In this document: in pieces, positions 1-37,678 of the stretch | Layout of the letters: each line of letters starts with the position of its first letter | Numbering within the stretch: the first letter of the stretch is position 1 | IMG/VR virus record: IMGVR_UViG_3300020580_000005 | Span: 1-37,678 of that record | Reading direction: 5' to 3' (one strand) | Length of the DNA stretch: 37,678 nt | From: a virus | Position numbers and translations under genes: made by a program | Notes under the pieces: model-generated | What the model was told of the DNA's origin: nothing | Seen by the model: the letters and a program-made list of their open reading frames with translations, nothing else | Databases searched by the model: none

Positions 1-127
1 ACGGCTGCAATTGTAGGAACTCAATTTCAATTAACTGCACCCGCACCTAGGTTCTCAATTGGTAGTTTTAATATCAACATTACAACATTAGGGAGTGAAG
101 GAAGTGTTAATAATATCAATTTTGTTA
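1..127. repeat. Terminal direct repeat (circular join), left copy
   Basis: Bases 1-127 are identical to the last 127 bases of the window (37552-37678). One open frame crosses the join without interruption. This is what a circular or circularly permuted molecule looks like after assembly, and 127 is a common largest k-mer size in de Bruijn assemblers. Headful-packaging phages of the P22 type are circularly permuted, which fits. A biological direct terminal repeat is the alternative. Confidence 0.9.
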
Positions 128-420
128 ATTTCAGTACAATTACTGGACCTAATAATGTCACGTATTTTCCCCAGGGACTGGAACGATTTTATATAAATTA
201 TCTGAAATATGCGCTTGCAGTAAGAGTTTGTACAGAATTCAATTACACTGTACCTCCTGAAGCGGCTAAACAGTTACTGACTTATGAAGAACTAATCAGT
301 AAGCGTTCCGCACCCATAGATTTGACCAATGCAACCATTACTACACTGACTGACGAGGCAGGATTCATATCTTACGGTCAGGTCAATATCGGCCGCGGCT
401 GGACGACTGCAGGATATTAA
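1..420 (+). CDS. P22 gp4-like tail accessory / head completion protein, C-terminal part
   Basis: This is the last 139 codons of the gene that begins at 36922; joined over the 127-base overlap the protein has about 349 residues. P22 gp4 assembles on the portal ring after packaging, plugs the head and receives gp10. Position decides the call: coat, one structural gene, this gene, then a clear gp10 homologue starting on the base after its TAA. P22 gp4 is only 166 residues. The extra length includes a Ser/Thr/Gly/Asn-rich beta-like insertion spanning the join, before a C-terminal stretch with YINYLKYALAVRV and the motif LLTYEELISKR. Confidence 0.7.
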   Translation, partial: TAAIVGTQFQLTAPAPRFSIGSFNINITTLGSEGSVNNINFVNFSTITGPNNVTYFPQGLERFYINYLKYALAVRVCTEFNYTVPPEAAKQLLTYEELISKRSAPIDLTNATITTLTDEAGFISYGQVNIGRGWTTAGY

Positions 421-1932
421 ATGAGGCAAACCCCGGGTTCATCACAAGTTCCTGTCAGCGTAGTAGGCTCTTCTATATTTGGTCGATTCCCTAAAATATC
501 GAGCGAACGTACATATAATCTATATATTAGTGACGAATGGCTGATTAATACATCTGGCTATGCCAGAATATTAGAAATAGTTCCAGAAGGTGAAGGTCGG
601 GGGATATTCAACTCTATACGCGGCGGATTCATGATTGTAGTCGTTAATTCCACTGTCTATAGCATTAGCAATGTTTTAGCTGTAACGACTATAGGAACTA
701 TAGCAACGGCACATGGTGAAGTTTTTATAGATGAAAATCTAGCCTCACAAATATGCATTGTAGATGGAGTAAATGCATACATCTATAATTACTCTTTAGG
801 ATTTCCAAATTTAACAGTTCAAGTAACTACACCCCTTGTTCCAAATTATGTGGTGTATCACAATACATTCTTCTTATTTGGAAACGCTGCAGCTACCGGC
901 ACAGGTTCATCTTGGTATGCTTATGTTACAGCTTCTCCAACTACAATAAGTACTTCAGCCAGCAATACCTTTGCGCTTCAAACAAAGCCAGACTACCCCA
1001 TTGCAGTTGTGAGACTTCCGGGTCAAGCTTCAAATGTTCTTGTTTTTGGAACATCAGTCTGCGAAGTATTTACTAACGTTGGAGGTTTACAAAACTATAG
1101 ACGAAATAATACGATTAATATCGATTATGGATGTGTTTCAATTAGGACAATTTCTACTTCAGATAAATATGTGGCATGGTTAGCAGCAAACGAAAATAAT
1201 GCACCTATAATTCTGGTATACACCGGACAAGGTTATCAACCAATATCTACAGATGGCATTGACTATGTTTTGAGCAATATTAATTTCCCAGCTCAATCAA
1301 CTGCCATGTTTGTTAGAAAAGATGGTCATTTATTCTATCAGCTTACATTTTATAATGCCGCTGATAATCTGACACTACAATATGACTTTACAACTGAGAA
1401 ATTTTTTGATTTAACTGACCATTTTGAAAATTATCATCCAGCAAGAAATTACGTTTACTTTAATGGAAATACTTACTTTGTATCTCTAAATAATGGATGT
1501 TTGTATCAAGATAGTACTAATTTTACTACTTATAATGAAAGTATAGGTTCGGTTGACCCTACACTAAATTACATTATACCTAGAACACGAGTGACTAATA
1601 CAATAAGACTTCCTGATACTTCTAGGTTTATTGCGAATTCAACGGTTCTTATGATTGACCAGGGTAATGACCCAGGATTTATAGGCCTTCCTGATCCATT
1701 AGATAACTTGCCATTACCAGAATATGTTCCACGAGTAGACCTATCAATATCACAAGATGAGGGTATAACTTGGAGCAATACAGTGGGTCGTGAAATGAAT
1801 CCCATAGGATATAGAAGCAACCAAATGACATGGGAAAGAATGGGCGAATCAAATTCTTTAACATTTAAGTTTAGATTCTGGTCAACAAGTTCGGTTGTAG
1901 TTAACTCTTGTATAGTGGATATTTACTCATGA
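421..1932 (+). CDS. P22 gp10-like packaged-DNA stabilisation protein
   Basis: Tail-hub protein that binds the gp4 ring and seals the filled head. The 503-residue product is slightly longer than P22 gp10 (472). Similarity is clear at the N-terminus (AERTYNLY-like region followed by NTSGYARILEIVPEG, matching NSSGYLRSFPGI in P22). It is clearer still at the C-terminus, where SISQDEGITWSN and MTWERMGES align with SATTDGINYG and VLWKRVGRI, and the ending NSCIVDI aligns with SGCQIRI. The start follows directly on the stop of the gp4-like gene and the end overlaps the next start by ATGA, so the three genes are translationally linked. Confidence 0.88.
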   Translation: MRQTPGSSQVPVSVVGSSIFGRFPKISSERTYNLYISDEWLINTSGYARILEIVPEGEGRGIFNSIRGGFMIVVVNSTVYSISNVLAVTTIGTIATAHGEVFIDENLASQICIVDGVNAYIYNYSLGFPNLTVQVTTPLVPNYVVYHNTFFLFGNAAATGTGSSWYAYVTASPTTISTSASNTFALQTKPDYPIAVVRLPGQASNVLVFGTSVCEVFTNVGGLQNYRRNNTINIDYGCVSIRTISTSDKYVAWLAANENNAPIILVYTGQGYQPISTDGIDYVLSNINFPAQSTAMFVRKDGHLFYQLTFYNAADNLTLQYDFTTEKFFDLTDHFENYHPARNYVYFNGNTYFVSLNNGCLYQDSTNFTTYNESIGSVDPTLNYIIPRTRVTNTIRLPDTSRFIANSTVLMIDQGNDPGFIGLPDPLDNLPLPEYVPRVDLSISQDEGITWSNTVGREMNPIGYRSNQMTWERMGESNSLTFKFRFWSTSSVVVNSCIVDIYS

Positions 1933-2174
1933 CAAATTTAACATTACCAACTTATATTCAAGATTCAGATCAAGAAAATTACAATGTTGAATTGAATGAA
2001 ACATTGAGAGAGTTTATTGATGATAATTGGTGGTTACCTCAAGGTTTAACAGCGGCTCAAGTGGTTACATTAACCAATAATTTTCCAACTGGGGCTTTTT
2101 GGTTTAATATAGATATAGCGAAGATGCAGGTTTGTACGGCTCCGGGAGTCATAGAAACCATCACAAGCGCATAG
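1929..2174 (+). CDS. Small tail/head-completion protein (function unknown)
   Basis: An 81-residue protein whose ATG overlaps the gp10 stop (ATGA). The in-frame start seven codons upstream lies inside gp10 and is less likely. It sits where P22 has the tail needle gene 26, but it is far shorter than gp26 and shows no long coiled coil. The C-terminal half has the pattern PTGAFWFNIDIAKMQV followed by GVIETIT, a short motif I recall from other phage tail-associated proteins. It may be a short needle or plug substitute; this is inferred from position. Confidence 0.6.
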   Translation: MTNLTLPTYIQDSDQENYNVELNETLREFIDDNWWLPQGLTAAQVVTLTNNFPTGAFWFNIDIAKMQVCTAPGVIETITSA

Positions 2175-2184
2175 GGAGATTTAG

Positions 2185-3051
2185 ATGCCATTTGGTTCAT
2201 TAGCACAATTAGCATTAGGTGTAGGCAGTCAAATTGCCAGTAATCGAGCAAATAGAAGTAGTAGCAATAATCCTTCTATGGCAGCTGAAAGACAACTTGC
2301 GAATGTACCTGGGCAAGTAAGGCCATTCTATGACCCATTTATTCAGCGCGGTCAAGAAGCCTATGGTAGGCAGCAACATTACAATAATCAATATCAAAAT
2401 CTGTACGATAGTCCCGGAATTGACCCTAACGGACTGCCTCAACAATATGAAAGGATGGCGAACAATCCAACTGATTTCATGAATTCCTTAATGGAAAGAT
2501 ATAACCCTTCTGAAGGTTATAAGTTTAAGCAAAAACAAATGCTAGATGCAATGAGAAACTCAGCATCAGCCGGTGGATTTGCTGGTACTCCTTTTAACCA
2601 GCAACAGCAAGCAGAGACTGTTCAAGGATTATTGGGTGCAGACATGCAGCAATTTCTACAGAATGCCTTGGGAATTACTAATGCTGGAATATTGGGTAAG
2701 GAAGGCAGATTATCTGGTCGTGAACGAGCGCTTCAGCATGCATTAGCAGGTGAAGAAGGAAACATGAATCGCGGGTATAATGCTGCTACGGAATTGTCTA
2801 ACAGTCTAGCTAATCTTGCTGGAACGAGGGCATCTAACGAATATCAAGGTGCTATGAGGCGTCGTGAAGATTCTCAGAATAATATACGAGGATGGGAGGG
2901 TCTTGGCAATAGACTTCAAGGCTCAATGAACATGTTTGCGCCTATGGGTCAAAGCGGCAGTGGTGGCAACGGTGGATGGGGTGGTGCTAGCCGAGGCTTT
3001 ACGCCTCCAACCGGTGGCGGCTATGGCAGTGGTAATGGGAGTTACTTCTAA
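2185..3051 (+). CDS. Ejection (DNA transfer) protein candidate, Gly/Gln-rich
   Basis: A 288-residue, Asn/Gln/Gly/Ala-rich protein preceded by a good ribosome site (GGGAGATTTAG). It has an alpha-helical middle with FYDPFIQRGQEAYG (about residues 47-60) and many Ala/Gln/Glu helices, then a Gly-rich tail with almost no hydrophobic residues. P22 encodes gp7, gp20 and gp16 here; they are carried in the head and ejected to form the conduit through the envelope. Composition and position support a gp7/T7 gp14-like role. Its last base is the first base of the next ATG (TAATG). Confidence 0.6.
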   Translation: MPFGSLAQLALGVGSQIASNRANRSSSNNPSMAAERQLANVPGQVRPFYDPFIQRGQEAYGRQQHYNNQYQNLYDSPGIDPNGLPQQYERMANNPTDFMNSLMERYNPSEGYKFKQKQMLDAMRNSASAGGFAGTPFNQQQQAETVQGLLGADMQQFLQNALGITNAGILGKEGRLSGRERALQHALAGEEGNMNRGYNAATELSNSLANLAGTRASNEYQGAMRRREDSQNNIRGWEGLGNRLQGSMNMFAPMGQSGSGGNGGWGGASRGFTPPTGGGYGSGNGSYF

Positions 3052-4133
3052 TGGCTTTTCAGGCAATACAATTTCCCTCTCAAATAAATCAGCAAGAACC
3101 TTCTTACTTCGAAAGATCTCAGGGGATGCAAAAAGCTGAACATATGAATGATATATTTGGTGCTGAAGCTCAATATGCTCCCCAAAATGAAGCGCAGAAA
3201 TATGCGCAATCTCAGTCTAAGTCTTTTATGGACCAATTAGAGGCTCAGTATAAAGAACAACAGATAATATCAAAGCTAAAGCTTGAGCATGCTGAGGCAC
3301 TTCACCATGCTCAACAGGCTAAGGGAGGGAATCAATATGCGCCACATGATTTTGAAAAACTAGAAACATATCATGATAAACAAGTTGCAAAATATGGCGC
3401 TGAATCTGAACAAGCGAAGCGATCGAAGATGGCGATTGAAGGTTATATCTCCTCACATGGTGAAGGTAGATTTGCCCCTAGTATGCTTGGAAAGATGCAG
3501 AACGAAAGAGATGCACTAGCTGCTAGACTGGGGCCAGAACATCCAGATGTTAAAGCATATGATCTTAGGCTTCTTAAAGAGCAATCAGATGTTGACACGC
3601 GACAGAGGTCATTGCTGGCGTCTAATTTAGAAAAATCTATGGATGCATTAAATTCAGATGACTTGACCAGGTATTCTGGTCCAGGTGGTCAAACTCAATT
3701 AGCATTTGAAAAGGCTCAAGATATGATAACTGGGAAACCATCTGAAGAATATAAGAGATACTTAGAAGCATTAGTCGCTTCAGAATATGAAACTTCAGAA
3801 CTGAGACAGTTCTTTAAGGAATCTAAAGATAAAGAAGTTAGGAAACATCTTGCTATTCTATCTAATCCTACTTCATGGGGTAAAAGCCCGGCTGCAGCAA
3901 AGAGTCAACTAGAAAAATCTCGGTCAATTGTTAGAAAACAATTGCATACATTCCGAGGCGGAATAACGGGAACTGAAGAACATCTTGGAACTAAAGGAAA
4001 AGAGGAAGCATTAAATAAAGTTGAGGGAGCTCAGAAACAATATGCACCGGCTACAGAAGAAGAAATACAGCATGCTATGGCTGAATATGGAAAATCAAGA
4101 GAAGAAATATTAAGATTAATGGGTGGCGAATAA
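3051..4133 (+). CDS. Ejection protein candidate, charged helical
   Basis: A 360-residue soluble protein, very rich in Glu, Lys, Gln and Ala, with long predicted helices and no signal peptide or membrane segment. The sequence QYAP occurs three times (near residues 42, 97 and 330). It starts in a TAATG overlap with the previous gene and ends in one with the next, so three consecutive genes form a tightly coupled unit in the slot of P22 genes 7-20-16. No enzyme motif is visible. A role as internal virion protein is inferred from context. Confidence 0.55.
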   Translation: MAFQAIQFPSQINQQEPSYFERSQGMQKAEHMNDIFGAEAQYAPQNEAQKYAQSQSKSFMDQLEAQYKEQQIISKLKLEHAEALHHAQQAKGGNQYAPHDFEKLETYHDKQVAKYGAESEQAKRSKMAIEGYISSHGEGRFAPSMLGKMQNERDALAARLGPEHPDVKAYDLRLLKEQSDVDTRQRSLLASNLEKSMDALNSDDLTRYSGPGGQTQLAFEKAQDMITGKPSEEYKRYLEALVASEYETSELRQFFKESKDKEVRKHLAILSNPTSWGKSPAAAKSQLEKSRSIVRKQLHTFRGGITGTEEHLGTKGKEEALNKVEGAQKQYAPATEEEIQHAMAEYGKSREEILRLMGGE

Positions 4134-5647
4134 TGAGGGATATACTAGCTGAACGCGGAATAGTTTTACCTAAAAAGAATGCGTCAGGCGTTAGGGATAT
4201 ATTGGCCGAACGCGGAATTAATCTGCCTAAAAAACAATCTCAAAAACCTAACGAAAACCAAATGCTGGGCGAAAACATTCAAGCTCGTCATCCAAGGATA
4301 GCTAACTTTCTTGGCAAATTAGCTGACACTGATGTTGGTCGCGCTACTGAGTTTTTTGGCCAGGGTGCAAAACCGGTAAATGAATTTATGGAACGGTCTG
4401 GAATTCCTGAATTTGCAGGTGCCGGGCTAAGCCATGCAATGAATGTCCCAATCTCAGTTATAAATACCCCAAGTTATATTGGAGAACAAATAACCGGTCA
4501 AAAGCTTCCTCAACTACCTTATTCAGACTTAAACAAAGCCTTCAGGCCAGAGCAGAGTAAAACAACAGCCGGTCAGATAGGTAGTGGTGCAGGAGGGTTT
4601 GTAGGTGATTTATTGGGTGGCGGCGCTGTTTTAAAATTATTATCTCGCGGTTCACAGGCTGTAAATGCTTTACATCCAAGAAATATTGGTTTCTTAGAAA
4701 ATGCATTAAAAGGTGGAGGTGCTGGATATGCAATGGCAGGCGAAGAGAATAATAGAGAATTAGGTGCAGGACTTGGATTTGCAATACCCTCTATTATTAA
4801 AGCTGGAGGTAAAGTTTTAGAACCATATATGAATCTACGTAAAAATATAAAAACCGGTGAGCTTCCTGTAGAACAGGTTGCGCCTTTGGTGAAAAATATG
4901 CGTAAAAGTCATATGTCGGATTTTCAAAATACATTTGGAGATATATTAGAAAAGGCTGAAGAAGGTGGATTAAAACATATTATTGAGCCAAGAAGAAACC
5001 CTGCTGCAAGTATGAAAATGAGACAGCCTAAACCTCATAATCCATATAAATTACAAGGACTAAATCCTACACAGGAATTATCTCAAGAAATGACACGAAA
5101 AGTTAAGAAACCAACAACAATTCTTCAAAGATTTAAAGCTGACCCCACACCTGAATTAGGTCATAGACTTCAAAGTGATTTAGGTAAGAGAATTTACAAA
5201 TTAAAACAAAAAGAAAACCTTCCTGGTGGTATGTTAGATCCTGATAAGAGAAAATTACAAAGGTTAGAAAAAGCCAGAAAAACAGTGTTATCTAAACTTA
5301 CTACCGGATTAGAGAAAGCATCACCTGGTTTAGGTAAAAAATACAGGAATACACTAAAGGATTACGGTGTAGTAATGGGACCATATCTAGATAGTAAAGC
5401 GTTTCAAAAAATATTAGCCGGTAAAAGTGGAGACAAAAAGTTTCTTAATAGATTAATAAAAGAAGAAGATTTTATGCATCGGGCAGGTAGAGCAATTCCT
5501 GAATTGAAACACAGAGAAAATCTGCCAGAATATTTAAAGCGTCATAAAAACATTAGAAATGCAGCTATAGGAACTCCAGCAGTTCTTGGAGCATTAGGTG
5601 GCTTAAATTCTGGATACAACGCGTTATTTGGTGGTGGACATGAATAA
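4133..5647 (+). CDS. Ejection protein candidate with N-terminal tandem motif
   Basis: A 504-residue basic protein, last of the three coupled ejection-type genes. The N-terminus carries a tandem repeat: RDILAERGIVLPKK (residues 2-15) and RDILAERGINLPKK (21-34), period 19 residues. A Gly/Ala-rich stretch around residues 145-225 and the C-terminal segment (AIGTPAVLGALGGL, about 482-495) could insert in a membrane. The middle is Lys-rich. Size and place match P22 gp16/gp20, which enter the host envelope. The gene ends one base before the end of an oppositely oriented mini-gene. Confidence 0.6.
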   Translation: MRDILAERGIVLPKKNASGVRDILAERGINLPKKQSQKPNENQMLGENIQARHPRIANFLGKLADTDVGRATEFFGQGAKPVNEFMERSGIPEFAGAGLSHAMNVPISVINTPSYIGEQITGQKLPQLPYSDLNKAFRPEQSKTTAGQIGSGAGGFVGDLLGGGAVLKLLSRGSQAVNALHPRNIGFLENALKGGGAGYAMAGEENNRELGAGLGFAIPSIIKAGGKVLEPYMNLRKNIKTGELPVEQVAPLVKNMRKSHMSDFQNTFGDILEKAEEGGLKHIIEPRRNPAASMKMRQPKPHNPYKLQGLNPTQELSQEMTRKVKKPTTILQRFKADPTPELGHRLQSDLGKRIYKLKQKENLPGGMLDPDKRKLQRLEKARKTVLSKLTTGLEKASPGLGKKYRNTLKDYGVVMGPYLDSKAFQKILAGKSGDKKFLNRLIKEEDFMHRAGRAIPELKHRENLPEYLKRHKNIRNAAIGTPAVLGALGGLNSGYNALFGGGHE

Positions 5648-5648
5648 A

Positions 5649-5717
5649 TTAATCATTCCAATGATAACCTATATATCCGCCCCATATACCGGCAATAATA
5701 TAAAGACAAAACAACAT
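5649..5717 (-). CDS. Tiny single-span membrane protein (second of inverted pair)
   Basis: A 22-residue peptide on the minus strand, starting MLFCLYIIAGIWGG and ending YHWND. Almost the whole length is one hydrophobic span with two glycine-rich turns. It has a strong ribosome site, TAGGAGA, seven bases before ATG. It is the second gene of a two-gene minus-strand unit and ends one base from the stop of the convergent ejection gene. Too short for most gene finders; the ribosome site and shared promoter are the support. Confidence 0.5.
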   Translation of the reverse strand: MLFCLYIIAGIWGGYIGYHWND

Positions 5718-5759
5718 TTTCTATCTCCTATAAAACTACTAGGCAGACACGTGACCAAA

Positions 5760-5843
5760 CTATTCTATGGGATCAATCACGCATGCGACAACAAAAAAAC
5801 ATGTACAAACAATAAAGGCAACAAAAAACGTCAATGCGATCAT
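5760..5843 (-). CDS. Tiny single-span membrane protein (first of inverted pair)
   Basis: A 27-residue peptide on the minus strand: MIALTFFVAFIVCTC, more Phe/Val/Ala/Cys, then the polar tail DPIE. It is a typical single transmembrane span. The ribosome site CTGGAGAG lies eight bases upstream of ATG, and a consensus-like promoter lies 30 bases before that. The pair interrupts the plus-strand late operon between the last ejection gene and the first tail gene. P22 places its superinfection-exclusion gene sieA in the same slot, so a small exclusion or membrane-altering role is plausible but unproven. Confidence 0.5.
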   Translation of the reverse strand: MIALTFFVAFIVCTCFFVVACVIDPIE

Positions 5844-5873
5844 TCGATACTCTCCAGGTTGCGTTATGAATCA

Positions 5874-5902
5874 ATTGTACACACAGCAAACACCGTTTGC
5901 AA
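5874..5902 (-). promoter_or_regulatory. Sigma70-type promoter for the inverted mini-gene pair
   Basis: Read on the minus strand: -35 TTGCAA (5902-5897), a 17-base spacer, -10 TACAAT (5879-5874). The predicted transcript begins about 25 bases before the ATG at 5843. An own promoter inside an oppositely directed late operon marks the cassette as an independently expressed insert. Confidence 0.6.
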
Positions 5903-5908
5903 GTTTAT

Positions 5909-5939
5909 TTCCATATTCGCCTCAAAGTGCGTGTATAAT
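5909..5939 (+). promoter_or_regulatory. Possible promoter for the first tail adhesin gene
   Basis: A perfect -10 TATAAT (5934-5939) lies 20 bases before the ATG at 5960, next to a good ribosome site (TAGGAGTCTC). The only -35-like element, TTCCAT at 5909, is weak and 19 bases away. It would be divergent from the minus-strand promoter and could restart late transcription after the inserted cassette. Confidence 0.35.
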
Positions 5940-5959
5940 CATCTAATAGGAGTCTCTTA

Positions 5960-8080
5960 ATGCTTGATAGTAGATATGTAATATCCCGAGATTTGGAACC
6001 GCTCCTAGTGGATAAAGATAGTGGGGCGCCACTTGCTGGAGGGTCTGTATACTTCTATCAAGACTTAGCTCGAACTACTTTAATGCCAATCTTTCAGCTA
6101 ACTGGTGCGCCGCCAAACTATACATACACTCAATTGCCTAATCCAATTATTTTAAGTTCTATAGGAACTATTCAAGATAATAACGGAAATAATGTAGCAC
6201 TTTATTATTTTCCTTGGTCATCTACAGCTTCTAACGCAGTATTACAGCTATATTACGTTGTTGTACAGAATTCATTAGGTGTAGAACAGTTTACAAGGCA
6301 AGCATGGCCAAACTACTTTGGAGAACAGGGTGGAGGTGGTGGCGCATCTGGTGTATATTTGCCAAATTTAATCGCTAATCCTCAATTTGCGTTTGTTTCA
6401 TTTACTCCAGGTGTGCCATTAACCATATCGTCTGCCGGTTCTGGAACATTTGTTATTCCTATAGCGCCAGAATGGAGCTTATCTGTTACCTTTAGTGCGG
6501 CTGGTTCTCTTACCGTTTCTCAAACACCTGTAGCAGGTTCATCTCAGTTTCCAACAAACCCTCCATATACTTTGGACATTACACCTATATCTAATGTGAC
6601 GGCAGTATCTCTTACTCAAAAATTAAATAATACACCTGATATTTGGAGTCCTGCAACCGGGGCTGCTAATGGTTATATAGCAACAAATATAACTCTGGGT
6701 AACAATACAACTGTCACGATTAGTTATGCACCGTCGCAAGTGACTGCCGGTAATCCTCAAACATTGTTAACCACTACGAACATATCGGGTTCATATAAAC
6801 AATTCAGTAATACAGTGCAATTATTGCCAGCTGCTAATACGGATACAGGGGCAACAGGTTTTGTAAATATAGTTATTGCTTTATCATCCGTTAATCCATC
6901 TAGCATCACAAGTGTACAAGTTGTTGGAATTGAAACTAACATAATTAACGTTCCTTATCAGCAAGTACCATTAAGATTTCAGCAAGCAGATTTAATAGAT
7001 ATTAACTATGCAAATTTAGCATATAAACCTATACCTAGTTATTTAGTAGGATGGGACTTTGCTTTAAACCCTGCGCAGTTTTTAGGACCAACTTTGGCAG
7101 CAAGTGCAGCGGGCGCTAATACATCTAGATATGTTTGGGATCAAACCATTGTGTTCCAGTCAGCTAATAGCGGTCCCGCGGTTTCACGTGGAACAAATGG
7201 TTGTTTGACTATTACAGCAACTAACACTACTCAGTTCGCTCTAGTACAATATCTAGAACAATCAGTTGCTCGAATGATTTTGAATGATAGGAATTCAGTT
7301 AATATTGCAGCATTTACAAATCAGGTTGGGGGTCTGCAAACTACCGTTTCTTTATGGTATACAACAGACGCAAGTTTACCAAGTTGTGCTTCAAATAATT
7401 CTATAGTTGCAACTTTAAATGCTGATGGTTCAATTGCCACTGCTCATGGTAATTGGACCCAAGTTCCCAGAATTCCATCTCAAAATGCTACCTTTACTAT
7501 TGGTGCGACTCCAAATACTACTAATTTCAATAACTATGGGTTTAGCGGATGGGACTTACAGGGAATTGCTGCTTCAAACACCGCTACATTCTTTGCCATA
7601 GTGGTTGGTACAGCATCCTTAACGGCTGCGAATGTAGTAAATATAGATTCCATATCTTTGGTTCCGGGAAATATCCCTACTAGGCCAGCTCCTGATACTG
7701 GAGGTTTAGCAATATCTAAATGTGAAAGATATTTTGAAATGTCATTTAATATCGGGTTAGTTCCTACTGCAGGTTTGGGATTAGGTTATGGAATGGTTGG
7801 ATATCCTTTAAGCGTGGCATCTGCAGTGCATGTTGTAGCTCCATCTTTAGTTTTTAGGGTAGCAAAAAATGGTATTCCATCAATAACATTTTACAATCCG
7901 ATGAATAATAATGCTCAATTTTATGACACCACAACGGGTACCGACTGTAGTTTAAGCCAGGTCGCCAGTTATAACATAAATACAAATGGATTTCTTCCCC
8001 AAACAATAAATCCAGGTGGAGGAGCTGCGGGCGATTCAATCGTATATCAATTTACAGCTGATGCAAGGCTCGGTGTTTAA
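5960..8080 (+). CDS. Tail spike/fibre protein (receptor-binding)
   Basis: A 706-residue beta-rich protein. The N-terminal ~125 residues (DLEPLLVDKDSGAPLAGG, then YFYQDLARTT, ending at WPNYFGEQGGGGG) look like a virion-attachment domain with a Gly linker. The middle is made of Thr/Ser/Asn-rich beta-sandwich-like segments. The C-terminal region has KCERYFEMSF and ends DSIVYQFTADARLGV, a pattern common at the end of phage tail-fibre proteins. It occupies the place of the P22 tailspike (gene 9 lies beyond sieA/immI). No glycosidase signature was recognised. Confidence 0.7.
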   Translation: MLDSRYVISRDLEPLLVDKDSGAPLAGGSVYFYQDLARTTLMPIFQLTGAPPNYTYTQLPNPIILSSIGTIQDNNGNNVALYYFPWSSTASNAVLQLYYVVVQNSLGVEQFTRQAWPNYFGEQGGGGGASGVYLPNLIANPQFAFVSFTPGVPLTISSAGSGTFVIPIAPEWSLSVTFSAAGSLTVSQTPVAGSSQFPTNPPYTLDITPISNVTAVSLTQKLNNTPDIWSPATGAANGYIATNITLGNNTTVTISYAPSQVTAGNPQTLLTTTNISGSYKQFSNTVQLLPAANTDTGATGFVNIVIALSSVNPSSITSVQVVGIETNIINVPYQQVPLRFQQADLIDINYANLAYKPIPSYLVGWDFALNPAQFLGPTLAASAAGANTSRYVWDQTIVFQSANSGPAVSRGTNGCLTITATNTTQFALVQYLEQSVARMILNDRNSVNIAAFTNQVGGLQTTVSLWYTTDASLPSCASNNSIVATLNADGSIATAHGNWTQVPRIPSQNATFTIGATPNTTNFNNYGFSGWDLQGIAASNTATFFAIVVGTASLTAANVVNIDSISLVPGNIPTRPAPDTGGLAISKCERYFEMSFNIGLVPTAGLGLGYGMVGYPLSVASAVHVVAPSLVFRVAKNGIPSITFYNPMNNNAQFYDTTTGTDCSLSQVASYNINTNGFLPQTINPGGGAAGDSIVYQFTADARLGV

Positions 8081-8095
8081 TTAAGGAGATTTAAT

Positions 8096-8482
8096 ATGTC
8101 AACAGTAACTCAGTACAACATGGATAAGTTCCACAAAGGAGTGGATGGATTTGGGTTAAATTTTTGTGGAAATGTATTTTCAACTACCTTAGCAGCCAAT
8201 ACGGAAGCTACCGTAGCTGTTCCATTAACTTCTGTTATGGGAAATTTTTGTGCTAATGTTAACAATAAATTTATGGCAATTATTACTAGTGATGGAACAG
8301 TTTTTGCTTGTATTAATGCTACAGCCGCAAAGCCTGTCGGCGATACATTAGCGGCTGTTACTTCAGCGATGGTCCCAGCAAATTTTCCATGGGGTCGAGT
8401 TGTAGAAAGTGGAGATGTTATCCATATAATTTCTGGCGGTACTCCTAATGTAACAATAGAATTTTATGCTATTCAGGGATAG
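8096..8482 (+). CDS. Small beta-rich virion protein, probably tail-associated
   Basis: A 128-residue protein with a strong ribosome site (AAGGAGATTT). It is rich in beta-formers and small residues, with no signal peptide or membrane span. The C-terminal VVESGDVIHIISGGTPNVTIEFYAIQG suggests a compact beta barrel or jelly roll. It lies between the first adhesin and a run of fibre genes, so a tip, collar or chaperone role is possible. I do not recognise the family. Confidence 0.55.
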   Translation: MSTVTQYNMDKFHKGVDGFGLNFCGNVFSTTLAANTEATVAVPLTSVMGNFCANVNNKFMAIITSDGTVFACINATAAKPVGDTLAAVTSAMVPANFPWGRVVESGDVIHIISGGTPNVTIEFYAIQG

Positions 8483-8484
8483 AA

Positions 8485-10500
8485 ATGATTATATCAATAT
8501 TTACTAATCCAATTGGACAGGCCGGTATACTACCTACTATGGTATTCATTAATACAAATGATACTCAAGCAGAAGTATTGGTTACTGGATATCTTAGCAC
8601 CTCTGTTCAGGATGGACTTGTATCTCTTTCTTCTTATCAGTTAGCATTAGTAAATACAACAGACAAAGGGCCTGGTTGGTATAATATTATTATAAATAAC
8701 GAAGTCTATTCGCTTGCTATAAGTTCTCCTGGAACAGTTACTGCGATTCTGGGAACTACTAATGAGATTGTAGCCACACTAATTAATCCAAATGAATATC
8801 AGATATCAATTTCGCCTACTTATCCCGGCCAAACATCAATAACTACTGTCGGAACTATAACAACCGGAAATTGGGCTGGCACTACAATACCGATTTTACA
8901 TGGTGGTACAGGTGCTACAACTGCTCCAACAGCATTATCAAACCTAGGTGCGTTGCCAATTGCTGGCGGCACAATGACAGGTAATCTCATATTAAATGGT
9001 GATCCTACTTTACCTTTACAAGCAGTCACAAAAGAATATGTTGATGCTATTTCAGCTGGATTTACATTTAAAATACCTGCTTATGCGGGGACGACTTCAA
9101 ACGTTAATGCAACCTATAATAATGGTGTTGCAGGCGTAGGCGCAACACTAACCAATGCAGGCGCACAGGCTGCTTTCGCTGTAGATGGCGTATCCCCCCC
9201 ATTAAATTCACGCATATTGGTTAAGAATCAATCAACCGCTGCAGATAACGGAATTTATAGCTTAACCACAGTTGGCACTGGAGCTACAAACTGGGTATTA
9301 ACTCGTACCACAGACTTTGATACCTCTGCCAATATGAATGCCGGTTCATTCATTATCGTGAACAACGGTACAGTAAATGCAAATTCAGCTTGGATTCAAA
9401 CGGCAACCATTACGACTGTTGGAACCGATGCTGTCAACTGGTCTCAATTTGGAACCCTTGGTGTACAGAGTGTAACGGGAACCCCAGGATATATAACCAG
9501 TACTGGCGGAATGAATCCAGTCATCAATATTGACCCTACCTATGCTGGCCAAACAAGCATTACTACACTCGGAACAATCACAAGTGGAAATTGGAATGCG
9601 TCAGTAATACCATTAGCTTACGGAGGTACGAATAGCAATCTAACAGCCTCTAATGGTGGAATAGTATGGTCTAATGCAACACAGCTAGAAATAATTGCAG
9701 GCACAGCGACTGCGCGACAGATGCTTCAATCAGGTGCTACAGCAACTCCCGCTTGGAGTACAGCGACTTGGCCCGCTACGACTACACAAAATGACATTCT
9801 ATATTCATCAGGTACAAATGTCGTTGGGCAAATTACAACGGCTGCATCAGGTGTGTTAATAACATCGGCAGGTTCAGTTCCTTCTATCAGTCAAACATTA
9901 CCTTCGGCTGTGCAAGGAAACATAACAAGTGTAGGTGCACTTACATCAGGAAGTTTAGCTACAGGATTTACAACAGTAACGGTCCCATTGGGAGGTACTG
10001 GAGAAGTAAGCTTTACTCAATACGGACTGCTTTATGGTAATGGTACGAGCGGACTAGGCGTAACATCTGCTTTAACGGATGGCGAAATTGTTATCGGTAG
10101 TTCAATTGGTGCACCGGCTGCAGCCGCTTTAATCGCTGGCGCAAATATCTCTATAACCAATGGACATAATACTATAACGATTGCGGCATTATCTGGTTCG
10201 GATGTTGTCTCTTATACAGGAATCACGAATGCCAATACTCCATACACTGCATTATCTACCGATTATTATATTTCTTGCGATGTTACTGCCGGAGTGATAA
10301 CTGTCAAATTGCCCGATGGACCAAGCACTGGTAGAACATTTGTTATAAAGGATAAAGTTGGATTAGCCGCAACAAGTAATATAACCATTACAACAGTTAC
10401 TGGTACAGACACAATCGATGGCGCTACAACGTTTATAATGAATACTGCATACGAATCAGTTAACCTAATATTTAATGGAACTAATTATGAAATCTGGTAG
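8485..10500 (+). CDS. Large repetitive tail fibre protein
   Basis: A 671-residue fibre. Residues 1 to about 95 form an N-terminal domain (GILPTMVFINTNDTQ, then VTGYLSTSVQDGL) shared with the product at 13588. Then comes a classic fibre segment: GTGATTAPTALSNLGA, GGTMTGNLILNGDP, AVTKEYVDA (about residues 140-190). Long repeats with VPLGGTG, LLYGNGTSGLG and IVIGSSIGAPAAAAL follow. The C-terminal head is distinct (residues ~575-671, ending LIFNGTNYEIW). It was probably built by duplication with the next gene, which shares the repeat body. Confidence 0.75.
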   Translation: MIISIFTNPIGQAGILPTMVFINTNDTQAEVLVTGYLSTSVQDGLVSLSSYQLALVNTTDKGPGWYNIIINNEVYSLAISSPGTVTAILGTTNEIVATLINPNEYQISISPTYPGQTSITTVGTITTGNWAGTTIPILHGGTGATTAPTALSNLGALPIAGGTMTGNLILNGDPTLPLQAVTKEYVDAISAGFTFKIPAYAGTTSNVNATYNNGVAGVGATLTNAGAQAAFAVDGVSPPLNSRILVKNQSTAADNGIYSLTTVGTGATNWVLTRTTDFDTSANMNAGSFIIVNNGTVNANSAWIQTATITTVGTDAVNWSQFGTLGVQSVTGTPGYITSTGGMNPVINIDPTYAGQTSITTLGTITSGNWNASVIPLAYGGTNSNLTASNGGIVWSNATQLEIIAGTATARQMLQSGATATPAWSTATWPATTTQNDILYSSGTNVVGQITTAASGVLITSAGSVPSISQTLPSAVQGNITSVGALTSGSLATGFTTVTVPLGGTGEVSFTQYGLLYGNGTSGLGVTSALTDGEIVIGSSIGAPAAAALIAGANISITNGHNTITIAALSGSDVVSYTGITNANTPYTALSTDYYISCDVTAGVITVKLPDGPSTGRTFVIKDKVGLAATSNITITTVTGTDTIDGATTFIMNTAYESVNLIFNGTNYEIW

Positions 10501-10509
10501 GGAAATTTA

Positions 10510-11664
10510 ATGTCATATAAACGCATATCGCCAATTCCAGTTATTGAAGGCGGAACACAAGTAAAGACATGGACGACTGCATATGGTTTGCTTTGTGCTG
10601 GAACAACCGTTACAAATCCTATCCAAACTTTAGCAAGTCTAGGAGCTACAAGCACAATTTTAACTTCTCAAGGTGCGAGCTCGCTTCCTACTTGGACAAC
10701 GGCCGTTTATCCAGCTACAACAACGATAAACCAAATACTTTGGTCTAGTGCTGCTAATAATATCGTAGGGCTTGCTACTGCAAATTCCAGTGTGCTTATT
10801 ACATCATCTCTAGGAGTTCCATCTCTAAGTCAAACGCTTCCAAATGCCGTCCAAACTAATATCACAGCGGTTGGAGCCTTGGCTGCTGGAAGTTTGACCA
10901 CTGGATTTTCCGTGGTGCCACTCGCTATCGGAGGGACGAACGCCAATCTTACAGCCGCTAATGGTGGGATATTTTATTCTACTGCAACTGCAGGCGCTAT
11001 CCTTGCGGCTACAGCAACAGCAAATCAAGTTCTCCTAAGCGGAAGTAATACCACACCTGCTTGGAGTAGCGCAGCTTATCCGGCTTCCACGACGATTAAC
11101 CAAATATTATATTCGAGCTCAAATAATGTAATAACGGGATTAGCGACAGCCAACCAAGCCGTGTTAACCACGGGAACAGGTGGGGTGCCCGTATTAACGG
11201 CCATAGCCACAAATGGACAATTAATTATTGGTTCGACCGCGGGAGCACCAGCGGCAGCTACATTGTCTGCAGGTTCAGGAATTTCTATTACAAACGGTTC
11301 AAATTCAATCACGATTGCTGCGACTACTGGAAGCTTGACATGGACAACTGTGACAGGGGCTACTCAAGCGATGGTGGCTGCCAATGGCTATGTGACGGAT
11401 AAGAGTGCAGGAGTGACGTATACATTGCCAGCATCCGGAACCCTGGGTGACACAATCATGGTAGTTGGTCAACTTGGATTGTCCACGATTGACCAAAATG
11501 CCAACCAACAGATTTTAATCGGTTCCGACTCAAGCACTGTAGGAACTGGTGGATCTATTGCCGGAACAAATGTTGGAGATTGCGTTCAGATAGTTTGCAT
11601 AACTGCAGGTTCTTCTACGGTTTGGCGTGCAACATCTATTATTGGAAATTGGACTACGACTTAA
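10510..11664 (+). CDS. Paralogous tail fibre protein
   Basis: A 384-residue protein that is mostly repeat body shared with the upstream fibre: SQTLPNAVQTNITAVGAL matches SQTLPSAVQGNITSVGAL, and LIIGSTAGAPAAATL matches IVIGSSIGAPAAAAL. It lacks the N-terminal domain of the larger fibre and starts MSYKRISPIPVIEGGTQ. Its C-terminal ~100 residues differ (AGVTYTLPASGTLGD, ending SIIGNWTTT). It may be a second receptor-binding tip or a tip that attaches to the longer fibre. The ribosome site is GGGAAATTTA. Confidence 0.7.
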   Translation: MSYKRISPIPVIEGGTQVKTWTTAYGLLCAGTTVTNPIQTLASLGATSTILTSQGASSLPTWTTAVYPATTTINQILWSSAANNIVGLATANSSVLITSSLGVPSLSQTLPNAVQTNITAVGALAAGSLTTGFSVVPLAIGGTNANLTAANGGIFYSTATAGAILAATATANQVLLSGSNTTPAWSSAAYPASTTINQILYSSSNNVITGLATANQAVLTTGTGGVPVLTAIATNGQLIIGSTAGAPAAATLSAGSGISITNGSNSITIAATTGSLTWTTVTGATQAMVAANGYVTDKSAGVTYTLPASGTLGDTIMVVGQLGLSTIDQNANQQILIGSDSSTVGTGGSIAGTNVGDCVQIVCITAGSSTVWRATSIIGNWTTT

Positions 11665-11674
11665 GGAAAATATT

Positions 11675-12361
11675 ATGACTGTTGTTTCTAATGCACTAAA
11701 TGGTTCACTCAAAAGCGTACAGGTTTTTACATCTGGAACGGCAGCTACTTATACTAAGCCTGCAAATATTCGCAATATAGTTGTTGAATGTTTGGGAGGC
11801 GGAGGCGGTGGCGGTGGCGTAACCTGTACAGGCGCGGGTTATGCTTCTTCTGCTGGAGGCGGTGGTGCGGGAGGCTATTGTAGGCTTCTTATTACATCAG
11901 CTGCTTCAACATATACATATACTGTTGGAGCTAAAGGCTCAGGTGGAACCACTTATCTTATAAATGGAACGGCTGGAACGGCAACGACATTTAGTGGTGG
12001 AACTATGTCTGCTGGTGGGGGAGCTGGAGGAACATCGTGTGCAGCGTATAATGTAAATGTAGCCATTGCTGCTGGAGCTGGTGGATCTTCATCGGGTGGT
12101 AATGTTAATTTTACTGGACAAGCGGGTGGTCTAGGACTGATTTATACTACTGCATTTGTTACTGGTGGTTTAGGCGGAGCATCTCATTACGGTGGGAATG
12201 GAGTTGGAACGGCTGCAACGGGTGGATCTACTGTGGCTGGAACTTCGGCTGCAGTTAATTCTGGAGCTGGCGGTGGTGGAGCGGCTGCCGAGAGCATATC
12301 TGCCAATGGTACAGGTGGTGATGGCGGAAGTGGAATCATAATTGTGTACGAGTATTCATAA
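11675..12361 (+). CDS. Glycine-rich adhesin-type tail protein
   Basis: A 228-residue protein; the ATG at 11675 has a proper ribosome site (AAGGAAAATATT) and is preferred to an in-frame start inside the previous gene. After a ~25-residue leader come VFTSGTAATYTKPA and RNIVVECLGGGGGGGG, then Gly-rich strands with loops to the end (GGSGIIIVYEYS). This layout (short strand, LGGGGGGG, polyglycine packing) matches the glycine-rich domain of many phage tail proteins and recalls the polyglycine-II sandwich of the S16 gp38 tip adhesin. Host-range role is inferred. Confidence 0.7.
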   Translation: MTVVSNALNGSLKSVQVFTSGTAATYTKPANIRNIVVECLGGGGGGGGVTCTGAGYASSAGGGGAGGYCRLLITSAASTYTYTVGAKGSGGTTYLINGTAGTATTFSGGTMSAGGGAGGTSCAAYNVNVAIAAGAGGSSSGGNVNFTGQAGGLGLIYTTAFVTGGLGGASHYGGNGVGTAATGGSTVAGTSAAVNSGAGGGGAAAESISANGTGGDGGSGIIIVYEYS

Positions 12362-13090
12362 ATGTTTAAAGCTATAAATTTCATGGATCCACAATATCAA
12401 GACCCTAAAAACCAGATATCGCCTTTGGTAATGGCTTTGCTTTCTATGAAAAATAAAAATCAAGGCATGCAAGATACTCAACAACAAGTCCCTGAAGATT
12501 ATCTCCAATATCTATTAGCGCAAGAAGGTGAACAAGGAAATGAGCCTTATTCACCGTACGGTAGCCAAGAACAAATGCTAACTCGTGCTCGTAGACCTTC
12601 TATGTTTCCAAATTCAATGCAAGGATTTCAAGGTGAAGATACTGGCGACTTAATGTCAAAATTACGCCAGCGTGAGTCCAGTGGAAACTATGGCGCTAAA
12701 AATAGCCTTGGATATTCTGGCGCCTATCAATTTGGGGCACCCGCTCTAGAGACAGTAGGCTTACTTAGGAAAGGTGCTGGGAAACTTGGAAACAAAGCAT
12801 TAAACAATCCCGATAACTGGACTATTCCCGGTGGTTATAAACAATATATGTCTAATCCGGCTATTCAAGATCAAGCTATGAAACAACTGATGGCATCTAA
12901 TAGAAAACAATTAGAAAAAATGGGATTTATAAACAAAAATACGCCCACTCAAGCCATTAATGGAATGTTAGCTGCAGCTCACATAGCAGGCCCTGGAGGC
13001 GTTAAAAAGATGTTCAGTGGTGCTAACCCGCGTGATGCATATGGCACTGGTGCCAGGGAATACTATAATCTAGGAAGGGGTGCAAAATGA
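12362..13090 (+). CDS. Virion-type lytic transglycosylase
   Basis: A 242-residue protein with a disordered N-terminus of ~95 residues followed by an SLT-like lysozyme fold: LRQRESSGNYG with the probable catalytic Glu105, GYSGAYQFG (117-125), then INGMLAAAHIAGPGGVKKMF. These are the features of T7 gp16-type and other phage muramidase domains that cut peptidoglycan strands. It starts on the base after the preceding TAA, without a clear ribosome site, so coupling is likely (a second ATG eight codons in is possible). Its site among virion genes suggests it acts at DNA entry, separate from the endolysin at 14828. Confidence 0.75.
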   Translation: MFKAINFMDPQYQDPKNQISPLVMALLSMKNKNQGMQDTQQQVPEDYLQYLLAQEGEQGNEPYSPYGSQEQMLTRARRPSMFPNSMQGFQGEDTGDLMSKLRQRESSGNYGAKNSLGYSGAYQFGAPALETVGLLRKGAGKLGNKALNNPDNWTIPGGYKQYMSNPAIQDQAMKQLMASNRKQLEKMGFINKNTPTQAINGMLAAAHIAGPGGVKKMFSGANPRDAYGTGAREYYNLGRGAK

Positions 13091-13233
13091 CATTAGTTAA
13101 AGGTGCTAAAAAGAATTCCAAAAAAGGATTTGCTAAGAATGTGAAGAGCGATGCTACTGATAAACAAAAGGCTGCTATTGCTATAGCTACTAAACAATCA
13201 GGTCCAAGTAAGCGTAAGAAGAAGGGGAAGTAA
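13087..13233 (+). CDS. Lysine-rich mini-protein, copy 1
   Basis: A 48-residue very basic protein: MTLVKGAKKNSKKGFAKNVK, then KQKAAIAIATKQ and a Lys/Arg tail. It overlaps the transglycosylase stop by ATGA. It is a paralogue of the next gene (LVKG, KKGF, NVKS, K-Q-A-AIA in the same order). Such small basic proteins with a K-Q-AVAIA core are frequent in phage genomes, function unknown. They may be head-packed basic proteins or nucleic-acid binders. Confidence 0.65.
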   Translation: MTLVKGAKKNSKKGFAKNVKSDATDKQKAAIAIATKQSGPSKRKKKGK

Positions 13234-13386
13234 ATGCCATTAGTTAAAGGAAAGGCTGCAAAAACAAAGAAAGGATTCTCAAGTAATGTGAAGTCAGAAA
13301 TGGATGCGGGGAAAAAGCAATCTCAGGCTGTAGCTATAGCTTTCTCTGAAGCAGGTGAAGGTAAAAAGAAAAAAAGGAAAAAATAA
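13234..13386 (+). CDS. Lysine-rich mini-protein, copy 2
   Basis: A 50-residue basic protein beginning on the base after the stop of copy 1: MPLVKGKAAKTKKGFSSNVK, then KQSQAVAIAFSEA and a run of lysines. The same motif order as the upstream gene shows a tandem duplication. No ribosome site is needed if the ribosome re-initiates across the TAAATG junction. Confidence 0.65.
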   Translation: MPLVKGKAAKTKKGFSSNVKSEMDAGKKQSQAVAIAFSEAGEGKKKKRKK

Positions 13387-13482
13387 ATGAAAGAAAAGTC
13401 ATTAAAGGAAAATGAAAAGGAAATGATGGGATATGCTAAGAAAAAGCATATAAAGGTTAAATCAAAGGAGAAATCGAAATGA
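13387..13482 (+). CDS. Lysine/glutamate-rich mini-protein
   Basis: A 31-residue, almost entirely charged peptide (MKEKSLKENEKEMMGYAKKK then a Lys-rich tail) starting directly after the previous TAA. Its end contains the ribosome site (AAAGGAGAAA) of the next mini-gene and overlaps that start by ATGA. The peptide may matter mainly as part of a translation-coupled chain. Confidence 0.4.
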   Translation: MKEKSLKENEKEMMGYAKKKHIKVKSKEKSK

Positions 13483-13556
13483 AAGAACAAAGAATGAAAG
13501 ATAAAAAAAAGGATATGAAGAAGAAGGAAAAGAAGGGCAAGAAAGATTGCATGTAA
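13479..13556 (+). CDS. Lysine-rich mini-protein, 25 residues
   Basis: MKEQRMKDKKKDMKKKEKKG and five more residues; about half are lysine. ATG overlaps the previous stop (ATGA) and has a strong ribosome site (AAAGGAG) eight bases upstream. It is the fourth consecutive basic mini-gene. A DNA-condensing or RNA-binding peptide is conceivable; nothing more can be said. Confidence 0.4.
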   Translation: MKEQRMKDKKKDMKKKEKKGKKDCM

Positions 13557-13587
13557 TATTATTGAATTTTATTTAGGAGAATGAGAA

Positions 13588-14472
13588 ATGGCTGTTTTAT
13601 CATGGACCACTGAAGTAACCGGTTTTGAAGGTATTATCCCTCACTTAGTTTATATAAACACTAATGACACATTCGCTACCATTACAGCTACAGGTTATTT
13701 AAACCCCTCTGTCGAGGCTGGCATGTCGTTTACTAATGGTGAAATGGCGCTAGTTATGTCTACTAGTGGGCCTCTATGGTTGCAGGGTGAACTTGTAGGA
13801 ACAAACTATAATCTAGTTTCTCCAGCGAATACTCCCGGTGTTGTTTTGCCTACTATTGCTAATCATATTGCGACCTTTACCAATACTATAGGTACATTAG
13901 GTGAAGATGCATCTACCGCTATCAATGGCGGTAATATTCAGGCCGGTTTAAGTGGAACTGCAGGTTCCTTAGTTTCATTCCCGGGAACAGCGGCTAATGG
14001 ATCACTATTAATAACTGCAGTTAATAATGTTGGCAATCATACTTCGACAATCAGTAGTGTAACAGCACTGGGTCAAAATACGGTTTATACATTAACAGAT
14101 CCGGGTGCAGCTACAGCTAAATTTGTTCTTAATACTGGAGCAACTACAATGGCTGTAGGAAGTAAAATTGTATTAGATAAAGGCACGGGCACTACTTCGT
14201 CATTTGCTGTCACTATCAGTAAAAATTCTGGTGTAATTACAACTGAAGCATTATCTACAGCGGGCGGCGCTTCCCAGGCTGTTACTTTAACTAATACAGT
14301 AATTGCTACAACTAGTGTAATATTATGTCAAGTATTGGGTGGTACTAATACCACGCAAAACTTTACGCTTGTTGCGGTTCCAGGCGCCGGGTCTGCCGTA
14401 ATTACCATCTATAACAATACTGCCGCAACTGCATTGAATGGTACTTTAATAATCGGCTTCACTGTGTTTTAA
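13588..14472 (+). CDS. Third tail fibre-like protein with shared N-terminal domain
   Basis: A 294-residue protein with a good ribosome site (TTAGGAGAATGAG). Residues 1-85 (GIIPHLVYINTNDTFATITA, GYLNPSVEAGM, GEMALVMSTSGPLW) align with the N-terminal domain of the 671-residue fibre at 8485. The rest is a Thr/Ala/Gly-rich beta protein without the fibre repeats. Two proteins with the same anchor domain and different distal parts suggest alternative adhesins on one attachment site. It is the last gene before the late terminator. Confidence 0.65.
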   Translation: MAVLSWTTEVTGFEGIIPHLVYINTNDTFATITATGYLNPSVEAGMSFTNGEMALVMSTSGPLWLQGELVGTNYNLVSPANTPGVVLPTIANHIATFTNTIGTLGEDASTAINGGNIQAGLSGTAGSLVSFPGTAANGSLLITAVNNVGNHTSTISSVTALGQNTVYTLTDPGAATAKFVLNTGATTMAVGSKIVLDKGTGTTSSFAVTISKNSGVITTEALSTAGGASQAVTLTNTVIATTSVILCQVLGGTNTTQNFTLVAVPGAGSAVITIYNNTAATALNGTLIIGFTVF

Positions 14473-14497
14473 TATATAGATAGAGTGGCAACTCGTA

Positions 14498-14520
14498 GGG
14501 GGAATTGATTTTCCCCCTTT
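14498..14520 (+). terminator. Probable late-operon terminator
   Basis: GGGGGAA (14498-14504), a 6-base loop, TTCCCCC (14511-14517), then TTT and AT-rich sequence. The stem is strong but the T tract is short. The same C tract could instead pair with GGGGGGAA at 14531-14538, just before the next ATG, so termination and translation start may be mutually exclusive folds. Confidence 0.5.
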
Positions 14521-14540
14521 ATTAATTCTTGGGGGGAAAT

Positions 14541-14774
14541 ATGGATAAACAAGCAGTAGTTGAACGAATTGCAGAAATTGGTAAGGCAATTGAAAGCTCT
14601 TTGGCTCAGCATAACGCATTAGTTGGTCGACTTAGTGAGGCTCAGTTCATTCTCCAGCAAATGGAAAAGTTCGAGCAAGATTTGGCTGTTAAAGATATTA
14701 CTGGTGTTGTTGGTGACGTCGTCACGGCTACTGAAGAAATCATTGAAAAAAAAACTTCTGGCGACGCTTCTTAA
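14541..14774 (+). CDS. Small coiled-coil protein before the lysis genes
   Basis: A 77-residue acidic protein, almost all helix, with heptad-like spacing over residues 3-45. There is no membrane span, so a classic holin is unlikely. The ATG follows GGGGGGAAAT; a TTG four codons upstream is in frame but less likely. It is the first gene after the late terminator and 53 bases from the endolysin. It may belong to the lysis cassette or be an unrelated early gene. Confidence 0.55.
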   Translation: MDKQAVVERIAEIGKAIESSLAQHNALVGRLSEAQFILQQMEKFEQDLAVKDITGVVGDVVTATEEIIEKKTSGDAS

Positions 14775-14827
14775 CGAAAGCTACAGAAAGAACGGCTTTA
14801 TTAAAAATATAGTATAAGGTCAAGATA

Positions 14828-15307
14828 ATGTCTATCGATATAAAGCAATTTCATGATTTGATTCTTGTTCCTACATTAATTTCGTTGGGACTTTATTCTA
14901 AAGAAGCAGCACAGCTTATTATTGGAACAGGATGTCAGGAAAGTCAATTTACCTTCATACATCAAGAAGGAAAAGGTCCCGCGCTTGGATTTTTTCAATG
15001 CGAATATAATACTTACAGAAGTATCATAACCGATACTTTTATGTACGATATAAACATGAAGCAGAGATTCCTCTCAATGTTAGGGTTAGAACTGGTTCCC
15101 GACTTCAATACGCTTATATGGAATATGAAGTTAATGTGCCTTGTTTGCAGACTTCATTATCATAGGTTTCCTATGGTGATTCCATCTGACTTACCCGGTC
15201 AAGCCGATTATTATAAAAAATATTATAATACTATTATGGGTAAAGCTTCGGTTGAAGAATATATAGAAAACTTCAATAAATTTGCATCCCATATATGGGA
15301 AAATTGA
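14828..15307 (+). CDS. Endolysin, lysozyme/transglycosylase-like
   Basis: A 159-residue protein with GTGCQESQF (residues 33-41, Glu38 the probable catalytic acid) and GPALGFFQCE (50-59), the G-LG-FQ pattern of SLT/lysozyme-like folds. The length fits a single-domain endolysin. No signal peptide or SAR segment is seen, so it would need a holin for release. It overlaps the next membrane-protein gene by 13 bases. The catalytic assignment is by motif only. Confidence 0.7.
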   Translation: MSIDIKQFHDLILVPTLISLGLYSKEAAQLIIGTGCQESQFTFIHQEGKGPALGFFQCEYNTYRSIITDTFMYDINMKQRFLSMLGLELVPDFNTLIWNMKLMCLVCRLHYHRFPMVIPSDLPGQADYYKKYYNTIMGKASVEEYIENFNKFASHIWEN

Positions 15308-15609
15308 TACAAAGAATTCTTAAAGAACTTATTTCTCCAGGAAATCATCTTATGATTTTCTTCGTAATTTTATTATCATCTCTTTGTGTGGGATATTGTG
15401 CTGGACACTATTTTAAGGGAAATAAGAAAGCAAAGATAATAGAGACTTATGCCGAGAAAATAATCGAGCATGAAACGGGTATATCCATTAATTTTGATGA
15501 TTCAGAAGAAGAAGATATTCCAGAAATTCCACTGTCAGAATTTAATTATCCAAATTATATAATGGACTTCCAAATTCCGGTGAAATCTGACTGCGACGTA
15601 AAGAATTAA
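15295..15609 (+). CDS. Lysis-cassette membrane protein (holin or inner spanin candidate)
   Basis: A 104-residue protein with one transmembrane span (MIFFVILLSSLCVGYCAG, residues 20-37) after a short basic N-terminus. A charged, partly helical region follows with AEKIIEHETGISINF and an acidic tail. One span with the bulk after it fits an Rz-type inner-membrane spanin or an atypical holin. No lipoprotein-type outer spanin was found nearby. The 13-base overlap with the endolysin supports a shared role. Confidence 0.55.
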   Translation: MGKLIQRILKELISPGNHLMIFFVILLSSLCVGYCAGHYFKGNKKAKIIETYAEKIIEHETGISINFDDSEEEDIPEIPLSEFNYPNYIMDFQIPVKSDCDVKN

Positions 15610-15769
15610 ATTCATACTCTAGATTGACTTGCACAGGCACATTTTCGACCGATTGTTCAACGATAAAGTTCTTTATGCGCTCTATTTTTTTAGAGCAATC
15701 CCATTCTTTTAGCTCTAGCAATCTATCCGTTACAAACTCTAGATTGTTCAATATTTCAGACTCTGTCAT
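15542..15769 (-). CDS. Small helical protein, family E (minus strand)
   Basis: A 75-residue protein. The ATG at 15769 has a perfect ribosome site (AAAGGAGATTGTT) and is preferred to a longer frame. Its first half (SEILNNLEFVTDRLLELKEW and a KIERIKNFI helix) resembles the three minus-strand proteins encoded at 18534-19200, which I call family E. The 3' end overlaps the convergent lysis gene by 68 bases, so one of the two tails is unusual. Function unknown. Confidence 0.55.
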   Translation of the reverse strand: MTESEILNNLEFVTDRLLELKEWDCSKKIERIKNFIVEQSVENVPVQVNLEYEFNSLRRSQISPEFGSPLYNLDN

Positions 15770-15799
15770 AACAATCTCCTTTTTGACATATCGCCACAA

Positions 15800-15827
15800 T
15801 AGACAATTGGTACAAATTTAGTATAAT
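15800..15827 (+). promoter_or_regulatory. Promoter of the small-protein chain
   Basis: -35 TAGACA (15800-15805), 16-base spacer, -10 TATAAT (15822-15827), 42 bases before the ATG at 15869. A TTGACA at 15783 has no matching -10. It drives the five overlapping genes 15869-17244. Confidence 0.55.
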
Positions 15828-15868
15828 AGATTTAAGGTTAGATTAACAGAAAGTAAGGTGAATAAATA

Positions 15869-16141
15869 ATGTCTAAAGATATCATAGATATGTATAAAGA
15901 ACTGGCAAAAGTTACTGCTTCTTTTAGACCCAAAGGAGTTCCGACAAAAGATAATTGTAATGAATTTCTTTATGTTCAAAAAATAGAACATTCTATATAT
16001 TCTCAGACTTTAGAATATCTGCATGAACATTGTGAAGATAGTCAAAATATTGTTGGTATTGAGATAACGAAAGCCTGTATAAAAATAAATGAACAATTGA
16101 CCGATTATTTATTATCTAAAATAAAAGAGGGTTTTCATTAA
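15869..16141 (+). CDS. Small helical protein, tandem family A, member 1
   Basis: A 90-residue, probably all-helical acidic protein. The region FRPKGVPTKDNCNEFLYVQK, then IEHSIYSQTLEYL, aligns with the two following genes (F-P ... LY--+IE--I-S-TL--L). The ribosome site GTAAGGTGAATAA is moderate. It ends in a TAATG overlap with member 2. Family unknown to me; early expression is suggested by its own promoter. Confidence 0.6.
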   Translation: MSKDIIDMYKELAKVTASFRPKGVPTKDNCNEFLYVQKIEHSIYSQTLEYLHEHCEDSQNIVGIEITKACIKINEQLTDYLLSKIKEGFH

Positions 16142-16422
16142 TGCAAAAATTTATGCCAATATTTGTCACGCTAATGAATATCACTAAGGCGTTCAAACCA
16201 AAGATAATGGATGACTTGAGCATTACTTTAGATGATTGCCATAAGTGTTTATATATCATGAGAATTGAAAATCATATACTGTCAGAAACATTAAGGGTAT
16301 TAAGCGAGTGTGTTCCAGGTGAAGAAACTACTACATATATTAATGAAATAAAAGATTTTATTAAAAATAATGATGAAAATATCGCAGTATTATTAAAAGG
16401 TTTAAATAAGGAGGTTAACTAA
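16141..16422 (+). CDS. Small helical protein, tandem family A, member 2
   Basis: A 93-residue protein, MQKFMPIFVTLMNITKAFKP at the start and CLYIMRIENHILSETLRVL in the middle. The start resembles members 3 and 4 (M-[QH]-[KR]-F-[MLF]-P) and the middle resembles member 1. It is joined to both neighbours by TAATG overlaps, so translation is probably coupled and the subunits made in equal amounts. Confidence 0.6.
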   Translation: MQKFMPIFVTLMNITKAFKPKIMDDLSITLDDCHKCLYIMRIENHILSETLRVLSECVPGEETTTYINEIKDFIKNNDENIAVLLKGLNKEVN

Positions 16423-16703
16423 TGCATAGATTCCTGCCAGCATGTCTTCGGGTAATAGAACTGATTGATAGCCATATGCCTCCTATAGATTCTTTAGATG
16501 ATGCCGATACCACAGTTCGATTACATTTATATAAGCTTGAATTATTAGTTTTAAATGATTTGTTATTATATTTAGGCAAATTTACTGAACGTGGTAGTAG
16601 TGCCAACATTGAGGCTATGGAGAGATTAATAGAGCATAAAAAAGTAATACAAGACGTTGTAGATATGATTGAAAAATGTGAAAAACCGGTGACGATTAAT
16701 TGA
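16422..16703 (+). CDS. Small helical protein, tandem family A, member 3
   Basis: A 93-residue protein starting MHRFLPACLRVIELIDSHMP, with LHLYKLELLVLNDLLLYLGK in the middle. A strong ribosome site (AAGGAGGTTAACTA) lies in the end of member 2. The C-terminal helix is charged (EHKKVIQDVVDMIEKCEKP). It ends in TGATG with a 14-codon mini-frame that leads into member 4. Confidence 0.6.
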   Translation: MHRFLPACLRVIELIDSHMPPIDSLDDADTTVRLHLYKLELLVLNDLLLYLGKFTERGSSANIEAMERLIEHKKVIQDVVDMIEKCEKPVTIN

Positions 16704-16747
16704 TGAATAAACATATCGAAATCATTCAAGATGGTAGTTATGCATAA
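16703..16747 (+). CDS. Possible 14-residue coupling peptide
   Basis: ATG shares its A with the stop of member 3 (TGATG). The frame encodes MNKHIEIIQDGSYA and its TAA overlaps the ATG of member 4 by eight bases (ATGCATAA). No other ribosome site serves member 4 well, so this frame may exist to carry ribosomes across the gap. The peptide itself may have no function. Confidence 0.35.
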   Translation: MNKHIEIIQDGSYA

Positions 16748-17036
16748 GTTTTTTCCATTGATAAAATCTATTTTAGATGAGATTAGAATCAGATTGAAAG
16801 AAGAGGGAACTTTAGATGAAGCAATCAACAATAAAGAAGATAATGATAGTCTGAATTTACTTGAATTTGAGATAGATATAATTACCGCGGGTATTCTATT
16901 ATTGTTTAGATCTACCCTGAACTTAAATGCAGATGACGTTATTTTTGTTTCCCACTTACAACAACTAAAAATTATGGAACAAGAAATTATTGATTTAATA
17001 AGATTGGGTAAAAAATCGCCCAATGTTAGAATCTGA
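16740..17036 (+). CDS. Small helical protein, tandem family A, member 4
   Basis: A 98-residue protein starting MHKFFPLIKSILDEIRIRLK, the same start pattern as members 2 and 3, followed by NLLEFEIDIITAGILLLF. ATG 16740 is chosen because it forms the 8-base overlap ATGCATAA; an in-frame ATG at 16731 is possible. It overlaps the next gene by 14 bases. Function unknown. Confidence 0.55.
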   Translation: MHKFFPLIKSILDEIRIRLKEEGTLDEAINNKEDNDSLNLLEFEIDIITAGILLLFRSTLNLNADDVIFVSHLQQLKIMEQEIIDLIRLGKKSPNVRI

Positions 17037-17244
17037 TGATTCTAATTTAGATGACTTTATTATAGCCTTACATCGGCTTCAAGCATTGAAGATTGAACAT
17101 GAATATGATGTTTCGGCAGAGTCAATACTTCTGTGCACTTCCTATGATGCAATGCGCGAAGTTATGGACAAGCGTGATCATGAAATTGCGATGATTAATG
17201 CCGAGACAGCAAAACAGTTAGCGAAATATAAATCTAAGAGTTAA
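17023..17244 (+). CDS. Small helical protein closing the family A operon
   Basis: A 73-residue helical protein (LDDFIIALHRLQALKIEHEY, then CTSYDAMREVMDKRDHEI). It is shorter than and only faintly like the four upstream proteins. The start lies inside the previous gene. Its last 11 bases overlap the end of the convergent minus-strand gene. No terminator hairpin is visible between them. Confidence 0.5.
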   Translation: MLESDDSNLDDFIIALHRLQALKIEHEYDVSAESILLCTSYDAMREVMDKRDHEIAMINAETAKQLAKYKSKS

Positions 17245-17542
17245 TGAAACCACATGCTCGTGAAATTATTCCCAATATTGACAATATACCTATTATATAC
17301 CACACGAATTTAAACCAAAAAAGACTTTTATCGATTCTATCCAATATAATGTAATTATCAATATGCGATTTATTAATATGTGAGTATAGATTTATAAGCG
17401 CTTCATTCATTATATGAGAAGTGTTCGATATTTCAGCTTGAAGTAAGTCTAATTTTTCAATTATTCTAACATGCCTATTATGCAAAATTTGATTTTGAGT
17501 TAAAGCTTCTTCTTCAGGAGATATTTGTTCTTCGTTATCCAT
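17234..17542 (-). CDS. Coiled-coil protein with C-terminal membrane anchor
   Basis: A 102-residue protein; ATG 17542 (MDNEEQISPEEEALTQNQ) is chosen over an upstream in-frame start inside the preceding gene. Residues 20-65 are helical, with RIDKSLFWFKFVWYIIGIL leading into a C-terminal transmembrane span. The motif (D/N)RI(D/E)K-LFW is shared with the gene just upstream, so the two are diverged paralogues. It is last in a minus-strand operon headed by a HTH protein. Confidence 0.55.
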   Translation of the reverse strand: MDNEEQISPEEEALTQNQILHNRHVRIIEKLDLLQAEISNTSHIMNEALINLYSHINKSHIDNYIILDRIDKSLFWFKFVWYIIGILSILGIISRACGFINS

Positions 17543-17546
17543 TTTT

Positions 17547-17762
17547 TTACCTAAAAAAATTAGCCATGAATGCCGCAATCATACCCGCACCAATATAACG
17601 CATCCAAAACAAATCTTTTTCTATGCGGTTTAATGTTTTTTCAATACTGCCCATTTCTTCGACTAAAGCACCTTGTTGATGTGCAATTATCTTTGCTTGT
17701 TCTATTGGAGTTCCGGTAGCCACAAGCTCTTCATATAATGTCAAAGTATCTTTATAAGCCAT
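17547..17762 (-). CDS. DUF1640-like coiled-coil/TM protein
   Basis: A 71-residue protein: MAYKDTLTLYEELVATGTPI, EQAKIIAHQQGALVEEM, then NRIEKDLFWMRYIGAGMIAA as a C-terminal span. The order (short helix, acidic coiled coil, one C-terminal span) resembles small bacterial DUF1640-type proteins. Ribosome site AAAGGAGAAACAA is strong. It is a paralogue of the gene at 17774 (M-A-Y-x-DTLT motif), which lacks the span. Confidence 0.6.
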   Translation of the reverse strand: MAYKDTLTLYEELVATGTPIEQAKIIAHQQGALVEEMGSIEKTLNRIEKDLFWMRYIGAGMIAAFMANFFR

Positions 17763-17773
17763 TTGTTTCTCCT

Positions 17774-17935
17774 TTATTTGTTATAGTTTGATAATCGATT
17801 ATTTAGTATATCAATTTTAGATTCTAATTCTTTACGCATTTCATTCGTTAGGATAACAATTGATCTTGCAACTTTTTCTGTACAACCAGCAGCAACTAGT
17901 TCGTTAAACATTGTTAATGTATCTATGTAAGCCAT
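17774..17935 (-). CDS. Short soluble paralogue of the DUF1640-like protein
   Basis: A 53-residue protein starting MAYIDTLTMFNELVAAGCTE and continuing with a charged helix (NEMRKELESKIDILNNRL). It matches the first half of the 71-residue product downstream but stops before the membrane span. Strong ribosome site (AATAGGAGATTAAA). A soluble version beside an anchored version could compete for the same coiled-coil partner. Confidence 0.6.
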   Translation of the reverse strand: MAYIDTLTMFNELVAAGCTEKVARSIVILTNEMRKELESKIDILNNRLSNYNK

Positions 17936-17951
17936 TTTAATCTCCTATTTA

Positions 17952-18089
17952 TTAAGAAAACATGCTATATAAGCTAATTACAAGCGATATAATAGATATT
18001 ATAAATGTGCACATTGCTATAGTGCATGTTTGTTCCGTAATCCTAATGGTTTCTATACTAAGTTCCCGGATTTTTTCAGAATCAGTCAT
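17952..18089 (-). CDS. Small single-span membrane protein
   Basis: A 45-residue protein: MTDSEKIRELSIETIRITEQ followed by a C-terminal hydrophobic span (CTFIISIISLVISLYSMF). ATG lies one base after the stop of the HTH gene and is probably coupled to it. It has the same design as its operon neighbours (short charged helix plus C-terminal anchor). Confidence 0.5.
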   Translation of the reverse strand: MTDSEKIRELSIETIRITEQTCTIAMCTFIISIISLVISLYSMFS

Positions 18090-18090
18090 T

Positions 18091-18327
18091 TTAATCTACT
18101 GTTCCTTCATCTTTAATATTTTTCGCTCTTTTGTCACACTTTTGTAACTTGAAGCTTTTAAACCATTTATCAGTTGAGTCAACTGGATAAAGAACTTTTC
18201 CATGGTTTATTTTCATAAAAGATGGGCCAGTACCTTTCCAACGTTCTCGTTGAAACCATTGGATAGAATAGCCATATCTATAGGCTGCTTCTTTTTCATT
18301 AATATAAAGCTTTTCAATTTCAGCCAT
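18091..18327 (-). CDS. HTH_17/AlpA-type DNA-binding protein
   Basis: A 78-residue protein. Residues 6-55 form a MerR-like excisionase/AlpA helix-turn-helix: YINEKEAAYRYGYS, IQWFQRERWKGTG, then a wing GKVLYPVDSTDKWF. Such proteins regulate prophage genes or act as excisionases. With no integrase in the genome, a regulatory role is more likely. A palindromic operator lies inside its own promoter, so autoregulation is plausible. It heads the membrane-protein operon. Ribosome site AAAGGAGTTAAT. Confidence 0.72.
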   Translation of the reverse strand: MAEIEKLYINEKEAAYRYGYSIQWFQRERWKGTGPSFMKINHGKVLYPVDSTDKWFKSFKLQKCDKRAKNIKDEGTVD

Positions 18328-18351
18328 ATTAACTCCTTTGAACCTGTATGA

Positions 18352-18380
18352 ATCATATCACAATGTCACAAATGTGACAA
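18352..18380 (-). promoter_or_regulatory. Promoter with palindromic operator for the HTH_17 operon
   Basis: Minus strand: -35 TTGTCA (18380-18375), 17-base spacer, -10 TATGAT (18357-18352). The spacer holds the inverted repeat TGTCACAAATGTGACA (18364-18379, 7-base arms), so a bound dimer would block RNA polymerase. A looser copy, TGTGA...TCACA, lies at 18394-18412. The HTH_17 protein is the nearest candidate binder. Confidence 0.6.
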
Positions 18381-18445
18381 TTAAATTCCCATTTGTGACT
18401 TTTGGTTTCACATTACACATAGAAAATTCTAGTTTTTAACTTTAG

Positions 18446-18522
18446 TCACGATAACCCTAATTATCGATGGTAATAATCGTGAGTTTTTTGGGGTCGTTAT
18501 TTCATAATATTACGTAATATTA
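18446..18522. repeat. Nested inverted repeats and 18-base perfect palindrome
   Basis: TCACGAT (18446-18452) and ATCGTGA (18476-18482) form an inverted pair, with CGATAA and TTATCG nested inside. TAATATTACGTAATATTA (18505-18522) is a perfect palindrome, followed by further TTACGT-type units to about 18540. There is no gene here. It separates two minus-strand operons, so operator and/or terminator roles are possible. Confidence 0.55.
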
Positions 18523-18533
18523 CATGTTACGTA

Positions 18534-18773
18534 TTACGTTACGAAAAAATCGCTTAAATTTTCAGGTTTATTTTCTAATTGACTCGCTGCATAAATAAAT
18601 ACATTTCTCATATCATTTAAAAGATTTGGAGGTGCTTTAGATCCAGGAATCTCAAGAAACTGTATAAGCATACTTCGAATACTAATTAATTTTTCATTGT
18701 TTTTTAATTCATCAATTTCAAGAAGTTTATCTACAGCAACTCTTGCACCTATTAGCATTTCAGCATCAGTCAT
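18534..18773 (-). CDS. Small helical protein, family E
   Basis: A 79-residue protein: MTDAEMLIGARVAVDKLLEI, DELKNNEKLISIRSMLIQFL, then PPNLLNDMRNVFIYAA. Two helices with a Pro-rich turn before a third are shared with the neighbours upstream. ATG overlaps the previous stop by eight bases (ATGACTGA). Function unknown. Confidence 0.55.
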   Translation of the reverse strand: MTDAEMLIGARVAVDKLLEIDELKNNEKLISIRSMLIQFLEIPGSKAPPNLLNDMRNVFIYAASQLENKPENLSDFFVT

Positions 18774-19002
18774 TACTAGCCTCCGGAAATGGCAATGATG
18801 GCAAACCTCGTTCCTTAAATATTGGGTCTAGAAGAATTGCTATTATATGATTGGTATTTGTAATTTCTGGCTCTGGCTTAGAAAGCTCACCAACAATCAA
18901 TAGCAATGCTAGTCTTATCCGAACATCATGTTTCTGATCTTCATCATCAAACATTCTTTCTAATATATGCTTCATTCTGAGAAGGACTTCATGGTTGGTC
19001 AT
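18766..19002 (-). CDS. Small helical protein, family E
   Basis: A 78-residue protein: MTNHEVLLRMKHILERMFDD, DEDQKHDVRIRLALLLIVGEL, then SKPEPEITNTNHIIAILL. The order matches its neighbours: helix, acidic DLKHD-like turn, helix, KPxP-type turn, helix. It begins three bases after the stop of the 64-residue gene upstream and ends in an 8-base overlap. Confidence 0.55.
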   Translation of the reverse strand: MTNHEVLLRMKHILERMFDDEDQKHDVRIRLALLLIVGELSKPEPEITNTNHIIAILLDPIFKERGLPSLPFPEASND

Positions 19003-19005
19003 TGT

Positions 19006-19200
19006 TCACATTCCTAAGTCAAACTTCATGCGATTCATACACATAAAATTCATTACTTTAACTATGTTAGGTTTTGGCTTAGTCATCTCTTCATCAATTA
19101 ATTTTTTCAAATCTTGAAGATATGCATCATGCTTTAAATCTCCAGTTTCTTTTATAAATTCGAGATTTTTTCTAAAATGTAAAAGAGATTTAATACTCAT
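19006..19200 (-). CDS. Small helical protein, family E
   Basis: A 64-residue protein: MSIKSLLHFRKNLEFIKETG, DLKHDAYLQDLKKLIDEEM, TKPKPNIVKVMNFM. DLKHD and TKPKPNI align with DQKHD and SKPEPEI in the next gene. Ribosome site GAGGGGGTGAGTT. It follows the RHH gene and is probably co-transcribed from the promoter at 19453-19481. Confidence 0.55.
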   Translation of the reverse strand: MSIKSLLHFRKNLEFIKETGDLKHDAYLQDLKKLIDEEMTKPKPNIVKVMNFMCMNRMKFDLGM

Positions 19201-19213
19201 AACTCACCCCCTC

Positions 19214-19417
19214 TCAATGATTCACATAACCCGGATTGGGCTTATTCTGTATTGCCATTTCCCTTTCGATAGCTTCGCTTAACCATTTTCTAACCAAAGC
19301 AGAGCTGTTATTTTCTATAGTTTTTTTAGCTAACTTTCTTATTTGTTTAACCATATCTGGATGAACCTTAACGTGAAGTCTGGTTGTAAATTGGCCTTCG
19401 TGTTCTTCAATAGTCAT
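19214..19417 (-). CDS. Ribbon-helix-helix DNA-binding protein
   Basis: A 67-residue protein. FTTRLHVKVHPDMVKQIRKL is the beta ribbon and first helix; AKKTIENNSSALVRKWLSEA is the turn and second helix, as in Arc/CopG/ParG dimers. P22 Arc and Mnt belong to this fold. It heads the minus-strand family E operon. An inverted repeat overlaps its -10, and a related sequence lies in a second early promoter at 21001, so it probably represses both. It could also bind the repeats at 19.7-20.0 kb. Confidence 0.72.
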   Translation of the reverse strand: MTIEEHEGQFTTRLHVKVHPDMVKQIRKLAKKTIENNSSALVRKWLSEAIEREMAIQNKPNPGYVNH

Positions 19418-19440
19418 ATTTATCTCAGTATAATTTGAGT

Positions 19441-19481
19441 GTAGGTGAGCACATGATACCTACGTGAGGTTATTTTGTCAA
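19441..19481 (-). promoter_or_regulatory. Promoter and operator of the RHH operon
   Basis: Minus strand: consensus -35 TTGACA (19481-19476), 17-base spacer, -10 TATCAT (19458-19453). GTAGGT (19441-19446) and ACCTAC (19458-19463) form an inverted repeat across the -10. The spacer contains CTCACGTAGG, close to CTCACGAGGT in the promoter at 21001. This is a tight early promoter with a dimer-binding site. Confidence 0.65.
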
Positions 19482-19702
19482 CTATAGGAACGGAACCTCA
19501 ATATTTTTTTGGTGGGTTATATTCCTTTGACTTTACCCACTGATTTTAATTACAGAGAACAAATATTGATTCGAGACAATTTTAGGGGCGGATCTATATT
19601 GGTTGAATCCCAAAATATGTGCTTAGCATATTTGAAATATTTTCGCTCACACTTTATGAGAGCTCTTTTTTGGCCATCGTCGCGACTGAATAGACCGTTT
19701 TT
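19482..19702. other. Left part of the intergenic region, nothing recognised
   Basis: Between the RHH promoter and the first iteron I see no convincing gene. A 68-codon plus-strand frame at 19509-19715 lacks a ribosome site and family resemblance and runs into the iterons. No hairpin terminator or promoter stands out. Confidence 0.4.
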
Positions 19703-19780
19703 GGGGGCTCGATAGTCCATTTAAAGGGCTCGATTGTGGATTATGGGGGCTCGATAGTCTGTTTTTGGGGGCTCGAAAGT
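19703..19780 (+). repeat. Iteron array: four 21-22 base repeats
   Basis: Core GGGGGCTCGATAGT at 19703, 19745 and (GAAAGT variant) 19767, with a diverged copy (GGGCTCGATTGT) at 19726. Aligned starts are 19703, 19724, 19745, 19767, spacings 21, 21 and 22 bases, that is two helical turns. TGTGGATTA at 19735-19743 is one mismatch from a DnaA box read in reverse. This is the layout of an initiator- or partition-protein binding array. No gene overlaps it. Confidence 0.7.
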
Positions 19781-19831
19781 GGTCTATTTCCCTTGACGGT
19801 CTAAAATTTTAATACCGTGAAGGGTTGATTA

Positions 19832-19987
19832 ATGGTGTGACCATGGTGGGACCATTACATAAATACCTGGCATAAGCCTATTGCCTTTGCCAACTATTTT
19901 ATGGCTTATGCCAACTATTTTAGGAAAAAATCGATGGTGGGAGTAGATGGTGGGACTATGGTGGGACCAAAGCAAGAATGGTGGGAC
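19832..19987 (+). repeat. Six short direct repeats ATGGTGGGAC
   Basis: Copies start at 19832 (ATGGTGTGAC), 19843, 19934 (ending GAG), 19947, 19958 and 19978. Spacings of 11, 91, 13, 11 and 20 put several copies on one face of the helix. They differ from the upstream iterons, so a second protein probably binds here. Confidence 0.65.
19868..19922. repeat. 11-base inverted repeat with interleaved 14-base direct repeat
   Basis: TGGCATAAGCC (19868-19878) pairs perfectly with GGCTTATGCCA (19903-19913). TGCCAACTATTTTA occurs at 19888-19901 and 19909-19922, 21 bases apart. The AT-rich direct repeats inside an iteron-rich zone resemble the unwinding region of an origin, but the inverted repeat would also fit an operator. 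Confidence 0.55.
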
Positions 19988-20016
19988 TAAGTTGTATAAC
20001 TAGGGATGGGCATATA

Positions 20017-20045
20017 GGGGGGGTATAGGGAGGGTATATAGGGGG
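20017..20045 (+). other. G-quadruplex-type motif
   Basis: G tracts at 20017-20023, 20028-20030, 20032-20034 and 20041-20045 are separated by 4, 1 and 6 bases, which satisfies the usual four-tract rule. More G runs follow at 20078-20086. It lies between the repeat arrays and the RecE promoter, where it could affect melting or transcription. Folding is predicted only. Confidence 0.5.
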
Positions 20046-20109
20046 AGTACGGTTTTTTGACGGCGTGACGGATAAATGGGGGAAGGGAACTAGAAGATAA
20101 AAATAAGTG

Positions 20110-20138
20110 TTGACATTGTTTTCAAACGTGTGTACGAT
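20110..20138 (+). promoter_or_regulatory. Early promoter for the RecE-type gene
   Basis: Consensus -35 TTGACA (20110-20115), 17-base spacer, -10 TACGAT (20133-20138), about 46 bases before the ATG at 20184. A ribosome site (CTGGAGAAC) follows. No operator similar to those of the neighbouring promoters is visible. Confidence 0.65.
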
Positions 20139-20183
20139 GTGTGTATTGATAGGCACAAAATTAAACATTAACTGGAGAACATC

Positions 20184-20993
20184 ATGAAAGAAGCAGGCAT
20201 TTACACCGACTTATCTATTACTGAGTATCACTCATCAGAAGGAATCAGTTCAAGTGGCATTACATTACTTATAGACTGTCCTAAGCGGTATTTCCACAAG
20301 TACATAGAGAAAGGCCCAAGTGAGCCTACGACGGCTATGGAACTGGGCAGTGCGGTCCATATGCTGGTCCTAGAACCCGAGTTATTCCACAAAACTTACT
20401 TCCTAATGAGAGAGTCATGCGATTTAAGATTTAAGGTCGGCAAAGAAGCATTGGCCAAGGCTGAGCTAGAAGCTAATGGCCGAACCATTATGCGGAAGGG
20501 AACATGGGAACAGGCGGTTGCAATGGCTGATTCAATCAAAGCTAGTGCCACGTGGAACAAGATAATCCCTGGAAATGTTGAGCACTCAGTTCTTTGGGAT
20601 GCGGGAATTTACAACACTAGACTTCGGGCTCGACCTGACTTTTATAATGACACCATGATCGTGGATATAAAGACGACTGACTCTATTAAGGGTTTTTCAA
20701 AATCAATTCATAACTATGGTTATCACAGACAGGCAGCAATGCAAATTGATGGTCTGTACCGTCATGACGGAAAACAACGGTTTTTCGGGTTTATGGTAGT
20801 AGAAAATAAGGCGCCATATCTTACTGCTTGTTTCGTTTTAAATGAACCGACCATTAGACAGGGTAGAAGAGAGTATCTAGATGCCGCAGCTCTATACCAT
20901 GAGTGCATGAGCACTGGTGAATGGCCAGGTTATGAAGAATGTTTCCAAGAAATATCTATACCAGCATATGCAATTAAAGAAGAAATAATTTAA
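20184..20993 (+). CDS. RecE-type exonuclease (PD-(D/E)XK, exonuclease VIII family)
   Basis: A 269-residue nuclease that would resect double-strand ends 5' to 3' and load the RecT annealing protein encoded at 21658. Motifs in order: SSSGITLLIDCPKRYFHKY (residues 22-40), LGSAVHMLVLEPE (54-66), RARPDF with Asp152, MIVDIKTT with Asp161 and Lys163, and the QAAMQIDG helix with Gln183. These are the core acids of the PD-(D/E)XK fold in RecE C-terminal domains, and the length fits the catalytic domain alone. It has its own promoter. Confidence 0.85.
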   Translation: MKEAGIYTDLSITEYHSSEGISSSGITLLIDCPKRYFHKYIEKGPSEPTTAMELGSAVHMLVLEPELFHKTYFLMRESCDLRFKVGKEALAKAELEANGRTIMRKGTWEQAVAMADSIKASATWNKIIPGNVEHSVLWDAGIYNTRLRARPDFYNDTMIVDIKTTDSIKGFSKSIHNYGYHRQAAMQIDGLYRHDGKQRFFGFMVVENKAPYLTACFVLNEPTIRQGRREYLDAAALYHECMSTGEWPGYEECFQEISIPAYAIKEEII

Positions 20994-21000
20994 AAAAAGC

Positions 21001-21029
21001 TTGACACGTACTCACGAGGTGGGTACAAT
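21001..21029 (+). promoter_or_regulatory. Strong early promoter with operator
   Basis: Consensus -35 TTGACA (21001-21006), 17-base spacer, -10 TACAAT (21024-21029). The spacer is an imperfect inverted repeat: GTACTCAC (21008-21015) and GTGGGTAC (21019-21026), 7 of 8 pairs. The element CTCACGAGGT resembles CTCACGTAGG at the RHH promoter. It drives the recombination and small-protein operon from 21065. Confidence 0.7.
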
Positions 21030-21064
21030 AACAAATATAGACAGTAGTAACCAGGAGAAAGAAG

Positions 21065-21232
21065 ATGTACGAAATGGTAGAAGATTGGAATTGGCAGTTA
21101 TTCCCGGATAACCAGTCACAAAGCAAAAGAGTCGCAAAAGGGCTCTTATTGATGAAAGCGAGAGGGTGCAAGCTTGACGGTCTTTTGGAGGAGGATTTGA
21201 AGCGTGGGATTATTAAGGTGGTGCCAAAATGA
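21065..21232 (+). CDS. Small protein, first gene of the RecT operon
   Basis: A 55-residue basic protein: MYEMVEDWNWQLFPDNQSQS, KRVAKGLLLMKARGCKLDGL, then an acidic helix. Good ribosome site (CCAGGAGAAAGAAG). It is coupled to the next gene by ATGA. No known domain was recognised; position suggests an accessory to RecE/RecT recombination or an inhibitor of host nucleases. Confidence 0.5.
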   Translation: MYEMVEDWNWQLFPDNQSQSKRVAKGLLLMKARGCKLDGLLEEDLKRGIIKVVPK

Positions 21233-21468
21233 ATGAACAAATAAAGTCACTTACCGAAGATGAAGCTTATTTGGCTGATGCAATACAAGGTATTCTGAGA
21301 GCTCATGGGTACAATGTTCCGCAACTTTATTGTAGGTTAACAATTGCGGAGATGAGACCATATTTTGTTGGTGAAAAAGAAGTGAAGAATACTTCATGGA
21401 ATAATTATCCTAAAAAAATGTTAGAAGCGAATGCACTAGGAATTGCTTTAGGAGTGGTTGAAGAATGA
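21229..21468 (+). CDS. Small protein upstream of RecT
   Basis: A 79-residue protein with DEAYLADAIQGILRAHGYNV and then LTIAEMRPYFVGEKEV. Near its end NNYPKKMLEANALGIAL resembles TTYPKRMLQLRARGFAL in the RecT protein two genes on, which may be chance or a shared binding segment. It overlaps both neighbours by ATGA. Function unknown. Confidence 0.5.
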   Translation: MNEQIKSLTEDEAYLADAIQGILRAHGYNVPQLYCRLTIAEMRPYFVGEKEVKNTSWNNYPKKMLEANALGIALGVVEE

Positions 21469-21635
21469 AAGAAGTAAGTACACACAAAGCTAATGATTTT
21501 ACCGAATTCATGCAAAAAATGGAACAGGTCGGATTTTTAATTCTTGATAAAGAATTATTTATTAAAAATGAATTGCAGTGCACGAGCATCCCTGAAACAT
21601 TTAAGGGTTTCATTAGTGGTCATAGTTTGGTATAA
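21465..21635 (+). CDS. Small protein directly before RecT
   Basis: A 56-residue protein (MKEVSTHKANDFTEFMQKME, FLILDKELFIKNELQC and a short tail). It starts in the ATGA overlap of the previous gene and stops 22 bases before the RecT start. TATAAT at 21631-21636 sits at its end and could be a weak -10 for recT, though no good -35 is seen. No known family. Confidence 0.5.
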   Translation: MKEVSTHKANDFTEFMQKMEQVGFLILDKELFIKNELQCTSIPETFKGFISGHSLV

Positions 21636-21657
21636 TAGTTAAAAATTGGAGTAAAAA

Positions 21658-22530
21658 ATGAGTAATGAAATATCGATAGCTGAACGAAGAAACCTAGGGT
21701 TTTTACATCCTTTTACATTAGAGGAAGCAATAAAAACCAGTGAATTGTTAGCAGCCAGTGGTTTATGTCCCGTTGCGTATAAGGGAAAGCCGGGAGATAT
21801 TCTTGTAGCTATTAACTATGGGCAAGAAATTGGCTTAAAGACAATGGCATCCCTACAAAATATTGCTGTAATAAACGGTAAACCGTCTTTATATGGTGAT
21901 GCTATGCTGGCTGTTTGCAGGCTATCTCGATCATTTCAGACTATCGAAGAAACATATGATGTCAACACTACGACCTATACATGTGTGGTTTTTAGAAAAA
22001 ATGAACCAGCATTTGTTTACAGCTTTAGCATGGCTGATGCAAAGACAGCGGGTTTATGGCAAAAGGCCGGCCCATGGACGACGTATCCAAAACGAATGCT
22101 ACAATTGCGAGCACGAGGCTTTGCATTAAGAGATGCTTTCCCTGATATATTAAAGGGTATTATTATGGTTGAAGAGGTGGAAGATTATGAAAATTTAAAC
22201 AATAAACAAACACAATACAAAAGACCAATTAAAGATGTGGGTGTAACGCTTGACAATAATCCAGAGCAGGAAGAATTAATTAATGAAGAACAAATAATTG
22301 AACTTCAGCAATTAGTAGATGAACTTAAAGGTGATTTGAGCAAAACTTGTAAGCATTTAAACATTGAGTCTGTTGAGCATATGAACGTTGATCAATGGTC
22401 TGTCTTAATTAGACAGTTTTCCAAGAAAGTGATTGAGAAAAGAAAGCTTGAAAACTTGCCGATTAACATGCACGTTCAGGAAATGATGAGTGATGACGCA
22501 AAAGAATTCTTTGGGGATGAAAATGAATGA
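21658..22530 (+). CDS. recT: RecT-type single-strand annealing protein
   Basis: A 290-residue protein of the RecT/Redbeta type. Residues 17-70 (FTLEEAIKTSELLAASGL, then GDILVAINYGQEIGLKTMAS) and IAVINGKPSLYGDAMLAV (78-95) are characteristic. KAGPWTTYPKRMLQLRARGF (about 136-155) is the conserved helix seen in RecT proteins. The C-terminus is charged and ends KEFFGDENE. It anneals strands exposed by the exonuclease and could make concatemers or drive recombination. The ending GDENE is shared with the small proteins that follow because the same DNA is the ribosome site and start of the next gene. Confidence 0.85.
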   Translation: MSNEISIAERRNLGFLHPFTLEEAIKTSELLAASGLCPVAYKGKPGDILVAINYGQEIGLKTMASLQNIAVINGKPSLYGDAMLAVCRLSRSFQTIEETYDVNTTTYTCVVFRKNEPAFVYSFSMADAKTAGLWQKAGPWTTYPKRMLQLRARGFALRDAFPDILKGIIMVEEVEDYENLNNKQTQYKRPIKDVGVTLDNNPEQEELINEEQIIELQQLVDELKGDLSKTCKHLNIESVEHMNVDQWSVLIRQFSKKVIEKRKLENLPINMHVQEMMSDDAKEFFGDENE

Positions 22531-22700
22531 AGGGCTTAGAGATAAAAAGATAGATTGCACCTTAGATTTTTTAGTTGAAATAACTGGTTTTATTTCAAGT
22601 TATTTAGAATCACGAGATCCACATTTCAAATGTTGTTTGAATCAAAAGTTATCTGAATTACAGAGCGCAAAAGAACTCTTTGGAGATGAAAATGAATAAA
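22499..22700 (+). repeat. Direct repeat: duplicated gene-junction unit (33 bases, 169-base period)
   Basis: Positions 22499-22531 and 22668-22700 match at 30 of 33 bases and are exactly 169 bases apart. The next start (22861) is again 169 bases on. The repeat includes the end of the upstream gene (codons KE-x-FGDENE), the ribosome site GGRGATGAAA and the next ATG. It shows that the small genes multiplied by duplication between junctions. Confidence 0.75.
22523..22699 (+). CDS. Small helical protein, family B1, member 1
   Basis: A 58-residue protein starting MNEGLRDKKIDCTLDFLVEI and continuing TGFISSYLESRDPHFK. The core L-F-hydrophobic-G-F-x-S-x-YLES-DP-F is shared with the genes at 22692, 23057 and 23446. 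It ends ELFGDENE. ATG overlaps the recT stop by eight bases (ATGAATGA). Upstream in-frame starts lie inside recT and lack this arrangement. Confidence 0.65.
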   Translation: MNEGLRDKKIDCTLDFLVEITGFISSYLESRDPHFKCCLNQKLSELQSAKELFGDENE

Positions 22701-22868
22701 TTACAATACAATAAAAACTTAAGTACCGATGAAAAATTAGATCTTTTATTGATGCTAAATTCATCGATTATAAGTTACATAGCACATAAGGAACCATTGT
22801 TTTTAGAATACATTGATGAAGAAATGGCTAAGTTTAATAACGAAGCTTTGGGAGGCGAACATGAGTGA
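22692..22868 (+). CDS. Small helical protein, family B1, member 2
   Basis: A 58-residue protein, the same length as member 1: KLDLLLMLNSSIISYIAHKE, then PLFLEYIDEEMAKFN. It ends GGEHE, a variant of GDENE. The 8-base overlaps at both ends (ATGAATAA and ATGAGTGA) are kept. Probably the direct duplicate of member 1, then diverged. Confidence 0.65.
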   Translation: MNKLQYNKNLSTDEKLDLLLMLNSSIISYIAHKEPLFLEYIDEEMAKFNNEALGGEHE

Positions 22869-23064
22869 CGAACAAACCGAAAAGAGAGATATAGTTTTGA
22901 ACATTAACTTTGAGATAAACAAAGAGGATGTGATATTTGTTAGGTATGCATTTGTTCCTCGTTTTTTGTCTCATCTTAAGGAAAACAATAGCCATCGTGA
23001 GCGCTTTATTTCTGAATTGATAGAAAGATTAAATGGATATATAGATGGAGATGAAAATGAGTGA
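22861..23064 (+). CDS. Small alpha/beta protein, family B2, member 1
   Basis: A 67-residue protein: MSDEQTEKRDIVLNINFEIN (strand-like), VIFVRYAFVPRFLSHLKENN, then RERFISELIERLNGYI and GDENE. It matches the gene at 24170 (IIPSFLRHLKNHREECDTFF) and more weakly that at 23235. It is a different fold from B1, suggesting B1/B2 pairs. Confidence 0.62.
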   Translation: MSDEQTEKRDIVLNINFEINKEDVIFVRYAFVPRFLSHLKENNSHRERFISELIERLNGYIDGDENE

Positions 23065-23242
23065 TTCTATATTTTTAACAAAAGAAGAATTTTTATTTGA
23101 AACAGATAAAAGGATTAAGAAACTTGAAGAAGCGGTAGAATTCTTGAGTAGAGTTTCAGGTTTTCATACTGGATACCTTGAGTCAGAAGACCCAATTTTT
23201 AAGCGTAATTTTCATAAATTTTTTGGAGATAGTGATGGGTAA
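23057..23242 (+). CDS. Small helical protein, family B1, member 3
   Basis: A 61-residue protein with a longer N-terminal helix (FETDKRIKKLEEAVEFL), then SRVSGFHTGYLESEDPIFKR, very close to member 1 (GFISSYLESRDPHFK). It ends FFGDSDG. The ribosome site GGAG and the 8-base overlap (ATGAGTGA) are conserved. Confidence 0.65.
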   Translation: MSDSIFLTKEEFLFETDKRIKKLEEAVEFLSRVSGFHTGYLESEDPIFKRNFHKFFGDSDG

Positions 23243-23453
23243 TGAAGCAAGTGATGTACTTTTACAGCTTACTGTACTTGATATTAAAAATGATGATAAC
23301 ACTTATTCGCAAAAATGTTGCATTTCATATAAAAAATCTTTTGCTAGATTTCTTAAGTTGGAGGAATTACCTAGAGATCTTTTTTTTGATTTTATTATAA
23401 ATAAATTAAAGGAAGGCGTTGATAATTTCTCATCAGGAGATGAAAATGAGTGA
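23235..23453 (+). CDS. Small alpha/beta protein, family B2, member 2
   Basis: A 72-residue protein: ASDVLLQLTVLDIKNDDNTY, SYKKSFARFLKLEELPRDLF, FDFIINKLKEG, ending SSGDENE. The order of strands then S-FARFLK...FF-IINKLK parallels FVPRFLSHLK...FI-ELIERL of member 1. It follows a B1 gene, as member 1 does. Confidence 0.6.
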   Translation: MGNEASDVLLQLTVLDIKNDDNTYSQKCCISYKKSFARFLKLEELPRDLFFDFIINKLKEGVDNFSSGDENE

Positions 23454-23661
23454 TTTTGAAGTTAAAGTAAAAAGTGATATTGACGAAATAAATAGAAAGT
23501 TGAACATATTAATTCAAGCTATTGAGTGGATGACACAATATAACATGTTAAATGATCCGAACTATCTATATACCATAGATACATTGAGAGTAAAGTTAAG
23601 TGAAGATATTAATAAATTAAGAAATAATTGTAATAAATCCACTGGAGATACCGATGAGTAA
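23446..23661 (+). CDS. Small helical protein, family B1, member 4
   Basis: A 71-residue protein: SDIDEINRKLNILIQAIEWM, TQYNMLNDPNYLYTIDTLRV, ending STGDTDE. The helix-turn-DP-x-hydrophobic-helix layout fits B1, though it is the most diverged member. ATGAGTGA and ATGAGTAA overlaps flank it. Confidence 0.6.
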   Translation: MSDFEVKVKSDIDEINRKLNILIQAIEWMTQYNMLNDPNYLYTIDTLRVKLSEDINKLRNNCNKSTGDTDE

Positions 23662-23902
23662 TGAGTTAGAATTATTATTGGATATTGCTAATCAATTTCA
23701 TTTATTAGCAAAGCGTGTGAAAGAAATTGATAATCTATCCACTCAATTGGGTAATTGTTTTTATGATTGCTCTATGAATTATAATAATCCAAAATTTCCC
23801 GATAAACTTCTTGCAAAATGGATGACTGCATGCATTAAGTTTAGGAAAAAGCATGATATTATTGATTCAAAGATATATAACTTATTGGGGGAAGCGAAAT
23901 AA
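23654..23902 (+). CDS. Small helical protein of the array
   Basis: An 82-residue protein: LELLLDIANQFHLLAKRVKE, CFYDCSMNYNNPKFPDKLLA, KWMTACIKFRKKHDIIDSKI. Its last third (LAKWMTACIKFRKKHDIIDSK) is weakly like LSKWNDLLAQFKEAASEIDTK in the next gene. It lacks the GDENE end and joins the next gene by TAATG. Confidence 0.55.
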   Translation: MSNELELLLDIANQFHLLAKRVKEIDNLSTQLGNCFYDCSMNYNNPKFPDKLLAKWMTACIKFRKKHDIIDSKIYNLLGEAK

Positions 23903-24177
23903 TGGGTGAGAAAAAAGTTTCTGCAAAACAAATGGAATCTGAACTTAAAGAGCTAAATGACCTGCATGTAAATCTTAATGAGATTCTTGACCAAATACAT
24001 GGGTTATTAAGAATGGCACATGACCTTCGGGACCATTTAAACTCGACATCTCTATACTTTGGCAGTTCAACAGTAAGAAAAGTTAATTTATCTAAATGGA
24101 ATGATTTATTGGCCCAATTTAAAGAGGCTGCATCGGAGATTGATACGAAATTATTTGAGAGGAATGAAAATGAGTAA
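23902..24177 (+). CDS. Coiled-coil small protein of the array
   Basis: A 91-residue helical protein: SAKQMESELKELNDLHVNLN, EILDQIHGLLRMAHDLRDHL, then VNLSKWNDLLAQFKEAASEI, ending FERNENE. Leu-rich heptads suggest a coiled coil. The ending NENE and the overlap ATGAGTAA are a diverged form of the array junction. Confidence 0.55.
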   Translation: MGEKKVSAKQMESELKELNDLHVNLNEILDQIHGLLRMAHDLRDHLNSTSLYFGSSTVRKVNLSKWNDLLAQFKEAASEIDTKLFERNENE

Positions 24178-24391
24178 GCCAGAGATAAAGATTACCTTGC
24201 AACAAGAAAGTGTATTAGATATCAGCGTTTATGTTGATGAAAAAGGGGGAGCAGATAGTAGAGTTGCAATTATTCCAAGCTTCTTAAGGCACCTTAAGAA
24301 TCACCGTGAAGAATGTGATACGTTTTTTGATGATTTAATTATACAGTTTAAGAAGCATATAAATGAGTATGAAGATGAGCTGGTTAATTAA
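24170..24391 (+). CDS. Small alpha/beta protein, family B2, member 3 (last of array)
   Basis: A 73-residue protein: MSKPEIKITLQQESVLDISV, VAIIPSFLRHLKNHREECDT, FFDDLIIQFKKHI. It is a clear relative of the gene at 22861. It ends NEYEDELVN without a junction motif because no coupled gene follows. A 157-base gap with a promoter comes next. Confidence 0.62.
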   Translation: MSKPEIKITLQQESVLDISVYVDEKGGADSRVAIIPSFLRHLKNHREECDTFFDDLIIQFKKHINEYEDELVN

Positions 24392-24485
24392 TATATGGTA
24401 TCACCTGACAGGGAGGGGGAAATTTGCCACTCCGCTTTCAAGATTGGTAGAGAGGGATGATGCTCCTGACATATATATACCTCGA

Positions 24486-24514
24486 ATGACACCTCCTTCT
24501 AAATAGGCTATACT
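24486..24514 (+). promoter_or_regulatory. Promoter for the outer-membrane protein gene
   Basis: -35 ATGACA (24486-24491), 17-base spacer, -10 TATACT (24509-24514), about 35 bases before the ATG at 24549. The ribosome site ACGGAGGCTGTC follows. An own promoter allows expression independent of the early operon. Confidence 0.55.
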
Positions 24515-24548
24515 ATAAGTAAGCAAGAATTTTAGCACGGAGGCTGTC

Positions 24549-25169
24549 ATGGTTAAATTATTAATCGGTGTCATTTCTGTTGTTTATATTTCTACTGCTA
24601 ACTGCAATCCTTACTTGGGAATGGATGCCCAAGTTCGCCATATAAACTTTAAACAAGACTTTTATGGCATTACTCTTAAGAGACATTATCCACAATGTAA
24701 TGTTTTTGTAGGTTATATGCTTAACGATCATTTCGGTCTTGAAGCTGGATATTCGTTATCAAAAAATCAATATACTTCTAAGAAGTCTAACCCTATTTTC
24801 ATTCCTAACAAGAACCCTAGGCTTAATAGTATTAAATATGATATGAGCCATGCTACACCAAAATTTAGTGCATGGAATATGAATCTTACAGGTTCGCTTC
24901 CTTTAAATGAAAGCATGAATCTTATTGGTTCAGTTGGCGTAACATGCTTAAAAATACAAATAAAAAATATATTTTCCAATGAGCAAACTATTCATTATAT
25001 AAAGCATAAATCAGTTTTAAGATTGAGTGGCGGAGTGCAATTCAAGCTGTTAGACTATGTGGGATTGAGGCCCACGGTTATCTGGGAAAATACTTCAAGG
25101 ATAATGTTAGGTAACGCTAAGCCAAAAAATAGCATTCAGTATGGCCTTGGCATAATCCTAACTATTTAA
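24549..25169 (+). CDS. Phage-encoded outer-membrane beta-barrel protein
   Basis: A 206-residue protein with a signal peptide (MVKLLIGVISVVYISTANC, cleavage about residue 19-20). Alternating strands follow: YLGMDAQVRHINF, CNVFVGYMLNDHFGLEAGYS, FSAWNMNLTGSLPL, LIGSVGVTCLKIQI, VLRLSGGVQFKLLDYVGLRP, ending SIQYGLGIILTI. Size and strand count suggest an eight-stranded OmpA/OmpX-type barrel; lambda Lom is a known phage parallel in layout. It may alter adhesion, serum resistance or phage receptor access in an infected or lysogenic cell. The role is inferred. Confidence 0.75.
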   Translation: MVKLLIGVISVVYISTANCNPYLGMDAQVRHINFKQDFYGITLKRHYPQCNVFVGYMLNDHFGLEAGYSLSKNQYTSKKSNPIFIPNKNPRLNSIKYDMSHATPKFSAWNMNLTGSLPLNESMNLIGSVGVTCLKIQIKNIFSNEQTIHYIKHKSVLRLSGGVQFKLLDYVGLRPTVIWENTSRIMLGNAKPKNSIQYGLGIILTI

Positions 25170-25197
25170 TGTCTGCCACTAATCCCGGGGCAAAATT

Positions 25198-25374
25198 ATG
25201 CTTGATACATTTCCTGTCGAACACCTTAAACAAGAGGTAAGATTACTGACTCTTAAACTTGATGCTTTGGTAAAAATTACTGAAGTGGTTTGTTTACATC
25301 TTAGTGATAAAGATGGCTCATTCGAGAAGCTGCTAGAAAAAGGCTGTCAGTCTTTCTTGAGTGATAGCGATTAA
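25198..25374 (+). CDS. Small helical protein before the replication gene
   Basis: A 58-residue protein: MLDTFPVEHLKQEVRLLTLK, LDALVKITEVVCLHLSDKDG, then FEKLLEKGCQSFLSDSD. A GGGG tract (CCGGGGCAAAATT) serves as ribosome site. Helical, leucine-rich, no known domain. It lies between the barrel gene and the Rep leader; a copy-control or Rep-accessory role is only a guess. Confidence 0.5.
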   Translation: MLDTFPVEHLKQEVRLLTLKLDALVKITEVVCLHLSDKDGSFEKLLEKGCQSFLSDSD

Positions 25375-25416
25375 TTAAAAATAAGATTACTATTGTTTTT
25401 GTATTTTAGATTGACA

Positions 25417-25446
25417 CCCCCTCTTTGCGTTTCAAACAAGAGGAGG
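25417..25446 (+). promoter_or_regulatory. Hairpin masking a ribosome site ahead of the Rep leader frames
   Basis: CCTCTT (25420-25425) pairs with AAGAGG (25438-25443); after one C/A mismatch CC (25417-25418) pairs with GG (25445-25446). The 3' arm contains the perfect ribosome site AGGAGG (25441-25446). Folding would hide it and silence the downstream chain of frames. The TTGACA at 25411 has no -10 and is not called as a promoter. Confidence 0.5.
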
Positions 25447-25456
25447 ATCTAAGTCT

Positions 25457-25501
25457 ATGTTTATTCCACAACCACGAGGATTTTCACATGCGTCATCATA
25501 A
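25457..25501 (+). CDS. Possible Rep leader peptide 1 (14 residues)
   Basis: ATG lies 10 bases after the perfect ribosome site AGGAGG. It encodes MFIPQPRGFSHASS and ends inside the next leader frame, whose ATG is at 25488. It may serve only to bring ribosomes to the Rep gene. Low coding evidence. Confidence 0.3.
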   Translation: MFIPQPRGFSHASS

Positions 25502-25604
25502 CAAATCTACCGAAATTGTCAATAGTCTTTTACAGTTTCATTTTATCAAACTTAATTTAAGCCAACTTACTTCATTTATTTGGGAGGGATCCTCGCGTGT
25601 CTAA
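25488..25604 (+). CDS. Possible Rep leader peptide 2 (38 residues)
   Basis: MRHHNKSTEIVNSLLQFHFI then KLNLSQLTSFIWEGSSRV. Ribosome site ACGAGGATTTTCAC. Its TAA overlaps the GTG start of Rep by eight bases (GTGTCTAA), the same overlap size used in the small-gene arrays. Translation of Rep from a GTG may depend on this leader, as repA of IncFII-type plasmids depends on its leader peptide. Confidence 0.4.
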   Translation: MRHHNKSTEIVNSLLQFHFIKLNLSQLTSFIWEGSSRV

Positions 25605-26913
25605 ATTTTTAATTGACGAACCTTTTATTCAAGTTTCGGTGTCTTTGATGCTTGAAATTGGCCAAGCGAGAGCAGTTGTTCTGCAGAAACTTCATTCATT
25701 AACGCTTAATGGGAAGCCTTATTTGGCTACCTATCAGGATTGGAATGAACTGTTACCATTCGTAAGTTATGATAATTTTAAAAGAATTCTTATATGGTTG
25801 GAAAGTAAGAATCTTATAATATCAAAAAGTGAACAAGGTAAAAGGCGAAAATATTATTCTTTAAATCCTAAAGCCTTGTCCGCTCAAGGTTTTGAGATTA
25901 TCGAATCTTCAATCTTTCATAAGAATTATTCAAATAAGAAAATGTCATTTATTTTACCTTCTTTAGTTAACTTAGTTGGTCTCACATCTGCAATATTTCT
26001 TCAAGATTTTTATTATCAGAATGGAAATAACTTTAGTCAGATGACCCAAAAAGAAATTAATAAATGGATACCGTATGTCGGCTTAAGACAAGTCGAAATT
26101 CTTTTCCGTGATTTACAAATAATTGAAATCATTAAATCTGAATTTCGTGATGAGTCCAGTAAACATGACGGTAAGCATTACTCAGTTAATAAACCAAGAA
26201 TTGATGATTTATTAATAAGTTCAGTTGCTGAAATCGCTAAAAATGGGGAAAGTCGCAAAAGATCGGGGGGTGTGGATAACTCCTTGATTGTGGATAACTT
26301 TGAAGATCAAAGTCGCAAAAGATCGGGACTAAAGTCGCAAAAGATCGGGACTAAAGTCGCAAAAGATCGGGACTTCTCTATAGATCAAGATCAAGTAAGA
26401 TCTTTTAAAGATAACAATACTAATATCATGGGGCGGAAGCCAGATTGTGGTATAATACCAACCATGAAAGATAATATTGTTTCTTTAAAAGAAAGATTGA
26501 TGACTTTTAAAATTCACCCGATCAAGGCTGATAATTTATTGACTACTTTTTCAGTTCAGAGAATTGAAGATGTTTTAGCGTCAGCTCTAAAAAAAGAGAA
26601 GCAAGATGGAAAACCAATTTTTGGGGGTTGGATTGTTAAAGCACTTGAATTGAATTGGAATTTGAAACCATCAGTGAAGAAGGAGAAAGTAATGACTACA
26701 CATATTAATCCAGAAAACTCAGTTCTTAGACGTGAACTCGAGGAAAACACAAGACTTGCTTTGCAAGCAATTGATTCAGTAAAGCGTTCGGCTGATGATG
26801 TTGGTAGATATCACATGCATATAATTCGCAAGATGCTTCCAAAAACTGTTGCTGAAAGAAATCGGCATGGCGTTGATAACATTGTTGATCTACACTCAAG
26901 TTCTGAGGCTTAA
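25597..26913 (+). CDS. Replication initiator with twin winged-helix domains and in-gene origin
   Basis: A 438-residue protein starting at GTG (ribosome site GGGAGGGATCC). Residues ~20-95 form a winged helix (ARAVVLQKLHSLTLNGKPYL, DWNELLPFVSYDNFKRILIW, GKRRKYYSLN). Residues ~115-205 form a second (FLQDFYYQNG, FSQMTQKEINKWIPYVGLRQ, GKHYSVNKPRI). Residues ~218-259 are encoded by the iterons and are Lys/Arg/Ser-rich. A C-terminal domain (VQRIEDVLASALKKEK, GGWIVKALELNWNLKP) may recruit helicase. Lambda O and P22 gp18 likewise carry origin iterons in the middle of their gene. It binds the origin and starts replication with host enzymes. Confidence 0.78.
   Translation: MSKFLIDEPFIQVSVSLMLEIGQARAVVLQKLHSLTLNGKPYLATYQDWNELLPFVSYDNFKRILIWLESKNLIISKSEQGKRRKYYSLNPKALSAQGFEIIESSIFHKNYSNKKMSFILPSLVNLVGLTSAIFLQDFYYQNGNNFSQMTQKEINKWIPYVGLRQVEILFRDLQIIEIIKSEFRDESSKHDGKHYSVNKPRIDDLLISSVAEIAKNGESRKRSGGVDNSLIVDNFEDQSRKRSGLKSQKIGTKVAKDRDFSIDQDQVRSFKDNNTNIMGRKPDCGIIPTMKDNIVSLKERLMTFKIHPIKADNLLTTFSVQRIEDVLASALKKEKQDGKPIFGGWIVKALELNWNLKPSVKKEKVMTTHINPENSVLRRELEENTRLALQAIDSVKRSADDVGRYHMHIIRKMLPKTVAERNRHGVDNIVDLHSSSEA
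26249..26374 (+). other. Replication origin: four iterons and two perfect DnaA boxes inside rep
   Basis: The core AAAGTCGCAAAAGATCGGG occurs at 26249, 26309, 26331 and 26353. The last three are tandem with a 22-base period (the repeat adds ACT). Between copies 1 and 2, TGTGGATAA occurs at 26271-26279 and 26289-26297; its complement TTATCCACA is the consensus DnaA box. AT-rich sequence follows (26375-26430). Because 22 is not a multiple of 3, each tandem copy is read in another frame (SRKRSG, KSQKIG, KVAKDR), so selection acts on DNA. Confidence 0.85.
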
Positions 26914-26961
26914 AACGTCTCGGCCCTTGCGTCATAACCTTAGTGATGTCTCTCCAGGAAT

Positions 26962-26987
26962 AAACCCCGATTTTGTCGTCGGGGTTT
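26962..26987 (+). terminator. Terminator-like hairpin after rep
   Basis: AAACCCCGA (26962-26970), 8-base loop, TCGGGGTTT (26979-26987): nine perfect pairs with four G-C and T at the 3' end. The T run is only three long, so termination may be partial. Read on the other strand it is equally stable. It separates the rep gene from the packaging genes. Confidence 0.55.
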
Positions 26988-27264
26988 CAAGGGTACTTAA
27001 TTATACCATTAACAAATGTTGACTGACTCATTTTATATTTCTTTTTACTTTTTAACTTTAAAGTTCGGATGGAGTGATGCGCCTCTATGTTTATTTGGCC
27101 AAAATTTTGAAATTGAGGTACCTACAAGCCACGTTTGGACTGTACCCTATACCTTACTGACCCCTAGCTCGAAATCGCCTCTTATGGACTTTATTTTTGT
27201 ACATTTTGTCTATCGGGCAAAATTGACTGAATCTGGTAGGTTTTGCCAGAATCCTATGATTGCA
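26988..27264. other. Non-coding gap between replication and packaging genes
   Basis: No convincing gene; a 93-codon frame at 27016-27297 lacks a ribosome site and resembles random AT-rich sequence. GGCAAAA (27216-27222) and TTTTGCC (27241-27247) form an inverted repeat that could be an operator or packaging-related site. The late promoter follows immediately. Confidence 0.4.
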
Positions 27265-27294
27265 TTGACATTTGTGAGTACATACACTTACTAT
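27265..27294 (+). promoter_or_regulatory. Promoter at the head of the packaging/late genes
   Basis: Consensus -35 TTGACA (27265-27270), 18-base spacer, -10 TACTAT (27289-27294). The first gene starts at 27329 behind CAGGGAGTTTCCA. It is the only good promoter ahead of terS, terL and portal, so it is a candidate late promoter, perhaps helped by an unrecognised activator. Confidence 0.5.
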
Positions 27295-27328
27295 TAATCA
27301 GACAGGTTTTCAAACAGGGAGTTTCCAA

Positions 27329-27862
27329 ATGCCAATATGTCCAGCATGTCGAGGTCAAAAAAAGATTCAGGGGATGGGGTCGATGGGTGAGACCGACTGT
27401 AAAACTTGTAAGGGAACTGGATTAGAGCCTGTCTCGGTTGAATTTAAATCTGATGTTATTAAGATGCCTGAAAACGAAAAATTTACAGTTATGTCTATCG
27501 AGTTGAAACCCGTGGAACCTACGGTGGAACTAATACTCAGTGAGTCTGTCAGACATCCACAGCTTGCAGAAGGGGAATGTTTTACAACAAACAATTGGGT
27601 TCCCTCTGATGGCATGTTGGAACATGGAGGCCTTCGAAAAGGCGGCATTAAAAGCACTGTTGAAACTTGGTCGGATGATGCCTTGACGATGAAAGGCGGA
27701 GATATTGGGAAAGCTGAAGCGTTGGAACATATAGTTGAAACTCATGAAGCTGCTTTGGCTAACTTAGGTAAACCATCGAATTGTTTTGAACCTGAAGTTT
27801 CTAAATCATCTGAAACAATGGCTGAAAGATTAAAACGGAAATATACAAAATCAACTAAATGA
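27329..27862 (+). CDS. Zinc-binding protein with DnaJ-type CxxCxG motifs
   Basis: A 177-residue protein. MPICPACRGQKKIQ and DCKTCKGTG give CPAC-x-G and CKTC-x-G-x-G, one zinc site of the DnaJ cysteine-rich type, within the first 32 residues. The rest has no known domain; residues ~85-120 (GECFTTNNWVPSDGMLEHGG) are Gly/Asn-rich and the end is basic. Small DnaJ-like zinc proteins are common in phages, often near packaging or structural genes. It may help fold or recruit a partner. First gene of the packaging operon. Confidence 0.65.
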   Translation: MPICPACRGQKKIQGMGSMGETDCKTCKGTGLEPVSVEFKSDVIKMPENEKFTVMSIELKPVEPTVELILSESVRHPQLAEGECFTTNNWVPSDGMLEHGGLRKGGIKSTVETWSDDALTMKGGDIGKAEALEHIVETHEAALANLGKPSNCFEPEVSKSSETMAERLKRKYTKSTK

Positions 27863-27884
27863 TTCTAGGACGGAATTTGAATTT

Positions 27885-28106
27885 ATGACTGAAATGAAAG
27901 AAGCTGAGCATCTGATTTACCAAATTAATATCGATTTCGATAAGTTCGTTAAAGAATTAAAAGACGATGAAGAAGCGATGAATTCTGTACCGCTTCAAGA
28001 TAGAAAAATTGAAGGTGAAATTGATAAAACAAAGTTATTGGAATTACAAGATAGCTTAGATTCTCTTCAAGCTGAGATAAAAAGATTAAATGGAAAAACT
28101 AAATAA
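27885..28106 (+). CDS. Small acidic coiled-coil protein
   Basis: A 73-residue protein with two charged helices: NIDFDKFVKELKDDEEAM and KTKLLELQDSLDSLQAEIKR, heptad-like. Flanking junctions both contain TTCTAGGAYGGAATT. It directly precedes the small terminase. Function unknown, possibly a packaging accessory. Confidence 0.55.
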   Translation: MTEMKEAEHLIYQINIDFDKFVKELKDDEEAMNSVPLQDRKIEGEIDKTKLLELQDSLDSLQAEIKRLNGKTK

Positions 28107-28122
28107 ATTCTAGGATGGAATT

Positions 28123-28617
28123 ATGGCAAAGGAAAAAGAATTTCAGGTAACCAAAAGAGTAAGAAAACCTGTTAAACGGCCATCAACAAAAAGTCCGATT
28201 AAAATTGATACCGCATTGGTGAGACCTGTTGGTGCCCCAGCTTTTCCTTGGACTGATGAATTAGAAATTGAAATTGCTGATTATATTGCTACTCATCCAA
28301 TGTCTCTTAAAAAATGTTATGAAAATAATCCACACTGGCCACAAATAAATTGTATTTTTGAAAGAATTCACAAGAGCCCCAAATTTGGCGACATGTATCT
28401 AGTTGCCAAACAACAACAGGTCTTCGCTTTTAACGAAGAATCAATAAATGTTTTGGATGAAGTTAAACAAGACCCCGATCTCGTACCTTGGGGTAGAGAA
28501 GCAATTAAGCAATACAACTGGCAAGCGGCTCGCCTAAAACCTAGAACATTCGGAGACAAAAGCGCTATCGAAGTAACGCAAATTAGCCATGAAGCTTCAC
28601 TTGATGTTCTAAAATGA
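28123..28617 (+). CDS. terS: Terminase small subunit
   Basis: A 164-residue protein, the size of P22 gp3 (162). A basic N-terminus (residues 1-35, Lys/Arg/Pro-rich) is followed by a helix-turn-helix-like stretch: IADYIATHPMSLKKCYENNP, HWPQINCIFERIHKSPKFGD, MYLVAKQQQVFAFNEE. It then has IKQYNWQAARLKPRTFGDK, a pattern recurrent in small terminases. It recognises DNA and starts headful packaging. Its stop overlaps the terL start by four bases (ATGA), as in many terS/terL pairs. Confidence 0.82.
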   Translation: MAKEKEFQVTKRVRKPVKRPSTKSPIKIDTALVRPVGAPAFPWTDELEIEIADYIATHPMSLKKCYENNPHWPQINCIFERIHKSPKFGDMYLVAKQQQVFAFNEESINVLDEVKQDPDLVPWGREAIKQYNWQAARLKPRTFGDKSAIEVTQISHEASLDVLK

Positions 28618-30164
28618 CCGAAGATGAAATAGCTATTAGACAAAAGCTCAAAGATAACTTTATTCACTATGCCGTGAAGTGTCTTGGAATACGAACAAAG
28701 CTCGGAGAAGTAAAGCCTTTTGAATTAAATACCGCTCAGCAATATATTCACAAAAGATTAGAAGCTCAGAAAGGACAGACCGGAAAAGTTCGTGCTCTGA
28801 TTTTGAAAGGGCGCCAGATGGGATGTTCTACATATGTCGGTGGAAGGTTTTATCATCGAACAACATACAATCGAGGAACGCAGTGTTTCATATTGACTCA
28901 TGCTTTGGACGCTACAAATAATTTGTACAAAATGGCACAACGTTTCTATGAAAATACGCCAATCCTCGTTCGGCCTCAAGTCTCTACAAATAACTCAAAG
29001 GAACTCATTTTTGGAGGATTAGATTCTGGATATAAGATTGGAACAGCAGAAAATAAATCAGTCGGTAGGTCTTCTACAATACAATTGTTTCACGGGTCAG
29101 AATGTGCATTTTGGGCTAATGCTTCCGAGCATGCTAAAGGAATTCTACAAGCTGTACCAGATGCACCAGGAACTGAAATCATACTTGAGTCCACAGCCAA
29201 TGGAGTTGGAAATTACTTCCACCAAATGTGGCAAAAAGCTGAAGCTGGAATGTCGGATTTTATCGCTATCTTTGTTCCATGGTACTGGCAGCCGGAATAC
29301 CTACGTGAAGTATGTCACGGATTCACCCCAAGTGAATATGAGATTTCATTAAAAGATAATTATGGCATTACTAATGAACAACTGAACTGGCGTCGATTCA
29401 AGGTTGTTGATCTGTCAATTAATGGCCAAGATGGTGAAAAAAGTTTCTGCCAAGAATACCCATGTAATGCAAACGAGGCTTTCCAGTTAACTGGCGAAAA
29501 TACTTTCATCGATTCCGGAATTGTAATGCGCGCTCGTAAAGATACAGAGGCAGAAAAGTTTGGCCCAGTTCTACTTTCATGTGATCCGGCCAGGTTTGGG
29601 GATGACCGAACATCAATCATTTTAAGGCAAGGTAGAGTTGCTTACGGCCTACATAGCTATACCAAAAAGGATACAATGGAGGTAGTCGGCATCCTTGTTC
29701 AGCTCATCATCGAGCACAACCCCCTTAAGTTGTTCGTGGATGTCGGCGGCTTAGGGGCTGGGATCGTGGATAGGTTGATAGAATTAGGCTATAAAGATAT
29801 TGTAGTTCCAGTAAATGCCGGTTCTAAACCTTTGGACGGTAAAAGATATCTAAACAAACGCGCCGAAATGTGGGCTCTTTGCCGACAATGGTTACTAGAA
29901 GAACCATGCAGTATTCCAGATGTCGATTCTTTACACGCAGACCTTTGTGGTATAAAATATAGTTTTGATTCAAACTCTAGACTCGTCATGGAACGTAAAG
30001 AAGATATGAAGAAAAGAGGTGTTAGATCTTCCGATGAAGCTGACGCACTGTGCTTAACTTTTGCTCTCCCTGTTTCAGCCTTCACAGTTAAGACCACTCA
30101 GCCTACTTTTCAAAAATCATTTGCCGACGAATTAAACGCACGGATAGGTTATTTAGGATATTAA
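28614..30164 (+). CDS. terL: Terminase large subunit
   Basis: A 516-residue packaging motor and nuclease (P22 gp2 is 499). ATPase: KGRQMGCST (residues 65-73) as Walker A variant, TIQLFHGSECAFW (155-167) with the catalytic Glu163 after the Walker B strand, and LESTANG (191-197) as coupling motif. Nuclease: LSCDPARFGDDRTS (321-334, Asp324), LKLFVDVGGLGAG (371-383, Asp376) and SSDEADALCLTFA (472-484, Asp473/Asp476). It cleaves concatemers by headful and drives DNA into the prohead through the portal. Confidence 0.93.
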   Translation: MTEDEIAIRQKLKDNFIHYAVKCLGIRTKLGEVKPFELNTAQQYIHKRLEAQKGQTGKVRALILKGRQMGCSTYVGGRFYHRTTYNRGTQCFILTHALDATNNLYKMAQRFYENTPILVRPQVSTNNSKELIFGGLDSGYKIGTAENKSVGRSSTIQLFHGSECAFWANASEHAKGILQAVPDAPGTEIILESTANGVGNYFHQMWQKAEAGMSDFIAIFVPWYWQPEYLREVCHGFTPSEYEISLKDNYGITNEQLNWRRFKVVDLSINGQDGEKSFCQEYPCNANEAFQLTGENTFIDSGIVMRARKDTEAEKFGPVLLSCDPARFGDDRTSIILRQGRVAYGLHSYTKKDTMEVVGILVQLIIEHNPLKLFVDVGGLGAGIVDRLIELGYKDIVVPVNAGSKPLDGKRYLNKRAEMWALCRQWLLEEPCSIPDVDSLHADLCGIKYSFDSNSRLVMERKEDMKKRGVRSSDEADALCLTFALPVSAFTVKTTQPTFQKSFADELNARIGYLGY

Positions 30165-30165
30165 A

Positions 30166-32277
30166 ATGTACAAAGTTTCAAAGGTTCATTCTGATAGATT
30201 ACCAGCAATAAAAAAGAATGTCGAAGACTCGCATGGATACTTTGAAGATAATGCAAAACGTTATCATACATTCATTCGTTTTGTTTTCAAGACAGCACTT
30301 GATGACCCTGAGATTCAGAATTTAAAGACATTGCAAAAGCCTCCAATAGAGTTTAATATTCTAGAGGCAATCATATCGCGGTTAAGGGGTGAGTTTGCGA
30401 AGCAGGAACCCTCAATTAACGTTAGAGCAGCCGACGGTATTCGTGTAGATTCGCTCACCCCTGAATTTATACAAACAATGGAAGTTTTAGAGGCCCATCT
30501 GCGTGAAATTTTCTTCGATGCAACAAACGATTCTTTGGAATATAATATCTATTCCGATCTTCTTGCTGGTGGTTTTTCAGTTGTTGAAATACTTACTGAC
30601 TATGTAAATGAAATGTCGTTTGAGCAGAAGATTAATGTTGAGCGTGTGTTTGACCCTACATTGACCGGATTTGACCCTTTAGCTCGAGAGTCTCACAAAG
30701 GGGATGGTCGATATTGTTTTAAGATTGTCCCTTGGACATTAGAAGAATTCCAGGATGAATACCCAGAAATAAAAACAAATGGATTTAACTTTTCAAGAAA
30801 CTTAGATAGTGAATTCAATTGGACTTATAAGAATGCAGAGCAAGAAATTGTTCTTGTTTGCGATTATTATGAGAAAAAGGACAAGAAAGTAGTAATTGTT
30901 AAGTTATCTAATGGTCACATAATCACAAAGCATGACTACAAAATACTTCAAACGATGTGGGCTGATGCAGGGTTCATTGAACAATGTCCTATCGTGATTG
31001 AAGAGCGAAAAACTGTTATTCAAACCATTTGCCGCTATAGATTCTGTGAACTTGGAGTTCTTGATTATATTGAAACCAATTTCAAATATTTACCTCTCAT
31101 ATTCGTAGATGGAAACTCTATCAATATGCAGGATGGTGAAAATGGGGCTACTTATCAAATGACCCGACCATTTGTCTATCACGCCATGGGCATGCAAAAG
31201 CTCAAGAACTTTGCAGGTCAAACCATTGGTGCTGAGATTCAGAATATGGTCATGCATAAGTTCAAGGTGGCGCTAGAATCAATTCCAGAGGAATATGTAG
31301 ATGCATATAAGAACGTTCAGGTTATGTCGGTCTTGGTCTACAATGCATTTTTCGACAAAAACCCGGACGTGCCATTACCCCCCCCGCAAGAAATTCAGAG
31401 GTCTGAGACGCCTGCTCTTGTACAAGCGATATTCAACGGTTCAGACCAAACGACCCAGATGATTTTAGGCAGCTATGATACCGCACTTGCTGTTAATTCG
31501 GATGCACTCAGCGGAAAAGCTATACAACAGGGTGCTCTCCAATCTAATGGTGCGGCCCTTCCTTATTTGATGGGTTACATTAAAGGTCTGAATCGAATTG
31601 CGCAGATAATTCTTGATTTAATACCAAAATATTATAGGACTCCCAGGAGCCTTCCTATAATGAAATCAAACGGTAAACGTTCATATCAAATCATTAATGA
31701 TTCGACTCAACGTGATGCAATTATGATGAACTATGACCCCAATAATTTGTGCGTCAAAGTAGAAGCAGGTGTTAATTCAAGTATTCAAAAACAAATGGCG
31801 CTTGAAGAGATTACAGCTATGATGCAAGCAAGTCCAATGTTTGCTGCATTCATTAATGAGAAAGGTTTAGAGACGCTTCTTGATAATATGGATATACGCG
31901 GAATAGACCATCTTAAAGTTCAAGCCGAAGAGTTCATGAAAGAACAAGAAGAAATGAAACAGCAACCTCCGCCTCCTTCAGATGCCGAACAATTCGCTAA
32001 GATGGAGCTCGAGAAGACCCAGATGCAAACTGAACAGCGTCGAGAGGCCGATCAAGGCAAAATGTCTGTTGAAGCTGCCAAGATAGCTGTCGAAAAAGAA
32101 AAAGTTCAGCTACAATTTATTAAGCTGATGGCTGACATTGAGATGGGTAAAGTGAAGCAAGCTATTGAGCAAGAACGTGTAGATGCTGAGATGGCTAGGG
32201 AAGCAATCGACGTGGCTCTAGATATTGCAAAGCATCATAGAGAAGGTCAGAATTTGGAAGTGGATATCATAGAGTAG
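30166..32277 (+). CDS. P22-type portal protein
   Basis: A 703-residue portal (P22 gp1 is 725). Landmarks: PPIEFNILEAIISRLRGEFA (about 63-82), DYVNEMSFEQKINVERVFDP, GMQKLKNFAGQTIGAEIQNM (mid-protein), and a long C-terminal charged helix (residues ~600-690) that would form the barrel seen in P22. A dodecameric ring binds terminase, scaffold and the gp4-type protein. The gene begins one base after the terL stop. A diverged copy of its last 37 bases occurs again 130 bases downstream. Confidence 0.9.
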   Translation: MYKVSKVHSDRLPAIKKNVEDSHGYFEDNAKRYHTFIRFVFKTALDDPEIQNLKTLQKPPIEFNILEAIISRLRGEFAKQEPSINVRAADGIRVDSLTPEFIQTMEVLEAHLREIFFDATNDSLEYNIYSDLLAGGFSVVEILTDYVNEMSFEQKINVERVFDPTLTGFDPLARESHKGDGRYCFKIVPWTLEEFQDEYPEIKTNGFNFSRNLDSEFNWTYKNAEQEIVLVCDYYEKKDKKVVIVKLSNGHIITKHDYKILQTMWADAGFIEQCPIVIEERKTVIQTICRYRFCELGVLDYIETNFKYLPLIFVDGNSINMQDGENGATYQMTRPFVYHAMGMQKLKNFAGQTIGAEIQNMVMHKFKVALESIPEEYVDAYKNVQVMSVLVYNAFFDKNPDVPLPPPQEIQRSETPALVQAIFNGSDQTTQMILGSYDTALAVNSDALSGKAIQQGALQSNGAALPYLMGYIKGLNRIAQIILDLIPKYYRTPRSLPIMKSNGKRSYQIINDSTQRDAIMMNYDPNNLCVKVEAGVNSSIQKQMALEEITAMMQASPMFAAFINEKGLETLLDNMDIRGIDHLKVQAEEFMKEQEEMKQQPPPPSDAEQFAKMELEKTQMQTEQRREADQGKMSVEAAKIAVEKEKVQLQFIKLMADIEMGKVKQAIEQERVDAEMAREAIDVALDIAKHHREGQNLEVDIIE

Positions 32278-32407
32278 TTTATGTTCAGCACATGTGGGGA
32301 CAGCAAATACCGTAATAAAAGCTGGTAATTGATCTTAACTTACCCCATGTGCTGAACACCTTAATTTAAGAGAAGGTTAGAAGATGGAAGTAGATGTAAT
32401 TGAGTAG
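32241..32407 (+). repeat. Duplicated portal 3' end flanking a hairpin element
   Basis: Positions 32241-32277 and 32371-32407 match at 30 of 37 bases, both ending in GAGTAG, and both encode EVD-[IV]-IE-stop in frame. Between them lies an inverted repeat: GTTCAGCACATG (32283-32294) pairs perfectly with CATGTGCTGAAC (32346-32357), and GGG/CCC continue the stem after a bulge. A 15-codon frame (MFSTCGDSKYRNKSW) starts at 32281. Several codon differences are synonymous or conservative, so the second copy looks like the end of a related portal allele left behind by an insertion. Confidence 0.7.
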
Positions 32408-32467
32408 TAAATTTTGAAAGATACTTTAAAATATACTGAGTATTCACCATATTTGGGAGAGATTAAA

Positions 32468-32683
32468 ATGGCTAAGTTAACTGAAAAAGATAGAAAGAAG
32501 TTACCCAAGTCTGCATTTGCAATGCCCGGCTCACGCAAATTTCCCGTTGAGGATAAGGCACATGCCAGGAATGCCCTTGCACGCGCTTCTGAGATGGAAC
32601 ATAAGGGAAAGATTTCAGAATCTACCAAATCTAAGATTGACGCTAAGGCAAACAAAGTTCTTGGAAAGAAGAAGGGTAAGTGA
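32468..32683 (+). CDS. Small basic protein, DUF6582-like motif
   Basis: A 71-residue protein; ATG 32468 with TGGGAGAGATTAAA is preferred to an upstream in-frame start. LPKSAFAMPGSRKFPVEDKA followed by HARNALARASEM is a motif I recall from small phage proteins and from domains linked to head assembly (DUF6582-like). The C-terminus is Lys-rich. It overlaps the next gene by TGATG. The function is unknown. Confidence 0.6.
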   Translation: MAKLTEKDRKKLPKSAFAMPGSRKFPVEDKAHARNALARASEMEHKGKISESTKSKIDAKANKVLGKKKGK

Positions 32684-32985
32684 TGGAAATACGATATGGA
32701 ATGAAAAGATATATGGAAATAGTTAGAAAAATATTACAATTATTTCCAGAAGATTTGATTGATAAGTTTGAAAAAAGCCATATCGAAAAAAATTGGGATG
32801 ACAAATATGATTATGAAGCTATTCTTGATCTTAAGCATGAAATCTTAGAGCTTTCGACCTATAATACTAGTCCATACGATGGTGAAAAGAACTGTAAGGA
32901 AATTGCAAGTTTCAACGAAGAGTTCAGTAAAATATTTGATGAATTTAATTTTGACTTTAATGAAACTAAATATGGATTGATTTAA
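32683..32985 (+). CDS. Hypothetical acidic protein
   Basis: A 100-residue protein: MEIRYGMKRYMEIVRKILQL, FPEDLIDKFEKSHIEKNWDD, then FNEEFSKIFDEFNFDFNE. ATG shares its A with the previous stop (TGATG). Helical and acidic, with many aromatic residues at the end. No known domain. It sits between portal and scaffold, outside the P22 core set. Confidence 0.5.
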   Translation: MEIRYGMKRYMEIVRKILQLFPEDLIDKFEKSHIEKNWDDKYDYEAILDLKHEILELSTYNTSPYDGEKNCKEIASFNEEFSKIFDEFNFDFNETKYGLI

Positions 32986-32988
32986 GTA

Positions 32989-33108
32989 ATGAGTAGATTC
33001 ATTATGGTTTTAAAGTGCGTCTTTAAGATAATTTGTATCGCTGCATTCTGTTATGTGGTTATTACGCTTTTTTCATTTCAACATGCCCCAATAGATTATG
33101 GACCTTAG
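32989..33108 (+). CDS. Small single-span membrane protein
   Basis: A 39-residue peptide: MSRFIMVLKCVFKIICIAAF, CYVVITLFSF, then a polar tail. Basic start and a ~22-residue hydrophobic span. TAAGTA links it to the previous stop without a strong ribosome site. It overlaps the next mini-gene by 11 bases. The pair resembles tiny morons inserted between portal and scaffold. Confidence 0.45.
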   Translation: MSRFIMVLKCVFKIICIAAFCYVVITLFSFQHAPIDYGP

Positions 33109-33193
33109 ATTAAAGTTCTTTCTTTATGGGTTAATAATATTTGTGACTGTTTATGGCAGCGTTCTTTTATTAGTGTGGGATGGGGGAGATTGA
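33098..33193 (+). CDS. Small single-span membrane protein
   Basis: A 31-residue peptide: MDLRLKFFLYGLIIFVTVYG, SVLLLVWDGGD. One hydrophobic span with a basic N-terminus and acidic C-terminus. It overlaps the previous gene by 11 bases and runs into the 3' end of the convergent zinc-ribbon gene by 43 bases. No clear ribosome site, so coupling is assumed. Confidence 0.4.
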   Translation: MDLRLKFFLYGLIIFVTVYGSVLLLVWDGGD

Positions 33194-33396
33194 TTTCTCA
33201 TTCCTTTCACAGTTTCTAGATATTTTTTATAGGCGCTATTAAAGTCCTTGCCTGTAATGTTTCGCCCAATTGCTGATAATAATCTTTGATATTCACTTCT
33301 GGATATCAAAGAAGTACAGTCTTCGTGTAAGCTTTCATTTGAGTATTCTTCTTCAATATGTATAAATTCATGCTCACACTTTGGACATTTAATCAT
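33151..33396 (-). CDS. Small zinc-ribbon protein
   Basis: An 81-residue protein with an N-terminal half zinc ribbon (MIKCPKCEHEF) and the pair H-E-D-C about 20 residues later as possible further ligands. Then comes a helical region (SEYQRLLSAIGRNITGKDFN). Strong ribosome site (AGGAGAGTTAAAAA). It overlaps the previous minus-strand gene by eight bases (ATGATTAA). Possibly binds nucleic acid; part of an inverted pocket with the tRNA. Confidence 0.55.
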   Translation of the reverse strand: MIKCPKCEHEFIHIEEEYSNESLHEDCTSLISRSEYQRLLSAIGRNITGKDFNSAYKKYLETVKGMRNQSPPSHTNKRTLP

Positions 33397-33547
33397 TTTT
33401 TAACTCTCCTATCATAGAGTTTATATAATCATTTTCTTTTTTAAGAAATGCTTCGTAAGCTTTCTCTAAATCTCTGCCTAGAAGCCATTCCCCGGTTTCT
33501 TCGTAATAATTAAACATGAATTCGTGCTTGTCCATAAGTCTACTCAT
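33389..33547 (-). CDS. Hypothetical protein between tRNA and zinc-ribbon gene
   Basis: A 52-residue helical acidic protein: MSRLMDKHEFMFNYYEETGE, WLLGRDLEKAYEAFLKKEND. It begins 20 bases after the tRNA on the same strand and has a weak ribosome site; an in-frame ATG at 33535 is an alternative start. The 8-base overlap with the next gene supports translation. Confidence 0.45.
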   Translation of the reverse strand: MSRLMDKHEFMFNYYEETGEWLLGRDLEKAYEAFLKKENDYINSMIGELKND

Positions 33548-33566
33548 TAAGTTTAATAACTATTAA

Positions 33567-33637
33567 CGGACCCACAAGGATTCGAACCTCAATCTTTAGA
33601 TTATTAGTCCCGCGCTCTACCATTGAGCTATGGGTCC
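33567..33637 (-). tRNA. tRNA gene with irregular anticodon arm (anticodon AAT by position, Ile?)
   Basis: Read on the minus strand: acceptor GGACCCA/TGGGTCC (7 pairs), TA, D arm GCTC-AATGGTA-GAGC, anticodon arm CGGGA-CTAATAA-TCTAA, 4-base variable loop, T arm TGAGG-TTCGAAT-CCTTG, discriminator G; 71 bases. Acceptor, D and T arms are good. The anticodon stem has only three pairs next to the loop (A-T, G-C, G-T); the outer two are C/A and G/A mismatches. The loop position gives AAT, rare in bacteria. CCA is not encoded. It may be a degenerate tRNA or a decoy, so identity is uncertain. Confidence 0.7.
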
Positions 33638-33640
33638 GAT

Positions 33641-33688
33641 GTGGGGGTGAATTCAGATAGACGAAGTGTACTTACCTTTCACCCCCAC
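33641..33688. repeat. Perfect 11-base hairpin beside the tRNA
   Basis: GTGGGGGTGAA (33641-33651) and TTCACCCCCAC (33678-33688) are exact complements around a 26-base loop that contains AAGTGTACTT. It lies three bases upstream of the tRNA 5' end (tRNA strand), and an ATCATA (minus -10 TATGAT, 33695-33700) follows it. The tRNA transcript may start with this stem. It could be a processing signal or a terminator for the plus strand. Confidence 0.6.
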
Positions 33689-33726
33689 TTATTAATCATA
33701 TCATTAAATAAATTTAGTGTAATTGC

Positions 33727-33755
33727 TTGCATTTTTAAAATAGCATATGTACACT
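33727..33755 (+). promoter_or_regulatory. Promoter for scaffold and coat genes
   Basis: -35 TTGCAT (33727-33732), 17-base spacer, -10 TACACT (33750-33755), about 30 bases before the scaffold start. It would restore plus-strand transcription after the inverted tRNA/zinc-ribbon pocket. Confidence 0.45.
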
Positions 33756-33785
33756 TAATAAATAGGACGGGCCTACTCAATCCCG

Positions 33786-34619
33786 GTGAATACCCAGCCA
33801 ATGGGGGAAAAATGGCCGCATGGACTCAGCGTAACAGAGGTGAACACCGTCACGGGGCAAACGTGGGAAGACAAAGGAATGGAAGAAGGTGTAATTGCTG
33901 AAAGTTTGGAAGCTCCAGGAGACGTGGTATCTGAAAAGATGCTGCCGGAATCTAGAGTTAATGAACTTATTCGGAAAGCTAAATTTGCAACAGAGCAGAA
34001 AGTAAGGCAGGAAATGGAAGCAGCGGTACAAGCACAGTCTCAAGCGATGGGGGGGATGGCCCCAGTTGATGAATCACAACCTCAGGGTCAATCTTTAAAC
34101 CAAGGCGGTAACCCGCAACAAGGTGTCAACCCAGAGGAAATGAAAAATCAAATCATGGCTCAAATGCGTGATGAGCAAGAACGTGCGTATCAAGCTCAAA
34201 TGGAAGCTGAACATAAATCTGCAATGGAAGATGTTGCCCAGAGATATTTCTTAAAAGTAGGCAAAGGTGCAGAAATCTTTGATGACTTTAATGAAGTAAT
34301 GAAGGACTTCAAACCCGCAAATTTCGCTAACACTGTGTTCCTTGCTTCTGAGGTAGATAATACACCTGAAGTTATGTACGAGCTCCGCAAGAACCCGCAC
34401 AAATTGGCGCAAATAGATATGATGTCTAAAACAGATCCGGATATGGCTCGGGAAATGATGCAGACTCTATCTAAATCTATATCAGAAAATAAGCAAGCAA
34501 TGCAGCAAAACCCAGGCGTAATGCAACCTTTATCCAGACTTAAATCTTCTACAGTCGGCGCGGATACAGGTATAACAACGCTTAGGGATTTAAAAAATTC
34601 TCCTCTTTTAAGAGGTTAG
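33786..34619 (+). CDS. Scaffolding protein
   Basis: A 277-residue acidic, Gln/Met/Glu-rich protein between portal and coat, the place and size of P22 gp8 (303). It has a disordered N-terminus, a helical segment (LIRKAKFATEQKVRQEMEAA), a Gln/Gly/Pro-rich linker and a helical C-terminal half (AHRYFLKVGKG-like region, FDDFNEVMKDFKPANF). The frame opens with GTG at 33786, but an ATG at 33801 (MGEKWPHG) is equally possible because neither has a good ribosome site. It guides coat assembly and leaves the prohead. Confidence 0.75.
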   Translation: MNTQPMGEKWPHGLSVTEVNTVTGQTWEDKGMEEGVIAESLEAPGDVVSEKMLPESRVNELIRKAKFATEQKVRQEMEAAVQAQSQAMGGMAPVDESQPQGQSLNQGGNPQQGVNPEEMKNQIMAQMRDEQERAYQAQMEAEHKSAMEDVAQRYFLKVGKGAEIFDDFNEVMKDFKPANFANTVFLASEVDNTPEVMYELRKNPHKLAQIDMMSKTDPDMAREMMQTLSKSISENKQAMQQNPGVMQPLSRLKSSTVGADTGITTLRDLKNSPLLRG

Positions 34620-34681
34620 TTTAGCCTAACAAATACCTTTACCGCGTCTAGGATTTTTTTCTAGCCTGTGGGGTTTTTATC

Positions 34682-35923
34682 GTGGCAACAAATATTTTAC
34701 AACAAGTCCAAACCTATCAAATGTCTGGTTTGGCATATCTCCAAAATTTGAATTGTTTTATACATCAAGCAAATACTAAATTCAAGAACTTCGAAAATTT
34801 AGTTGCTAATTTAGGCGATACGGTGACGTTCGATTTGCCTCCTCGTATGACGACAACTAACTCACTCGTAGCCGTTTTCCAATCTGCAGACCAAAGAGTA
34901 CAAAGTTTAACTGTATCTCAATCTGAAAACGTAGCTTACAGCTTTACTGCCCAGCAATTTTTATTTAATGTCCAAGACTATATGCAAAAATTTGGTAAGG
35001 CAGCAATTGAAGAGTTAGGTGCCAAAATAGAAGCTAACGTAGCTCAGAATTGTGTAACCAATACATATCGCTTTTATGGAAATGGTTTAACTGCCATTAA
35101 CTCATATCAGCAATTAGCACAAGCGCTTGCCCAATTACGTAACTACGGTTCCGCAAAAGGAATGGCTAAAGGGTTCTTGCAAGATACTGCAATTCCTAAC
35201 ATCATCAATTCTGGTTTGGCACAATTCGCTGAAAAAAGAAATGATATGACAGCAAATAGCTGGGAATTAGGACAATTTAGCAGATGCGATTGGTATACAT
35301 CAAACTTGTTGCCTGTTCACACTGCAGGAACTGAGGGTCAGACACAGACTTTATTGACTGTCGTCAGTACTACACTTGATGCTAATAACGCTGTAATTGC
35401 TATAACATTCAGTGGTACACATGCAGCAAATGACCCTAATTCAGTTCTACAGTATGATAAGTTCCAATTCCAAGATGGAGTTGCAGGATTTTCAAATCTT
35501 AGATTTCTTACCTTTACGGGTCACTTGCCTTCAGCCGTTCCGGTGCAGTTCCAAGCTACAGCACAGGCGGCCTCTACTGGCGGTTCACAAGTAACTGTAA
35601 GTATTTTCCCAGCTCTACAAGCAGCGCCTACTAATGACCAGAATCTTACCGCTGCAATCCAACCTGGAATGCAAGTGTTGGTTCTACCATCACATAGAGC
35701 CGGAGTTTTGTATACAGGCGATGCTTTGTATCTTGCAATGCCTAAGTTGCCAGAAGAAGTACCTTTCCCAACAAGCAACGATCACGATCCGGATACCGGC
35801 GTAAGTATTCGTCAGTATTTTGGTTCTTTATTTGGCCAAAATCAGCGTGGAATGGTCCATGATTGTATATGGGGAAGCACCTTAGTTCCTGAATACTCAA
35901 TGGCTGTGATATTCCCTCTCTAA
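34682..35923 (+). CDS. Major capsid protein, P22 coat-like
   Basis: A 413-residue coat protein (P22 gp5 is 430) starting at GTG behind TGTGGGGTTTTTATC. LANLGDTVTFDLPPRM-like region (residues ~42-56), VSQSENVAYSFTAQQFLFNV (about 80-99), WELGQFSRCDWYTSNLLPVH (about 198-217), an inserted Thr/Asn-rich region (about 225-325) comparable to the P22 I-domain position, then GDALYLAMPKLPEE. HK97-type fold expected. The product forms the shell of the head. Confidence 0.88.
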   Translation: MATNILQQVQTYQMSGLAYLQNLNCFIHQANTKFKNFENLVANLGDTVTFDLPPRMTTTNSLVAVFQSADQRVQSLTVSQSENVAYSFTAQQFLFNVQDYMQKFGKAAIEELGAKIEANVAQNCVTNTYRFYGNGLTAINSYQQLAQALAQLRNYGSAKGMAKGFLQDTAIPNIINSGLAQFAEKRNDMTANSWELGQFSRCDWYTSNLLPVHTAGTEGQTQTLLTVVSTTLDANNAVIAITFSGTHAANDPNSVLQYDKFQFQDGVAGFSNLRFLTFTGHLPSAVPVQFQATAQAASTGGSQVTVSIFPALQAAPTNDQNLTAAIQPGMQVLVLPSHRAGVLYTGDALYLAMPKLPEEVPFPTSNDHDPDTGVSIRQYFGSLFGQNQRGMVHDCIWGSTLVPEYSMAVIFPL

Positions 35924-35951
35924 TATATGAGTGGGATGGTTCACGATGGTA

Positions 35952-35981
35952 GTCTCTCCATGAAGAAATTTATGGAGAGAC
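35952..35981 (+). terminator. Perfect 10-base hairpin after the coat gene
   Basis: GTCTCTCCAT (35952-35961), 10-base loop, ATGGAGAGAC (35972-35981). No T tract follows, so a simple rho-independent terminator is unlikely. A stem after a highly expressed coat gene often stabilises the mRNA 3' end or reduces read-through to the head-completion genes. Confidence 0.5.
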
Positions 35982-36030
35982 AATCAAGGGATACGAGATT
36001 AATGAACAAATATTTAAGAGGAATGAAAAA

Positions 36031-36909
36031 ATGACAGCACCTTTAGGACCCAATACCCCTATGGTTAACCTTGGCGAACTATATATGAATGGTTTGGCTA
36101 TTTCATGGCTTACCACAAGCACTATTCAAGTATCACCAGGGCAATGTAGAGATAGCACTGATACAAATGATATTCAGTTGCCAACTACAATTACAACTGG
36201 ACCATCAGCCGCTCCAGTCACCATTACTCCAGCCTATATCATAAACACAGCTCAAAGCGGCGCTTTAGGATTAGATGTTCTACCTACTGCCGGTATTGCT
36301 GCAAGCACTTTGTATTACGTTTATGCAATTGGTAATAGTAATAACAATAGTCCAACTCAAACTGGATTTAATGTAAACAACTTGCCAAGTGTGATGTTGT
36401 CTCTTAATGCTAGCACGCCAACATTGCCTAGCAACTATGACATGTATAGAAGAATTGGTTGTGTACGTACTGATACTACGGCAGCTCCAAGTCATATAAT
36501 TCCATTTTTCCAAACAACCGGCGCTAATAGCACAAACCGTTTGATGGAATATTGTACCGATGGCATAGCCGCATTGATTGTATTGAATGGTGGTGCTTCT
36601 GCAACGTATGCACCTGTCGTTTTAACAGGCACAATGCCTCCATTAACTACTTCAATCGTATTGAGAGCATCATTGACTCCCAATACAGCTGGAGACGCAG
36701 TATCGTTGAGACCAACAAATGCATTGGCAGGACTTCAAACAACAGTCGGTACCGCAATTATGAGCGGTGATGTCGCAGCGGTTGTACATGTTGATAACAT
36801 GACTGTTTTAACAGGAACTGCAGCCGGCGTAACCAGTATCGACTATAAGTTAACATCGGCATCCGATGTTGTTACTTTGGTGCTTCAAGGCTATTTAGAT
36901 AAGCTTTAA
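36031..36909 (+). CDS. Virion structural protein (head decoration or fibre candidate)
   Basis: A 292-residue beta-rich protein with ribosome site AGAGGAATGAAAAA. Landmarks: NGLAISWLTTSTIQVSPGQC, RDSTDTNDIQL, TLYYVYAIGNSN, MYRRIGCVRTD and a C-terminal sandwich ending VLQGYLDKL. This layout resembles phage structural proteins that decorate the head or form head fibres. P22 has no gene between coat and gp4, so this is an addition to the module. Assignment by composition and position. Confidence 0.55.
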   Translation: MTAPLGPNTPMVNLGELYMNGLAISWLTTSTIQVSPGQCRDSTDTNDIQLPTTITTGPSAAPVTITPAYIINTAQSGALGLDVLPTAGIAASTLYYVYAIGNSNNNSPTQTGFNVNNLPSVMLSLNASTPTLPSNYDMYRRIGCVRTDTTAAPSHIIPFFQTTGANSTNRLMEYCTDGIAALIVLNGGASATYAPVVLTGTMPPLTTSIVLRASLTPNTAGDAVSLRPTNALAGLQTTVGTAIMSGDVAAVVHVDNMTVLTGTAAGVTSIDYKLTSASDVVTLVLQGYLDKL

Positions 36910-36921
36910 AGGGGAAATTGA

Positions 36922-37678
36922 ATGCCATATAGCGTTTTGGATTTAATTACAAAAGCCTACTATATCTCTGGTATTGTGGGTCGTGATTTCCAAACGCTAT
37001 CTGGCTCTCAATTAGCTACCGGTCTTGGCGTTCTTAACGATATATTAGATGATAAAGTTATAGAAACTGACATGGTTCCTTATTGGACTACTCAGTATCA
37101 ATGGCCAGCAACTGTTGGTCAGCAAAAGTATTTCATCCCGAATTTAATCAGAGTTGAGACTTTAGTATTTTTTATAAATACGGTTAGATACAATACTTCT
37201 GAAGTTGCGAGAGATAGGTATTTCGGTTCAGCTCGTGCCGAAAACATTCAATCTTTGCCGTTTACTTGGCATCAGGAAAGAACTCTAGGAGGGGTAAACA
37301 TATTCCTCTATTTCTTTCCACAAGAAAACTATACCATGGAAATATCTGGTTTATTTAGATTGTATGAAGTTTATCTTAACCAGCAATTAGATTTGCAATC
37401 GACTGTCGCAAACCTAGGCACAGCAACGGTAGCAGGTACGGGAAACTTCGGTGCAGGTCAGTTAGTTGTCAATGGGGTTGATTTGGCTGGAACCTATGCC
37501 ACTGTAGGGGCATTAGTCGCATATGTGAATACTGGTATAATACCTAATATAACGGCTGCAATTGTAGGAACTCAATTTCAATTAACTGCACCCGCACCTA
37601 GGTTCTCAATTGGTAGTTTTAATATCAACATTACAACATTAGGGAGTGAAGGAAGTGTTAATAATATCAATTTTGTTA
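36922..37678 (+). CDS. P22 gp4-like tail accessory / head completion protein, N-terminal part
   Basis: Starts MPYSVLDLITKAYYISGIVG (ribosome site GGGGAAATTG) and continues across the circular join to 420. Residues 12-110 match the general gp4 pattern: helix, SGSQLATGLGVLNDILDDKV, then PYWTTQYQWPATVGQQKYFI. From about residue 155 a Thr/Gly/Asn-rich region (LGTATVAGTGNFGAGQLVV onwards) looks like an inserted beta domain before the C-terminal helix. The unit is about 349 residues, twice P22 gp4. It is expected to bind the portal after packaging and carry the gp10-type protein. Confidence 0.7.
   Translation, partial: MPYSVLDLITKAYYISGIVGRDFQTLSGSQLATGLGVLNDILDDKVIETDMVPYWTTQYQWPATVGQQKYFIPNLIRVETLVFFINTVRYNTSEVARDRYFGSARAENIQSLPFTWHQERTLGGVNIFLYFFPQENYTMEISGLFRLYEVYLNQQLDLQSTVANLGTATVAGTGNFGAGQLVVNGVDLAGTYATVGALVAYVNTGIIPNITAAIVGTQFQLTAPAPRFSIGSFNINITTLGSEGSVNNINFV
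37552..37678. repeat. Terminal direct repeat (circular join), right copy
   Basis: Exact copy of bases 1-127. Removing one copy gives a 37,551-base circle in which the gp4-like gene is intact and the late operon continuous. Confidence 0.9.

What the first reader, a model, noticed from the sequence alone, without database searches (positions are those of the whole stretch)
22523..24391. Nine-gene array of tiny proteins from two alternating families
B1 helical proteins (22523, 22692, 23057, 23446) and B2 alpha/beta proteins (22861, 23235, 24170) alternate, with two further coiled-coil members. The first two starts and the next are exactly 169 bases apart. Diverging paralogues in an early operon after RecE/RecT look like a diversifying set of host-takeover or anti-defence proteins. 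No known family was recognised.
Basis: partly seen in the sequence, partly recalled or inferred. Interest (0 to 1): 0.75.

Follow-up and report, generated by a model that had tools for sequence, protein, structure and literature searches.

The report
Tiny-gene cassette array beside phage recT
Just after its DNA-annealing gene recT, an uncultured phage carries a row of very small overlapping genes whose membership differs between near relatives, and two of them look like free-standing copies of the tail domain of RecT itself, which suggests how phages assemble such gene sets.

Summary
The nine tiny ORFs are real, and there is a tenth (24375-24506). B1 (g1, g2, g4, probably g6) and B2 (g3, g9, g5) are true paralogue families, but they do not strictly alternate. 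The main new point: the two "coiled-coil" genes (g7, g8) match the C-terminal domain of RecT in reciprocal profile searches against 18,030 ORFs. In lambda that domain binds exonuclease and SSB and has the fold of Orf. Eight of nine junctions overlap by exactly 8 nt around a GGAGATGAAAATGA-like block; no other overlap in the window is 8 nt. Relatives carry different genes between the same flanks (recT and the 24375 ORF). In a sister array, two contigs about 97% identical there differ by exactly one gene, with both ends in an 11-nt start-codon repeat. I read this as an array of start-codon-bounded cassettes, turned over at short identities (RecT involvement inferred), encoding RecT-CTD-like recombination modulators plus acidic accessory proteins of unknown target. 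Host takeover or anti-defence is possible but untested. No homologue was found outside a few related contigs. Orthologues show purifying, not diversifying, selection. New variant of a known kind.

The parts
20184..20993 (+). recE-like exonuclease gene, head of the operon
   Evidence: PHROG exonuclease VIII E 7e-77; Pfam DUF3799/PDDEXK
21658..22530 (+). recT, Redbeta/RecT-type annealing protein; left fixed flank of the array; its C-terminal domain is about residues 209-264 (22282-22449)
   Evidence: PHROG RecT/Bet-like E 1e-46; PDB 7ujl E 0.0018; 63-64% identical in L004 and L010
22523..22699 (+). g1, B1 family, 58 aa; 3' end repeats the 3' end of recT
22692..22868 (+). g2, B1 family, 58 aa
22861..23064 (+). 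g3, B2 family, 67 aa; 67-70% identical orthologue directly after recT in L010; model beta-beta-alpha-alpha
23057..23242 (+). g4, B1 family, 61 aa
23235..23453 (+). g5, B2 family by profile, 72 aa
23446..23661 (+). g6, probable B1 member, 71 aa
   Evidence: weak
23654..23902 (+). g7, C family, 82 aa, weaker relative of g8 and of the RecT C-terminal domain
23902..24177 (+). g8, C family, 91 aa, resembles the RecT C-terminal domain; 48% identical orthologue directly after recT in L004
24170..24391 (+). g9, B2 family, 73 aa
24375..24506 (+). D, tenth overlapping ORF, 43 aa; right fixed flank, conserved after the last cassette in L004 (duplicated) and L010
22497..22531 (+). recT/g1 junction copy of the 35-nt repeat (other copy 22666-22700, 3 mismatches)
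22682..22695 (+). junction block GGAGATGAAAATGA (exact also at 23047 and 23436; one mismatch at 22513)
   Evidence: 6 matches with up to 2 mismatches against 0.59 expected
25198..25374 (+). g10, B1-like gene outside the array, conserved in L004 and L010 at 48-60%
15869..17244 (+). second array of tiny overlapping genes; internal copies differ in relatives between conserved end genes
18534..19200 (-). array of tiny genes whose equivalent in L095/L097 shows gene presence/absence at start codons

Best explanation
It is a translationally coupled array of tiny accessory genes in the recE-recT operon of an uncultured podovirus-like phage, in which each gene behaves as a cassette running from one start codon to the next. 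Shown by sequence: the genes fall into three families (B1, B2, C); those with orthologues are under purifying selection; the junctions share an SD/start block with a nearly uniform 8-nt overlap; relatives carry different genes between the same flanks; and in a sister array one gene is present or absent exactly between copies of an 11-nt start-codon repeat. Inferred: turnover happens by annealing or template exchange at these short identities, plausibly by the phage's own RecE/RecT. Strongly indicated: g8 (and more weakly g7) are free-standing relatives of the RecT C-terminal domain. Inferred from lambda Redbeta, whose CTD binds exonuclease and SSB: they act at SSB, RecE or RecT as recombination modulators, comparable in role to lambda Orf. 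Inferred with low confidence: the acidic B1/B2 proteins are early accessory factors, for example against host nucleases such as RecBCD, whose synthesis is tied to that of RecT by coupled translation.
For: Family tests. Eight-nt overlap at 8 of 9 junctions and at 0 of 11 other overlaps in the window; junction block GGAGATGAAAATGA; exact runs of 11 nt or more across the start in 8 of 36 array pairs and 0 of 406 other start pairs; recT tail repeated at g1. Different genes between recT and D in L004 and L010. L095/L097 difference of one gene with both ends in GAATGACCGAC. RecT-CTD link: reciprocal HMM hits among 18,030 ORFs, hhalign 94%, E 1.3e-7, with control comparisons at 0.1-0.5%, RecT CTDs found in whole records at E 3.6e-9 and 4e-9. 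dN/dS 0.16-0.20. Literature: Redbeta CTD binds exonuclease and SSB and has the Orf fold (PMC8303780); Rad52-like phage recombinases shuffle diverged sequences (PMC3945230).
Against: The g8 model is a helical hairpin, not a three-helix bundle, though from only four sequences. Adjacent junctions in the main array often share only 3-8 exact nt in register, so not every exchange can be explained by today's junctions. Junction likeness could partly be selection for strong SD and coupling. No exchange at 95% identity or more was seen in this array itself, only in a sister array. RecT involvement and every protein function are untested.
Confidence: 0.5

Rival explanations
1. Host-takeover or anti-defence island: each tiny protein inhibits a host defence or housekeeping protein, and copies diverge to follow host targets.
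For: Early-operon position after recE/recT; acidic proteins of 6.7-8.5 kDa for B1/B2; gene content differs between relatives; P22 keeps anti-RecBCD factors in its recombination system (PMC9836394).
Against: No hit to known families; orthologues under purifying selection; the C family points to recombination. Not exclusive of the best explanation.
Confidence: 0.3
2. Ordinary tandem duplication and drift: the genes are duplicates kept by chance, and the junction likeness only reflects selection for a strong SD and translational coupling.
For: g1/g2 have equal length and adjacent copies; SD and A-rich spacers are under common selection; many adjacent junctions share short exact runs only.
Against: 8-nt overlaps are absent elsewhere in the window and start sites elsewhere are much less alike; the 35-nt recT/g1 repeat joins unrelated gene bodies; L004 and L010 attach different families to the same recT junction.
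Confidence: 0.3
3. The resemblance of g7/g8 to the RecT C-terminal domain is convergence of helical, charged sequences.
For: Both are helical and charged; the g8 model is a hairpin; the PDB profile search with the C family is led by designed coiled coils.
Against: Reciprocal profile hits rank above 18,030 natural ORFs; other tiny families of the same genome give 0.1-0.5% in hhalign; 0 of 300 shuffles score as high for g8; the one invariant internal residue of the C family, Trp66 of g8, aligns with Trp247 of RecT.
Confidence: 0.2

Closest known systems
Lambda Redbeta C-terminal domain and lambda Orf (NinB)
   Same: g7/g8 are small proteins resembling the C-terminal domain of the phage's own annealing protein; in lambda the free-standing Orf shares the fold of the Redbeta CTD and binds SSB (PMC8303780)
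   Different: No Orf family hit at sequence level; here they lie directly downstream of recT and the resemblance is to RecT by sequence; binding untested
Short boundary sequences and tail sharing in phage mosaics (lambdoid phages; Island3 gp67/gp68)
   Same: Exchange of single genes at short shared sequences at gene boundaries; an extra gene whose C-terminal tail copies that of the upstream gene (PMC3029335)
   Different: Here one junction type recurs through an array of tiny coupled paralogues, the shared sequence spans SD, start and stop codons, and several arrays occur in one genome
P22 Erf/Abc1/Abc2/Arf and lambda exo-bet-gam
   Same: Small early proteins encoded with the phage recombinase, some acting on RecBCD (PMC9836394, PMC3784561)
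   Different: No sequence relation found; here the genes are paralogous families rather than single unrelated genes

Membership tests
RecT/Redbeta C-terminal domain (for g7, g8) | Sequence relation to RecT C-terminal domains | tested here: met
   Reciprocal HMM hits, hhalign 94% E 1.3e-7 with low controls; strong for g8, weaker for g7
RecT/Redbeta C-terminal domain (for g7, g8) | Three-helix bundle fold | tested here: inconclusive
   Model from 4 sequences is a helical hairpin, pLDDT 80; fold search gives generic helical matches
RecT/Redbeta C-terminal domain (for g7, g8) | Binding to phage exonuclease and SSB | not testable with these tools
   Known for lambda Redbeta only (PMC8303780)
Lambda Orf (NinB) family | Sequence match to the family | tested here: not met
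   No such hit in Pfam or PHROGs at E up to 1; similarity of role is inference only
RecBCD inhibitors Gam and Abc2 | Sequence match to the Gam or Abc2 families | tested here: not met
   No such hit for any of ten proteins in Pfam or PHROGs at E up to 1
Boundary-sequence gene exchange in phages | Short shared sequence at the gene boundaries | tested here: met
Boundary-sequence gene exchange in phages | Gene gain/loss or exchange with ends at those sequences in near-identical genomes | tested here: met
   Met in the sister array (L095/L097); in the main array only between more diverged relatives
Boundary-sequence gene exchange in phages | Catalysis by the phage recombinase | not testable with these tools
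   Inference from PMC3945230
Anti-defence or host-takeover proteins | Inhibition of a host system | not testable with these tools
   No informative family hit; needs expression tests

The most novel reading that the evidence does not exclude
Phages of this group run an integrase-free gene-cassette system: start-codon-bounded tiny genes in several arrays, shuffled by the phage's own RecT at built-in junction repeats, with copies of the RecT C-terminal domain among the cassettes that regulate recombination, so that the annealing protein both builds the array and is tuned by its contents.
Probability: 0.2. Interest if true: 0.8.

Novelty: new variant of a known kind. Interest (0 to 1): 0.5.

Why it matters
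Phage early regions are full of tiny genes of unknown origin and function. Here part of the origin can be read: two genes look like copies of a domain of the neighbouring recombinase, one carries a copy of the recT 3' end, and in a sister array the unit of gain or loss is one start-codon-to-start-codon gene. This gives a concrete, testable route (short shared start junctions plus a phage annealing protein) for how accessory and possibly anti-host gene sets are built, and a ready set of small proteins to test for control of recombination.

Tried and rejected
Known family for B1, B2 or C: no significant hit in Pfam, PHROGs or PADLOC. Wider homologues of the tiny proteins: pattern scans of viral contigs found only the same related contigs; 36 further records gave nothing convincing; 143 genomes of the Legionella MAG's order gave only short matches inside longer proteins for B1 and a 28-residue match for B2 inside 736-755-residue frames, the one examined being RelA/SpoT, all taken as chance. 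Phage record collection: nothing similar to the recE-to-g10 region by DNA, nothing significant to g8. Apparent B1-to-RecT similarity came from the shared junction tail and vanished when tails were trimmed. A RecT-like motif in the conserved ORF 21065-21232 was not supported. Fold search with the B2 model: no significant match in PDB or viral models. Fold search with g8: generic helical matches only; the Redbeta CTD was not among the rows shown, which proves nothing. The RecT pattern scan of bacterial genomes found no relative. A simple chain scan of 80 RecT loci showed coupled tiny genes mainly in the nearest relatives, but its rules were crude.
Full report
WHAT IS THERE. The window is a virus record of 37,678 bases with a 127-bp direct terminal repeat, so it is probably a complete, circular assembly. 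It has an Sf6-type small terminase subunit, a P22-like portal and a phage major head protein. The nearest terminase in bacterial genomes is 70% identical, on a contig of a Legionella MAG, closely followed by a 66% match on a contig binned as Flavobacterium; the host is thus only hinted at. RecE is an exonuclease VIII homologue and RecT a Redbeta/RecT-type annealing protein. D is conserved in both distinct relatives that cover the region, so recT and D are the fixed flanks.

FAMILIES. B1: g1-g4 and g1-g2 are clear, g6 is probable, and g10 (25198-25374), outside the array beyond an outer-membrane barrel gene, resembles B1 and is conserved at about 50-60% in L004 and L010. B2: g3-g9 clear, g5 supported by profile. 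C: g8 with two neighbouring genes of L004, and g7 more distantly. No convincing relation between B1 and B2 was found. The order is B1 B1 B2 B1 B2 B1? C C B2, so 'alternating' is approximate. The 169-base spacings are exact. dN/dS between orthologues is 0.17 (g3), 0.16 (g8) and 0.20 (g10), with recT at 0.15-0.16 and recE and terminase at 0.05: real genes under purifying selection. Near-saturated dS makes these ratios rough.

JUNCTIONS. Counting recT/g1, eight of nine junctions overlap by exactly 8 nt; none of eleven other overlaps examined in the window is 8 nt, and in prokaryotes 4-nt (about 45%) and 1-nt (about 15%) overlaps dominate (PMC3887535). The block GGAGATGAAAATGA occurs exactly at 22682, 23047 and 23436 and with one mismatch at 22513; there are six matches with up to two mismatches in the whole window against 0.59 expected. 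Exact in-register runs of at least 11 nt across the start codon occur in 8 of 36 array pairs and 0 of 406 other start pairs. A 35-nt stretch over the recT/g1 junction is repeated with three mismatches at the g1/g2 junction, though no similarity between the bodies of RecT and g1 was found once tails were removed. The same kind of tail sharing was described for gp67/gp68 of mycobacteriophage Island3 and taken there as a trace of recombination (PMC3029335).

TURNOVER. In L004 (and G005, identical there) recT is followed by a g8 homologue and a second C gene, then D (duplicated); in L010 by a g3 homologue, then D; here by g1-g9, then D. The recT junction is the same 8-nt type in all three. RecE is 83-93% and terminase 90-92% identical between the window and these phages, whereas RecT is 63-64% and array content differs. 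Other arrays of tiny genes exist at 15869-17244 (+), 17234-17935 (-) and 18534-19200 (-); the first differs in its internal genes between conserved end genes in L095, L097 and L098. The cleanest event is in the equivalent of the last: L095 and L097, 94-97% identical there, differ by one complete gene (63 codons, 188 nt from start to start), and both ends of the difference lie in GAATGACCGAC at the start codons; a second tiny gene differs at a neighbouring junction. Gain cannot be told from loss. Rad52-like phage recombinases, including Redbeta and RecT, promote shuffling between diverged sequences (PMC3945230); that RecT did so here is inference.

RecT TAIL DOMAIN. The C family resembles the RecT C-terminal domain. 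With the junction tails removed, profiles of two to four C proteins, searched against 18,030 stop-to-stop ORFs from the window and fetched loci, gave RecT CTDs as the best hits outside the C family: E 4.6e-4 with two sequences, 5e-6 with three, 7e-7 with four. The reciprocal profile of three close RecT CTDs found g8 at 6e-5, ahead of the CTD of the L018 RecT at 2.9e-4; a broader profile of six CTDs gave g8 only 0.06, still its best hit outside RecT. hhalign gives 94% probability, E 1.3e-7, over 50 columns, against 0.1-0.5% for control comparisons. In whole records the C profile finds the RecT CTD at 3.6e-9 and 4e-9. The single internal invariant residue of the C family (Trp66 of g8) aligns with Trp247 of RecT. 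Against this, the g8 model is a helical hairpin rather than a three-helix bundle, although a model from four sequences is a weak test. In lambda, the Redbeta CTD (193-261) binds lambda exonuclease and SSB and has the fold of Orf, an SSB-binding recombination mediator (PMC8303780). I therefore propose that g7/g8 act on SSB, RecE or RecT. This is inference from homology.

B1 AND B2. No homologue outside the related contigs, no known family, and no significant fold match for the B2 model (beta-beta-alpha-alpha, pLDDT 76). All B1 and B2 proteins are acidic (pI 4.6-5.0). Phages with their own recombinase often add a RecBCD inhibitor (PMC3784561), and P22 has Abc1, Abc2 and the small acidic Arf in its recombination system (PMC9836394). 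An anti-nuclease role is a reasonable guess and no more.

VERDICT. Observation partly confirmed and extended; interpretation partly supported. The array is a new variant of known phage gene mosaicism at short boundary sequences, with the unusual features of a recurring uniform junction, several such arrays in one genome, and apparent free-standing copies of the RecT tail domain beside recT.

Noticed in passing
window 15869-17244 (+): Second array of tiny overlapping genes, with clear paralogue pairs (15869/16141, 16422/16740); in L095, L097 and L098 the internal genes differ while the 16422-like and 17023-like genes are kept.
   Followed up: partly
window 17234-17935 (-); L018 6809-7075: Paralogues starting MAY(K/I)DTLT; in the more distant phage L018 a clear homologue lies directly after recT, so gene families appear to move between arrays.
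   Followed up: partly
window 18534-19200 (-); L095 5316-6177; L097 5728-6201: Array of tiny genes; L095 has two genes that L097 lacks, one of them bounded exactly by the 11-nt start-codon repeat GAATGACCGAC.
   Followed up: yes
window 19700-20060: Intergenic stretch upstream of recE rich in direct repeats (TGGGGGCTCGATAGTC, ATGGTGGGA) and an inverted repeat, next to a ribbon-helix-helix gene (19214-19417, -); may be an operator region between divergent operons.
   Followed up: no
window 24549-25169: Outer-membrane beta-barrel (OmpA-like) gene in the early region, kept in L004 and L010 and with similar barrel-like genes downstream of recT in L017-L019; possible surface or superinfection-exclusion function.
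   Followed up: no
window 21229-21468: Tiny ORF upstream of recT with a weak resemblance (RecT profile E 0.23; ranked second of 14,754 short ORFs) to the WxxYPKRML motif of the RecT core; may be another RecT-derived fragment. Not seen at this place in L004 or L010.
   Followed up: partly
L004 3148-3878: ORF D is duplicated with its upstream 30 nt repeated exactly, including part of the preceding coding sequence.
   Followed up: no
window 33566-33638 (-): A tRNA-Ile gene predicted with anticodon AAT, unusual for bacteria, on the strand opposite to the structural genes.
   Followed up: no
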